From positions 25,486,001-25,550,000 of the forward strand of contig CM069872.1 of assembly GCA_036172665.1 (NCBI GenBank): 64,000 nucleotides of DNA, in the 5' to 3' direction. This stretch comes from Prosopocoilus inquinatus. Taxonomy: Eukaryota > Arthropoda > Insecta > Coleoptera > Lucanidae. The notes below the pieces were generated by a model. It was not told where the DNA came from, searched no databases, and was given only the letters and a program-made list of their open reading frames with translations. Of this stretch, positions 1 to 64,000 are shown one piece after another (position 1 is the stretch's first letter; the number at the start of each line of letters is the position of its first letter). The translations under genes were made by a program, and so were the position numbers.

Positions 1-36
1 TTTTATTTTCAGACTAAACCGTAACAGATAGTTGGC

Positions 37-85
37 AAAGAGTTTTTCATTAGTAACCTTTTATGTTACTAATGAAAAACTCTTT
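37..85. repeat. Hairpin, 21-bp perfect arms
   Basis: Positions 37-57 are the exact reverse complement of 65-85 with a 7-nt loop. The match resumes outside with 2-12 against 86-96 (one mismatch), so the left arm looks interrupted by about 24 nt. It is a foldback remnant with no coding content; the left end may continue outside the window. Confidence 0.7.
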
Positions 86-96
86 CTGAAAATAAA

Positions 97-2079
97 TTAG
101 TTATACACCTAGAAGGCACTACCCGTTCTCAGTAAGTAACTCTGCAGCCATTTAGATATTCTCATGTTGTGCCTAAATGGTAAAGTTATTGTCCTAACCT
201 TAAAAAAATTATAGTAAGATATGTTTTGCGGAAAATTAAGCACCGATAAAATTTCGTGCGGACATGTAGATTTCGCCTAATTTTTTGCCCCTTCCAGACA
301 CTATTTTTAATACTAAGAGGTGTTTACAAAAAGCTGGGCGAGAGTTTATTTAATTTTTTTAGTACTCCAATTAGACAAAATTGAAGAGTCCGAGTGTTTT
401 CTTTTTAAATTAATCGTCTTGAAGATATCGAACATATCTGTTCCACGCTGTATAATTAACTGATCGACTTATTTTTCCTTTTATTCGATTTCATTTAATT
501 TACTTTTATTTTATCAATTTATCATTCGATACGATTTTATTTTTTTAATTATAAGTTGATCAACAGATAAAATAGCGACATCTTACTATCGCTTTTTGAC
601 CTGACATTGCAAAAACGATTTGCACAAAATTTTTTCTATAAGTTGATCGTATTTTGTTTTTGTTTTTTTATTTACTCGATTTGAGTTTATTTTACATTTT
701 AATCCGTTCGATCGATCGCCATTTTTTTATATATACGATTTGTTTTTACTTTTTAGTTATATTTTGTCATTAACATTTAACGATGATTTTTTTTATAATT
801 TTTATTTTCATCCATCATTTTTTTTGCTTCTTGTCTCTTGTTTCGCTTGGTTTCATTTAATACGATTTTTAATTTTTTATTTTTTAATTATCAATTAGAT
901 TAACTTTTGTTGTTGAACAAATGAGAAATTGTTCAGTTTGAGAATATTTCATTTTACATTTTAATCTTTAATACCTCACATTAAATCCTTGGTTTTGTCA
1001 TTATTTATATCGATTTGACGACTTTTTCTTAGTTTTACACATTTTTATTTTTATTCACGATCGTCTTTTGTTTTACTTTAAATAGATTTCACAATATTTT
1101 ATTTTATTATTATCAATTGAACGTCTTTTTCTCTTTTTCTTTTTACATCTTTATTTTACAGTCACCCTTTTATTTCATAGTCATATTTTTATTTCGCAAT
1201 TTTACTCGTTTGTTTCCACAGTTATATTTCAAATAAATAACAGTCACTTGAAGTTATTTTACGTACTTTTTAAAACTTATTTAGTATTTTCTGCTCTTTA
1301 TAATGGGGAAGAGGACAAACTCTTTCCCCTACACCAAGGGCCCCGCAAATATTAAGGCCGCCTCTGCCTATATTTACTAATGTATTCTTATTATTACAAC
1401 TACATTACTACCTAATTAACGTTTGCTATAATTACTCTGAAGTACGGCTAAATTCAAAATTTTGAGGTGGCCTTTTGATGGGGTATATAAAAACAGAAAC
1501 TTATAAGATAAAGGAAAAATAATTCTAAAATTAGAAAAGAACGCTTGCCCAAAATTTTTTCCTCGCACGATTTCACATCTTGGAAGAAAATAGACAAAAA
1601 AAAGGCTCAGTTACTAGTTTTTATAAGCGATTTGATAACAGGTATCAAAATCTGATATCAGAGAAAACGATTCTAAACTGTACTCGCTTGTTTTTATTAC
1701 CGAAGCTTGTCATGAGTTTGCCGATTCCATCGCCATCTATGTTACATTAACGGATTTACCATAAGGACGTTTTCTCATATAAATGTATTGGATTTTCGTT
1801 TTTTGAGAGTTTCTCAAAAACTGTCGCATCATATTTATCTCAAATAGGAGAATTGCTTCTCTAGGTAGATTGAAGTAGACCTCCTAGTTTGGTGACATTT
1901 GATTAACGCGTAACGGAGAAACTCTCTGTGAAAGATTTGTTATCGCGCCCCCTTAATAAAATGAAACCCTACCATTAGGCAAATTAGGCAAAGAAATAGT
2001 TACCATAAACCTATTTAATAAATTGTATAAGAGCAATAATAACATGACTACTCATTGCTTTATAACTTATTTAGTAGTA
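97..2079. other. AT-rich stretch without recognisable gene
   Basis: Very T-rich on the plus strand up to about 1300, then mixed. I see no coding segment with a recognisable family and no RNA gene. The only structured item is the short insertion at 551-648. It may be the large second intron of polybromo, whose later exons are not seen, but that is inference. Confidence 0.4.
551..648 (+). repeat. 76-bp repeat insertion with 11-bp target duplication
   Basis: The 11-mer ATAAGTTGATC occurs at 551-561 and 638-648. Between them lie 76 bp that join the two ends of the repeat family seen in full at 49382-49693: first the AACAGATAAAATAGCGACAT end, then the AACGATTTGCACAAAA segment, with the middle absent. 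A perfect long direct repeat around a family member is what a retrotransposed or otherwise inserted copy leaves. Confidence 0.75.
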
Positions 2080-3032
2080 CAGTGAAACCTCTCATTACGG
2101 ACACCTCTCGTAACCGGACAATTTTATGGCGATGGAATTTGTAGAATATTTGTATAAATGAAGAATAGAATATTTTAATAAAATTCTCTCTATTAAGCGG
2201 ACACTCTCATAAACATGTCTTTTTCTCCTTTTCTTAATTAAAATCTCTCTTGAACGGACAGAAGTTGCTAAAATACCACTGTGCACCGCTGTTAAGAAAG
2301 GCATTCCCCTGCTTGATCACTCACTGATCAGTCAGTCGGTTCGTATTACTTTAAGGTCTGTTCCAGCACCAGTTTCTGATTAGTTTGAAATATCAAAAAC
2401 AGTTGCCAATTGAAGTAATAACCGATTTTAACCAGCACCACCAACAATTTTGACTGGCGCATGCTTTTGACGATCTCGAATTAGTCAGAAACTGTTGCTG
2501 GAACAGACCTTTATTTAGTACAGTTAACTAACTTTATTTAAAATACCGCCAAAAAAAAAACTTTTTTTAACATTCCAAGGGAAATTAGAAATGATTACGG
2601 TTTATAATAAAGAAAAACTAAGTGTGCGGAAACTAGCAATATTGTTCAATATTGAAAAAACACATAAATTGAAGCTTTCCTAACAGAAAGGCGATACAGA
2701 GAGTTACGAAATATTAAATGCCTTTGCAAAAAGCAAAAATATGTCAAACCTCCATAGAAAAAAACTTATCTTAATTTGTTTGTAATAAAATACTGTTGTA
2801 CATACATTCTTACGCTTGTCTGACTGTTTAAGTTGTTAAAAACTGTTTGAGAATTTATTTTAATTTCGTATCTACAGTAATTTCTCTGTACTGCTTTTTT
2901 ATATTTGTTTTATACAATGAAAAATAAACATAAAACACATTTATTGGGTTCATATTTCTAATAAGCGGACACCTCTTACAAGCTGATAGATAATTGGTAA
3001 TGATTGGTGTTCGCTTATTAGAGATTTCACTG
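2080..3032. mobile_element. Tigger/pogo-like DNA transposon relic
   Basis: The left terminus CAGTGAAACCTCTCATTACG (from 2080) and the right terminus (reverse complement CAGTGAAATCTCTAATAAGC, ending 3032) are imperfect inverted repeats of about 27 bp, each flanked by TA (2078-2079 and 3033-3034). Length is 953 bp, so most of the transposase is gone. A CENP-B-type helix-turn-helix relic at 2582-2683 supports the pogo/Tigger/jerky assignment. Its right flanking TA is shared with the left TA of the next element. Confidence 0.75.
2582..2683 (+). pseudogene. Tigger/jerky transposase N-terminal HTH remnant
   Basis: Read from 2582 in this frame the peptide contains NKEKLSVRKLAILFNIEKT, matching the CENP-B/Tigger N-terminal DNA-binding pattern (basic residues, LA..F.I.K spacing of a helix-turn-helix). 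A stop follows at 2681, and similarity seems to continue weakly in another frame to about 2760. It binds transposon ends in intact relatives; here it is a dead fragment. Confidence 0.55.
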
Positions 3033-3340
3033 TACAGTTGCGGAAACATAAAGCGGGACAAGTCTTATAATGAAATTTCCGATTATTTTGATAGTGTGAA
3101 GTTTCCTTGGTGACAGTCGTGACCCTTCTAATTAATTTATTACCGTCAGTGAACGTCAGAAATAACTTGTCAAACTGAGTTCTTAAGAATTTATCGTCTT
3201 TCTAAGGGAAACGTAAGTGAAAATTTTCGACCAGTCAATCAAATGGAATTACTGAAGCCTTTGTAAGAACTATGTGACATTTTGGATGTGGAATATGTGT
3301 ATTCGAAATTAGGCGGAATATGATCACGACTGATCAATTA

Positions 3341-3606
3341 AGGAATCTATTCTATAACTGGGCTGCAGTCAAAAAAGCGGTTGATAATAATACCCTTTTA
3401 ATTTAATTCAGCTGTCAAAAAATGTAAAATTCAAAATTTATTCTTAATGAAATTTAATATTATGTTAACTAGTGGTTTAACCTTTTGTACTCACTAAGGA
3501 AAACCTTGATAAAGGAAATAAATTTTCCGAAAGCTCGGGTGAACTTTAAAAGAGTATTATTATCAACCCCTTTTTTGACTGCAGCCCAGTTATAGAATAG
3601 ATTCTT
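3341..3606. mobile_element. Foldback MITE with about 60-bp arms
   Basis: From 3341 the sequence reads GGAATCTATTCTATAACTGG and so on, and its near-exact reverse complement ends at 3606; arms run to the run of T/A beyond GATAATAATAC. TA flanks both sides (3339-3340, 3607-3608). About 266 bp, non-coding. It lies inside the TA element at 3035-4495, and the hAT has landed on its right edge. Confidence 0.75.
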
Positions 3607-3613
3607 TAGAAAT

Positions 3614-4272
3614 TAGGGATGTTCCGAAGCTTCGGTTCTGCTTCGGTATTCGGCCGCTTCGGCTGCATTTCAAATATTCGGCATTCAGCCGAAGCTCTAG
3701 TCTGCTTCGGCCGAAGCACCAATGCAGGAAAATTCTTGTTTGAACGTGATACTTTTTGCCAGTCGTGTAGGTACATCAATCATCTTAGTTATTCATTGAA
3801 CACCATTTGTATTGTAATCAACATGAGTGGTAAGAAAAGCCACATTTGGAAATTTTATGATATATGTGACGATAAAAAATTCGCTAAGTGTAAACTATGT
3901 GATCTGCAAATATCTCGTGGTGGGATTGGACGAAAAGCCTCTACTACTTCTCTTATGAATCACGATAAACGTTGTCATAGTGATAATTATCAAAGTTTTC
4001 AAAAGGAGAGGGAATTATCAAGTACAAATACGTGTAAAAATAGTGAAAAAAATATGTCGTCTATGAGTCAATTGCATCAACAAACATTGGATGACATTAT
4101 GGAAAAATCTACAAAATGGGATATAAACGACAAGCGTAGTAAATCATTACATTTTACTATTGCAGAAATGATTACATTAGACAATATGCCAATATCTAAG
4201 CTTCGACTTGCGGAATAGCCGAATATTCGGTATTCGGTTATCCGGCCAAAACCCCGCTTCGGCGCATCCCTA
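3614..4272 (+). mobile_element. hAT transposon, internally deleted
   Basis: Perfect 8-bp target duplication TTAGAAAT at 3606-3613 and 4273-4280 encloses termini beginning TAGGGATG and ending CATCCCTA, the hAT signature. The subterminal regions are rich in GCTTCGG/CCGAAGC and TATTCGG motifs. The 659-bp body keeps only the N-terminal BED zinc finger region of the transposase (3823-4218); the DDE/RNase-H-like and dimerisation domains are absent, so it could only be moved in trans. Confidence 0.9.
3823..4218 (+). CDS. BED-type zinc finger fragment of hAT transposase
   Basis: The frame opens at the internal ATG 3823 and runs 131 codons to a stop at 4216-4218. It has the BED finger arrangement: an aromatic start (IWKFYD), CKLC near residue 24, and an H-x4-C-H end (NHDKRCH), with S/T-L-MNH between as in ZBED and hAT transposases. 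After the finger comes a polar linker and the start of the post-BED region (FTIAEMITLDNMPISKL resembles hAT sequence). The stop falls in the terminal repeat region, so the protein is truncated before the catalytic domain. An upstream ATG at 3619 lies in the TIR and is unlikely to be used. The frame is undamaged, so a DNA-binding-only product is possible but not shown. Confidence 0.7.
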   Translation: MSGKKSHIWKFYDICDDKKFAKCKLCDLQISRGGIGRKASTTSLMNHDKRCHSDNYQSFQKERELSSTNTCKNSEKNMSSMSQLHQQTLDDIMEKSTKWDINDKRSKSLHFTIAEMITLDNMPISKLRLAE

Positions 4273-4495
4273 TTAGAAATCTTAATTCAATCATTTGCAT
4301 TCAATAATTCAATCGAAAGGCTGCATGACTGTTATTTTGTTTCATTTTATTATGTATGAGGTATTTGTTCGTTATAATTTTTAATTATAAACGGAATGAT
4401 CATTTTACTTAATGTGAAGGTTGATATTACCCAAATTTAGAAGTAAGGTTTAAACTAACGAAAGTTTACTGTCCCGCTTTCTGTTTCCCCAACTG

Positions 4496-4857
4496 TACCT
4501 ACCCATTGCTTTATATCTTTTTTATTAAATAGATTTGTAAGATTTCCAGAAACTTTCATACAGCATACAAAGTAATGTTGACATTACTTTGTAAGCTGCT
4601 TTTTAGTCACTTCCACATCACTACTTTGCTTTATTGCTTGTGTCCATTTTAGACATGTAAGTGAAGTTAATATCAAGAAAATGTTTAATGAAGCTTAAGT
4701 TTCAAAGACTTGCTGTATAAATTTTTATAAGTATTTAATAAAGCATTTTTGGTTACTTCATTTAGCACCATTTCGTCACATTTCTAGTATCTTCAGATAT
4801 AAAAATCTTGAGGCACAAAACAAGCATGCATAAAATGTCATACTGAAAACTACACAC
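4496..4857. other. Part of polybromo intron 2, no gene seen
   Basis: Follows the exon 2 donor on the minus strand. I find no further polybromo exon here or in the transposon stack to the left. The flank at 4498-4520 resembles 2045-2065 (CCATTGCTTTATATCTT against TCATTGCTTTATAACTT), which might be chance or an older duplication around the stack. Confidence 0.4.
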
Positions 4858-5168
4858 CTATTTTTGTTAGTAACGAATAAGTCCCACAACTCGCAAGCAT
4901 CTTTATACTCCTGTGAGTTTTTCTTATAAAATGCCTTTGCATTGTTTATAATCAATTCAATATCATTCTGCAGATCCTCGATATCATCGTATTCATCCGT
5001 TTTTAACTTCTGTTGCACTTTCAAAAGATCAATGGGGTTACTAACAACATCATAGTATCCAGGTTCTTGTCTACGTTTTGGAACTCGTATGAATGAATCG
5101 CAAAGCAAAGTTCCGTCTTCCTTTTTATGGTTGCGGACAGATTCGTAGAGCTGTTGACACAACTCCAT
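4858..5168 (-). CDS. polybromo: Polybromo exon 2 (first bromodomain)
   Basis: Encodes a bromodomain very close to the first bromodomain of polybromo/PBRM1 (BAF180), the PBAF chromatin-remodelling subunit that binds acetylated lysine in the nucleus. Visible landmarks are the LYESVR helix, the FIRVPKRR segment before GYYDVVSNPIDL (ZA loop) and the acetyl-lysine Asn in INNAKAFY, then ELWDLFV. The exon begins after a consensus acceptor (TTTGTAG, AG at 5170-5169) and ends at a GTGTGT donor (4857 downwards) inside codon AG|G. It joins exon 1 in phase 0. Later exons are not in view; the whole protein would normally be around 1,600 residues with further bromodomains, BAH domains and an HMG box. Confidence 0.85.
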
Positions 5169-5220
5169 CTACAAATTAAAAAATATAATTATGAATACAA
5201 GTAAAAGGTAATTTACTTAC

Positions 5221-5340
5221 GGGATCTTGTTTTCTACTTCTTTTTCGCAATGGCCCAGAAGAACAACCTTCTAATCCATCCAGAGAATCCTCTTCTTGAC
5301 CTCTACTGGCAATCGAACTAGTTCTACGTCTTTTACTCAT
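5221..5340 (-). CDS. polybromo: Polybromo exon 1 (N-terminus)
   Basis: ATG at 5340-5338 opens 40 codons starting MSKRRRTSSIAS, with a basic RKRSRKQDP end directly before the bromodomain, as in PBRM1 N-termini. It ends at a consensus GTAAGT donor (5220-5215). The intron to exon 2 is only 52 bp. The short exon has no indels or stops, so this end of the gene looks functional. The serine/arginine-rich and acidic patches are consistent with a nuclear protein. Confidence 0.8.
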
Positions 5341-6132
5341 TTTTATTCTCTATTCCTAATAGCAAAGTACTCACACACACATACAATTATACTAAATTAT
5401 TCCCGCTTTTCCTTATTTAAATTACCACGTCGTGACCCTCTGAAATCTATTACTGAAAAAGACATGATTTAAGATTGTTGGAAATTAACAACAAATAACC
5501 TAAAACTTACATCAACAGCGTAGTCCTTAAACACGCAAGTTTTATTGGTGTATATCTTTACCTCACATCTACTTGCAACAAGAAATAACTTCCAGCATAA
5601 GTTTACATTCTAAGCTGCTTTTAATAGATGTCGAAACCAGAAAATAAAATACCACACAAGGCCTTATGCAATGGCGGATAAAGATGTTTAGAGGAAGATA
5701 GAAATAGCGGCGGTTTTGGAGAGGAACGCAGACAAAAACAAACATATTAAACGCATGACGCATTAAAAAGCGGTAAATTTGAACACAAATATATTTAACT
5801 CTCTAATAACAAAGTCTTCATCATAAAATTACAATGTAAATTTGATATTGTATTAATCCAACAAAGTTGTTTTGCGTTAGTTCATAATTTTGTAAATATA
5901 TGTGTTAAATGATTTTTCTTTGACGAAGCACTTGTGAAAAGGCTACCTGAAATTAAAGAAAAAATATACCGGGTGTCTCAAGATGGGCGGCGACCGGCGG
6001 TATACCGGCTGTTTCAAATTGAGTGTGCACTGAAGGGATCTTCTAAACCGTAAGAGATACAAACTCTAAAAAACTAAATTTTTCACCCCTCTTTCAGGAT
6101 TGAAGTTTGTTCTTATCCGATGAAAATTGTAA
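5341..6132. promoter_or_regulatory. Presumed polybromo upstream region
   Basis: Upstream of the polybromo start codon on the minus strand. It should contain its promoter and 5' UTR, possibly a non-coding exon near 5508 where a GTAAGT-like donor occurs on the minus strand. I see no clear TATA box or other defined element. Around 5968-6030 two GGGTGTCTCAAG / GGCTGTTTCAAAT motifs resemble the ends of TA-flanked MITEs. Confidence 0.3.
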
Positions 6133-6293
6133 GTACAAAGTTTTTTTAATCTCGAACCGGACAAAAATATGAAGGGAAAACACTCAACGTTTCACTATAG
6201 ATTTACTCCTGACGAAGCTATAAATCTATAGCGAAACGTTGAGTGTTTTCCCTTCATATTTCTGTCCGGTTCGAGATTAAAAAAACTTTGTAC
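6133..6293. repeat. Near-perfect 161-bp palindrome with ribozyme core
   Basis: The left arm from 6133 (GTACAAAG) and the right arm to 6293 (CTTTGTAC) are complementary for roughly 70 bp each with a few mismatches. The centre contains CTGACGA, a 6-bp stem and GAAA, i.e. a hammerhead-like core (see 6205-6244). No protein is encoded. Confidence 0.85.
6205..6244 (+). ncRNA. Hammerhead ribozyme motif, family C
   Basis: Seen in order: stem I 5' strand ACTC (6205-6208); conserved CTGACGA (6209-6215); one extra A; stem II GCTATA/TATAGC closed by loop AATC (6217-6232); GAAA (6233-6236); minimal self-complementary stem III ACGT (6236-6239); H17 = T (6240); stem I 3' strand GAGT (6241-6244) complementary to ACTC. 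All invariant core nucleotides of the hammerhead are present. The extra A between A9 and stem II is a deviation. A stem III this short would only be stable in a dimer. Activity is not shown. Confidence 0.6.
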
Positions 6294-6552
6294 CTCTTTC
6301 AGGGGTTATAACTCCCTTATTATTCAGTTTTGGGAAAAATATTATATAAAAAAGTGACCTTATTTTTTGATGTTCTATTCACCCTGAAAATATCGAGAGA
6401 CATTTCTGAATCACGATCTATATCTCTTTCAGTTCAGGTGTGGGGTCGGTGCTTACGTGTTTATGTTCTAGTTTATATGAGAAAACGCTAAATACGCACA
6501 GAATAAGAACAGGAAATAAGTATTGCACATGGTGTGCAATAGTTAACTACGC

Positions 6553-6870
6553 AGTAACATACCATGGTCAAAAAATTCATCTAGGGACGAAGATAGTTCC
6601 AGATCGAGCGATGCGGATAGGTGCACGAGACAATCAAGACGTAGATATCACGAAGAACGAAATACGAAAATGAAGCGAAGACAAAATCACCAGTCGACTT
6701 CTGCTACTATTGACAATAGTACCATTGATAATATCAATAAGGAACGTCTAGAAAGATTAGAAAAGCTTGTAGACAACTTCATTGAAGAGACATCACAGCA
6801 ACGCAGGGAAAGCACGACAGGTACAACTGCACCGCTTGTACCCGAATACCTCGAATCTCAAATTTTGTAA
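6553..6870 (+). CDS. Hypothetical charged protein fragment
   Basis: Open for about 105 codons in the frame of the ATG at 6670. The upstream part is rich in Ser, Asp and Arg (RDEDSSRSSDADR), followed by a basic stretch and a short predicted coiled-coil (NKERLERLEKLVDNFIEE). I do not recognise it. Composition and repeat-rich surroundings would fit a retroelement gag N-terminus, but a host exon is equally possible. Confidence 0.3.
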   Translation, partial: SNIPWSKNSSRDEDSSRSSDADRCTRQSRRRYHEERNTKMKRRQNHQSTSATIDNSTIDNINKERLERLEKLVDNFIEETSQQRRESTTGTTAPLVPEYLESQIL

Positions 6871-8572
6871 TCGGTAATTGAAAATTAAAATAACAGTTCA
6901 TTGCTTAGATACAAAGGCAGTTTTGTACATATAAAGGAAGTTTTGTATTTAAAACAACGATTTGTTATTTAAATTTTCAAATACCGATCACAAAAATTTG
7001 AGATTGGAAGTATTGGCTCTATGACTATGAAGTCGGTGTCGGTAGACGATATACGCTCTCTTTCACAAATGAGCCTCTGTATAATCGCCTCTCTGTCGCA
7101 CTCACGTGAAACACTTTTAAGTTAAGGCTATTTGCTTGGCCCCAATATCGTTTTTCCCATTTCCTGGGCTTATTTTTCATTAACATCGTACCAATTTTCT
7201 GCGAAAAATTTTTAAATAGATTCTGTTAGGCGGCTAAAGGCTCGTTTTTCGAGAATTGCCAAAAAGGCCTTAAAAAAATTAAAATTAAAAAAAATCGAAA
7301 ATGTAGGCCTTAACCGAAATTTCGCAGTATTCAATAATAATAAACCGTTTAGTTTTTTTTATTTTTAAAAATAAGGACAGGAAATGGGAAACAAATTTGA
7401 AATTTTCGGAATGAAATCGCTGAAATCAAATGTGATATGTGATACACGCTAACTCCGCCTTCGGGCCTAGTGCAAGAGTGGCGAATTCGCACATTCATTT
7501 TCCCGATTTAGTGACAGATGAAGAGTGTGAGTGAGAGCGAATACGTTTCAGTGCGTATATGAGTGAAACACAGAATACATGCACCGTAAACATACGGACG
7601 CTACCGAGCGCCGCCAGAAAATAAAGCGCCTACAATTCTTCTATATTTCTCTTTTCAGAGTCGTGCTTTTTGGTAAATTTTTTACGCTATATTGAAAAAA
7701 AAAACATTTTTGTCATAATAAACTTCTGCAAATCTGGTAATCATGCACTTAATTAGTTTTAAAAAGGGAATACTCAACAAATTTGTGTTATTTTGTTATT
7801 TATTTGTGTAGAGGACACATTTACCTTGACATCATTAAAAATTCTTGTTAATGCATGTAATTAATATTATGTGATAACACAGGAATAAACAATAAGTAAA
7901 ATGGGTCGGTGATGTAACATTTTGAATATCAAGTTCACCCAAACGGAACTGCGTCAAATAATTTTTGCTTCTACACAACTAATTGAATAAAATATAAATA
8001 CTTGATGAATATGAGGATTCAGATCTCATCAACTGTAATCTAAAATAAGTTTATTTTAACAAGTAACGTTACTGCCAACTAAAATGTCAGATTTTCATAG
8101 ATAGTCCGAATTTAAAACAATCGTGAACGATTTATATGTAATACGTTATATCAATCGGTAAACTTCCGCCTATTAATAAAAAATAGAGTAGTTTTAGCAA
8201 ATCAGCGCATATGCAACTGTCAACAAAAAAAAGGACATTTAATATCACCTACAACTACGGTTTCAAATTTGTAAGTGCATCTGCATTATGCAGCGTTGCC
8301 TATTCGCGATATTTTTAAACATTCGCCAAGCATCTCAAAAAAAAAAATTAAAAGCTTGTTTTTGCTCCTGTTAATATTAACATGCTGGTGATAATAGTGC
8401 GGCCCTTTTGAATCATATTGTACTACGCTCACCAAAAGAATCTGGAACACGTAACACGTTCTGTTGTAAATACGAGGAGTTAATTATTGTTGCTATCATG
8501 TATTCGTCCGTTTGTTTATTTCCGTGTATTTTAAGTTCCTGTAGAAACAAGTTTAAAATTGCATTCAAACTA
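6871..8572. other. No gene recognised
   Basis: Mostly AT-rich. A more balanced patch at about 7430-7630 carries no recognisable coding sequence. Around 8418 a sequence TACTACGCTCACCAAAAGAA resembles TACTATGCCCGCCAAAAAAT at 14608 and CACTATGCCCGCCAAAACAT at 23935, i.e. a dispersed repeat end. Confidence 0.4.
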
Positions 8573-8697
8573 ATAGCGTTTTCCACTAGCTGCACTAGTG
8601 CGCACTGAGTGTATTTCCATCTCGGTTCAGCTTTATGTAATAAAACGAGATGAAGATACACTCAGTGCACACCGGTGCATCCAGCGGAAAACGCTAT
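8573..8697. mobile_element. Foldback MITE, 125 bp
   Basis: Ends ATAGCGTTTTCC and GGAAAACGCTAT enclose imperfectly complementary arms of about 50 bp (CACTAGTGCGCACTGAGTGT against ACACTCAGTGCACACCGGTG). No coding content. The family could be hAT-like by its short GC-containing ends, but no clear target duplication was found. Confidence 0.7.
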
Positions 8698-8803
8698 AAT
8701 CAAGGAGCGGATGACCTGAGGTTTTACTTAAGGTTATTCAAACCGCAATCATTATATTAAAATTATTTTTATGGAATCTTGTAAGTAAATTTATTGTATA
8801 TTA

Positions 8804-9677
8804 TACAGGGAAGGGCAAAAGTATGGAACCGGCTTAATATTTCGAAAACTGTTTGACGTATTTGTTTGAAATTTAGTATGTGATTTAGAGTCAATAAGAC
8901 CTGCTTTACCAATTTGTTTCAATTGTTTATCTGCTCTTATTTCTGAGATCCAACGCCTACTTGATTTTTTTTAAATGATAACCTGCTGATTTCTTTCCTG
9001 TACTTAACAGCTCGTTTAATTCTCTAAACGACTACACAAAAATATTTATCTATTACATGAGAAAATGTTCGAGAAAATAACGTTTGATGAAAAACTTAAG
9101 AAAAATGGTCTAATGTTTGATATTCGACAAAAATATTAGTTTTAACAAAAAAAAACTAGAAGGCCACAATATTATGAGTTGTTTTTAAGATAGAATTAAT
9201 GTAAATTTCAATAAAAGTTGTTTTAAAAATATGAAAACAAATACGGGGAAGGACAAAAGCATGGAACCGGCATAATATTTCGAAAACTGTTTGACGTATC
9301 TATTTGAAATTTGTGCGATTCAGAGTCAATAGGACCTACATTACCAATTTATTTCAATTGTATATCTGCTCTTGTTTCTGAAATCCAACGCCTACTTGAT
9401 TTTTTTTTATCACAACCTACTCATTTTTTTCCTTTATTTAATAGCCCGTTTAATTCTCTAAACGACCACATAAGAATATTTATCTATTACATAAGAAAAC
9501 TTTCGAGAAAAAAGCGTTTGAATGAAAAGTTAGGAAAAATGGTTTATTGTCTGATATTCGACAATAATTCTAGTTTTAACAAAAAAACTGGAAGACCACA
9601 AGATTATGGACTGTTTTTAAGATAGCACTAAAGAAAATTTTAATAAAAATTGCCTTAAAAACATGAAAACAAATACC
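8804..9677. repeat. Tandem duplication of a 438-bp unit
   Basis: Unit 1 (8804-9241) starts TACAGGGAAGGGCAAAAGTA and unit 2 (9242-9677) starts TACGGGGAAGGACAAAAGCA. They stay aligned to matching ends near ATGAAAACAAA, with many point differences and few indels, so the duplication is old. The start resembles the ends of TA-flanked DNA elements. A 104-codon frame in unit 2 is not preserved in unit 1 and is not considered a gene. Confidence 0.85.
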
Positions 9678-10326
9678 AAATATCAGGGTAAACCATTTTT
9701 TCTAACTTTTTCATTCAAACATTAACGGGCAATGCAAACGCCTGCATTCGTCATCAAAAACCTCAATTCCGCCGCTCACTGGTTATAATAAAATAACTCA
9801 AATATGTATGCACAACAATTGTCCCAAATTGTTTTTAGCGGACATAGTATACAGTTAGATATTATATGGCATTACATAATATGGAATCTTGCATACCAGA
9901 TTTCAAATACAGATCTATTTCAGAATTGTTAACACCAGATTATCAGAAAGAGATTTCAACTGTCCAGATCGATCAGAATCGTTATTTTAATTTTCTTTTA
10001 AAACCAGTATAGGCAGCATATGTTCTAAATAAAAATATTTTAACTTCGGCTTCATGTTATGCCAAAATTGTCATCTTTTTAATCTTGAAATCTTGTGTGT
10101 TGTAAATGTAAATTGCTTGTTGTTTTTTCTAAAATCGTCTATAATTTCTATTTTATACACTAGTCTTCAAAACCAAATCGGTTTTACTTATTTTTATTGT
10201 CAAAATTATAGCTTTCGTGTGCTTAAAAGTTGAAACTTACAAAAATAATCTTATACGATTTTAGAAAAAAATAATGTATTACGATGAATTTAGAACTTTC
10301 TTGATGTTTATGTAAATAACATTACC
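9678..10326. other. No gene recognised
   Basis: AT-rich sequence between the tandem duplication and the YqaJ exon. On the minus strand it would lie after a GTAATG donor at 10326, so it may be an intron of that broken gene. Confidence 0.35.
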
Positions 10327-10642
10327 TGTTCACATATCATTCCCAAAGGTGTCCATACAACGAAGTATCAGTCTTCTATTCGTTAGCGCCAACTGCCCTT
10401 GAATCTGATAGTAGTAGTTATGTGTTTTCTTCAGTTTCACAGTATTGCCATCCAAAAAGAAATAGGGCATAACTTTTATCTTTGCTGCTTCCTGAGGAGT
10501 TATTTTTAACTTCGCTAACTTATAGGGACACTTGATCTCAATTACAGCATCTTCGCCAACTAGTCCATCATGACTAGCTCCAAGATATGGCATTTCTTTA
10601 GATATAAATAATCCGCAGGTATCAACTTTATGTCCAAATTCC
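10327..10642 (-). pseudogene. YqaJ-type nuclease domain exon, frameshifted
   Basis: On the minus strand the exon follows a TTTTTACAG acceptor and encodes FLISK-like sequence, then ASHDGLVG, the catalytic-type IEIKCPYK and HNYYYQIQGQLALTNRR. This is the YqaJ/lambda-exonuclease signature (GxxDG ... EIKCP ... YxxQxQ). Near 10370 the frame shifts by one base; in the other frame the expected hydrophobic strand followed by WTPLGM is readable up to a GTAATG donor at 10326. In arthropod genomes this domain is common in repetitive, transposon-associated proteins. The family's reaction is 5'-3' exonuclease digestion of duplex DNA, but this copy is broken. Confidence 0.7.
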
Positions 10643-10860
10643 TGTAAAAATTGTTTTCTCGCAATTTCTTCATGTCAGTTGTTTGACGTCTTTTACAGAC
10701 AACACCCAAATTCGATGCTGTTAGTCTTCGCTCTTTATGTCCTTTTACTTTGTGTTTTGGCCAACAGTGTCTCTCTCTAACGATTCTAACTGTACCTGGG
10801 TCCTGCTCAATTAGTTCATTAATTCTTTTCTTCTAAGTTTTCAAGAGGGATCACCTCTTC
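10643..10860 (-). pseudogene. Upstream part of YqaJ-type gene
   Basis: Minus-strand reading gives a basic segment with WPKHKVKGHKERRLTASNLG and a following VCKRRQT, which matches the conserved RxLTASxFG motif that starts the YqaJ domain. A frame change separates it from the ASHDGLVG exon, and part may be intron. It supports an originally longer gene running from about 12700 to 10327. Confidence 0.5.
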
Positions 10861-11036
10861 TACTAGTCCGTAGTCAGCCTCAGCTTCGGCTGCCTGTTTT
10901 CTTTTCTGCCTTGCCCAGGAAATAGTCGTGCTCTGCATTTTCGGTAAAAACGTCTCCTACGCAACTTTGACGTATACAGTGTGCCCGGATTTCGCAGGGA
11001 CAGCATGGATAACTTCTGTATTTGATGAGATAGAAA

Positions 11037-12300
11037 GATAGCTACGAGGTGAGATGCCACGTTTCTTATAATTTAAGTGAGCAATATCACCACCGCATTT
11101 ATAAGAGAATGGTCGGGAAAAGTCCAGGCAAATATACCAAAGTATACAGTGTGCCCGGATACGTAGGGACAGCATGGGTAACTTCTGTATTTGAAGAGAT
11201 AGAAAGATGATAAATTAGCAAAAAGGTGCAGGTTCGAGAGCTCATTAACAATCCATTTTCAAATATTACTTGTCATGGCCAACTTGGTTAAAATTTTACA
11301 AAAACCAAAATCTCCTAATTTTTTATCTGCCGTAACCTTTTTGTTACTTAAGATATTCAAATACGGGTTGAACTAATTTGCATGATAATTTAAGTACTTT
11401 TATGGGCACTTAATAAAACTAATCCCATTTTTACAAATTTTCAATAATCTAACCTAACCGTTAAATTTTAAATTGGTATCTCCTAATTTTTTCGGCCCTT
11501 TTAAGAGAATTTTTTTTCCTGAATGCAATGGTGTATCACATGGTATGGAAACTTCTTCAAAATCTTGGAAAACTGAACTTTTATTTTTACGAATAGAAAT
11601 CGCTAGTGCCATGATCTCAGAACTTTGTTATCGAGACTGTTGCAAGCTAACCGCGCCCATGTTAACGTTGGTAATAAAGGGGCATTTAAATTACATACAT
11701 ATTTGTATTATACATGTGTCCTACATGTTGTTTGACAAGTCTGGAATGGATATGAAAATTGTCTCATACTACTATTACATTTTTCGTGTATTTGACATGT
11801 ATTCGACATATTTTACAGGACAGATTTGTATTCCAAATTAATGGAAAACAATGTGCAGAATAGTTAGCTGTTTTAAATTATTAAGCGATATGATGGTTTG
11901 TGACGATGGAGTGATCCAGAAAGATCACAGTAATAATATGCCGCGACCAAAAACAATTGATTTTCATCTTTCACGGTCTTTTAAGTAACAAAAAAGTTAC
12001 GGCAAATAAAAGAAATTAGGAGATTTTGGTTTTAGTAAAATTTTAACCAAGTTAGCCACGACAAGTAATATTTGAAAATGGATTCTTAATGAGCTCTCGA
12101 ATCTGCACCTTTTTGCTAATTTAATCATCTCTCTATCTCTTCAAAGACAGAAGTTACCCACGCTGTCCCTACGTATCCGGGCACACTTTATACTTTGGTA
12201 TATTTGCCTAGACTTTTCCCGACCATTCTCTTATAAATTGCTCACTTAAATTATAAGAAACGCTCGCAGTGTGGCATCTCACCTCGTAGCTATTTTTCAA
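11037..12300. repeat. 1.26-kb inverted repeat with 320-bp arms
   Basis: Left arm 11037-11345 and right arm about 11985-12300 are inverted copies, roughly nine of ten bases identical. The inner part of each arm is a TA-flanked element end (see 11147-12188). The outer 110 bp (TAGCTACGAGGTGAGATGCC and onward) is also inverted-duplicated, and on the right it reads as coding sequence continuing the gene fragment at 12308-12655. A further partial copy of the element end lies at 10972-11036. Confidence 0.8.
11147..12188. mobile_element. TA-flanked foldback element inside the YqaJ gene
   Basis: Ends CAGTGTGCCCGGATACGTAG at 11147 and its inverse at 12188 (terminal base differs), flanked by TA (11145-11146, 12189-12190). 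Inverted arms reach about 200 bp. The 640-bp centre has a 122-codon frame (11473-11841) with no recognisable similarity. The element sits between the upstream and downstream parts of the YqaJ-type gene. Confidence 0.7.
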
Positions 12301-12307
12301 AGAGAAA

Positions 12308-12655
12308 TTAACTCTTTCCACCAACAAATTTTGAAACAATTGAATTGTACGTCTCCGCTGCTTTTTTGGTAATATTTAAAAGTAAACTGTGTGCATTATG
12401 CGTCAAATGATTACAGCAAGCAATAATATCATGAAGTAATCCACATTCTACTAAGTGTAGAACTGAATTAATTTCATTATCTTTGAACCCGGTGCAAAAA
12501 TAAACGTCACAATGAGAATGATCGCCGAATACGTGCTTAGGGCAATTAATGTCCTTTTTTAACGCATTAACTTGCTCTGTGAGCGTTTTATCTTCCTTGC
12601 GTCGGTACATTAGAGCAGTATTAATTCCTATTCCAATAACCTTAAGCACAGTCAT
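12308..12655 (-). pseudogene. Mid-region of YqaJ-associated transposon protein
   Basis: An uninterrupted minus frame with CPKHVFGDHSHC, a cysteine-rich YFCTGF segment, THNAHSLL and NSIVSKFVGGK at its end. Reading past the annotated stop in a neighbouring frame gives the natural continuation RVNFSLKNSYEVRCHTASV, inside the inverted arm. From memory, YqaJ-bearing repeat proteins of arthropods carry a similar NxxxxxFxGGKRxNxSxxxSY region before the nuclease domain, so I take this as the upstream portion of the same gene. Assignment is an inference; the function of this region is unknown. Confidence 0.5.
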
Positions 12656-13115
12656 TAATATTTATTCCAAATTTTAAATCAGGATTCAAATCAAACAGGC
12701 GATGCGTCTTTTTGTGTCGTTGTTTCAATTCTGATAAACTTTCACTTTCCGACAGACATAGTTTTATTTCCCGAGTTTTACATAGTTGCTGCGTTAGATC
12801 AGGTCGCCGTTTTTATTTCCATAACTTTTACTTAAGAAATTTTACTCATCTGAGTGTGTGCTTGCCCTTAAAATTTGCAGAAGGCCGCGGGCGGTGCCCA
12901 TGTGAATGAAGCCTTATCCGAATGTTTTCTTGTGGGTGTGTCAAACTGACATGTAAACCAATCAAAAATAAACATCAGTGACAGCAGAGTCATAAATTAT
13001 AGGGAAAACGTTTAGGTGGTAATTCTGGTCTCTGTTCTTTTCGTTTGTGTGTAAAAATGCATTTGAAATCGAGTTCAGCTCTAAGCGAGCATACAGCCTT
13101 AAGCTAAGTTGGTAG
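12656..13115. other. Flank, no clear gene
   Basis: Minus-strand frames around 12660-12790 read as a charged peptide (LSELKQRHKKTHRLFDLNP) that could be further upstream sequence of the YqaJ-type gene, but no motif confirms it. The remainder is not recognised. Confidence 0.3.
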
Positions 13116-13158
13116 CGTACTGAAGATGGCAGCTTAGCTGCCGAAATACGTATCTACG
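13116..13158 (+). ncRNA. Hammerhead ribozyme motif, family B copy 1
   Basis: Stem I 5' strand CGTA (13116-13119); CTGAAGA (13120-13126); one extra T; stem II GGCAGC-TTA-GCTGCC (13128-13142); GAAA (13143-13146); stem III from the palindrome ATACGTAT (13146-13153); cleavable C (13154); stem I 3' strand TACG (13155-13158) pairing with CGTA. Every invariant core base is present, with the UH site as U-C. The extra T before stem II is shared by the other two copies. Layout is type I with a self-complementary stem III, as in dimeric hammerheads of Penelope-like elements and retrozymes. Confidence 0.7.
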
Positions 13159-13903
13159 GATATAAAAATTATTGTGGGCGAAGGTTAATTTCAATTATCT
13201 CTTAAACCACAGTCTATTTTAGCTTTTAGCTTAACACTTTTCGCAATATTACGACCATCGAATTGGTCTAGCTAGCAAGATTTATCAATTATATAGCAAT
13301 GTGAATATTCTGCATAAAAGACAGACGGTATAAAACATTTTGAGTACGATGCCTAAGAACGCAACTTTGTAATGGTCTGGTAGTAACTTACGCTCGATTA
13401 AGACGTCTGTCAGTTTTTTATATGGTTTAAAAAGGTGTTAAATGTAAAATTTGAAGGGGTATAATTATCTTTTACTTAATGTCTTTTTTTGACAATTGCA
13501 ATTTTTTTTCAAGAATTCTGACGCACAGATTTGCCCCGCCAGAATGACGATTTCGTATTTAGATAAGCGCCAAATATCTTCGCAGAAAATTTCAACCAGT
13601 ATAAAACTCTTTGTCAAAAAGTCCACTGGCTCCCAGTCTAACTACTGCGGATATATGACATTAATGGTAAAAATACAGTTTCCCGTATGATTGACGGAAT
13701 GAATAATTCCACGTTGCAAAATGGTGCAAGAGCAGGTAGGTACGACACACCTGAAAATTTTTATACTGAATACGTCTCCACATTAAGTGATGAACAATGT
13801 GTTGCAGTTGTATGTCACATTGTACGTCACCCAGAGGAACGTCCTCGTAAAAAACGATTGCTCGTACATCAAAAGTGACATATACCAGTCAACCTACACA
13901 GCA

Positions 13904-14032
13904 TTATAAGGTTGTGAGGTGTTTTAATTGATCAAGCCATGAACATATTGCAACAAGATGTCCAAATTCACGACTGGAATGTTCCATATGTAAACGTTTA
14001 GGCCATACTAAAGATGACTGTTTGAAGAAACA
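13904..14032 (+). pseudogene. Gypsy gag zinc knuckles
   Basis: Two CCHC nucleic-acid-binding knuckles follow one another. The second, CSICKRLGHTKDDC, is intact (CX2CX4HX4C). The first has the right spacing but Trp in place of the second Cys (CFNWSSHEHIATRC), a single-base change that would abolish zinc binding. The upstream frame at 13687-13878 carries a likely gag C-terminal fragment. Confidence 0.7.
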
Positions 14033-14435
14033 GAAACAAATTTTAACATTTTCTATGTTGGACACGTCTGACAAAGAAAAGTATTTCATAGAATGCATAA
14101 TTAACGGTGTAACAGTTACCATGAGACATGACACCGCCATAAAATTAAATCTTAAATTTCTTCTCACTTCTTTGTGTATTTCAGGCTTTCGAGGTAGACA
14201 AGTAAATGCCATTGCTGAAACTATGGCGTTTATTAAGGCGGACCAAATGAAACTAGAAGTGCAAGTAATAGTGGTACTAAATTCAAATTACAGAAATACC
14301 ACCAAGAAAACTGACCTGTGGGCCAGGGATGCCATCGTAATACCACTCAACCACATAGGACATGTGAAGATTTACATCGATGAAGATGTTACTGCACATG
14401 TGTATGTGTATCAGAAGATAAGAACCTCGATATGA
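14022..14435 (+). pseudogene. Gypsy protease-region fragment
   Basis: Directly after the knuckles the frame reads YFIECIINGVTVTMRHDTAI, the position of the aspartic protease whose active site is normally D-T/S-G-A. Here the motif reads HDTAIK, so the glycine is missing and the enzyme would be dead. The remainder resembles the protease body up to a stop at 14435. Confidence 0.5.
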
Positions 14436-14709
14436 CATGCCCATTTGATACCAAATTGTGTTGTGAATCCTAGAGAAGGCTAGCTTCCAGTTTATAATTT
14501 TTCCGACGAGTTAAGCATTTGTGCCTCCCAATTAGTTTCGAGAGGAGAAGAGTGCTATGAAGAAGTGGTAAATGATGTAAAATGTTTCCATATTAATGTA
14601 CTATGCCCGCCAAAAAATCTGGGACACATAATATGTCCTACTGCAAATATAACGACGTGTTTTTACATCACCATAGAAACAACTCCTAAATAGCAAAGTG
14701 AATGGCTTA

Positions 14710-14838
14710 GGGCCATTTGCACCACTTTCAGTTAAAATTTAAGCTCCACTTAACTCCATAGAAACAATTGGTGCAACAAACGTTTCTATGGAATTAAGTG
14801 GAGCTTAAATTTTAACTGAAAGTGGTGCAAATGGTCCT
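14710..14838. mobile_element. Foldback MITE in gypsy pol
   Basis: Arms GGGCCATTTGCACCACTTTC and its inverse GAAAGTGGTGCAAATGGTCC close a 129-bp palindrome with about 55-bp arms around a short loop. It lies between the gypsy protease and RT regions. Immediately left, 14608-14640 carries the dispersed TACTATGCCCGCCAAAA end also seen near 8418 and 23935. Confidence 0.8.
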
Positions 14839-15039
14839 TAAAGCTGCATTCCAACTCATTTACGGAAACTGACTTATTAATAAATTCAGATACACCACGA
14901 ATTTATACACAAAAACTCCTTACTTTAATTAATGATTCCCGGGATTGTTTTTCACAAAATCTTTCTGAATTAAGTAAAACCAATTTAACAAAAATATCGG
15001 TTGTTCTCAACAATGATCAGCCGCTAACGTACAGGCCAT

Positions 15040-15690
15040 ATCGATTGTCATTCAATGAACGTGGAATACTACGGGAAATAATAAATGATTTATTAAAAAA
15101 ATGACATTATCCAAGAATCTGAGTCACCTTATTCTAGTCCAATATTGTCAGCGAAAAAGAAAACAGGAGAACAACGACTCTGCATAGATTATCGTGCTTT
15201 AAACACAAAAACTTGAAAAGACCGCTATTTACTTCTTCGAATTGATGACCAGTTAGATAAATTATGTGGCAGTAAATACACTAGTTTGGATCTTTCATCA
15301 GGGCATTGTCAAATTCCAATGGATGAAGATTCGTACCAAAAGACTGCATTTGTGACACCTAATGGTCATTATGAGTTTATCAGAATGCCCTTCGGGTTAG
15401 TAAATGCACCTGCAGTATTTCAGAGACCCATTAATCGCGTCTTGGGTTCTTTAAGATTTAGAACAGCTTTAGCATACATGGACGATATTTTGATACCCTC
15501 CGTGGATTATAATGAAGGCTTAAAATAATTAGAAAATATTTTAGAAACATTACGGAATGCTGGATTAACATTATCAAAGTGTTGTTTCTTCCAAAAGAAA
15601 ATTGATTATTTAGGGTAAGAGATTGATGCCGACGGTATGTGATCAGGTAAAAAAGAAAATTTCAGCAGTGTCGAATTTTCCTCGTCCACG
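15040..15690 (+). pseudogene. Gypsy reverse transcriptase, broken
   Basis: RT motifs are visible in shifting frames: [26 protein letters not shown], the FIRMPFGLVNAPAVFQRP block and an intact YMDD box (AYMDDIL). Stops and frameshifts occur at about 15100, 15215, 15528 and after 15600. Synthesises cDNA from the element RNA in intact relatives. Confidence 0.8.
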
Positions 15691-15740
15691 TTCGTGAATT
15701 AAGACAGTTTATTGGCCTTGCCAGTTATTTTCGCAAATTT

Positions 15741-16127
15741 GTGAAAGGATTTGCATTGTGTGCCAAACCCCTTATTATGCTAACACGAAAGGACTCTAAA
15801 TTTTCTTGGGACGATGAACAAGAAAATGCATTCAATGACCTTAAGACTAAGCTAGTGGAACATCTACTGTTGGCCTTGTACGATCAAAATGCTAAGACAG
15901 ACGTTCATACTGATGTGAGTAAGCGGGGACTGGCGGGTATATTAATGCAAATCCAACCAGATGGCTCTTTGAGGCCAGTTTATTATTTCAGCAGACAAAC
16001 AAGCAAAGAGGAGCAGCGCTATCACTCGTACGATTTAAAAACCTTAGCTGTAGCCAATTCATTGCAAAAGTTTAGAGTATATCTTTTTTTTTTCAAAATT
16101 TCAAAATTATTTTATACATTATTATAA
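15741..16127 (+). pseudogene. Gypsy RNase H fragment
   Basis: Contains the RT connection FSWDDEQENAFNDLK and RNase H motifs (VHTDVSKRGLAGIL, SRQTSKEEQRYHSYDLKTLA). The first catalytic position reads HTDVS, near the usual TDAS. The frame ends in a poly-T run where about 100 bp of unrelated AT-rich sequence begins. Confidence 0.8.
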
Positions 16128-16243
16128 GTATTATTATTTAAGGACAACTTTCACAAAACCGGATCTAATTCCTCGTAATTGGACGTTGGTGGCTTACAGT
16201 TCAAGAGTTCAATTTTGAAACTGAATACCGGCGTGGAACAAAA

Positions 16244-16640
16244 ATGGTAAATGTGGACGCGACAAGTCGAAACCCAGTGAAAGAGAGTAATGGCTTTGTT
16301 GAGCTAAACATTTTACGTACTACCCTAATTGAAAGAGATTGGGTACTAGCTGCTCAACTCCAAGACAATCGAATCAAATATCTGCATGAAGTTTTACAAC
16401 GTGAACCAGTGGATTCAGAAGAATGCACTACTCATAAGGAATATAATTTAAAAGATAATAGAGTGTTCAAACGCACAGTTGAAGGAGCAAAGTGGGTAGT
16501 ACCAAAAAGCATAAGGAGACAGGTAACTATAATTTATCATGATCAATCAGATCATTTTCCTAAAAGATATGATGGGTATCTTTGGTATTCCTAAACGTAT
16601 TATTACGAACCGTGGAACCGTCGAAAAACTAGCCACAAGT
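16244..16640 (+). pseudogene. Gypsy integrase N-terminal fragment
   Basis: Begins with the end of RNase H (VDATSRNP, normally xADALSR) and the integrase N-terminal region up to HDQSDHF. A separate small piece IFGIPKRIITNRGT resembles the catalytic-core xFGxPxxIxxDxGT strand with the catalytic Asp changed to Asn. The core between is deleted. Confidence 0.65.
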
Positions 16641-17020
16641 TTTGATGAAGTCGTCAACCTAACGGCAAAACGTCGACTAAAATAGAACAGCTAATTGCGG
16701 CAATTAAAAGTAGAAGAGTCTAATTTTTGTAATTTTCGTTGGCTATATTTTTCGTAAACATTTAATAATTTTATTAGGTGAAAAATAAATTATGTAAGTT
16801 CGTTAAGAAAAAAACAAATTACATTTCACTTTTTAAGTATTTATAAATTTAAGTTCCTTTTGCTTTTGTGATTTTTCTTTTTTTCTAGTATTAGTAACTA
16901 GTGGGCTTCGCTCACTTGCGTTGTGTGGGGGGGGGGCATCTAAACAGAGGCCTTCTCGGTCAGATGAGAAGAAAGCGCTTCGCTTCGTTTTTGGGGGCTC
17001 GCGGCAGCTAGGAACTTGAA

Positions 17021-17185
17021 AAAATGAAGGACAATGTTTAAATAAAAGTGAAGGAGAATGCTTAAAAAAAGTGAAGGAGAATGTTTAAAAAAAGTGAAGG
17101 AGAATGTTTAAAAAAAGTGAAGGAGAATGTTTAGAAAAAGTGAAGGAGAATGTTTATAAAATGTGAAGGAAAATGTTTAAAAATG
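17021..17185 (+). repeat. Minisatellite, about 7 units of 23 bp
   Basis: Repeats of AGTGAAGGAGAATGTTTAAA with a variable A-run and small substitutions. Just upstream, 16905-17015 is unusually GC-rich for this window and includes a run of ten G. Together they occupy the gap where the gypsy integrase core should be. Confidence 0.9.
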
Positions 17186-17289
17186 TTTCTGTGTTTTCCA
17201 TTTCTTTTCTTTTAATTTTTAATAATTTTGATAATTGACCGTTTTTGTTTGCCCCAACTCATCTGTCAGAGAGCGCCAAAATATGGATT

Positions 17290-17514
17290 GGCACGCGGGC
17301 AGCTTTTGGCCTCGCGGGAGGCCTGGGCAGAGTAAAAAGTTACTCCCAAAGTACGATGGCCCTTTTGAAATAACGACCGTTTTGAATCATGATAGTATCT
17401 ACCATGCAGGGTACCCGAAAGTCACGTAATCCTTACCGAGGCATTTATCCAGTTGATAAATTGAAAGTGTACAGGTGCACAGTCAGTTCAGAATCTGAAC
17501 ACGCTTCTAATTAA
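17290..17514 (+). pseudogene. Gypsy integrase C-terminal fragment
   Basis: The peptide KKLLPKYDGPFEITTVLNHD has the GPY/F-like C-terminal integrase module (KYDGPFEI). After a frameshift the tail reads VYRCTVSSESEHASN and stops at about 17514. It ends right at the 15-bp direct repeat that bounds the next compound insertion. Confidence 0.7.
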
Positions 17515-17601
17515 ACTTCAAATCACCTAAAATAGTAAAGGAGATTGTGGTTTAAGAGGTAATTGAAATTAACCCATTAAGTCCACAATAATTTTTATAT
17601 C

Positions 17602-17644
17602 CGTAGATACGTATTTCGGCAGCTAAGCTGCCATCTTCAGTACG
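17602..17644 (-). ncRNA. Hammerhead ribozyme motif, family B copy 2
   Basis: Reverse-strand copy identical over the whole motif to 13116-13158: CGTA, CTGAAGA, extra T, GGCAGC/GCTGCC stem II, GAAA, ATACGTAT stem III, C, TACG. Lies in the left arm of the compound insertion. Confidence 0.7.
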
Positions 17645-17751
17645 CTACCAACTTAAAAACACTAAAAAAAATTTAAAAACAACCTAATCACACTGATAAA
17701 ATCATAAAAATGTTAAACCTAACAACAATCTAATCATCCTAAAAGATATAC

Positions 17752-17997
17752 AGCCTGTTTCAATTTCGACCCTCACCATGGGGATCTCGTTTATTTGAAG
17801 AGATAGAGGGTAGGTTTAAATTTGGCAAAGTTGCGAAATTTGATGAGCATTAATAATCCGGAAAGAAAAAATTTCTCTCTCATATTCGAAATAATTGTAA
17901 AAAAAGAAAAATTGTCATTTTCTTATTTTGCCTCTATCTTCTTTATTTGAAGAGATATCAAAAAAATAAAGATACTTTCTTAAGGCACTTTTCAATA
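17752..17997 (+). repeat. Repeat end 'ACAGGCTGTTTCAAATTCG', copy 1
   Basis: Shared with 21049-21295 (same orientation) and 22397-22622 (inverted). All begin at a TA before CAGCCTG/CAGGCTG and continue ACCCTCACCATGG, then an AT-rich body with GAGATATCAAAAAAATAAA. Copies are interrupted where the LINE entered (AGGCACTTTTCAA, 17997). Consistent with terminal repeats of a TA-inserting DNA element. Confidence 0.75.
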
Positions 17998-18109
17998 ATA
18001 ATAATAATAATAATAATATTGTTTATTATCAAATATCACATACACATAGATCAAATGATATTGATAAACGTCAAAATAAAATAGAGAGGGTATACAGATA
18101 GCATGAATG

Positions 18110-19371
18110 TTATACGAGAAAATCATCGACGGAGTAACAGCACTTCTGGAACAAAATTAGTTTCAACTCTCGTTTGAAAGTGCTGATTTTAGGTGCATTT
18201 TTAACATGCTCCGGGAGGGCGTTAAAAAATTTACATCCATTAAAGAAAACACCTTTTTGATATAAAGCAGTAGAGTGAGAGAAGGGTCTAAGATTTGATT
18301 TAAACCTAGTGTGATAGGTATGATTATCGTTATTTGGTGTGAAAAACTCCGAATATTTATAAACAAAACAGCACAACTCAAAAATATAGATAGAAGGTAC
18401 TGTTAAAATGCGATGGGTTTTAAATGCTTCCTTACAGGAATCACGCCGTTTAAGGCCAGCAATTATACGTATTGCGTATTTTTGTATAGTAAAAACCCTG
18501 CTACAATCACCGCTTAATCCCCAGTGAATAAAACCAAATCTCAAGTGACTATGAAAATTAGCAAAATATAAAGTACGTAACGTTGTATAATTACAGTGCT
18601 GAGAAACAAGTCTTAATGCAAAGCACGAACTGTTTAGTTTAGAGCAGAGTGAGCTTATGTGGGGAGACCATTGCAGATGAGAGTCTAAAGTCAACCCTAG
18701 TAGTTTATTATTACTAACGATTGGAATGTCCGTCCCCTGTAAATTTACTAAATTGACATCAAAATTAGATCTAATATTTCTAAATAGGATCACTGACGTT
18801 TTATCGCGATTAATAGACAATTTGTTCTTGAGCATCCACACTTCAATGATATCATAGATCATTTTGGCAGATTTTTCGACATCTATAAAGTTATCACGCG
18901 ATATCAATACATTTGTATCATCGGCATAACAAACTAAGGTACAATCACTATTTCGCAGAAAAAACCGAGATCATTAATAAATGTAATAAATAAGGTTAGT
19001 CCCAAGATAGACCCCTGCGGTACACCAAATACAATATCAGCAGGTTTCGAATGATTATTATTAATTACTACTATCTGCGTTCTGCCTGTTAAATAAGAGG
19101 AAAGAAGATTTAGGGTGTTTCCCCTGATGCCGTAGCGTCTTAGTTTTTCTAGTAAGAGCTTGTGATTAACACAGTCAAATGCCTTAGAAAGATCTATGAA
19201 AAGACCAAGTGCAGAATTCTTTTGATCTATGGCGCTAACAATTTCGTCGATAAATTGAAATAATGCGGAATCTATATCTTTATTTTTTGTAAAGCCATGC
19301 TGGAAGGGAAGAAAAGTCTCATTTGCTTTCAAGAAGTTAATTAATCTGTTATTTAAAATATATTCAAACAA
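18110..19371 (-). pseudogene. LINE reverse transcriptase and C-terminal region
   Basis: RT landmarks are FLPFQHGFTKNKDID, LFIDLSKAFDCVNHKLL, the VPQGSILG block and, just before the frameshift near 18920, an intact YADDT. The C-terminal 265-codon frame includes NKLSINRDKT, LGLTLDSHLQW and TYHTRFKSNLRP, typical of the Jockey/I superfamily of insect LINEs. The enzyme copies element RNA at a nicked target in intact relatives; this copy is frameshifted at least twice. Confidence 0.85.
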
Positions 19372-20480
19372 TTTTGAAAACGAGGATAAAATAAACGGCA
19401 GGGAAAAATGCCAGTTTGAAAAGATAGATTTATAATATAAGTTATAGGATTTATAATGAAATGTTTACTATGTTTAAGGAGAATATTCGATATTTCGTCG
19501 ACACTAGACGAGTACGAGTTTTTTAATTTAGTGATGGCTTCTAAAACTTCACTTTCAACAACTGGAAATAAAAAGATCGATCGATTCTGCATGGGAATAT
19601 TAGCTGACAAGAAATCGTAATCAGTGGAATCATCGGTGCTACATAGGGTACTTTCAACCACAGATGCAAAATGTTCACAAAATTTATTTGCTACGATATT
19701 GTCAGGCAGTACTGAGCCGTCCTCTTTGATGATAATATTACTTTTCATCTTTTTTTGTTTGCCTGTAACACTTTCAATTACACTCCACATAGCTTTGCTC
19801 TTATTATCCGTTTTAGAGATAACACTATCAAAGTAGTTGCATTTAGACTTATTTAACAAATTTTTATATTCGATATTGATACTTTTCCGAAGCTGCTTGA
19901 AATCTGGATTATTAGTAGTCATATCATTCACTAGCGTAAGAGTATTTTTTAGGTGTTTTATTTCTGGTGTAATCCACTTTGCCGTACAATTGTTTTTTTA
20001 TGCGAGTTTTCTTAAATGGAAACGATATTTCGAAATAATGTAAAAATATAGAGAGGAAACTTTCAAAGGCAGAGTTCGGACAGTTTTGACTAAAAACTTC
20101 TAACCATTTTTCACGAGATAGGTATAAAGAGAATTCATTCAAGCTTTCTTGATTAAGAACATGCTTGGAATAAAAAACCAAGTATTGCGCAAAATGATCT
20201 GACAGTTGTGACTTAATTACACCCTGAGAGATAATAGTCGCAAAGTTTGAATTGATCAGTATATTGTCAATACATGTTCCAGATGAACCCGTCACTCTCG
20301 TCGGTGATCATATTAAACATTTAAGACCATAACATTCTAACAAGTCGCAAAATTGTATAGTGTCATAATTACGCGTTAAAAAATTTATATTAAAATCTCC
20401 TGCAAATATACATTTACTGTCAGTTTGCACCGTTAGATCTAATAAATTCCTAAAAACAGATAAAGCTCCCTAATGGAGGA
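19353..20480 (-). pseudogene. LINE endonuclease end and linker
   Basis: Contains AGDFNINF (apurinic-type endonuclease GDFN motif, about 20405), GTCIDNILINS and SQLSDHFAQ (catalytic SDH) in the 20295-19924 frame, then a 192-codon linker leading to RT. The N-terminal half of the endonuclease is missing through 5' truncation. A stop and a frameshift separate the segments. Confidence 0.8.
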
Positions 20481-20496
20481 CGGTAAATAGCTCTAC

Positions 20497-20670
20497 ACAA
20501 CGGTAAACACTATTTCTTTATAGCATGTTTCGTCAAATTGGTACCATCATCAAGTTCATTTTTTCTTATGGTGGCCATATTGAAATTTAGTCGGAAAATA
20601 TTCTACTCTTCATGCCGATTACGGCAATATAGCACATGTTATTAAAATTCTTTAAAATAAGATCAGAAAC
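20497..20670 (+). repeat. Direct repeat pair, member 1 (with 21310-21475)
   Basis: GGTAAACACTATTTC through CTTATGGTGGCCATATTG matches 21310-21475 (GGCAAACACTATTTT, CTTATGGCGCCCATATTG) throughout. It is the body of the same element as the ACAGGCTG ends, separated from its own end by the LINE. On the minus strand it contains a degenerate TTGATGATGG...GACGAAAC motif reminiscent of the ribozyme core. Confidence 0.7.
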
Positions 20671-21048
20671 AACGTAATTTATCGGAAGATATTAAATTAA
20701 AATGTTATGATATAAAAAAGATACAACTTACGAAAAATAGCTTTATATTAAATCAAAGGTGTCTTTGATAAACCCTAGATTACAAAATTTTGCCGGTACA
20801 ATGTTAACATAAGAAAAATAAAATATGTTACACACGTTTTATTTATACAACAGAAACACAAAAACATCATGTGAACTATACTTCCAAACCAACCCGGAGA
20901 ACAAACAACAACTTAGAACAATATTTTCACAATTAGAAGGAAATATCGAAGAGCAGGATGATGCACTGTAATACGTACCCTTTATAGTAACAATACAATT
21001 AAAGAAATAATAATAAATTAATTTATATTTACTTACATTTAGACATAT

Positions 21049-21475
21049 ACAGGCTGTTTCAAATTCGACCCTCACCATGGGGATCTCGCTTATTTGAAGT
21101 GATATAAGGTAGGTTTAAATTTGGCAAAGTTGCTAAATTTGATGAGTATTAATAATCCGGAAAGAAAAAGTTTCGATGTTAACTCATATTCGAAATAATT
21201 GTAAAAAAAGAAATATTGTCATTTTCTTATTTTGCCTCTATCTTCTTTATTTAAAGAGATATCAAAAAAATAAAAATACGTTCTTAAGGCACTTTTCAAT
21301 TCAATACGCAATGGCAAACACTATTTTTCTATAACAAGTTTCGTCAAATTGATACCATCATCAAGTTCATTTTTTCTTATGGCGCCCATATTGAAATTTA
21401 GTGACAAAAGAATCTACTCATTATGGCGATTACGGTAATATAGTACATGCTATAAAAATTCTGTAAAACACGGCC
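21049..21475 (+). repeat. Uninterrupted copy of the ACAGGCTG element part
   Basis: Contains the element end and body contiguously, so it shows the pre-insertion structure for the LINE at 17996-20490. Sequence near 21520-21610 (AAACAATGTGTTCGTTAGAC) recurs inverted at 22330-22390, extending the foldback architecture. Confidence 0.7.
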
Positions 21476-21991
21476 AGAATAAAAATGTTTAATGTGAGAT
21501 AAGAAAAATTCTGGTCAACAGAAGATAGTTGAGGGTTTAAATTAAAAACAATGTGTTCGTTAGACAGTAATTTACTAATATTGTTTGTGTGTACAACAGA
21601 AACACAGAAACAGCAAAAAACGATACTTTTGAACCTATTTAGAGAGCAAAGCTTAATATTGATTATTGTAATGTATTGATTCGACGAATAAAAGAAATCA
21701 ATTACTAGCAAAAATTATCGATGTGAGTGGGTGTATTACTTATACAGAGTAATTTTTAAAAATTTTTATCAACTCTTGCCACGGAATTTGAACGTCATGT
21801 CTTAGCTTAGTGTTACGTAACCTCCAGATCTATAATGATTTATTTTTGAATTGACAAATGATTATACTACCCAAATTTCATGAGAAGCTGTATTTAACTT
21901 CACACAAAACAGTCATTTTTGTTCTTGTATTATTGTAATCGGTTCTCATTTTTTAAAATTACGTCTAATTGTAATATTATTGAATAATTTA

Positions 21992-22245
21992 AACAGCGAC
22001 ATCCTTCAAACGCTTTTTGACCCAACATTGCATTAGGAGTGACAAGTTGAACCCAGTCTGCTACATAATAAGTCATCCCGTGCAAGGCAGTCGTCCATGT
22101 CTGTTGTTAAAGCATAATCAAAGTTTTAAAAAAAATTGTTGCAAATCGTTTTTGATGAAGCCCCAAATAGAACTGAACAAGCTTTACAGAGGCTCTTCGA
22201 GAGATTCACTCCAAAAAGAATGATTTGCAACAAAATTATGTAATA
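21992..22245 (+). repeat. Family-A repeat, divergent and rearranged
   Basis: Matches the 49382-49693 unit: ACAGCGACATCCTTCAAACG, CGCTTTTTGACCCAACATTG, the GTGCAAGGC...GTCCATG segment and the CAAATCGTTTTTGATG part. The ribozyme region is altered (GATGAAGCCCC, then GAACTGAACAAGC), so the core is lost. Confidence 0.65.
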
Positions 22246-22726
22246 TTATTCTAAGCTATTGTTTGTTGTCCGGATATGTTCTGAAGTACCGTTCACTTAC
22301 TGTTTTTGTGTTTCTATTGTACACAGAAACAGTATTTAGTAAATTAGTGTCTAACGAACACATTGTTTTTAATTTAAACCCTCAACTTTTATGTTGTTAT
22401 GCTTTTTGTATTTTTATTTTTTTGATATCTCTTTAAATAAAGAAGATAGAGGCAAAATAAGAAAATGACAATTTTTCTTTTTTTACAATTATTTCGAATT
22501 TTTTCTCTCCGGATTATTAATGCTCATCAAATTCAGCAACTTTGCCAAATTTAAATCTACCTTCTATCTCTTCAAATAAGCGAGATCTCCATGGTGAGGG
22601 TCGAATTTGAAACAGCCTGTATATCTTTTAGGATGATTAGATTGTTGTTAGGTTTAACATTTTTATGATTTTATCAGTGTGATTAGGTTGTTTTTAGATC
22701 CTTTTTTAGTGTTTTTATGTTGGTAG

Positions 22727-22769
22727 CGTACTGAAGATGGCAGCTTAGCTGCCGAAATACGTATCTACG
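22727..22769 (+). ncRNA. Hammerhead ribozyme motif, family B copy 3
   Basis: Same motif as 13116-13158 without a difference across stem I, CTGAAGA (22731-22737), stem II (22739-22753), GAAA (22754-22757), stem III and the C site (22765). Lies in the right arm of the compound insertion, facing the copy at 17602-17644. Confidence 0.7.
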
Positions 22770-22965
22770 GATATAAAAATTATTGTGGGCGGAGGTTAAT
22801 TTCAATTATTTAAACTTCAAATCAGTTTTATTAAGTCCACGAAAAAAAGTGGTCACTAAAAAATGGAAATAACACAAAAAATAATTAACAAAACTTTATT
22901 TAATATTAATAAACATGACATGAACATGACTAAATAAGTCATAAATTAAAAACATGTTTTTATAA

Positions 22966-23916
22966 TTATGACTTAGTCTGGAAGAAAACCCTGACTTTTC
23001 TTTTGATACCTCGCATCATTGTCTCTGCATTTTTATTAGACACCTTTCCACTTGCAGCATTCCACATTCGATTAAAATTTTTCTCATCCATCTTCTTCAG
23101 TTTGCGTTTAGCATTGCCCAATATCTTTCAATTGGACGTAATTCTGGACAATTTGGAGAATTGACAATTTTAGGTACAACTGTCACGTTATTGTTTGAAT
23201 ACCATTCCAGAGTAGTTTTAGTATAATGGATAGTAGCTAAATCAGGCCAAAATATTAGAGACTTTGTGTTTTCGGATGAGTGGTAAAACATTTTTCTAAA
23301 TACTTTTTTTATGTACAATTCTTGATTCATTGTACCGGAAGTACAAAATGTCTCGGTTTTCAGGCCGCAAGAGCAAATTGCCTACGATATAAGAAATTTC
23401 ATCGCAAATTTGTCAAACTTTCTTTTTTTAAATTTATCATTAACATCGCCTCGTCGATATACAACATAAAACTGTTGACTTGGTAATTGTTTGAAATCGG
23501 CCTTTCCATGTTTCATCGTCCATTAAAATACAGCCACTTTTCGTCAAAAAAATTTCGTATAATTTACGTGCACGCGTTTTTGAAAACTACTCTTTTGTGG
23601 AATCTCGATTCGGAACTGTAGATACTCTGTAGGTTCGCAATCCTTTATTCTTTTTAATTTTCTGTACGTATGATTTTGATACACCACATTTGCTTGCAAC
23701 ATCACGGATCGAAAGAATTGGATTTTTCTTAAAAAGCTGCGTTACCCTTTTTGCCTTTGATTTATCCACTGGACCCGATTTTCTTCCAGAACCCTTTTTT
23801 CTTTCGATAGACAACGTTAATTTATTACCATTAATTAATTATTTATTTATTACCGGCACCTTTTGAACAGTTGATTTTGCAACTCCTAAAGATTTCGCTA
23901 ACTTTGACTGAGACAT
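22966..23916 (-). pseudogene. Tc1/mariner-like transposase, frameshifted
   Basis: From an ATG at 23916: a first HTH (SKLAKSLGVAKSTVQK), a GRKSGPVDKSKAKRV linker, a second HTH (LSIRDVASKCGVSKSYVQKI), then DDE motifs: MDDETWK (first Asp), FWPDLATIHY (second Asp) and RPIERYW (Glu). I count 37 residues between the second Asp and Glu, i.e. DD37E-like spacing. Frameshifts lie at about 23830, 23590, 23500 and 23400. The last readable codons end near 22970. Inverted termini were not confidently identified. Confidence 0.8.
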
Positions 23917-24418
23917 ATTTCTATTTTGGTTGCACTATGCCCGCCAAAACATCCGGGACAACTCTCTGAATGCATTTTTGAGTTATTTCGTTAGTTTGAA
24001 TGCAATTTTAAGGCATTCACCTTGCTTATAACTGACGCATTATTGCTAACTTCGTTATTATTGGAGCTACGAAGTCTTCAAATGAGCTAAAATGAAGTGT
24101 TTTTACTCAGGATTACATGGTGACATCAAAAAAACAATTGCGCATCGCATTCTCAAAATATTTGCATATGTAAAGTTTTCTGTAATGGAACATTCTATAT
24201 TCTTTATTGGCACATAGAAGAACACCAAATTCTAAATACAAATCATCTTTTACTACTTTTCATTTAAACGAATAATAAAGGAGTTATTGCGATATTTACA
24301 TTCATCATTTACAAAAAATTTCTATTAAAAATTTGCTACAGATAGGCCAAATTGCAATAGGGTACTCATAGCGATTTCGGTCCTGATTGATCACCAGCAG
24401 AAGAGCAATTCGAGAATT

Positions 24419-24446
24419 CTGAGTGTAGTCTGAGTGGCGCGGTACA
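24419..24446 (-). repeat. 3' LTR stub
   Basis: On the minus strand, TGTACCGCGCCACTCAGACT matches the 5' LTR start TGTGGCGCGCCACTCAGACT and then diverges after about 28 bp. The purine run AGCAGGGGGCAG directly upstream is the expected plus-strand primer (PPT) position. Confidence 0.65.
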
Positions 24447-24503
24447 CTGCCCCCTGCTTAAAAACGTTTCGTCTCGAAATGTTCCTGGTGAAAGTCTTGA
24501 AGG

Positions 24504-24566
24504 AGGATGTCGGAATCTACATGCTGGCCCATTCTTGCAACATCCCATCTGGAAGAAGTCCACGGT
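24504..24566 (-). pseudogene. CCCH-like zinc finger after macrodomain
   Basis: In the same frame as the macrodomain C-terminus, FFQMGCCKNGPACRFRHP fits the later part of a CCCH finger (C-x5-C-x3-H followed by Pro). The first cysteine, expected seven or eight residues before, is replaced (VDFF), so this copy would not bind zinc normally. CCCH fingers typically bind RNA; here the role would be speculative. Confidence 0.5.
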
Positions 24567-24587
24567 TTTGTTGTTGCTGACTGTTGC

Positions 24588-25011
24588 CTGTGGGTGGTGG
24601 CTGCAGACTAGGACTTCAATTCCCGTTCTGTGGAAGATGACTTCCAGCATGCTTCGAATTACTCTCCAGTCTAGTCCGTCCAATCCGCAGCCCAATTTGG
24701 GGATGGCTAACTTCATCTGGTGGGTTCTCTATTAGCTGTCCCCTCAGGCTATAGAGGGCTCTCCACATACTTTGATAATCAGGTTTACCGCTTGATGTCT
24801 TCTTAGTGACTAAATAATGCGCGTGGCGCCTCCGATCTGCCGTCGAATCGATGATCTGCAGACTCTTGCCTACCACGGGATGCTGTCTTCGGAGCTTCTC
24901 GATTTGGCCAAATTTCTTATTAAACACCTGAGCAATTCCTTTGGACATTTTCAGGTCTTCTTCTACGCAGTGGGCCAGACTGTACTCCAGTGGCACTTTA
25001 AAGAGATGTTC
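24588..25011 (-). pseudogene. TARG1/OARD1-type macrodomain, one frameshift
   Basis: Two adjacent frames together cover a whole macrodomain. The first part (25011-24714) has PLEYSLAHCVEEDLKMSKGI, VFNKKFG, PVVGKSL and HYLVTKKTSSGKP; the second (24716-24588) has LAIPKLGCGLDGLDW and TGIEVLVC. This matches the OARD1/TARG1 class of ADP-ribosyl hydrolases: the Lys of the TKK strand and the Asp of GCGLD, the catalytic pair known in TARG1, are both present. A single-base frameshift at about 24716-24725 separates them. It follows the integrase C-terminal module in frame (through the open segment from 25257), with no stop between, so it belonged to pol. In cells TARG1 removes ADP-ribose from glutamate, aspartate or O-acetyl groups and from nucleic acid ends; a role in countering host ADP-ribosylation is inference. 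Confidence 0.8.
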
Positions 25012-25257
25012 TTGCTTCTCCGTGGTCACTCCAAACCGTGCCTTACTTCCTTCGGCGTGGTGAGACATGAAGGTTTCGAAGATCACTTCGGAAACTTGCC
25101 CCCTTTGTACTGTCCCTTCATCTGCTTCTCCATGGTAAGGGGCTATCCGGTTGAAGTGGATTACTTTGGGTTTGCCATGGGAGACCTTCTTGATGCGGTA
25201 AACGACGTCGTTGATCCGTTTCATCACTTTGTAAGGACCTTCCCAAGAGGTCTGCAA
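25012..25257 (-). pseudogene. Integrase C-terminal module and linker to macrodomain
   Basis: Starts with TSWEGPYKVMKRINDVVYRI, the GPY/F module found at the C-terminus of many gypsy integrases, followed by HGKPKVIHFNRIAPYHG, a common end of insect gypsy pol. About 40 residues of linker lead into the macrodomain without a stop. It is one frame away from the RNase H-integrase segment upstream. Confidence 0.75.
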
Positions 25258-25296
25258 TTTTGGGGAGAGGCCTCGACGTCTTTGGGGGTTATAAAG

Positions 25297-26907
25297 TCAG
25301 ACCAGTGCTCCAGGTTGGTATCCTCCGTGTTGAGCGTTGATGTCATAGTGCTGCTTCATCCGATCGCTGGCCGTCTGTATATTGTGACGCACTTGGTTGT
25401 GGATATCATCCATTTTCCTGCGTAATTTGCTCACGTAATTTTCGTCGGCAGAGACTTCGCCAGGCTTCACACCAAACTTCAGGTCGCAGGGCAGTCTCGG
25501 CTCTCGCCCGAATACCACTTTCGCGGGAGTCTCCCCTGTTGTCTCATGAACAGATGAGCGGTATGCCATTAGAAACAGGGGAATGTACGTGTCACTGTCC
25601 CTCTGATGATCGGAAACGACCTTGGACAAATGTCGGTTAATGGTTCTGTTGAACGTTTCCACCATTCCGTCCGACTGTGGGTGGAGTGCAGTTGTTCTAG
25701 TTTTTCGTACGCCGAACAGAGTACACACGTTCTTGAACAAGGCCGATTCAAAGTTCCTTCCTTGGTCTGAATGCAGTTCCATAGGTGCACCATACTGACG
25801 GATCCATTCCCTGACAAGGACTTCCGCAATAGTGACTGCCTCTTGGTTAGGTAGGGCGTAAGCTTCAACCCACTTGCTAAAGTAGTCCATTAATACGACG
25901 ATGTACTTGTTTCCACCATTCGTTTCTGGAAACGGGCCGGCTACATCGATGGCAACTCTCTCAAAAGAACTTCCAACGTTGTACTGTCTCATGGGGGCCT
26001 TACCCCGCCTGTGGGGACCGTTACTGGCTGCGCAGACTGCACACTTCCTGCACCAATCCTTCACGTCTTCCTTGCAGTTCACCCAGTAAAATCTTTCGCG
26101 CACCTTCTCCATAGTCTTCTTAACTCCCAGATGCCCTCCCGAAGTTCCATCGTGAAGTTCCCTCAGAACTTCTGGCACCCTATTCTTGGGGATTAGTAAT
26201 TGTGTCTTCTGTTCCATGCCTTCCTGATTCTCTATGCTTCGTCTCAGAAGACCACGATCCAACACTATGGAGTCCCACTGCGCCCAGTATGATTTTACGG
26301 ACGGTGCACATGGTGCTACCTCTTCCCAGGTAGGCCTCGCGTCCCTGCTTTTCCACTTTAGCACTAATTTCAAATCTGGGTCGTTCTCTTGGTCTGTTCG
26401 CAGTTCTTCGCCTTGCCATTTGTCGTCAACAATGGCTGTCCTCGCAGTCGTGGCTACTTTCTCGTCCAAACGACTACAGTGCTTACAGTCTTCGGCACAG
26501 GGTCTTCTCGACAAAGCATCGGCATTTCGATGGCTAGTTCCTGTCCGATGCTGAATTTCAAAATCGTACTCCTGAAGTCGTTCGATCCATCGTGCAACTT
26601 GCCCTTCTGGGTTCTTGAAACGGAGAAGCCATCTTAGAGCGGCATGGTCGGTCCTCAGGAGGAAGCGTCTACCATACAAGTACTTGTAGAAATGTTCTAT
26701 CGTTTTTACGACGGCTAGCAATTCCCTTCTTGTGACGCAATAGTTTCGTTCCGGCTTTGATAGGACTTTACTGAAGTAGCCGATCACCCTCTCTTGCCCC
26801 TCTTGTATCTGGGAGAGTACGCCACCAATCCCAACGTTGCTAGCATCTGTGTCCACGACGAATTTGCCTTCCGGGAGAGGATAACTCAGAATAAGAGTAC
26901 TAATCAA
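25297..26907 (-). CDS. Gypsy RNase H and integrase
   Basis: Open for 536 codons. RNase H: FVVDTDASNVGIGGVLSQ, RELLAVVKTIEHF, LRTDHAALRWL and DALSRRP. Integrase zinc-binding HHCC: HDGTSGGH and CRKCAVC. Catalytic D,D,E: VAIDVAGPFP, HSDQGRNFES and GMVETFNR, all intact. The enzyme degrades the RNA strand and inserts cDNA. The segment is in a different frame from the RT upstream and from the GPY/F segment downstream, so it is part of a broken pol even though its own domains look undamaged. Confidence 0.9.
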   Translation of the reverse strand: MISTLILSYPLPEGKFVVDTDASNVGIGGVLSQIQEGQERVIGYFSKVLSKPERNYCVTRRELLAVVKTIEHFYKYLYGRRFLLRTDHAALRWLLRFKNPEGQVARWIERLQEYDFEIQHRTGTSHRNADALSRRPCAEDCKHCSRLDEKVATTARTAIVDDKWQGEELRTDQENDPDLKLVLKWKSRDARPTWEEVAPCAPSVKSYWAQWDSIVLDRGLLRRSIENQEGMEQKTQLLIPKNRVPEVLRELHDGTSGGHLGVKKTMEKVRERFYWVNCKEDVKDWCRKCAVCAASNGPHRRGKAPMRQYNVGSSFERVAIDVAGPFPETNGGNKYIVVLMDYFSKWVEAYALPNQEAVTIAEVLVREWIRQYGAPMELHSDQGRNFESALFKNVCTLFGVRKTRTTALHPQSDGMVETFNRTINRHLSKVVSDHQRDSDTYIPLFLMAYRSSVHETTGETPAKVVFGREPRLPCDLKFGVKPGEVSADENYVSKLRRKMDDIHNQVRHNIQTASDRMKQHYDINAQHGGYQPGALV

Positions 26908-26915
26908 ATACTGCT

Positions 26916-27911
26916 TTAGTTGTTCAAAACTAGTTTGACACTGTTGGTCCCACTTGGTCGTTCAAATCGACGACCTTCTTCAGTGAGTTTTGTCAACGAC
27001 TTAGCAATGTCTGCAAATCCAGGAACGTAGCGCCGATAGTAAGTGCACAGGCCAAGGAAACTCCTTATTTGGTGTTTATTTCTGGGAGTTGGCCAGTCTT
27101 TCACCACCTGAATCTTCACAGGGTCCACGGCGATTCCATTTCCATTAACAATGTGCCCCAGGTAATTCACTTCCTTCTGGAACAGGTGACACTTCTTGAG
27201 GCTAAGCTTTATTCCAACTCCGCGAAGCCGGAGGAACACTCCTTCCAGGTTCCTCAGGTGGTCGTCGAACGTCTTTCCCAAGACAATTATGCCGTCAAGG
27301 TACACCATGCACGTTATCCAGGACAGACTTTTCAGAACCGTCTCCATTAACCTCTCGAATGTCGCTGGGGCATTACATAACCCGAATGGCATCACTGTGA
27401 ACTGCCACAGACCCATACCAATGGAAAGCGCCGTCTTTTCTCGATCTTCAGGCGCCAGTTCCACTTGCCAATATCCACTCTTTAAGTCCAAAGTTGAGAA
27501 GATCTTTGAGTCGGCCAAGGTGTCCAGGGTATCATCAATCCGTGGCAGGGGATAGCTGTCCTTCTTGGTGACATTGTTGAGTAACCGGTAGTCTACACAG
27601 AACCTGGTGAACCCATCCTTCTTCTTAGCAAGCACTACTGGTGAGGCCCACGGGCTGCTTGATGGTTCTATTACATTACCCTCTTCCATCTCGCGAATAA
27701 TGCGTTCTGCTTCCTCACGCTTCGCCAACGGTAGTCGCCTTGGAGCTTGACGGATAGGTCTTTCTTCTCCAGTCTCTATTTTGTATTTCACGACATCAGT
27801 TCTTCCCTTGGATCCATTTTCTACCTCGAATACATCTTGATAGCGGCCGATCAGATTCTTTGCTTTTGTCTTCTGGTCTGGAATCAATTCCTGGACTGTT
27901 GACATAACCAT
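26916..27911 (-). pseudogene. Gypsy reverse transcriptase, active site mutated
   Basis: Contains VIEPSSSPWASPVVLAKKKDG, FCVDYRLLN, FSTLDLKSGYWQVELAPED, the FTVMPFGLCNAPATFERLM block, and NYLGHIV then SFLGLCTYYRRY of the connection. The catalytic box reads YLDG (27290-27301) instead of YLDD: the second of the paired aspartates has become glycine. The RT would be inactive even without the frameshifts at its ends (about 26920 and 27911). Confidence 0.85.
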
Positions 27912-28071
27912 TTCCTATAATTTCGTTGGGACTTTTGCTTCTGGCACGTTTGCTTCAAGGTGGCGGGAGATGGAGGACACCATGGTGCAGCTTCCCAAGA
28001 TGGTTCCTTTCTTGATATTGACGGAGAAAATTTGACGTTCATCAGGCGGACAGGTACTTCCTCCTTCGCCG

Positions 28072-28799
28072 TTAACAACATTTTTCCAACGGGACTCCTC
28101 TTCCAATCCTTTGATCATCAGTATTAGGTTCAACCATAATGACTTGCCCATCTTGAGAAACACCGTTCAGTTTTGCGTCGACTATAACCTCAGTTCTGCT
28201 GGATAATACAACGTCTTCAGCGAGGACTACTCGAGCGGCCACGTCGCCTCGTTGATGTAGAACCAACTCCTCATTATTGACCGCCATCACGCCACGCTTT
28301 AAGTCCAATTGGAACCCGTGGGCACAAATGACGTCCATGCCCAAAATTGCCTCGTCCTCTATGTCTGCCACCAGTGCACGGTGTTTTATTGGAGTTGAAC
28401 CAATGGTGATGATAACCTCTACTTCACCGTGGACAGTTGCTGATGTTCCAGTTGCAGTTTTCAGTCTCCACTTGGTCGGCTCGGTGCATCCAGATGACTT
28501 AATGACGTCGGGTCTTAGGATGGTCTCGTCGCACCCGTATCCAATAACATGGTGTGAGGAATGTCATCAATGGTAACATCCACGAAGACACTGCTGGTCA
28601 ACTGCCGTAGGGATATTACTTGTTTGGATTTCGTCTTTGGGGGCCTTTGAATACGGGTCGACGTTTGCCCCTCTGCACCGATCCGGCTTAGTTTAACTGT
28701 GGCTTCCTTGGATCCTGTCTGGGCTTTGGACATCGCCTGCGAACATGTTCTTCCTCCTGGCCACACTAGCGGCTTCTTCTGCTTGAAGACCTGTTCCAT
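28072..28799 (-). pseudogene. Gypsy aspartic protease
   Basis: VFVDVTIDDIPHTMLLDTGA has the D-T-G-A active site (about 28520-28600), and the second frame carries AILGMDVICAHG, the conserved ILG strand of retropepsins. A frameshift at about 28510 separates the halves, and another follows at about 28100 before RT. Cleaves Gag-Pol in intact elements. Upstream at 28740-28800 a C..EEEHVRRRC remnant suggests a decayed zinc knuckle. Confidence 0.8.
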
Positions 28800-28838
28800 A
28801 ATGCGGCGAACATCCTCGGCGGTGGCATATTCCCTGGG

Positions 28839-29774
28839 TCACTCCTTTATAGCAGATCCCATCTTGGAGTTAGCGGATTCTTCCTCTTCTTCCTCTTGGA
28901 AGTCCATGGCCGCTCGCACCTTGACATGCCCTCTTGAAACTCGTCTCGCCGCTTCAAATTCCAAGGCATAAGCCAATGCGTCCTTGGACGTCTTCGGATG
29001 GGTCATTCTCAATGCCTGCTGGTTGTCTGGGTCACGGATTCCATCTATGAAGGTCTGCACCGTCAAACATTTGAGGAATTCAACAGGAGCTGTGGGATGT
29101 GCCAATTGGGCTAGACGCGCTACGTCCGCTTCGAATTCCTGAAGACTTTCTCCGGATTTCTGACAGCGATTCCTCAACTGCGCATGGTATACCTCGGTCA
29201 GATGGGCCTGTCCGTAACGCATTTCCGTCCTATTCACCAGCTTGTCAAAGTATTCTCGCTCCTCTGGCGGCATCGTCTGTAGCACATCGATAGTGTCCCC
29301 TCTCAACGCCACAATTAACGAAGTGGCTTTTTCGCTGGCCGTCCATCTGTTCGCCTTTGCTGCTGCTTCGAATTGTTTGAAGTAGTTGGGCCAAGAAGAC
29401 TCCATCGAACGTTGGTGGTTTTATTTTCAATTTCGAATTTTCTGCTGGTCCTTCCACAATTCGGGTTTCATTATTTTCTAGTGTTTCTACTGGTGGCTGA
29501 TCCCCGAACACACGCAACCTCGCCATGATTTGTTCCAGATTTTTGATTTTGTAATCCTGCTGGATATTATTTCCTCCACATTTCCTTGCAGGTTTCTTGT
29601 TTCTTCCGATATTTTTACCACTAGTTTATCATCGAGTCCTTTCGTTTGTTCTAGAAATTCACCCTTAAAATTTTCGGACTGTTCTAGAAGTTTCTTGTCG
29701 AAATTTCTGGATTGCTCTCGAAATTTCTCGTCTAAGTCTCTAGATTGTTCCAACAACACTTTTCTCGTAGCCAT
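28839..29774 (-). pseudogene. Gypsy Gag
   Basis: The N-terminus (29774-29490) shows four 11-residue coiled-coil repeats of the form LEQSxxFxxKF. Then comes PPTFDG and the retrotransposon gag fold (SSWPNYFKQFEAAAKANRW, SLIVALRG, YHAQLRNRCQKSGESLQEF). An acidic EEEEEE tract precedes the protease region. Frameshifts at about 29500 and 29400 break it. Structural protein that packages element RNA. Confidence 0.75.
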
Positions 29775-29871
29775 TGTTTTTTCCCGATACTGTACTTATT
29801 TAATAATCTGATTAAATTTAATTTACTTTAAATTGTTTATTTATTTGCACAAACACGCACACCGACACCAC

Positions 29872-30204
29872 TGTTACGTTTCTAGGGTTTAAATCAATTT
29901 ATTTAATCGAATAAAACACTCGGTAAAAACTTAACCGTAATTTAATAATGCTTACAATCTAATTTATTTGTAACAATTTATTTACACACTAAATCTAACT
30001 TCGATGATCGCTATTTAGAATTCGACTGACTCCTGAGGCTACCCCGGCCGATTTTATATTCTACGCTGTCTTCTCGTTTGTTCCAACGCTGGAAAAGTGG
30101 AGTTTGTTCGGTATAGGCCCCGGTGGCGTGGCGGCCGATGACGCATAATAACGAACCGACTTCTTGACGCCTTCAGTGTGACGTAGTCTGAGTGGCGCGC
30201 CACA
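29872..30204 (-). repeat. 5' LTR, 333 bp
   Basis: Plus-strand ends TGTTACGTTTC and GCGCGCCACA, so on the element strand it starts TGTGGCGCGCC and ends GAAACGTAACA. It contains a TATA box (GAATATAAAATCGG on the minus strand, about 30050) and a poly(A) signal AATAAATTG near the downstream end. It would drive transcription leftwards into gag. Confidence 0.8.
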
Positions 30205-31440
30205 ATATTATTTTCATGAAATACTTGATTAGTACTAACTTATTTCTGACTCCAATAGAAGAGTCACTGGGAAAACGAAAAATATAGATAGAAAGTGAGG
30301 ACATACTTTTTTATTATTTATTATGTTGAAAATTCTAATAAACAGTTATGCGTAATGTAATTAAATTTTTATTGCAACTGTTTTACAGGATGCTTGCAAA
30401 ATAAGTGCAAATTTTTTAACCACAGTACGCCGACAGCACAAACACGAAAAAAATACAAAAAAAAAATTCTTAAAACAAAAATAAAATTCCCTTATCGGTT
30501 CTTTATCCGGCGCTCATGAAATAATGAAAAGAAACTTACGGAATTTGCTTTTCTGCTCATAGACAGTAAACATCGCGGGAATTACTAAAACGCAAGCCAC
30601 ATTCACCCAATGTCATCTGTATGGAGGATCATAATTTAAACAAACGTTCACTATTAGACATTTAGAAATGTTTCTAACAATAGGATATGACAAAAATTAT
30701 TATTTAAATTATTAATTAAAACTCTGTAACAGAGACTATAGTTAATAACACTCATGAAAACATGAGATTTATACGTTGTTTCTTTTTATTATTCTCTTAA
30801 ATTAATAAACAAAAAAGAAAATAATCAAATAAAATAAAATATAAAATAAAATTTTCAAATAGACGTGTTTTCGAACGGCTTCTCATTCGTGATGTGATGT
30901 CATTGTTCATAAAATGTCACTTGACGTTTATGTTTTATGCAAACATTGCAGACCCTTACCAAATAGTTTGAATTTGCTCTCAATATGTGCCGAAAAATGT
31001 AGTTTTAATTTAACCAGCAATCACGGAGTAAATATCTTAAAGAAATTATTATATTTTTTACTTTGTTGGTGGGAAATTTGCGGTGGAAACGAGAACTTTT
31101 CGTCATTGAAAAGTAAGATTGGCAACACTAACTTTTGTAAGACCTTTATAAATAATTTATTCGGAGTTGTTGCACAGGTATTTTTACATCACGGTACAGC
31201 ACAATATTGATAACATGTTTTACTATTCATTTTAATAAGTTTTATGTATGACTCATGAAGCGATTCGTATTTGCATTCACTTATTACGATTTAACCACTT
31301 ATGAACATTGACGTCACACGGTCAGAATGTGTTTTGGCGGGAATTTAATCAATTCAAGTTTCTCTTATTTTTCTAATAATTTATCTAAATTATGGTATTT
31401 TGATCTATGTACTTTCAAATAAAAATTTAAAAAAAATGGT
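30205..31440. other. No gene recognised
   Basis: AT-rich, with several short non-conserved frames. A 98-codon frame at 30914-31210 has no recognisable motif. I see no repeat shared with the rest of the window. Confidence 0.35.
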
Positions 31441-31620
31441 CATGTTGTCTGTTGTTCGACGTAGCGTCCATCATTAGCGACACACAAACGAGCTCGGCGA
31501 AAAAGTGATTCTTTTGTTCGTGTGCACGTCAGGAATAGCGCAAATATTGTCAACCACATGAATACACTCCTCTGAAATGCTCTTCTTTCGGCGTTCGTGA
31601 ATTGCGACATTTTAAGTAAT
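31441..31620 (-). pseudogene. Possible Tc-like transposase C-terminal remnant
   Basis: The minus strand reads FTNAERRAFQRSVFMW and ends RRARLCVANDGRYVEQQ, which resembles the R-x-x-x-C-x-x-x-x-G-x-x-x-E end of some IS630/Tc1-type transposases. There is no catalytic motif. Assignment is weak. Confidence 0.25.
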
Positions 31621-31630
31621 AATATCGATA

Positions 31631-31761
31631 ACCACCCTTATGTTGTATCATTTACGTTAAACATAACGTGCTGTTATCGATGATGTCACATAGCAATTTG
31701 AACGTGAACTCGGTCGATAACGTTCCGTTATGTTTAACGTAAATGATACAACAAAGGGGTG
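31631..31761. mobile_element. Foldback MITE, 131 bp
   Basis: ACCACCCTTATGTTGTATCA with the following TTTACGTTAAACATAACG is inverted at 31722-31761 (CGTTATGTTTAACGTAAATG and onward). Arms are about 38 bp. No coding content. Confidence 0.75.
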
Positions 31762-32760
31762 AATAAATAGTAATCTTTTACAACCAACGACTAAAATTTG
31801 ATGCTCGCTTCATGAGGAAAGTATTGAAGCATTCTTGAAATAGATAGACATGTATAATTATTTAACGATATCTAACTTGATTGAAATGTTTCCGGAAACT
31901 CAGTGTCTACTTTAACGAGTGGTTAACCTATTCGGCCCATTAAATCATTAGACTCAGCTTTTGGTTAAGGGGCCGTTTGACGATCACTTAACCATCTATC
32001 GCGGGGCAAGGGTGCAGGATGTAACACACAGAAGGCGGGGCTACAAGGGGGCGCCAAATCACGCAATACATATTCATCGTGTACTATCGTTGAAAAACGT
32101 ACGATTTTCAGAATTTTTGCAGTTTTATCAACGGCTTTACCTTGAGTTTTACCGCGAAAATTTAAAATTTATTACAGAGGGGAAGAAACATGTATTCAAA
32201 AATGAAACGAAACATAATAGTTATTCTGTCGGTAAATAAACATGTTTAAATCCCGTCTTTCATCTTCTTTCTAAGTTAAATAAATTTCATTTAATCCGAT
32301 AGAGATATGGCAGTTTTGTTAAAAGGAAATTAAGACCTTTCATAAATGCAAGGTAATTTTCAGTACAGAGTGGTCCAAAAGTAATGGGACGCGAAGCAAT
32401 AGCTAAATAATAAAAAATATTAATTGTTGTTTCAGATATTTTATTATTCAGCAAAAATAATATATATTTTTACCTAATTTTTACGTTTTTGAAGCAAGGT
32501 ACGCTTTAAGACAAATATTTTTAGTCATAACTAATATGCATTTAAATGACATATAAAAACTCTATCCGTTCCTGTTAATGACATTTGAATGAATGAATTT
32601 CACAAAAATCCTGTAAATATTATTTTACAGCTGCCTAAATGTTTTTTTTTTCATATTTAATTTACATGTTCAGTCAATTAAGCAGGTAGAATATAAGACG
32701 GCAATGAATTATTCAAATGAAATTACTAAGAGCCGTTTTCATAAAACGACTTTAATTTAA

Positions 32761-32855
32761 TGAAAGTTTAAAAAAAATTGTTGCAAATCGTTTTTGATTG
32801 CAGTGAAAACCTCGAGCAGCCTCTGTACAGCTGTTTCAGCCCTGTTTGGGGCTTA
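32761..32855 (+). repeat. Family-A repeat, truncated within ribozyme
   Basis: Matches the unit at 49513-49608 (CAAATCGTTTTTGATTGCAG, CCTCGAGCAGCCTCTGTACA, GTTTCAGCCCTGTTTGGGGC) and ends exactly inside stem II of the minus-strand hammerhead, so the CTGAAGA half is missing. Confidence 0.8.
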
Positions 32856-34987
32856 CTTTAACGTTTGCTATTGAAAAAAAGGTGGTTTTACATTTTTATA
32901 ATTTAATTCAAATCTATATAAATTTACGGGCGAGCTGGAGTTTGTGGGAAGAGCGTCCCAGGAGCGAGTCCCGTAATCCAGTGAGCCTAGTAAAGATTAT
33001 TTGCAAAGCGTGCTGCGTACAAAATTTTATTTTCAGCTTCACACGGCGATTTTTAATTAATTTACTTTATTTGTTTTATGAAAACGTTTTTTTTATCGAA
33101 GGCGTTACTTCTAGCTAGATATAGTCGTGGTGACGTGAACAAACAATCTGTTCTCTACAAGCTTGTAAAATTTCACAGGTCTTTTATACAAGCCCGCAAA
33201 AGTTTTACAGGCCTATTCCTTTAATTTGCCGTTTACCTGGTTACCATAAACAACAAAATTTACCTGTAAAATGTCATTTACAAGTCGTTGCGAAATTAAT
33301 TCATTAACGGGAATAGAGAGATTTTAGAAGGTAATCGTGATCCAAACGTGTTTTGATTCAAAAACAGACATTCTTTTCTTTGTATTTCTCTATTTTTAAA
33401 ACTTGTTTGGATTGAATTATGGTTATTTATAAATGAACTGTCAATCAGAAATTCAAGTCAGGTGTTTTGTTGCAACAACGACGAAATTCAGGTCCAAACT
33501 ATTTGAAACACGATTCAAACTTTTAAGCAAAAGAAAGCACCTATTGTTACAGCCGCGACGCGCAAACAGATCTATTTTTATAAGGCACTCGATCTCTGTT
33601 TAAGGACACAGGTACTGTGTGGTATTTGCGTTGTGCATCATCCTATGTAAAGTACCTGGAGAAATTTCGAGCTGATTACACATTTCTGTTTTCTAACAGT
33701 TAGATAAAAAATTCAAAGCAAAATATTTAAAAATAACTAATTAAACGAGTAACAAATTTTGCCATTTTTTTACCGGTAAATTGTCAATATCTCGAAAACG
33801 ATAAACTTTAGGTCAATAAAACTTTATATTATCTTTGTCCGCTGATAATGAGACATCTAATAATGCAATAATATATAGGGTGTTCCATTAAAAAAAAAAA
33901 ACATATATTAGGGTCGTCACACTCTTGCGGAACACTCTGTATAAGTCTAAATAATTTTAGATTGTGCATATAATCGATATGTATCTTATTGCACATTCAG
34001 ATTTCAAAAATCTTCAATAGTAACGCCACAATCTTCCGCCCACGAACTGTTGGCCCACCCTGTATAAGCCGTACGATCCGCCATCACTTTAGTTATTAAG
34101 ATTCGTATAACAATATTAATTATTAATTATTTATAATAATTATAAAAGGCACCTTGCATCAGAAACGGAAAAAATATGCAAAAACAATACTTTTCGGTAA
34201 ATTAATCTTTCTTATTTTTTCCAATTATAAATTTTGTTAGTTTCCGCCATAAAAATATTAAATATTGAAATTAAGATTTAGTACAGGAAATTTTGAGAAT
34301 ATTCTAAAAATTGAAAAATTAAATTTTTTTTAACGGAATATTAAAAAATTAAGTTGAAACTAACTTACGTTAAAAAAATCTCGTTGAAATCTAGATTAAT
34401 TTCAAATAAAATCACACGGTGTATCTGTTAGGAGTTAAAAAGGTTTTCAGACAAATAGAAATTATTTCTGTAAAAAATTTCTTCAAAAAATCAAAAATAA
34501 AGATTTTTCCCATTTGGTGCCGACTTTTTGGCTATCACTGCAGGTGCAATGTGTGTTAGCCACTCTTTGTACTAATGTCGATTTCATAAGTTGTGCATAC
34601 AGATATTAAACTGGCCCAAAATAATAAATTCGTTCTGCTTATGCCAGATTGGGATTACTAGAATAATGTTATCAAGAAATTAAGTGATGAGAGACAAAAT
34701 GTTATAAAGAAAATGCCTTGCGAGAAATGCACGTCTCAAATTTTCTCGTGTGTAACAGAACCCAAGAACAAATTTTATTTGTTTAAATATTTCTTATAGA
34801 TGTAAATGAATAAACTAATCACTTGCAAGAGTTAAATACCAAACGCCCAATTGCCGCTTCGCAAAACTAGAAAATGAAAAATCTTTTGTCCATTTTGTCA
34901 GAGGAGCAAGCGGCACATTTTGTAAAAACCTATTGAAACCATATTACTATTATTTTTTTTTAATTTTCGAATTTTAAATAGCTACCA
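32856..34987. other. No gene; one mini-MITE
   Basis: AT-rich. At 33877-33940 AGGGTGTTCC and GGAACACTCT enclose an A-run, a tiny TA-flanked foldback. A GC-richer patch at 32930-32990 is neither a tRNA nor a coding motif I know. Confidence 0.4.
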
Positions 34988-35180
34988 TGCTCGAGGTTTT
35001 CACTGCAATTAAAAACGATTTGCAACAAAATTTTAAAATATTTCATTTTGCTTTGACAGCAAGCATGGTCGCCTTGCATGGAGGACTTATTAGGTAGCAA
35101 ATCCGCTTCAATTTGTCTAACCTACTCTGCAATGTCAGATTAAAAAGCAATCGTAGGATGTCGCGGCTTTATCTGTTCAT
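34988..35180 (-). repeat. Family-A repeat, reverse copy
   Basis: Reverse-oriented copy running from TGCTCGAGG (just beyond the ribozyme stem I) through GACAGCAAGCATGG, CTTGCATGG and GGACTTATTAG to TTTATCTGTTC. It lacks the hammerhead. The following GGGCCTACTCTGAATCTAAA (35217) recurs at 44539. Confidence 0.75.
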
Positions 35181-35200
35181 AAAATTAGAAATAACCGTTA

Positions 35201-35629
35201 ATCAATTTTTTAACGGGGCCTACTCTGAATCTAAAAAGAGAGTGAACAGCTAATATATCGTTTTAAAATGTGTATAGGACAACTTTAAATAGTTTTAACA
35301 AATTTGGAATGCATTTGATAAAGCTACAATGTTAGCTTTACTACGTTATCTACTACATTGCTACTACCTTTGTCTAATAAAAGGTGAATTTTCGCCATCA
35401 TTGCCTCTGTAACCAGTATTAACCTAATAGGTTAACCCATACCATTCGAAAGCTGTAACTTTTGCAGTGATGGCTGATATGAAGTTGTAATTTGGACTAA
35501 TACTTGTGATTTAACAATATCAAATCATGCTATGTAAAAATCAATTGTAAATCAGTGGAAAATAAATAAAATAACATATTAGCACCACGCAGTTATAACA
35601 AATTGGCAACGAGTACACTAACTAGCTAA
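35201..35629. other. Probable leader/LTR of gypsy copy 3
   Basis: Directly before the gag start, ATAACAAATTGGCAACGAG (about 35598) looks like an LTR end (ACA) followed by a primer-binding region, and an AATAAATAAAATAA poly(A)-like signal precedes it. A matching 3' LTR was not found, so the left LTR edge is unknown. Confidence 0.4.
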
Positions 35630-36395
35630 TTGTTGTCAATGGCTCCAGAATTAGAGAAATTTGATAACTCTCCAAAGACATGGAACCGTTTTGTTCAGAG
35701 AGTGCGAATCTATTGTGGGTCTGCTGGAATTTCTGACAATAGCAACAATGCAGCAAAACGACCAGATATATTACTCACTGCGATGAGAATAGAGAATTTA
35801 AATTTATTTCTTAATATGGTGCCAGGCCAAGTTGCTGACCGAATGACTCAGTATTTTGAACCTGCTCCGTTGGTTGTAGCTGAACGATTTAAATTCAGTA
35901 AAGGAAAACAGATGACAACGGAGACAGGCCCACAATTTTTGGCAGAACTCAAGAAATTATCTCAACATTGTAATTTCGTCGCAGATATTACAAATACTTT
36001 ATACCCCCAGAATTACAAAAGATGCAAGAGAAAAATTTGACTTTGGAACGTGCTCAAGTGATTACAGTTACATTCGAAGCAACTGAAACTACGTCAGAAA
36101 TGCTTCAAGCCAGGGGAGAAGCATCGACAACAGTACATGAAATACGATGGAAATGGATATCGAAAAAGAATACTCAGAAAGTGTCGCCTCAGCATTGTGG
36201 ATGGAAACATAAAGGGATTGATTGTAGATTTCAAGAAGCGATTTGTTTCAAATGTCAAAGAAAAGGTCATATTGTGTCAGTATGTCAAAATAACGGCAAA
36301 TCAAAATCAAGAAAAGAAAAATTAAGAAATTTTAATGAACCAAAACTGTCACGTGGAGCTAAATCAATAGATTGCAAGTCTGAAGAAGAAATAGC
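35630..36395 (+). pseudogene. Gypsy Gag with zinc knuckle
   Basis: ATG near 35630 (or 35639, MAPELEKFD). WNRFVQRVRIYCGSAGI, LLTAMRIENLNLF and ERFKF belong to the gag fold of this family. After a frameshift at about 36020 the frame has LERAQVITVTFEATE, a damaged first knuckle region (HCGWKHKGIDCRFQEAICF) and an intact CCHC knuckle CFKCQRKGHIVSVC. The MITE at 36401 splits gag from protease. Confidence 0.75.
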
Positions 36396-36400
36396 ATATA

Positions 36401-37039
36401 CAGACTGTTTAAAAATAACTCGGCACTATTGCTAACTTTCTTTATTATTAAAGTTACAGATACGGTTAAATTAGCAAACTAGTAATACCTTTTGCCCTGA
36501 TTGTAACGAAGCACTCAAGAAAACATTTGAACATCGCATTTATGAAATAAAGAGAAAAGAACACTTTTTTTAACGGAATAGCCTGTATATTATTTGAACT
36601 GATAGAGAATAAAATTTTGAATTAAATAGTTCTTTATCATTTTATCGGAAATTAATAAATAAAGAAGATATTTTGATTTTTTACAATTTCATTAAGATGG
36701 CTGTGTTTCAAGAATAAAACATTTGAAAACAGTGTATGTATGTGAAAACATTAATTTTGGTTTATTTGTTTATTATAAAAGGTGTTTCTTAGTAAGTTTT
36801 GTAAAAATCTTTTAATAAAAAGAATTTTCATAAGATACATGTTCTGGGCCAGAAAATGCGAATTGCATTTAAACAAAGTGTTCTTTTCCCTTTATTTCAT
36901 AAACGCAATGTTCAATTGTTTCTTTGAATGCATCGTTGCAATCAGGACAAAAGGTACTACTAGTTTGCTATTTAACTGTATCTGTAACTTTAATAATAAA
37001 GAAGTTAAAAATAGTGCCGAATTATTTTTGAACACTCTG
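36401..37039. mobile_element. TIR MITE, 639 bp, in gypsy gag-pol junction
   Basis: Left CAGACTGTTTAAAAATAACT and right end (reverse complement CAGAGTGTTCAAAAATAATT) begin inverted arms that stay similar for about 170 bp (for example TTAAAGTTACAGATAC, GCAAACTAGTA, CCTGATTG). TA on the left (36399-36400); the right flank reads CATA, so one base may have mutated. No transposase. Confidence 0.8.
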
Positions 37040-37046
37040 CATAAAA

Positions 37047-37310
37047 ATGTCAGACGAAGAATTTGATGAGGTTGTTCATATTGATAGTATCAATGCTGGC
37101 GAAGAAATAAGAAGCGCGCCAAAATTAACTTTTACTGTCATCGTTAATAGTAAACAAATCGTAATAGAACTAGATACAGGCGCTGCTGTCAGCATTATTT
37201 TCGAAAAAGATTGGTGTAAAATTGGAAAACCAAAATTAGTGCCTGCGAAACTATATTACGAGCCTACAGTAGCACGAAGTTGTGTTTGGAAAAACTGCAG
37301 TCACGGTTGA
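37047..37310 (+). pseudogene. Gypsy protease
   Basis: Begins just after the MITE; FTVIVNSKQIVIELDTGAAVSII carries the D-T-G-A active site in its usual setting. The frame shifts at about 37290 before the C-terminal half. Confidence 0.75.
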
Positions 37311-37473
37311 AGTAAATGGACAAAAGCAAATTTTACCAGTAATTGTGATTGAAGATACGCGACCAGTTTTTTTGTTGTCGAAATTGGATGGCTCAAATTA
37401 GAATTGGAAAAATTAATTATGCGTTGGTATTTCCGAAGTTGAAGCAATTTCAAAAGAAAGACCTCCAGGAGAA

Positions 37474-38115
37474 GTGCGAGCTCTAATTAAAAAATATCTA
37501 CAATTATTTGAAGATCATTTGAGCGTGATTAAGACTGATATCAGATCAAAACGTAAAGGTCGAAAAGGAAACCACCGTAAATTTTGGAAAGCCAGACCGG
37601 TACCTTATGCCCTAAAGGAGAAGGTAGAAGATGAATTGTTACGTTTGGAAGCTAGAGATATTATAGAAAAATTGTCAATTGACTTTTCGGAATTTGCTGC
37701 ACCTGTGGTACCTGTAATTAAACCGACGGGAGCAATTCGGAATTGTCTAGTAATAAAGACCCATAAGGGTATATATCAATATCGCCGTTTACCATTTGGT
37801 ATTAGTTCTGCACCATCGATATTTCAACGTACAATGGATACATTGCTACAAGGCATGAATAGTGTTGTTTGTTATTTGGACGAAGTATTGGTTACAGGTA
37901 AAGATGCTGCTTGATGCAGTTTTTCAGAGATTTCTAAATGTTGGAGTGCGTCTAAAGTTAGACAAATGCAAGTTTTTTTTGCACCTTCCGTACAATATTT
38001 AGGACATATGGTTAATAAGAGCGGATTACATGTCATGTCGGACAAAGTTAAAGATGTTCGTGAGGCACCATCACCGCAGAACATTGATAACTTACGATCC
38101 TTCTTAAGCCGGCAA
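37474..38115 (+). pseudogene. Gypsy RT, deleted and mutated
   Basis: RPVPYALKEKVEDELLRLE, APVVPVIKPTGAIR, then a jump straight to YQYRRLPFGISSAPSIFQRT: about 50 residues including the first catalytic Asp are deleted. The active box reads YLDE instead of YLDD. After a frameshift YLGHMVNKSGLHV and the connection region follow, up to SFLS at 38115, where the next insertion starts. Confidence 0.8.
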
Positions 38116-38634
38116 TACATGTTCCAATAATTTCACGTAAAAATTCATGTAAACATGTGTGTATAAATTCATGAATTGTAATTTGCAATAAACGTTTCAA
38201 TTATATGAATAAAAAGATGTTCTGCTAAATAGTAATTTAGAATGTTAATGTCGGTGAAAATTGTAACTCATTAATGCTTCTAACTTCAAGTTATTTTCTT
38301 TGGGCAGCTGAGAATGTTGGATTATGTTATCAAGGGTATCATCCAAACGGAGAGCACATGGTCATCACCGATTAAATTGTCTTGAAACTAAAATTTGTTA
38401 CCGTTCAATTTCTGCCCGATCCCGAAACACTCTGTATATTGTTTCCCGTGGAATATTTTCGCAGACCCGCCACAGCGAAGTCTTTGCGTTTCGCCGATTT
38501 GCTTTCAAAGTGATTAACCAGTGTTATAAGTTTTCCTGTAAAAATTAGGATAAGGGAAAATTGGAATTTGAAAGCTTCGGTCGAATTGATTCTTTATATA
38601 GCATTTTTAGAGTTACGCAATCTTGCCCAATATT

Positions 38635-39850
38635 TCGACATCAGCGTCTTCGTTCTCACGGAGGCCGTACGGAAATTGACTCCCGGTATCTAAGCCCATT
38701 GGTTGTTGTTGACGTAAGATTCTGTAGCGGTTGGTGTTTGCATTTCACCTCTTCTTTTCTCTTACCCCGTCTCTTTTTCACCCGCCAGTTCGGAGCGGTT
38801 TCAGAACTCATTTTTCCGCTGTATCTCTCGACGTAACAGCAAGTTTTACTTTTGTGAACTTAAGTGTATGTTTTCGCCCAAAATTTGTGTTGGGGAATTC
38901 AATTGCAGCTTTATTGCTGGATAACTCCGCTGTGTCGAGGTCCATTAATACGTTCGCATTTTCTACGCCTGTTCCCCCAAGTAGCTCTGTGAACAGGTGA
39001 GTCCACTCGCTGATGTTTTGATTCGCTTCGAACGTTTCTATCATGTACTTTTCTTCCTTACAGGCTTTACCTTTACCTTTACGTTTACCGTGACGTTTAT
39101 CTTCACGTTTGCCGTATCTTTACGTCTACGTTTACATTCACGTAACTTCTGTGGATCCTTTTGTTCCGGCTGTTATCGCCGCATTTCGGAGACACCTTTC
39201 TCGGCGCCTTTTATGCCGACCGGATTTCCCCGGGGCTTGGATACTCCCGACCGCCCCGACCGACGACGTGCCCCAGGTCTCTTCCCCTCTCCGCCGGGAA
39301 GCACGACGCTTGACCCTCTGGTGGAGGACATCTTCAGCCAATCAGGTCGGACAAAGTTATTATTTTTTTTTCTTTTCTCCGTGAAGGGCGTTTTTATTTG
39401 GTTGCCTTACAAGTACGTCTTTACGCGGCACGACGTTTTAATTTTAATTTTGTTCAATACAAGATTGTAGACAGTTGCTTGGACTGTGTGCAGCGTGATT
39501 TTTCCGGTTCACAAATTTGAGTTTATTTAATGTATCCGCCGCTTACTGCATAAATTAACTTACGTTTAAATTATTTTTGCGCACGTCGTTGCTGAATTTC
39601 CATTAATGTATTGATTGTGTGTTCTATTTCTGTTTTCTTTGTAAATAAACTAAAGTGTTGTAAATATTTTCGATGAGTCGCGTTTTCTTGATTTTCCCGC
39701 GGTCCCCCATGGCCAAAAAAAATTAAGTGGCACCTTTCCTTTTTTTTTATTTTGTTTGTACAAACCCACCCTATCCCACTGGGGCTGACCGGCGACGCCG
39801 AAACATCTGTCACGGCGATCACTTGCAGATACCTAAGCAGGTGGGTAGCA
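38635..39850 (+). repeat. 1.2-kb dispersed repeat, copy 1
   Basis: Aligns along most of its length with 53830-54950: GACGTAAGATTCTGTAGCGG, CACCTCTTCTTTTCTCTTAC, GATGAGTCG, TTAAGTGGC, CCCACCCTATCCCACTGGGG, GACGCCGAAAC, and both end GGTAGCA. Richer in GC than its surroundings. A poly(A)-like AAATAAAC and a TTAAGTGGCACC region resemble an LTR end followed by a primer site, but nothing is coded. It interrupts gypsy copy 3. Confidence 0.75.
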
Positions 39851-39970
39851 TATTATTTATAAACATATACCCACATAAACTATCTGAAGTCGTTCTTCAT
39901 TCATCTGAATCAACAGCCAACAGCAATAATCAAAGTCACTAGAATTTACTAAAATTTCACGTCAAAAAGT

Positions 39971-40135
39971 ATGAGTATTGTTTTTGGTGTGAAAAGACAT
40001 TCTCAATATTTATTTGGCCGAACTTCCATGCTGGTTACAGATCACAAACGATTTTTGGAGAACAAAGTCCATTACCAGCGACTTCAACTGCTCGATTATT
40101 GCGATAGGCTATCCTATTATCAGGTTATCGTTACC
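39971..40135 (+). pseudogene. Gypsy RNase H fragment
   Basis: SIVFGVKRHSQYLFGRTSML with VTDHKRFLENK and YQRLQLLDY is the C-terminal part of RNase H (normally TDHKPL). The first half, including the first catalytic Asp, is lost at the 38.1-39.97-kb insertion. Confidence 0.75.
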
Positions 40136-40139
40136 ATAT

Positions 40140-40690
40140 TGTATATAAAAAATCTAAGGAACATGGATGTTCAATACATGAACACATTTTTTATTTTTAA
40201 ACTAATATTTTCGCATGAAACATATTACAAAGGCAATTTAGAAATGCCGTTTCATTTTACCTCCGCTTAATACTCAGGAAGTTTTTAATTTAAATTTGTA
40301 TACCTAAAATCCTGAATCACGTAACATTTCAAGTAAACGTAGAGCTAGAACGAACAGTATTTTCAAAGTCAAACCTTCTAAGAAAGGTATCTCAGATTTG
40401 CCCCATCGGAAATAATATAAAATAATTACTTAACTCAGAACCACCAGTGTCCCTAAATTTCTGTCGCGGACTGCACAACCACGCGCCGGTTGCCGACAAA
40501 GATATTTCTGTATAATTTATTATTAGTAATTGTTATTAAGTGTGTACGTAGTTTAATAAATTGTGTAAAATAAATGTCTTTGTTTCAAAATAACTCTCAC
40601 CGATAAACTTATAAACTATATCCATACGGTGTAAAAATCGTGGATGGTGAACTTAGTAATTTGGTCGCAACATATAATTAGACCTAATTA
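40140..40690 (+). other. Non-coding insertion in gypsy pol
   Basis: Separates RNase H (ending about 40135) from HGNADDLSRLP at about 40706. Contains a GC-containing patch at 40465-40500 and AATAAATTGTGTAAAATAAA near 40555, which looks like a poly(A) region, so a solo LTR is possible. No repeats confirm it. Confidence 0.35.
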
Positions 40691-40699
40691 CGCTACAAT

Positions 40700-41500
40700 T
40701 AAACAATGGAAATGCGGATGACTTGTCTCGATTACCATTTCAAACTTTTGAAGGAAAAATAAAAACTGTAGTAGCACAATTAGATGATTCACCACTTACA
40801 AGCGTTACATTAGCTGAAGCTACGAAGGCAGATCATACGTTAAAGACGGTCTTGCGTTATGTTATGCACAGATGGCCTGAAACGGAAAATGATATTTCAG
40901 TTGAACTCATATTTTAAGAAGAGATACGAAATGATACAAGATCAAGGATGTTTATTATGGGGTATACGAATAGTGCTCCCAAACAAACTTCAACCAGAGT
41001 TATTGAAGGAACTTTACGAAGGACATCCAGGGACGACAATAATGAAAAGTATTAGCCGTTTGTTTGTTTGGTGGCCAAATATCGATAAAGATATTGAAAA
41101 AACGGTAAATTCTTTCGGCAAATGTCAACGTTCTCAAGCATCACCGTCTCAGGCACCCGTACACTCATGCTAATTTCCATCACGACCTTGGCAACGAATT
41201 CATATTGATTTCGCCGGATCATTTCAAAATAGGACGTGGTTGATTCTTGTGGATGCAAGATCAAAATGGCCAGAAGTAATTCCGATGATGACTACTGCGA
41301 TTACAAAAACGATTTTAGCCCACATTTTTGCTCGACTTGGGACTCCCGAACAAATCGTTTCAGATAAAGGACCTCAATTCACAAGCGTCGAATTTTATGA
41401 ATTTATGAAGAAATGGCGTATAAAACATATTTACGTAACCCTGTCATCCTCGATTGAACGCAGAAGCAGAACGATTCGTGCGGACATTCAAATCATCTTC
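40700..41500 (+). pseudogene. Gypsy integrase
   Basis: Starts GNADDLSRLPFQ, then the HHCC region in which one histidine is present (YEGHPGTTIMKS) and the last cysteine pair is degraded (GKCQRS preceded by SF). The core shows IHIDFAG, a TWLILVDARSKWPEV strand and IVSDKGPQFTS; the third catalytic Glu region is scrambled after 41440. A C-terminal piece (VGQTVWARNYRT) is at about 41650. Confidence 0.75.
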
Positions 41501-41740
41501 AAAACACAGTTCAGGACGTATTAATGATATTTTAATGACTTTACGACGCTTACATACTAAACTAGATCTTATTTTTCCAAAGCCTGAAAGGCGAGTACAA
41601 GATATGCAGAAAAAAAATGGTTGGACATAAGTCTACATGCGCATTCAATGTAGGACAGACAGTTTGGGCTAGAAATTATCGAACTGCAGAGAAATAGTTT
41701 CAGAAATTTCCTCAGTTTTTCAACTTTGTAAAAATTTCTG

Positions 41741-42021
41741 AGTTTTTTTTTATCGGATCAAGCTGACACAAGTAAAAAGTTCTGACGTATTTGTCATTTT
41801 CATTAATTTAAGAAGAAGCAGGTATTAACTACTAAATGGCGTTCTGATATCTAAAAATTTCGGGTTATTTATACCTCTTGTATCACCTATCAGAGGACAT
41901 AATCGAGCCTATTCTGTAACATTGATATGCATATCAATTGCTATGCGTTTTCAAGGTCTTCAATAATTGAATAGAACTTAAACGCGAATTGAAGAGATGC
42001 ACAACTTATGGATTGCGCGTG
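41741..42021. other. No gene recognised
   Basis: Short AT-rich interval after the gypsy integrase tail. No LTR was identified. Confidence 0.35.
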
Positions 42022-42406
42022 TGTCCAAAATCCAAGTGAAGCCACTTTTGCGAACTAAACTTCGTTCCATTTTTATTTGATTAATGCCCGGTTTCTTCAC
42101 CTCCGGATAAAGTTATCTACCAGGTATTATCCCTAGAAACCATTGTATCGATAATAGTTTCCGAGGATACTACCTGGCAGATAAATTTATCCCTAGGTGA
42201 AGAAATCGGGCCCTAGGCTCGATTTCTTCACCTACGGATAAATTTATCTGTCAGCTAGTATCCTCGGAAACTATTACCGATACAATGGTTTCCAAGGAAA
42301 ATACTTGGCAGATAAATTTATCAGGAGGTGAAGAAATCGGGCATTAATCAAATAAAAATGGAACGAAGTTTAGTTCGCAAAAGTGGCTTCACTTGGATTT
42401 TGGACA
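42022..42406. repeat. 385-bp palindrome built of two palindromic MITEs
   Basis: The outer arms, 42022-42090 and 42340-42406, are perfect or nearly perfect inverted copies (TGTCCAAAATCCAAGTGAAG and its inverse). Inside are two foldback MITEs side by side (42091-42212 and 42217-42340), each beginning and ending with CCCGATTTCTTCACCTACGG-type sequence and themselves palindromic. The centre is GGGCCC near 42210. Confidence 0.9.
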
Positions 42407-44089
42407 CAGCAAAGGCGGGAGTTTTAAACTTTAATGTTTTAAATAAATACGTATTTCAAAAGTTATAAAGCAATAATATGCGTTTTAAATATTCACACTT
42501 CATTTCAACCTAAGAAATTGACAGATACAAAAACGAGAAGCAAATTTTCTTAAAAATACTAATAACTCAATAATTATTCTGTGATTTTCGGGAAGATTCG
42601 CCTTGATAATCACACTTTAAACGATTCCTTGTCTTTCATATTTGTTATATGCAGCTATGATGTTAAAGAAATATCTGCCGGTATCTTTGAATTGTCATTA
42701 ATTTTTCACCATTGTTACCATTTGCAATAAAACGTATTGTTTTCTCAATTCCTCTCCCTTTTTTTAAAGTATCACAGTTACTGCGTCCATTTTAACAGAA
42801 ATAAAACATTTTTACCTGTGTCCGGGCACGTTGACAGTTTTTCGGTGCAATAACTGGGAGTGAAATTTTGTCCACGCAGCGATACCCGATACAAATTTTA
42901 CGAATTACACTAAGAGCTGACCAGCAAATTATGAAAACAAATTAAACACGAATGCACTAAAAGCATTTATGCAAATGCATATCAAAAACGGTGGAAATAT
43001 TTAGACTAAGTCAAACATAAATGTCATTAAATTTTTTTGTACTTTCAGTCAAACCTGGAATTATTTGATTGGTTGTTAGCAATGATGTAATAAGGTTAGA
43101 TGGAGTCTAGCGTCATTTTGAATAGGACTGCATCGGCTTTAACATTAGAGAGAGAAAGATAATATGAGCATTCCCTAAGAGTAACAAAGATCAGAAATGG
43201 CCGATACCACGTGGTTTTGGGGCAAATGAAAGCTTAGTTCAGATGCATCCGGATACGCAAAAAACTAGCCCATCAAAAACAAATTGCAATAAATATTTTG
43301 CATATTCGGAATGCATCTCAACTAAGCTTAATGCGTTTGCAAACACCGTTGCCATGGCGAGTAAGATGTTGAATAGCGAATTGTCAAAAATTAATGAACT
43401 TCGTAATTTATAGTTCATATTCCAATTTTAAATTAGATTATCGAATCTAATTTTACAATTTGCACATGCGTGTAATACGAAATATATTCAATATTTTAAG
43501 TAATTTTAAAATGCGTCTACTCTCTTTGTCGATGGATACATTTACATCTTTTTGTCACATTTATATACACATATTTATGCAATCTTCAACGAAACAAGTA
43601 GGTATTCTACATTTTATTAATGCGATTATTGCAATATTATAATAAAAAATATTTAAGAAACCTGCTTATCTTCTTAGAGTAAAATAGTCACTTACATAAA
43701 ACTTAAAATCTAATAAAATGACATTCAAAATCAATTTAAAACATCCCGTAAAAACTAAGCGAAGCAAAATAAATGGATGTTGAACTTTAATTAAATAATA
43801 AACAAAAACTTGATAAGTCACTTCAAATAACTTAAAATCGAGAAAACGACCCCACAAAATCCAATTTGAAAACTAACAGACTAAACGCACAGACAACGAA
43901 TGTTTTCACGTTTTGCCCCAACCCAGCTGATCGAGGCTAGTTTTCTCTCTCTCTAATGTTCGTAGCGATACCTCTCACTCTACATTCCATCCACCCTATA
44001 CCAGATCATTTACTACAACGGCATAATTAAAGTAAAAAGTAAATTAAAACAAATATATTTTGTACTATAACCCCATCAATATGCCAAAA
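42407..44089. other. No gene recognised
   Basis: AT-rich. If MMADHC continues, its last exon should lie left of 44716 on the minus strand, but I could not identify it here. Confidence 0.35.
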
Positions 44090-44320
44090 GTTATAAATGG
44101 CGGAAATAAACGTGCAATAGCGAAGGCGTTTAATTATTGTATGAAAGATCACCCAAATTTAAAAAACCAAATGGATTTGAAGAACTGCCGTGTTAGCAGA
44201 GGAATCTAAAGGTATGTATGTGTGCTGGAGGCAATGATGAAAGAAGTAGACCGAATTCTAAATGAGATCCAAATGACCATGGAAAAGTTCTAAGTCATCA
44301 GCAACAACAAGGAGATCCTG
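44090..44320 (+). pseudogene. N-terminal fragment of a Tc1/IS630-type transposase
   Basis: ATG at about 44090 opens MPKVINGGNKRAIAKAFNYC, resembling the start of transposases related to the one at 55692 (MPK, then a Y/F-rich helix before the HTH). After a frameshift VLAEESKG looks like the beginning of the HTH. Nothing beyond remains. Confidence 0.35.
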
Positions 44321-44715
44321 CTATTTAAGTTCTCTTGTATGTAATTACTTTTTTAATTAAAAAATAAATAATTATCAACTGTTTGCTGGGAATGATACTT
44401 CTCGTTTTAACGGAATGCTTCGGCTGACAACAGTGACAGTGGGTTTTCAAAAATATAACCATTAAATTAAAAATGACCATCAATCAATTTTCTGACGTCT
44501 ATGTTTCAATGTGATACCAACAAAAATGACACCCTAACAGGGCCTACTCTGAATCTAAAAAGAAAGTGAACAGCTAATAAATACCAATTTTTCTTTGTAC
44601 TAGCAATTTCCAAACACTCTGTACTTATGAATATCTGAACTTCATTAAAAATTGTCTATTAAATGAAACTGTAAGAGCAACACACGTAACACTTCCACTA
44701 AAATCAGTTACGTAC

Positions 44716-44935
44716 CTTTAAAAGTGTTCTTAGAGCAATCTTGATCGTTACTAATGATTACACATTTATCGATTTCATAAATTTGAAAGTCAAGACATCT
44801 AAATTTTTCATCTGTTTTATACAAACTATGGCCACCGGAAGAAAAGTAGGGACGTCCTGAGAAGGGGTTCACAAAATCAGCCCAATACCCAGCTTTCCGG
44901 AGTTTGTGACACACATTTTTCGCAGCTAATACGAA
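44716..44935 (-). CDS. Mmadhc: MMADHC-like exon 3
   Basis: Follows a TTATTTTAG acceptor and joins exon 2 in phase 0. Encodes LAAKNVCHKLRKAGYWADFV, then NPFSGRPYFSSGG, TDEKFRCLDFQIYEI and CVIISND, matching the C-terminal nitroreductase-like half of MMADHC (cblD), where AEGYWADFIDPSSG and LFETDERYRHLGF are the human equivalents. Ends AAA G before a GTACGT donor (44715 downwards). Roughly the last 25 residues of the protein must lie in a further exon that I could not find. Without splicing the frame stops two codons later. Confidence 0.85.
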
Positions 44936-44987
44936 CTAAAATAAGAAATAAAGTTCGGCCTTCCACTTAAAATATTTTTGCCTTAAC

Positions 44988-45380
44988 TAGTTGAGCTAAT
45001 TTTTCAGTTTCAAGTTCTCTATTGTGGCGGTAACGCTTCTTGTCAGGCTTCAAAGTAATTGTTATTACAGATAACTCTGAATTTTCTAAATTGTGATAAG
45101 GAAATAAATCACAAACGGTCTGTCGAAACACCTTCGGGCATTCCTGTGCTCTGCAAATGATTCCAGCATCCGGGTTCTAGAAGAATTGTTTTAGAAAACA
45201 TGTCTAGCTTAGAAAAATAAAATACATTTTCTACTTCCTGCATGACAAATGTGCCCTCGTTGTTTATGGTTGTGTGTATATCATACCAAGCCGGTCCTAC
45301 ATTACCATGCATAAAAAAAGGAAAATTAGGTGAAGCAAGGAGCTCAAAATTAGGATCTCTCCATGCTAATTGAGTGTCAT
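44988..45380 (-). CDS. Mmadhc: MMADHC-like exon 2, with one-base frameshift
   Basis: Starts after a TTTTTTTAG acceptor with TQLAWRDPNFELLASPNFPF and HGNVGPAWYDIH, the central region of MMADHC, a cobalamin-trafficking protein that directs vitamin B12 to the cytosolic and mitochondrial routes. The second half reads IICRAQECPKVFRQTVCDLF, ENSELSVITITLKPDKKRY and ETEKLAQL before a GTTAAG donor. The two halves are one frame apart: the exon is 393 nt, one more than its splice phases require, and the break is at a CCC run (about 45172-45176). A sequencing indel or a recent mutation are both possible. Confidence 0.8.
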
Positions 45381-45454
45381 CTAAAAAAAAATTATGTTAA
45401 CGATGATTTTGCATTGCGCGCGAGGTTACATCTGTTAATCATTTGCAATTATAC

Positions 45455-45599
45455 CTTCTTGGGCTTTCCGAGGTTTAACCACCTTGTAAGAATCACTGGA
45501 CTTCACGCTACGACGCGAAAAATTTCGAATTAATAAATTCGTAAAATTTAAATTCTTTTTTGAAATAGTTTTCAAAAACAGAATACTTTGATTTGACAT
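45455..45599 (-). CDS. Mmadhc: MMADHC-like exon 1 (mitochondrial presequence)
   Basis: ATG at 45599-45597. The 48 codons encode a Ser/Lys/Arg-rich, acid-poor start (SNQSILFLKTISKKNLNF, LLIRNFSRRS), typical of a mitochondrial targeting peptide, then VVKPRKAQE. Ends in phase 1 at a GTATAA donor (45454 downwards). Joining to exon 2 restores D before TQLAWRD. The alternate start used for a cytosolic form in other animals was not looked for. Confidence 0.75.
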
Positions 45600-45650
45600 A
45601 TTCAGTATTTGACATCTCGGTTCTCTAAAATTTTAGAACGTAGTCACAAT

Positions 45651-45932
45651 CAATAGGGACAGCTTCTGTTGGCACCTTTGAGTTCATACTATAATTTTCC
45701 AAAACTATGTTAGCGGGCCTTCATTCTAATGCTATCAGATGTCGCTAGTCGAAAAGCTTATATATTTCGTAAGATATACTTCTTATTTTAATAAACAAAA
45801 GCTTCTCTTGTTAAAAAAATTAAAGGTGAGTTCAAAATAGTCAAACACGATGAAATTCGATAAGACAATCTGTTGGTTACTTATCCACCAAAACAGCTAA
45901 TTGGTAATTGCCGCCCATACTGAATATGTGCC
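45651..45932 (+). repeat. Direct repeat pair, member 1 (with 47321-47604)
   Basis: CAATAGGGACAGCTTCTGTT and onward matches 47321-47604 (CAGTAGGGACAGCTTCTGTC) over about 280 bp, including GCTACCAGATGTCGCTA, CGTAAGATATACTTCTTATT and CCACCAAAACAGCT. Lies immediately upstream of MMADHC exon 1, so any promoter there overlaps a repeat. Confidence 0.8.
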
Positions 45933-47034
45933 CATAACAGGAGAGAGGTTTGTTGGCAATTGAAAAAATTTTTGTCCAGGCTGTTTTAGTAACGTATTTA
46001 TCCGCAGTAATGGCGTTAGGAGTAATTGTAGAATTGGCGCGAATGAAATGTCACATTTCAATGTTAATTGCTTTAGTCATAGACAACAACTTGTCTGTGC
46101 TTTAGTGATGGCGGTGATGGTGATCGCTTAAGTAAATTAAAGAACTGGCACAAATATAATGGGTTAAATCAAATTGTCCGTTAAATAAACATTATTGATG
46201 ACTAAATTATTTTTGTGTGACCAGAGAATAGTCTAATATAAACAGAGTTAGAGAATAAAGGACCTCGCAAGATCTGCAAAAGAAGATTTAAATGTGTAGT
46301 TATTGGATGCAATTCATGTTCCAATCAGACCAAATTTCCTTCAATTTGGAATTGGGGCTGCTAATTTAGGTAACGAAGCCCTGTGACAATTTCAATGCAA
46401 GAAGATGTGTATGCGTCACACTGATAAAAGGTTAGCATTACCGTTAGCATCATAACAATCCATATAAGGTTTTTATTTTACCAAGTTAACAATGGCAGTA
46501 AAATATAAATTGTTACAGATATGTGTATCCAGGACATGAATGCAGGAAGATTAAATTAATAGGGAGACTTAACCTGTATCCTATCATCATATTACCTACC
46601 GAGACAATTAATCATTTTAATAGAAATGAAAGTGCAGAAGGTAGGAGCTACAACTATGAAACAATCACTTTAAAAATTTTATTAAAGTGTAACAAGTATT
46701 ATTATGTGGTAGTGATTACCTGATTTATTAAATTTAAACGTGGTCAAAGTACAGTATTCTGAATAAAAATAGTTAAAAAAAGATTAATTTGCAGTAATTT
46801 TGAAGATATTCGCACTTAAAGCCAAAAATAATATGTACGGATAAAGAAAGATTGTATTGAATTGCAATTTTGAAAGCATTTCCATAAATTATGAACTTCA
46901 TGAATGACAATGTACAAATAATGTGTTATTACTTGCAGTTACTTTTGCAGTTAAATATAGTAATTTGAGAATGATATGTGGTTTGTTTTATTAGTTTAAA
47001 ATCTAGTAAATATAATTTAAGCATGATTTTCCGT
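45933..47034. other. Between the direct repeats, no gene seen
   Basis: AT-rich; short frames such as 46523-46723 carry no motif. Confidence 0.35.
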
Positions 47035-47184
47035 TTCTTTAGGTTTTCTTCTCCACACATTTGTTTAGGTAATACGTTATATTCTGTAAAGACTTGTAAT
47101 GTATATTACAGCATATTAGAGTCTTAGCAGAATATAACGTATTGTATTACTTAAATGAATGTATAGAGAAGAAAACCTAAAGAA
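47035..47184. mobile_element. Foldback MITE, 150 bp
   Basis: TTCTTTAGGTTTTCTTCTC at the left and GAGAAGAAAACCTAAAGAA at the right enclose arms of about 55 bp with AATACGTTATATTCTG/CAGAATATAACGTATT near the loop. Confidence 0.85.
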
Positions 47185-47320
47185 TTATTTAAATTAAAAA
47201 GGCGCGTAGAACAGTGGCGCCATCGCAACAGATAAATACTTACAACTACGTCATATTACGTGGACAAAAAATTTACATGGGAATTGGCTCTTTCTGTTGG
47301 CCCACAGTATAGACATCAAT

Positions 47321-47604
47321 CAGTAGGGACAGCTTCTGTCGGCACCTTTGAAGTTCATACTACAATTTTCCAAACTCAAGTAGGCGGGCAATCATTCTAA
47401 TGCTACCAGATGTCGCTACTTGAAGAACTTACTTATTTCGTAAGATATACTTCTTATTTTAAAAAACAAAAGCTCGTTTTATTAGAGAAATTACAAGTGA
47501 GCTCAAAATAGTCGAAACATGATGAAATTCGATAAGATAATCTAAGGGTTACTTATCCACCAAAACAGCTGATCGGTAATTGACTGCCATATTGAATGTG
47601 TGCC
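47321..47604 (+). repeat. Direct repeat pair, member 2
   Basis: Second copy of 45651-45932, about 1.67 kb away in the same orientation. It runs straight into the tandem duplication at 47599. Confidence 0.8.
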
Positions 47605-48245
47605 GGAATTCTGGTGGAACGTCCGTCTTTTGGCCATGTTCAGGTGATCACCGAGCCTGAATGCAGACCCTGATGCAGATTCAGCATATTGAAAGTTAGC
47701 AACTCGTGTTCTTAAAGGGTTAATGTGAGAATACTAGCTGCTGAAGCTTGGCACTTCAAAAGCATGTCTGTTCAATAGCTATGTTGAATTAGTAATTCAG
47801 CTCCTGTGGTTACCTGAACGAGGCCATCAACCATTGACCGCTGCGCCACGCTCGGCCGCTTGATGAATGCCCGCTCATTTCGCACATGCACTCTCAGAAA
47901 CGGTAAGAGCGAAAAGCCCAGGCTGTCCCTACTGATTGATGTGTATACTGGTGTATACTGTGATGTGCCGGAATGTAGGCGGAACTTCCATTGTTTGGCC
48001 ATATTCAGGTGATCACCGAGCCTGACTACAGACTCAGCAGATTGAAAGTTAACAACTTGTGTTCTTAAATGGCTAATGTTTAAATACTAGCTGCTGAAGC
48101 TTGGTACTCCAAAAGCATGTCTGTTCAATAGCTATTTTGAATTAGTAACAGCTCCTTTGGTTACCTGAACGCGGCCATTGAAAAATCAACCATTGACCGT
48201 TGCGCCACCCTCGACTGTTTGAGGAATGTCCGCTCGTTTCCAGAA
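47599..48245. repeat. Tandem duplication, units of about 280-360 bp
   Basis: Unit 1 (47599-47962) and unit 2 (47963-48245) share GTGCCGGAAT, GGTGATCACCGAGCCTGA, CTAGCTGCTGAAGCTTGG, AAAGCATGTCTGTTCAATAG and GGTTACCTGAACG. The last part of unit 1 ends with CTGTCCCTACTGATTGATG, the inverse of the start of the 47321 repeat, so this is probably one composite element. Confidence 0.8.
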
Positions 48246-48286
48246 TGCGCCTTGAAGAACTTATTTGGCCCGACTAAATCATTTGA

Positions 48287-48705
48287 CAGAGTTGGGCAAA
48301 TTGTATTCATGAGTATGAGTACTGATTACGAGTACTATATAATCATACTCTTAATATGAGTAAAGTCTATAGGCGTGTTCTTTTTGTCACAAATCTCATC
48401 TCAACTCAGATAAACGTCATTTCCGTTAGCTTGAACAAGTAAGCTTGAACTGTGATTTCGATCTCCCACCTTGTCACTCGTGCACTCCTATTAGTTGCCA
48501 GGTTGAAACATTCAAACTTACTTGTTCACGCAAACGAAAACGACGTTTATCTGAGATGAAGTGAGTTTTAGGGTAAAAAGAACACACCTTATGTAATCAG
48601 TAATTATACAAAGGAGAATGAGTAATGTACATGTAATCAGTAATCATAAATAATGAGTACATGTAATCAGTAATCATATAAAATGAGTATGAGTACAGGT
48701 AAAAA
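48287..48705. mobile_element. hAT-end-like region with nested MITE
   Basis: CAGAGTTGGGCAAATTGTAT at the left is a hAT-type terminus, followed by repeated GAGTACTGATTACGAGTA / ATGTAATCAGTAATCAT motifs as found near such ends. No target duplication was identified. A foldback element at 48371-48590 interrupts it. Confidence 0.5.
48371..48590. mobile_element. Foldback MITE, 220 bp
   Basis: AGGCGTGTTCTTTTT and the inverse AAAAAGAACACACCT enclose arms containing ATCTCA...CAGATAAACGTC and GACGTTTATCTG...GATGAAGT, then GAACAAGTAAG against CTTACTTGTTC. Non-coding. Confidence 0.8.
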
Positions 48706-49380
48706 GTAATGGCATGCTGTTTCAATTTTTCGTCTCCTGTCACTTTGACATTACTTAGCAGCACAATGCTGGTCCTCTGGGTTTCGCAATTCGCAGTGTT
48801 TGTACGTTTGCAAATTGGTCCAAACTGTACTGTACAAAGTGTCTCATCTTCGATAGCATTCTACAGATATTTCCGATATCTAAATATGATAAGGACACTT
48901 TTTATTCAACTTTTAACTAGATTATGATTTCTTCATTAAATCACTTAAAAATTCGTAATAGTCCACAGGAAAACCCAACTATGCATATTGTGAGTGCCAT
49001 TTTTTCTGTGCTACAGGAAAATATTATGGGTTCTAAAATATTATTGAATTTTATGTCCCCAAGGCAAAATACAATAAAAATTTACACTGCATCCGGTAGT
49101 TCTCAAATGAACATCTGTATGTTAATGCTAATGTTTAAAATTATGAAGATTTACACAATTCTTTAAATAAAGAAAGATTTCGGAAATTGTAATCTTATTT
49201 AAAAACCGTATTTTTTATGTTTGGTTTAGGCAAGCCTGTTAGCGCACTTGCTTATTTTCCCGACTTTCTTTAATCAAAAATCGAACACTCGTTATAAATT
49301 ACATAAACAATTTAAAACAATATAAACTAACATGAGTCGCAAGTATTATATACAGACGCCTCTGACCAGTAAAAAATAAT
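48706..49380. other. No gene recognised
   Basis: Two short plus frames (48709-48927, 48924-49166) without motifs. Confidence 0.35.
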
Positions 49381-49381
49381 G

Positions 49382-49886
49382 AACAGATAAAATACCGACA
49401 TCTTACTATCGCTTTTTGACCTGACATTGCAGTAGGATAGACAAATTGAAGCGGGATTTGCTCCTAATAAGTCCCCCATGCAAGGCGGCCATGCTTGCTG
49501 TCAAAGCATAATGAAAGTTTTTAGAAAAATTTTGTGCAAATCGTTTTTGATTGCAGTGAAAACCTCGAGCAGCCTCTGGACAGCTGTTTCAGCCCTGCTT
49601 GGGGCTTCTTCAGCAGAGACGTAGCTCGACATTCCCACTGCAGACCAAAAACGACTTGCCCAATTTATTCGCAATTGCGATGTACGAATGATGAACAGAT
49701 AAAATAGCGACATCTTACTATCGCTTTTTGACCTAACATTGCAGTAGGATAGACAAATTGAAGCGGGATTTGCTCCTAATAAGTCAAAAACGAATTGCAC
49801 AAAATTTGTCTAAAAGCTTTCATTATACTTTGACAGCAAGCATGGCCACCTTGCATGGGGGACTTATTAGGAGCAAATCCCGCTTC
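49382..49886 (-). repeat. Family-A retrozyme-like repeat, head-to-tail dimer
   Basis: A unit starting AACAGATAAAATA at 49382 starts again at 49694, giving a 312-bp period. The first unit is complete and has a hammerhead on its minus strand (49572-49620). The second runs only to about 49784 and is then followed by an inverted part (49785-49886, GCTTTCATTATACTTTGACA and onward). Partial copies are at 562-637, 21992, 32761, 34988 and 60394. No protein is encoded. Confidence 0.8.
49572..49620 (-). ncRNA. Hammerhead ribozyme motif, family A
   Basis: On the minus strand: stem I 5' strand GTCTCTG (49620-49614), CTGAAGA, stem II AGCCC/GGGCT with loop CAAGCA (5 bp including an A-U closing pair), GAAA, stem III from the palindrome ACAGCTGT, cleavable C (49579), then stem I 3' strand CAGAGGC, which pairs with all 7 bases of the 5' strand (one G-U). 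No extra bases in the core. This is the best of the motifs seen and fits a type I hammerhead completely. Confidence 0.8.
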
Positions 49887-52270
49887 AGGCCACAGAGGCG
49901 TACGTCATGGTGGGTCTGATGACGGTTTTGTAAAGCTTCATCTTGTTGTCAGGATGCAGCTTACTTCCCCGGCTCATCAGCCCGTAGAGGTTGGCTCTGG
50001 CGGCGACGGACTCAATGTGCTGTTTCCAGGTGAGTCGGGTGTCCAGGACGGCTCCCAGGTACTTCGCTTCTGTTCGCCAAGGAATGCCTCGTCCGAACAT
50101 GGCAATCTCTTCTGGTGGTCGCATCCGTCCCTTTCGTCCTAGAACGATGGCGGTGCTGTTCTCTGCGTTCACCTGGATTCGCCAGGTGCGGTACCAAACC
50201 TCGAGATCTTCCGCAGCGGTCTGCAGCTTCCTTCTCAGAATGGCGATGCTCTTGGACCGACAATACAGTGCTGTATCGTCGGCGTAGAGTGCGACGTTTA
50301 CACCGTTGTTTCGAGGAATGTCTCTCACGAAGATGTTAAATAGCGTCGGCGAGAGTACAGAGCCTTGCGGCACTCCCGCGCTCAGCGTTCTTTCCGAAGA
50401 TCGAACTCCGTTTATTTTTATACGGAACTTGCGTCTCTTCAAGAACGAGGCGGTCAGCTGGACAATACCCAAAGGTATTTCCGCCTCCAACATCTTGTGA
50501 AGCAGGCCCTGATGCCAGACTTTGTCGAATGCTTTCGACACGTCCTGCAAAACTAGGCCCGTGTATTCCTTTTTGTTAAAACCTTCGGTGACACACTCTG
50601 TGACGCGCAGGATTTGGTGGACTGTGGAGTGACCTGGACGGAAACCGAACTGTTCATCCTGGAGGACCTGGAGGCGCTCTAGGTGCCCCTTCAGTCTTCG
50701 GAGGATGACTTTCTCGGCCAGCTTTCCGAGAGCTGGCAGGAGGCTGATCGGTCGGTAGTTTTGAGGAAACGCCGCTTGCTGTCCGGGTTTTCTCAACATA
50801 ATGACATCCGCTCACTTCCACCGGGATGGAAAGTGACGCAGACGGAGCATCGCCTTGAGTATGCCGGTCAGAGCGGCGATCGCTCTCGCCGGAAGTTCCT
50901 GCAACGCCCTGTTGCCTATGCCGTCGGGACCTGGGGCCTTTCTCTTCTTGCACCACTTCGCTGCCTTCTTCACCTCCGAGGGCGATACCGGGGCGATGTG
51001 CTCGACATCTTCCTATTCTAGCGAGCGCCTGACTCTACGGTGAATGCGGCCGATGTGGTCCACATCTGCATTCTCGTAGACAGGGCTGCATTGACGCTCT
51101 AGATTGTCGGCAAAAGCCTCGGCCATTTCCTCGTCGGTGTAGACCACGCCTCTTTCTCCGTGTATAGGCGGCATGGGCGGTGCTCCTCTGTTCTTGAGAA
51201 TCCGAGTCATTCTCCAGAGAGAATTAACATCGGAGTTCAAGCCGTCGATTTTGGTGTCCCAGGTTTCCCTTTGGTGTTCGGTTAGGGCACGTCGAACTTC
51301 TCCGGTCAGCCTGTTCGCCTCTCTCTTGTGCTGGGGGTCCAGTGCCCGTTGCCACCGCCTCCTGGCGCGATTTCTGTCCCTGATGAGTTCACGGACGTCC
51401 TCGGGCAATCGCATTTGAAAAGGGCGGGCCGGCGTCGGATTCGTTGCGTGCGCAAGCGAAGCCGCGATGCTGTCGGTCAGTGTGCTTACGGCGTGTTCTA
51501 GTTCTTCACGCGTTTCGATCGGGGTTACTGGCCCTAGAGCTTCCTGCGGGTGGTCGGTGAACGCTCGATATCTTCTTTCTTGTGTTGTCCACGTCCTCGT
51601 CCTCTTCGGGGTCCCCTCCCAGCTGCAACAGAACAGGGGCGTGATCGGAATCGAGCTCGTTCAGAACAGAAAGCTGATGCACCGTCGCCACGTCCTTTAA
51701 GACGACAATGTCGAGGACATCGGGCCGGCCGACCGAACCGAAATGAGTCGGATCAACAGTGGCGTTGATCGTTATCATTCGGTCCTCGCCGTAGGCTATT
51801 AAAGTCCTTCCATTCCGATTAGTAACACGGCTGTTCCAATCGGGATGTTTGGAATTCAAATCGCCGGCGATTATCGCCGCGCCCTCCGTCTCGAACACCG
51901 CGTCCAAGTCCCCCGGGATCAGATCCCGATTTGGCGTGTTGTAAGCGGAGATCAGTCGAACCGTGCCGTCCGTCGTTTGTATCGCCACAATGGTCGCCTC
52001 CAAGTGCTGGAGGGGCGGCGTATCAATGACGTGGTGGTCGACGTCTCGTTTTACATAAACGGCAGTTCCTCCGCCTCTCGCGTTTGGCCTGTCGTTCCTG
52101 TAGAGCTGATAATTCGGAAGCCTGGGATCGTCCCCCGCTCTCAGATGTGTCTCGTTGATTAGAATTACGTCCAGGTTTTGACGCTGGGCCATCAACTCCA
52201 ATCGCTTGGGTTTGAGTCCATTGGCATTCCAAAAAACAGTCTGTAGAGAACGCGGTCGCCTTGACCGTCT
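49885..52270 (-). pseudogene. Jockey ORF2: endonuclease and reverse transcriptase
   Basis: Endonuclease: WNANGLKPKRLE, LINETHLR, LISAYNTPN, IAGDLNSKHPDWNS and SDHAPVLL, all catalytic motifs intact. RT: YRPISLLPALGKLAEK, LQDVSKAFDKVWH, GVPQGSVLSP and YADDTALY, then KYLGAVLDTRLTW. A frameshift at about 51545 and in-frame stops at about 50820 and 51013 inactivate it. The thumb/C-terminal domain is cut off after PTMTYASVA. The enzyme would nick and reverse transcribe at the target site. Confidence 0.9.
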
Positions 52271-53829
52271 ATCCCTGGTGGAACAGCGATGATATGTCGG
52301 AGGCGCAGCCTAACAAACCGCTATCATCTCGGTGCCGTTCGACGCCTGGCTGAGGCTGGCGATCACTTCGGCCGCGACGCTGAGAAGCTTCGAGAAGTCA
52401 ACCCACGAAAGTAAATCCGCGAGCTGCTGCCATACGCTGGCCGTCTCGGTTTCGGTCCGTGCGGGCGGGACGCGCTTGGCACTCTTCGGCGCCTGGACTG
52501 GGTCCTTGCTCGGTCCGGCCACGGCAGCGCTGTAGCTGACGCTCGGTCGCTTTCGCGCCTCCGAAGAGGGGGCAACGGTTGTAGCTGGCGCTGCCTGGCT
52601 CGTCGCTGGGGCGGGGTCCTTCGCTCCTTTCTTCACGGGCAGCTCCGGGAACTTGCCGCCCTTGAACTCCGGGGCAGGTTTCGGCTTCGGTATCTCCGGC
52701 TTCCTATCTCGGATCGGCGGTTGCGGGAACTTCTCACAGCCCTTGTAAGAAGCGGGATGCGGTCCGCCACAGTTGCAGCAAACAGCCGGGGTGTCCCGTG
52801 GCTTCTTGCACGCACGGGTGTGATGCGGCTCCGCGCACTTCACGCAGCGAGGACTGGCGCGGCACAATCTCTGAGAGTGTCCGAACTGTTGGCAGCGGTG
52901 ACACTGACCAACGCCGGACGGACGTCTCTTCGACTCGATTGTTACATCGAGCCGAGCGACCCTTTTCTCGTCGAATATGCGTTTGCCTTCGACGCCTCGC
53001 GATAACTGGACCATGACTAACGGTATAGCACGCTTTTCAGGTTTCTTGTTCAGCCGGGAAACCGACTAAATCGGGTAGCCCTGCTGTTCGAGGTCGGCCT
53101 TGATTTCGTCCTCGCTGATTTTGGAGGGCAGATTTCGGATCACGACCCGCAGCGGTTTATCAGCCGTAAGTGCGTACGTACGGTACTGCACTTTCTTCTC
53201 GTCGAACATTCACGTCATCGCGCGGTAGTCGTCCACCGTCGTCGGCTGGATGCGAATGTCGGTCCCCGTGTTCTTCGCTTTCGAGAAAGCGATCTTACGG
53301 ACATCAAGATCTCTACAGACCTGCGTCCACTTCTCTTTTTCCCTAAGGAAGACCGGGGGGATCCGGACCTTTCGCGGAGCTGACGGCTGGGACTCCGGCG
53401 TGGCGTCCTTGTCGTCGTCGGACAAGGTCTGATATCCATTCTTGGTGGAAGTGCGTCTCGGAAGCAGCAGCTGTTTTCCGCGGGCGGTCTTCCTCGGCTT
53501 CGGCTGCTGAAACTCCTCTTCGCTGCTGCTGACGTCGGTCCTTCGTTCGTCCTCGCTCTTCACAAGCTCCACTCAGGCGCGGGGGCGCTTGCCGGGGCCC
53601 TGGGCTGGGCGCTCGGACATCTCTGCGGAGAGAATTCCGGCCACGGACACCTTACTCAGTATGGTGGCGAAATAAAATAAAATCAAGCGTAACTTGGATT
53701 TTGTTGCCTTTTAAAAGGCTAGAGCTAGGAAACTAGCTATGAACGGCGCCTGAACAGGCCGGATCGCTTCGGAGAGAACTCTGCAAAACACGTCTGATCG
53801 CCTCGCACGCTCGCTGCAGAATGTGATCT
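49887..53829 (-). mobile_element. Jockey-clade LINE, 3'-truncated
   Basis: Minus-strand LINE with 5' end near 53829 (minus-strand CATTCTGCAGCGAGCGTGCG), ORF1 (53620-52310) and ORF2 (about 52270-49885). GC-rich compared with the rest of the window. The 3' end is lost where the family-A repeat abuts at 49886. It is inserted at the left edge of the 53830-54950 repeat. Confidence 0.85.
52310..53620 (-). pseudogene. Jockey ORF1 (Gag-like), three stop codons
   Basis: ATG at 53620-53618; 437 codons remain in a single frame to 52310, interrupted only by three stops (about 53573, 53210 and 53070) and no indels. The middle has an RNA-recognition-like segment (LRVVIRNLPSKISEDEIK); the C-terminal half has three CCHC knuckles: CHRCQQFGHSQRLC, CVKCAEPHHTRAC and CCNCGGPHPASYKGC, then a Pro/Ala-rich tail. 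Binds element RNA in intact relatives. Confidence 0.85.
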
Positions 53830-54950
53830 CGACGAAATCAGCGATTCCGTTCCCACGAAAGTTATATAGAAATTGACCTTCGGTATTTAAGCTCATTGGT
53901 CCTCGTTGACGTAAGATTCTGTAGCGGTTGGTGGAAACATTTCACCTCTTCTTTTCTCTTACCCTGTCTCTATTCCGTGGAGCGATTTCAGAACGCAATT
54001 GACTCTGCTTCTCTCGGTGTAACAACACACGTCTCGCGTTGGTGTGTCTTTTTGTGTGTGTTTTCGTCCAAAATTCGTTGAGCCGAGAGAAAATTAATAC
54101 GCTCGTATTGTCTACGCCTGTCCCCCCCTCCAGGTTGTTCTGCGAGCAGGCTTTAGTCTAGTCTAACTGTACTTTTAGTCGTATCCGTAATTGTACCTTT
54201 TACCTCTGCCCCATATTCTTTAAGAATTCGCCGCATTTGTTGCCGGCCCGTTCACCGTATCTTCACGGTCCCGTGGGCATTAATCTACCTCCCTTGGAGC
54301 TGCTTGAATTAAAGGTTCTCGACTTCCCGAGCGGCGACGAACCCTAGCTCTCATCCATCCTTCGCCGGACAATATGCCGACTGACGCCTCAGAGCGACGC
54401 TGTTCCGACGCCCAGAACAAGAAGGGACAAGGTTTGCTTACCTTTCATTATTTGTTTACATATATTAATGCCGGAAAGGCGTGTGTACTTGCGGTACGCG
54501 TTTATTCAATTTGAATTCGCCTTATTCACACTTTTTTTGCGTAACGCTCTTGTAAACTTTAGTATCTCCGTAGCGTCTATTTTAAGCGCAATTATGTTCG
54601 AATAGCTTAATTACTGTTGTTGTGGTTTAAATTTAAATAAGACGCATTTGCGAATTAATTTTTTTTTGGATTGATTTTATTTGTGTTCTGTACATTTTGT
54701 GATTGTTTCATTATTGTTTGTATCTGTTTAATAAAACCAAATATTGCTAGTATCTTGGATGAGTCGAGGTTTTCTTAATTTTTTCCCGCGGTTCCCCATA
54801 GTCAAAAAGAAATTAAGTGGCGCCTTTTTCTTTGTTGTTGTTTGATAGTCCAGATTTAGTTTTAACCCACCCTATCCCACTGGGGCTGGCCGGTGACGCC
54901 GAAACTTCTGTCTCGGCGATCACTTGTGATACCTGAACAGGTAGGTAGCA
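53830..54950 (+). repeat. 1.2-kb dispersed repeat, copy 2
   Basis: Second copy of 38635-39850 in the same orientation. Ends GGTAGCA at 54950, exactly where the LINE ORF1 fragment begins. In both copies the end CCCTATCCCACTGGGGCTG followed by GACGCCGAAAC is the best conserved part. Origin unknown. Confidence 0.75.
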
Positions 54951-54989
54951 ATACATGGAGATCTTCTACAGTACCAAGGAGAAATAAAA

Positions 54990-55312
54990 ACAAACAAAGA
55001 AGACAGCTGGTGGTAGGTACCGGAACATCTGGACACTTCAAAGCTGCTGAAAAAAGAATCAAACTTTTCATTTCTCGAATAGAGCAAGGTACCCCTCTCG
55101 ATACAATCAAAAAACACATAGAAGGAATATTGAAGCATAATAAATTGGAATGTACGCAAGAACTACCAAAATTTTCAGACAACCCCTGCTTCTATCGCCA
55201 TAGAGTAACCCAGGGCTCTACTCACAAATTATTTAACATACTACATCTAAACGTACAAAGCTTAAATAAGATCGGGGTCATTGAAATTCTAGCTTTAGAG
55301 GAAATATATATA
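54990..55312 (+). pseudogene. LINE ORF1 end and endonuclease start
   Basis: VVGTGTSGHFKAAEKRIKLF and ISRIEQGTPLDTIKKHIEGI are typical of the last ORF1 domain in this LINE group. Without a stop the frame passes into FNILHLNVQSLNKIGVIEIL, the start of the apurinic-type endonuclease, so ORF1 and ORF2 are in one frame here. It ends at the transposon edge. Confidence 0.7.
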
Positions 55313-55314
55313 TA

Positions 55315-57825
55315 GAGAAACGCAGCTAAGTTTGCAGTTACGTAGTTAGTGACGTATTTCGTACCAATTCAATGAAAGCAAAATACAATAAATTATTTGA
55401 GCATTTAACATACAGAATTTAATGCATTTGTATAGCGTTGGTAAATAAGTTTGACATTTACTGCAGCAATTTATTCTTATTTAAGTAACAATGAAATAAA
55501 TAAATAAAAACGAATGTAATATTATGTTTGAGGGTTGGAATCCTGATTATACGTTTACATATCGGCCGTTCGTGCGACTTCGTAATTTTGACAATTGTGG
55601 TTATGGTATTTGAGCGACTATTTGAGTGCACAAGTTTCTTAAATTATATTCGTTTTCTTATTGTTTCGTGTCAGTTCTTCTTAGGACTAAAATGCCAAAA
55701 CCACTGCATAGCCAATCCAAGGAATTGGTTGCCTCTTTGATTAAATATTTTGAGAGAGAAAAGGTTAACGGTGGACCTTTATTGACCGTAGGTAGTGTTT
55801 GTGAGGTTTGTGTACATCTGTTATTTTATTGCGTATTATTAATGCTAATCTTATTGACAGAGAGTTGCTGATGCATTGAATCTCAGTCTACGAACAGTAC
55901 ATTCCATATCGAAAGCCGTGAAAGAGAATATACCTTTACAAAGCCCTCCTAAAAAACGTTCACGTACAAAACCTATTTGCGACATTAGTGAAGCAGAACA
56001 GGGGGCAATACGAGATGGAATTTATGATATGTACAGATCAAGTAAGCTTTTGTGTTCAGTGCAAGTATAAAAATGTTTCGTTATATTTATTTGCAGAGCA
56101 ACACGTTACACGTCATTCACTTTTGTTGTATCTGAAGGAACGGCAAATTTTTAATGGATCAGTAGATTCATTAGGTAGAATCTTGAAAAAGATTGGATTT
56201 AAATACAAGAAAGATGATTCTCGCCGAGCCTTAATGGAGCTTCAACATGTTGCTTCAGCAAGAATCGATTTTTTAAAATCGTATGTACAGAATTTAAACT
56301 CTGGAAAATCCTGGCAACCAGTATATGTAGATGAAACATGGATTTTTGAGAATGGTACAGTGACACGGTTTTGGCAAGATGACAGCCATAAGAGTGTAAA
56401 AAGAATGAAATGTGATGGCAAAAGGTTAGTTAATCGATATTAAATTTCCTGTATTTGCATGAATCATTTATTGTTTTCAGATTTATTGTACTACATGCAG
56501 GCAACATTAACGGTTTTATTGAAGGAGCTTCATTAGTATTTTCGTCAAATTCAAAGAACCCTGATTATCATGGAGAAATGAATGAAAATAACTTGTTAAA
56601 ATGGTTTGAAAACCAGTTACTAAAAAATTTAGAAGAACCTTCTTTGATAATTATGGACAATGCCAGTTATCACAGCAGTTTATGTGACAAAAGTCCTAAT
56701 AGTTCTTGGTCAAAGGCACGAATAAAGGAATGGCTTCAGCAGCACAACGTTCAAGTAAACGATTGTTTGCTAAAACTGGAACTGTTGGAATTAGTGTCAC
56801 TGTAATTGGCAATTATTACAAATTATTCAGTAACATTAGTGATGGTCTTGTTTTAGCAATAAGCCTGCGAAAACATACAAAGTTGACAAATTAGCTTTAG
56901 AATATGGACATCGTGTACTAAGATTGCCACCATATCACTGCATATTTAACCCCATAGAAAACATTTGGGGTATTTGTAAAACTTATTACAACAGACATGT
57001 TGGACGAGATGGATATGGTCAGGTAAAAGCTGTGGATATGTGGAAGGAGGCATTGAACCATGTGACTCCAGAAATGTGGGCGAATACTATCACCCATACT
57101 GATAATGTCATTAAAAAATGGTGGGACAGAGAAGTAGTATTTGACACCGAAGACGTTCATCCGTTAATTATATCGGTAAATAATGATTCCAGCACTAGTA
57201 GCGAAGAGAGTGAGAGTGATTAAATATGCAACGTTTACTTTCTTTTTATCTGTAAATCTTTTCTTAAATGTATTATATCGAAGCACTTCAGATTCCATAT
57301 TATATTATAATAGCTACTAATTTTTGTATATTTTCTTTTGTTTACAAATAAAAGCTTTGTTCTTTTATATTTGAACATATCATGTACTTTTTGATGACAA
57401 TAAATATATCATAAAAAGCCAATGAACTCCAAACTGTTTCAAAATTTTATTCACTATGAAAAAAAAAATAAATTTAAATTCTTGAAATTTTTTTCTACGA
57501 CTTTTTTAGACTTAATAGAGTTAAAAGAAAATGTAAAACAATAAAACTTCAGGTTATTTACATTTAATAATTTGATATAACCAGAACTTTATGATTGCAC
57601 AAAGATTTACCCAACATAAATTACCTAGACTAATTTGGAACATGCATACATTTACTCAAAGTTTATATTTCACCTCATTATAACATTAATTAAGTGTATT
57701 TGCATAGATAATTAATAAAAAAATAAATATGTATAAAATTCAAATAATTATGTCGCTTCAGAACTACTATAAACGTACTAGGCATTCACGTTCGTGACGT
57801 CACTGCAAACTTAGCTGCTTCTGTC
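55315..57825 (+). mobile_element. Tc1/IS630-type transposon, apparently complete
   Basis: Inverted ends: left GAGAAACGCAGCTAAGTTTG, right (reverse complement) GACAGAAGCAGCTAAGTTTG, with TTGCAGT following in both; TA at 55313-55314 and 57826-57827 inside a TATATA tract. Length 2511 bp. It carries one spliced transposase gene (55692-57223) with a poly(A) signal AATAAAAG at about 57349, and long AT-rich flanks. Inserted in the endonuclease domain of a LINE. Confidence 0.85.
55692..57223 (+). CDS. Five-exon DDE transposase, open reading frame intact
   Basis: Exons by consensus splice sites: 55692-55805, 55861-56041, 56097-56424, 56481-56801 and 56857-57223. Joined length is 1311 nt, 436 codons plus stop, with no frameshift. 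Domain order: basic N-terminus, HTH (RVADALNLSLRTVHSI), linker with a nuclear-type PPKKRSRTKP, second HTH region, then catalytic VDETWIF (first Asp), IIMDNASYH (second Asp) and FNPIENIWG (Glu), and an acidic Ser-rich tail. I count about 81 residues between second Asp and Glu; ordinary Tc1/mariner enzymes have 34-41. This agrees with the DD82E ('Sailor') lineage as I remember it. It cuts and pastes the element at TA sites. Intactness suggests recent activity; the four introns of 55-56 bp are unusually uniform. Confidence 0.85.
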
Positions 57826-57844
57826 TATATATATTATATTTCAG

Positions 57845-58230
57845 TCATATGCCTATGGGAACACTGGCTTCAACAATCTAATCAAGTAATGTACATGATT
57901 GCTGGTTATAAATTAGCAGCGTGTTACTCAAGAATTAATGCTAAGCATGGTGGAGTATGTATATACCTTCACAACAACATAAAATTCAAGCAAACTGAAT
58001 TTATTACAGCACAATCCATTGATTTTGTCTACGAATTAGTAGCCGTACATCTAATTCTACACATTTCTAACCTACGGACTCCAACATACCATCGACACCT
58101 ACACAAGATGCACTAACCATTCGAAATCTTCTATTGACAACATCTACACAAACATTTTGGATTTCAACACAGTGTCTTTCTCAGCAGCACTCTCTGATCA
58201 CGACGCTCAAATGTTATCCATACCCAAGAA
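57845..58230 (+). pseudogene. LINE endonuclease, second part
   Basis: ICLWEHWLQQSNQ, IAGYKLAACYSRINAKHGGV and, after frameshifts, ALSDHDAQ (catalytic SDH) correspond to the middle and end of the endonuclease. The frame at the transposon edge continues sensibly from the first part at 55312, confirming a simple insertion. Confidence 0.75.
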
Positions 58231-58356
58231 TAATGACAATTCTGTAACAGTGAATAAGAGAATCTTTTCTCAAAAAGCATACTCTAAATTCATTGGAACT
58301 ACTCTCAAAGGAATATTGGAACTCGGTTCTCTCAGAAACAGTCCCCAATACAAAAT

Positions 58357-59660
58357 ATGACATCTTCGAAATCGTCCAGACCTACTTCGAAGAGTCCTTC
58401 CCAAATAAAAATGTTTAAGAAAATAAACATACCTTCTTTAAAATGTCTCATGAACACTTACCACTTTATACATGAAGTTTATCAAAAATCACGTGATGAT
58501 GAAACCAAAAGTCTATTAAACAACTCCAAAAAGTTGTACCTGAAATATGCAGATGCAGAAAAGCAGAAGAAAAATCAAAGAGAAATCCAGGAAGCACATA
58601 ATAAACCAAAGAAAATCTGGATTATTATTAAAAAGGAATTAAGCCAACAAAGGACAAACTCGATGCAAGAAGGACAATCAAGCGAGGAACTAAATAGTTA
58701 CTTCTGTAACATCGGATCTGAAATTGTCAGGAACCTCCCAATGCCAAATGCTACACCCAGGAACGACACTATCAAGCAAATTTCACCCGAAAAAACATTG
58801 TATTTAACCCCTGTCACAAAAAATGAGGTAGGAAATAACATAAATGGACTTGACCCTTCGCTAAGCCCGGATGCCTGTGGACTGGATGTAAAGCTCATTA
58901 AGAGAGTTAGTAAATACATCTCTGAACCCCTAACGGACATCATTAATATTTGTATGATAGAAGGAGTCTTCCCACAAAAACTGAAAACTGCAAGAGTCAT
59001 ACCAATTTTAAAAAGGTACCCCTTTATCCCCCGGTAACTATAGGCCTATAGCAGTACTGCCTTTTTTCTCCAAGATATTCGAAGCTGTCCTCTCTAAGAG
59101 AACAACAATTTCTTGACAAAAACAAGTCCATTAGTGACCACCAATACGGTTTCCGAAGAAGTAAAAATACTACGGATGCTGCCACCTCGATAGTAAATTT
59201 TGTATACGATGCCCTAGAAAACAGAGAGATATGTGAGGCGATCCTTTGCGACCTGTCTAAAGCATTCGATTGTGTACAACACGACATACTACAACACAAA
59301 ATTTATCACCACGGCATTAGAGGCAACGCCTTCAAATTGATTAATTCGTACCTCACCGAAAGGGAACAACTGGTGGACTTCAGAGGAATAAAATCCCAAT
59401 TGAGCAAAAACAAATGTGGAGTAGCGCAAGGTTTATTACTGGGCCCGCTATTTTTCACTATTTTCATTAACGATCTCCCATCAAACATCTCTGGTCAATC
59501 CGTACTATATGCTGACGACACAACCCTGTTAGTAAGTAACCAAAATGTAGATACTTTAACACAAAAAGAAGAAGTGATTTTCACCGAAGCATCCAATTGG
59601 TTTTCCAACAACGGGTTACAGCTAAACAAAAATAAAACCGAAAAAATTCTCTTCACGAGC
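58357..59660 (+). pseudogene. LINE reverse transcriptase
   Basis: The 226-codon linker frame (58357-59037) ends LKTARVIPILKR just before RT. RT motifs follow in changing frames: NYRPIAVLPFFSKIFE, LSKAFDCVQHD-like sequence at 59255, VAQGLLLGPLFF (normally PQG) and intact YADDTTLL in the 59337-59666 frame. A premature stop ends it at 59664. Frameshifts lie at about 59035, 59110 and 59330. Confidence 0.8.
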
Positions 59661-59666
59661 GACTGA

Positions 59667-60333
59667 GGATGTGAAGCAAATAACATAGTAAACGCCCGAT
59701 TTCTGGGTCTTACTCTAGACAGTAGGATGACGTAGAAACCTCATATTGATCAACTCTCAGAGAAACTGTCCCAAGCCATTTTTGCAATACGGAGGATCAA
59801 ACAGCTTATAAATAGTGATGCGGCCATCATCACATATTATGCAACCTTTCACTCTAAAATGACCTACGGACTTCAAGTTTGGGGTAAATCGGCACACGTC
59901 AAAACCGTCTTCTTACTTCAAAAAAGTCGATACGAACCCTTGCTGGCGTCAGTTGCGACACCCATTGCAGACCATACTTTAAAAACTTCAAAATACTGAC
60001 ACTACCAAGTGTATATATCCTGAACCAGCTCCTGGCTGTAAAAAAAGAGAGCCCTTTCTTACAAACCAGAAGAGATACATTCACCTACACATTAAGAAGA
60101 AACCACAACATCAACATTCCTAAGCACAGAATCGTCACTACGGAAGCGCAACATTTTCACCTAATAATGTTTAATAAAATTCCCAACAACTGGAGACGTC
60201 AGTACTCCGTCCTTAACTACAATTTCAATAACCAAGAAATTTTATAATTTTCTACTTCCTGACGTTGCTGTACTAGAACACTCTTTGTTATTCTTTTGTA
60301 CGGTACAATAAATATTATTATTATTATTATTAT
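59667..60333 (+). pseudogene. LINE C-terminal region and 3' tail
   Basis: FLGLTLDSRMT, then MTYGLQVWGKS and the YTLRRNHNINIP and MFNKIPNNWR blocks correspond to the post-RT region of this LINE group (compare TYHTRFKSNLRP in the 18-kb copy). It ends in AATAAA with at least seven ATT units. Confidence 0.7.
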
Positions 60334-60393
60334 GGGCCACCTATACACACATCTTAGACAAAACAAATAAAATAAAAATCAAAAGCTTAAGGT

Positions 60394-60442
60394 TGCTCGA
60401 GGGATTCACCGCAATCAAAAACAATTTGCAACAAAATTTCTT
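60394..60442 (-). repeat. Family-A repeat fragment
   Basis: TGCTCGAGGGATTCACCGCA followed by ATCAAAAACAATTTGCAAC matches the part of the family-A unit beside the ribozyme, in reverse orientation, beginning at the same base as the copy at 34988. Confidence 0.75.
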
Positions 60443-60559
60443 AAAATAAAAATTTCCACAGTACATTTAAGTCCGTTCACTTTAAAGCTTAGACCACGTG
60501 GTAAGCGTAAATTAACAGCATTTGGAAAAGTCAGAATATTATTAGACGTGAATAACGGA

Positions 60560-60824
60560 TTTCTATTTGTACTCACAATTTCAGATTACAAAAAAACTCA
60601 ATTCCACTACTCAAGTATTTTGTACTCAATTACTCTTATACTTAAGCACTGTGAGTAAATTTGTAATCGATTACACTGTACTCATAATTTTTGAGTATTT
60701 TCGTAATCAATTACATTTGTACTTAACCACTATGAGTAAATATGTAATCGAGTACATTGTACTCATAATTATTGAGTCCTTTTGTAATCAATTACTTTTT
60801 ATATTCCATTACTGCCCAACACTG
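60560..60824. repeat. hAT-type end with duplicated 95-bp segment
   Basis: CCATTACTGCCCAACACTG at the right is a hAT-like terminus (reverse complement CAGTGTTGGGCAGTAATGG). Inward, a unit of about 95 bp with GTAATCGATTAC, GTACTCATAATT and CTATGAGTAAAT motifs is repeated twice. Confidence 0.6.
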
Positions 60825-61217
60825 CCCTCTGACTAATTAGCAATCGGGAAAAGTGATCACGTGATTTGGTCTGACCTCTTCGACAGTTTACTTGCCGCAG
60901 CCGAAGTAAACAGGGTGATTCTTAAATAAACCGCAAAAAAAAACCTGTGAGAGAATTTAAATCACTGATTACGAGAAAAATGTTAAAAAAAAATTTTTCA
61001 AAAAAATTATTATTAATTAAAAATGACCCCAAAATACATGTTACGTCAATGTGTGTAGACTAAAATACTGATTTCGCAATCGTAAGTTTCATGATATCGT
61101 GTTTTCGTACGTTTTATTGTCTTTTTCTAAGGGCGAACCGCGGCGCCGAAAATTTCTTTTGCTGTATTCTTATGACAGTGCGCACACTTACGCGAAGCTA
61201 CCCAACGTATCCAAGTA

Positions 61218-62187
61218 CAAGGTGACTACGCGAGAATTCCTACCCCCTTTAACTCTTTTATTTTTGATTACAGAAAATGTTTAATACTAAACTTAAAGGG
61301 ACTAACTCAAAGTTTTTCTGTGTGGTCACAGAAAAACAATTGATGGTGGAATAAAAGAGATATAAACTAAACTTAAGTTTTTCTAAATTGAACATCCTGT
61401 ATTTTATTACGTTTTTCGATTCGAAATAAAATTCTAATGGGACTATATGTATAATAAAACAAATAATGTAGAAGATGTGTATAAAATAATTCCTGCTTAA
61501 TTTTTTATTTTCTATTTTAGAAAGAAAAAAGGATAAAAAAGTTGTAGGATTTACTTCAGTACTGCTAAAGATACTCACGACAAACAATTGAGCGTCGGAT
61601 ATCCAAAAAAATAAACGAAGTTTTAGTTTTAAATAAAATAACATTAAATAAAATTTTGCCATTAACATATTAAATCGAATTATATGTTTTCTAAAAATTA
61701 ACTTTTTAACTAGAAACGAAAAATATTTCGGAAAAATTGAATTTTAAAAAATGATTAAAAATTTAACGTAAAACATATTCAAAGCATCTTCATTTTTTTC
61801 TACGCAAAGTGTAAATCTTTTTAACATGTTTTGATTCACGTCTCTTAGTATAAAAGAATCATTATTCAAGTTTTCTATTTCTAAAATTAAAAAATAAAGT
61901 AAATTAAATAGGAATTATTTTATAGACACCTTCTACATTATTGGTTTTATAATATACGTAGTCTCAGTAGAATTTAATTTAGAATCGAAAATCGTAATAA
62001 TATACAGTGTTCCATTAAAAAAAAACCTAAGTTTAGTTTATATCTCCTTTATCCTACCATCAATTGTTTTTCTGTGAGCACACGGAGAAATTTTAAATTA
62101 GTCCGTATAAGTTTTGTATGAAACATTTTTCCTGAAATCAAAAATAAAGGAGTTAAAGGGGGTAGGAATTCTCACGTAGTCATCCTG
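61218..62187. mobile_element. TA-flanked foldback element, 970 bp
   Basis: CAAGGTGACTACGCGAGAAT at 61218 and the inverse ATTCTCACGTAGTCATCCTG ending 62187, flanked by TA. A second inverted pair inside (CAGAAAAACAATTGATGGTG at about 61328 and TACCATCAATTGTTTTTCTG at about 62056) shows that the arms extend over 220 bp. The 136-codon minus frame inside is not recognised. Confidence 0.8.
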
Positions 62188-62439
62188 TACAGCTAAAAAA
62201 AAAGTCGCCGCTCTTCGCCGCGCTGTAATGTGCCAGAACCTTAAAGCAATAAAGCTATAAATCCTGACACTGAAATTTATTTAATAGAGGGAACGCCATT
62301 TTTAATCAGCTGCGGACGAAAAAAAATGTCGATTTTAAAATCGTACCTACAGATAACATACGAACTAGATTTGTAGGGCATTCGATAACGCAATAGCTAA
62401 AGGGAAAATTAGGCTTACTGTGAAGCGAGTTTATACTAG

Positions 62440-62720
62440 TGCTGGCAAAAACCGGAAAAAATTGAAACCGAATAATCGGTTTCTTTAAAAACCGGTTTTG
62501 GATAAAACCGGTTATCCAAATAATGATTAAAACCGACTATTCGAATATCCAAAAACCGATTATTCGGATATTCAAATATCCAAAAACCGATTATGGATAT
62601 TCGAAAAACTGACTATTCGAGTATCCAAAAACCGATTGTCGGGATATTTGAAAAACTGTCTACTTGAAAGCCGACTATTCGGATATTCGCGAAATCTGTA
62701 ATCAAAAAAGCAGCTTTTGG
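62440..62720. repeat. hAT-type end with degenerate TATTCGGATATTC repeats
   Basis: AGTGCTGGCAAAAACCGGAA resembles a hAT terminus, followed by many imperfect AAAAACCGATTATTCGGATA-type units. Similar in style to the TATTCGG-rich ends of the hAT at 3614, but the terminal bases differ. No right end was located. Confidence 0.55.
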
Positions 62721-63470
62721 ATTATCCGAAAATCGATTAATTACGTATTAACAAAAAATGATTCATGAAAAACAAACTCGAATGAATTTTATCTCTAATG
62801 TTCCTGGTTTTTAATCAGATGAAGATGTTTTCAAACATTTCAATTTTGTGCTTCTCTTGTCCATTTTAAAGTATTAACTACATTTCTAATTTATAAGGAC
62901 TTACACATTTAAAACGTGACACAAACTCACTAATAATAGTTTTCGTTTTTTTTTTTTGTTAAATAGTAGATAAATGTCAATTATTCTTGTTCTATCTAAC
63001 GAACAATATTCAAGAAATTGTAAAAGCAATGCAAATATTTTGTGCTGTAAAAATTCATTACAATGCCGAACATCTGTACCATAATAAACTTTTATTGAAT
63101 TCTCCGAAAGACGGTTGGGTACGGCCGGAAACAAAAACTAAAATTACTTTAATTCTTCTTCTTCGACTTTTAATATGTGAATTAGAAGTACGGTGGTGTC
63201 GAAAAGTTTTAAGACGAAATGAAGTACCCCTGGCCGTACGAATATCCGTGCTTTGCAATTATGAACCTTAACAACATTTAGCCGGCTGACCTGCTTTTAT
63301 AGTACGGTCGGCGGCCAGCCTAATAAATAAATATTGGTTACGGTTTCAAGTAATAATAACAGGTATCGTTGGTCCTATGACAATATACATACAATGGAAT
63401 GATTATCTCTTTCGGTAATATGTGTTTAGCGTTCCAATACTAAAAGATAATTAGTTCGCAGCTTCTTATA
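62721..63470. other. No gene recognised
   Basis: AT-rich; a short GC-containing palindrome at about 63282-63322 (TTAGCCGGCTGACC against GGTCGGCGGCCAGCCTAA) is the only structure. Confidence 0.35.
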
Positions 63471-63680
63471 CACAGAGAAAAATCAATAGTAAAAAGTAAC
63501 ACAAATTGTAGTCAGAATAAAGACAGAAACAAATTGTAACAAATATTAACACAATTGTAGTAAATATTAGCGCAATTGTAGTAAATAGTCCGACAATTGT
63601 GCGAATATTTGCCACAATTTGTTTCCGTCTTCATTCTAACTACAACTTGTGTTACTTTTTACTAATGATTTTTCTCTGTG
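63471..63680. mobile_element. Foldback MITE, 210 bp
   Basis: CACAGAGAAAAATCA at the left, TGATTTTTCTCTGTG at the right, arms of about 65 bp (AGTAAAAAGTAACACAA, GACAGAAACAAATTGT and inverses). TA on both sides. The centre contains three ACAATTGTAGTAAATA-like units. Confidence 0.85.
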
Positions 63681-64000
63681 TACCTACACACTAAATTGGG
63701 ATAATATACGGTATTACCGGAAATATTCCAGAATACCAACATTTTACAAATGTAATAGGATGTAGAGGTATAAAATCCTTCCTGCGCAAGATATTTAAAC
63801 AGGATTAAATATTAGGGACAATATCCTACTTAGTATTAATTTTCATTTTCTTATTAGATGCTTAAATTCCTCAATTTGTATTTAAATTCCCGGTTTCATT
63901 AATAGAAATTTGCATCACTTTTAAGAATATTCTTTATCATACGTTTTCATGAATTAATTAATATAACAGTAAGGTCCGATTTCATAATAGGACTTTAATT
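63681..64000. other. No gene recognised
   Basis: AT-rich end of the window. Confidence 0.35.

Follow-up and report, generated by a model that had tools for sequence, protein, structure and literature searches.

LTR elements in which an extra domain follows the integrase are exemplified by the chromoviruses, where this domain is a chromodomain. Macro-domain open reading frames (ORFs) were reportedly found in fish epsilon-like endogenous retroviruses by Basta et al. in 2009. According to a review, some fish epsilon-like endogenous retroviruses carry CNPase or macro-domain ORFs, and they share with the element family analyzed here, F1, the combination of an LTR element with a macro-domain protein (PMC4977317). 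By description, however, they are set apart as vertebrate retroviruses with additional ORFs, whereas the pol of F1 is of the Ty3/gypsy type by Pfam. Accessory enzymes captured by LTR elements have been described in other cases (PMC5408684, PMC4299795). Among these, LTR retrotransposons of bdelloid rotifers resemble F1 in carrying a captured accessory enzyme (DEDDy or GDSL ORFs, DEDDy at least twice), but encode these other enzymes in a separate ORF3, whereas the F1 domain lies within the gag-pol frame; neither 'macro' nor 'ADP-ribos' occurs in the main text of PMC5408684.

The enzyme class concerned is that of TARG1 (OARD1/C6orf130), described in PMC7050489 and PMC8053099 as using Lys84 and an acidic partner to cleave ADP-ribose off acidic residues as well as terminal DNA and RNA phosphates. 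The F1 version differs from TARG1 in its loop 1 and in being part of a retrotransposon polyprotein that also has a CCCH finger. Macrodomains are a known counter-defence of some RNA viruses; for retrotransposons, ADP-ribosylation has hardly been recognized as a barrier. A full-text literature search, which covered no preprints and few subscription journals, found no account of a macrodomain in Ty3/gypsy elements. This agrees with an earlier sequence-only reading, which knew of no standard description of such a gypsy lineage, the macro-domain ORFs of the fish retroviruses being set apart. The case described here is that of a Ty3/gypsy element in which a domain of the TARG1 class has been captured, other accessory enzymes in LTR elements being known.

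Anatomy of the window copy and identity of its macrodomain

Within the window, i.e. the whole stretch of 64,000 nucleotides analyzed, the minus strand at ~24.4–30.2 kb carries a Ty3/gypsy copy of family F1, which is 95.9% identical to the full-length copy L040 over 24435–29756 (blastn) and comprises the following features:

29872..30204 (-): 5' LTR, TGTGGCG...GTAACA, 333 bp; 83–85% to the L040 LTRs (blastn)
28839..29795 (-): gag region in several open pieces; open frames, colinear with the front of the L040 frame (blastn)
28072..28838 (-): protease region, broken frames; gag-asp_proteas weak, E 0.015–0.03
26916..27914 (-): reverse transcriptase (RT), motif YLDG in place of YLDD; Pfam RVT_1 E 4e-33
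25297..26961 (-): RNase H, integrase zinc binding (H2C2) and integrase core; Pfam E 4e-34, 2e-20 and 4e-12
25138..25239 (-): integrase C-terminal p58/GPY-F module; PF22938 E 9.9e-12, residues 20–53 of the piece
24724..25032 (-): macrodomain part 1, with the catalytic Lys equivalent at nt 24804; TARG1 match E 1e-18
24591..24716 (-): macrodomain part 2, in another frame, with the catalytic Asp equivalent at nt 24680; from sequence
24507..24557 (-): CCCH zinc finger remnant, first Cys missing; zf-CCCH_4 E 0.001, below cut-off
24447..24459 (-): polypurine tract AAGCAGGGGGCAG; same place and type in L039–L041
24417..24446 (-): 3' LTR stump (TGTACCGCGCCACTCAGACTAC...), with LTR start TGT at 24446 and unrelated DNA beyond

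The frame 24616–25296(-) runs from the integrase p58/GPY-F module (PF22938) into sequence matching human TARG1 (E 1e-18 over residues 90–212), and the last third of the macrodomain (MKLAIPKLGCGLDGLDW...) follows one frame over, in 24366–24728(-); both parts are continuous in L039 and L040. The sequence-only reading had proposed exactly this passage from integrase into a TARG1-type macrodomain, together with the catalytic Lys and Asp and a polypurine tract and LTR start just downstream, and all of these were recovered; the CCCH zinc finger behind the macrodomain, which other copies retain intact and the window copy has only in degenerate form, had gone unnamed. Pfam gave no match at E≤1 for the gag piece 28839–29420 and weak, unrelated matches only for the piece 29487–29795. 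As indicated by the frame change within the macrodomain, the further broken frames, YLDG compared with the YLDD of L040, and a 3' LTR of which only the first ~22–30 bp are left, the window copy is dead. Dating it by LTR comparison is impossible, as the 3' LTR is a stump, and no long direct repeat was found between the ends of the element.

The assignment to TARG1 is carried by three lines of evidence: the sequence match given above, a profile of seven members that matches TARG1 at E 9e-54, and a structure search in which the fold of the modelled F1 macrodomain is TARG1/ALC1-like, with DarG second in rank; this search scarcely covers the model beyond residue 149 (low pLDDT) and has no bearing on the CCCH finger. 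MacroD-type domains (alphavirus, coronavirus) were not the closest solved relatives. These three lines replaced Pfam Macro, which is too weak a test for F1 and returned no match on the window piece at E≤1; the expectation that macrodomain profiles would recognize the region was therefore borne out by the TARG1 sequence and profile and not by Pfam. Equivalents of the catalytic Lys84 and of the acidic residue 125 are present in 152 of 152 segments, weaker second domains being left out. Residue 125 is printed as Glu in a review but is Asp in the actual sequence, and the K84/D125 numbering was checked by counting along the PDB chain. Loop 1 reads M-S-K-G in F1 versus M-G-A-G in human TARG1, a difference by which substrate or rate of the F1 domain may depart from those of TARG1; element domains of this kind represent natural TARG1 variants for probing substrate range.

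The best Pfam Macro matches of the genome lie elsewhere, at G000:C2:52359025-52359543, where two exon-like macrodomain matches with an NAAN...GGGG motif look MacroD-type and distinct from the TARG1 type. Other features of the window include a GC-rich non-LTR retrotransposon at 49885–53065 (-) (RT frame E 9e-40, endonuclease frame E 2e-17), further RT fragments at 58288–59666 (+) and 18110–18970 (-), an open frame with a BED zinc finger at 3610–4218 (+) (E 1.7e-7), and two frames at 23097–23838 (-) that resemble a Tc1/mariner-type transposase by eye only.

Family F1 across the genome

Copies were searched in the 650-Mb assembly containing the window. A protein search with the integrase tail plus macrodomain yielded 2198 first-look candidates, of which the best 150 were scored, and a search with the integrase core only yielded 4842, the best 150 of which were scored at 98–100% identity; by hand count, 35 of these 150 core matches lie in open frames of at least 1,850 aa. 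Reading downstream from 20 of the 150 core matches, spaced about evenly through the list, we found the macrodomain in all 20, with no stop in the stretch read in 19. Ten of these stretches covered the whole domain (one from residue 12), the other ten reached only up to residue 115, and the CCCH finger was intact in nine of the nine that extend to it. The sampled copies are drawn from best matches, and the count of 20 out of 20 does not apply to old, diverged copies. Having been chosen by their integrase, these copies rule out a chance neighbour or a lone host fragment, and the domain shares the integrase frame in intact copies, as had been argued from the window copy alone. It is practically certain that the TARG1-type domain belongs to the element.

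A single frame that ends behind the CCCH finger is found in L039 (1881 aa) and L040 (1867 aa), full-length copies with integrase and macrodomain in one frame; the 1901-aa frame of L041 enters the macrodomain and is cut short there. L039, L040 and L041 have TG...CA LTRs of 327–339 bp as aligned, with identities of 99.4, 100 and 100%, 4-bp target duplications (TTAT, ATAC and GTAT, respectively) and a polypurine tract, which in intact copies encodes the last residues before the LTR. F1 has been recently active on a large scale. Some recent copies are already damaged, L039 having GCRLD and L045 having GCRLD and a stop. Pfam resolves the L040 frame, which shows the Ty3/gypsy order protease-RT-RNase H-integrase, as follows (residues):

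484–568: protease (E 1e-9)
803–963: RT
1026–1154: RNase H
1279–1336: H2C2
1354–1447: integrase core
1597–1630: p58_C
1689–1789: Macro, 15.9 bits, below the cut-off of 22
1820–1844: zf-CCCH, above cut-off

Neither L040 nor L041 showed a gag domain or zinc knuckle at E≤0.05; zf-CCHC is present in gag frames of F2, F3 and F4, and PF03732 in some Aromia relatives. A SAP domain opens the L041 frame (residues 15–47), and PF02037 is also found in many Aromia relatives. With chromoviruses F1 shares the extra domain behind the integrase, the difference being that L040 has no chromodomain after the integrase at E≤0.05. Taken together, F1 is a Ty3/gypsy family of very high copy number, with a TARG1-class (ALC1-like) macrodomain and a CCCH finger at the end of its gag-pol frame.

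Position, origin and constraint of the macrodomain in related elements

F2 carries its macrodomain after the integrase, without CCCH. In F3 and F4, which likewise lack CCCH, the macrodomain lies between protease and RT and scores above the Pfam Macro cut-off, and F6 has the order protease-macrodomain-RT with Pfam Macro below cut-off. F5, made up of older copies, shows protease followed by macrodomain (Pfam) in L023 and L026 and a macrodomain in L018 and L020. Public proteins combining retroelement domains with the same macrodomain class come from longhorn beetles (Aromia, Molorchus), a sawfly (Athalia), a ladybird (Harmonia) and a mealybug (Planococcus), the longhorn-beetle relatives being 43–58% identical (most 53–55%) over the tail searched.

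Of 27 RT-bearing elements, 4 have the macrodomain before RT, 7 carry it between RNase H and integrase, and in 16 it follows the integrase; P0013 is counted among the last group although no integrase was detected in it. These position states need 7 changes on the best RT tree, where P0145 and P0012 sit on long branches. When each state is taken singly, the starred branches by themselves require 4, 4 and 2 changes. In the macrodomain tree, which has 61 rows, a single clade (100/98) unites 14 after-integrase elements, F1 among them, and the element P0127 pairs with human TARG1 (98/87). The element label changes 7 times on the best tree, with 2 changes forced by starred branches, counts that cannot separate gain from loss. 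A single capture of the macrodomain appears unlikely, and Ty3/gypsy elements have probably acquired the TARG1 class on more than one occasion. Since the host TARG1 gene has a 57-bp intron within the domain, where the element copies are uninterrupted, and shares only 40% identity with F1 over 106 residues, the F1 macrodomain presents itself as an old capture through RNA and no recent copy of host TARG1. The host TARG1 exon matches five beetles at 58–64% and sawflies and a leafhopper at 49–53%, by which the host is an insect and probably a beetle. A scan for exact six-unit TCAGG or TTAGG telomere arrays gave no match, a result that carries no information on the host's identity.

A second, weak macrodomain-like stretch stands behind the catalytic one in the element P0004 (909–1006) and in the Tenebrio protein P0008 (691–756), and a similar one is seen by eye in P0017. 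P0006 and P0024, filed under the powdery mildew Erysiphe pulchra, sit among insect-type elements in the macrodomain tree and are possibly insect DNA in that assembly.

To evaluate constraint, dN/dS was determined on the macrodomain alone with a codon bootstrap in ten comparisons. The values were 0.138 (0.05–0.23) for F3–F4, 0.201 (0.12–0.35), 0.280 (0.15–0.50) and 0.199 (0.11–0.36) for F5 pairs, 0.298 (0.14–0.73) within F3 and 0.268 (0.09–0.94) within F4, while L023–L026, with too few changes, gave 0.80 (0–1.8). The remaining three of the ten, between-family pairs that include both F1 pairs (versus F2 and versus F3), were saturated. The macrodomain is under purifying selection in the sister families F3–F5, and it is to these families, not to F1, that the figure applies. 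A comparison of macrodomain with RT dN/dS in F3/F4 was dropped, as these families have a near-identical RT/RNase H but a diverged protease-to-RT part, so that the two parts differ in age. Between F3 and F4, dN was 0.44 and 0.27 in the flanking linkers versus 0.19 in the macrodomain. Toward nine of eleven relatives, F1 is 50–62% identical in the macrodomain, compared with 80–86% in RT and 73–83% in integrase; F2 and P0003, which make up the remaining two, lie farther from F1 throughout. The macrodomain is thus constrained, moderately so, yet evolves faster than RT and integrase, as would be expected under either weaker constraint or an arms race.

RT/RNase H of F3 and F4 copies (L009, L013, L024) are 97.9 and 97.8% identical in aa, versus 68% and less in macrodomain and linkers, and the F3 copies L009 and L013 diverge after RNase H (52.5% aa), a pattern indicative of module exchange between families.

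Possible roles of the macrodomain

From these observations we infer enzyme activity, substrate and a counter-defence role. With both catalytic residues kept, catalysis is the simplest reading, and the macrodomain is likely to be an active hydrolase, most likely an ADP-ribosylhydrolase in F1. The functional suggestion of the sequence-only reading, that such a domain may counter host ADP-ribosylation or process RNA or DNA ends, is consistent with the two residues being kept. Synthesized within pol, the domain would reach the particle and the pre-integration complex and there strip host-added ADP-ribose from element proteins (Gag, RT, integrase) or, as an alternative target, from phosphate ends of element RNA or cDNA. 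The CCCH finger, usually an RNA-binding module, may hold the macrodomain on RNA. That the domain acts against host ADP-ribosylation seems plausible, with the balance just tipping in favour; the reading as a whole, of the window element as a dead F1 copy with a captured TARG1-class hydrolase that serves as a particle-borne eraser of host ADP-ribose, is on balance probable. The points that speak against this hydrolase and counter-defence reading are the few PARP loci, the M-S-K-G loop, the moderate constraint, the uninformative L023–L026 pair and the three saturated pairs among the dN/dS comparisons, the damage in recent copies such as L039 and L045, and the sub-cut-off Pfam Macro score. PARP catalytic-domain matches occur at four loci in the genome, which also encodes one tRNA 2'-phosphotransferase; these are possible ADP-ribose writers, and to our knowledge none of them acts on elements.

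A different function would be that of a reader or targeting module on the integrase C-terminus, which binds ADP-ribosylated chromatin or PARylated breaks and steers integration like the chromodomains of chromoviruses. The macrodomain does lie directly behind the integrase p58 module in F1, F2 and relatives, and macrodomains are also readers, TARG1 being described in PMC7050489 and PMC8053099 to interact with PARP1 and to gather at damage sites in a PAR-dependent manner. However, the domain sits between protease and RT in F3, F4 and F6 and between RNase H and integrase in 7 of the 27 elements, and readers could drop the hydrolytic Lys and Asp, yet both residues are universally kept. As its position varies from upstream of RT, through the interval between RNase H and integrase, to downstream of the integrase, the domain is more likely a particle-borne or diffusible eraser than a means of integrase-dependent targeting, which we consider unlikely; several pol positions are as expected of a useful enzyme without need to touch the integrase.

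The putative eraser might also serve nucleic-acid end repair, removing from RNA 5' or cDNA 3' phosphate ends an ADP-ribose that arises from the normal cycle or from host repair enzymes, with no dedicated defence opposed. TARG1 is described as acting on nucleic-acid terminal phosphates and DarG as acting on DNA, the tRNA 2'-phosphotransferase is reported to be able to ADP-ribosylate nucleic-acid ends, and F1 adds the CCCH finger. The finger is, however, absent from F2, F3, F4 and other elements (51 of 148 proteins are without it, hosts and viruses included), and the present data fit protein and nucleic-acid substrates alike; repair of this kind appears improbable. A metabolic role unrelated to element replication, such as hydrolysis of O-acetyl-ADP-ribose, an activity ascribed to TARG1, is very unlikely, as an element would have no reason to keep it and as a domain shared by elements with RNA viruses suggests a part in replication or defence. 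That a functionless host fragment hitchhikes in one successful family, as a huge family of near-identical copies such as F1 cannot alone prove selection, is highly improbable in view of the dN/dS of 0.14–0.30 in F3–F5, the several pol positions and separate branches, and the conservation with the longhorn-beetle relatives.

TARG1-like macrodomains are also present in the RNA-virus polyproteins P0020 (1342–1479), P0125 (2053–2190) and P0144 (756–897), which are RNA viruses and not elements, and whose domains are 45–50% identical to those of elements; their placement on three separate branches of the macrodomain tree suggests repeated capture. With the F1 model, Kadipiro virus VP8 shares 41% identity; virga-/negev-like viruses, some from thrips, match it by fold (20–28% identity). 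From the same macrodomain class in elements and RNA viruses, we infer host ADP-ribosylation as the shared pressure. We tentatively raise the possibility that arthropods ADP-ribosylate proteins or nucleic acids of reverse-transcribing elements and RNA viruses, and that TARG1-type erasers are a common counter-defence, captured repeatedly and independently wherever the polyprotein had room. The abundant and recently active F1, the selected sister families and the viral counterparts make the question of an ADP-ribosylation barrier directly testable.

In the proteins P0046, P0048 and P0126, which form one clade (98/90), a TARG1-like macrodomain is joined to DNA ligase III-type domains (zf-PARP, ligase), a predicted eraser built into a PARP-linked repair ligase.
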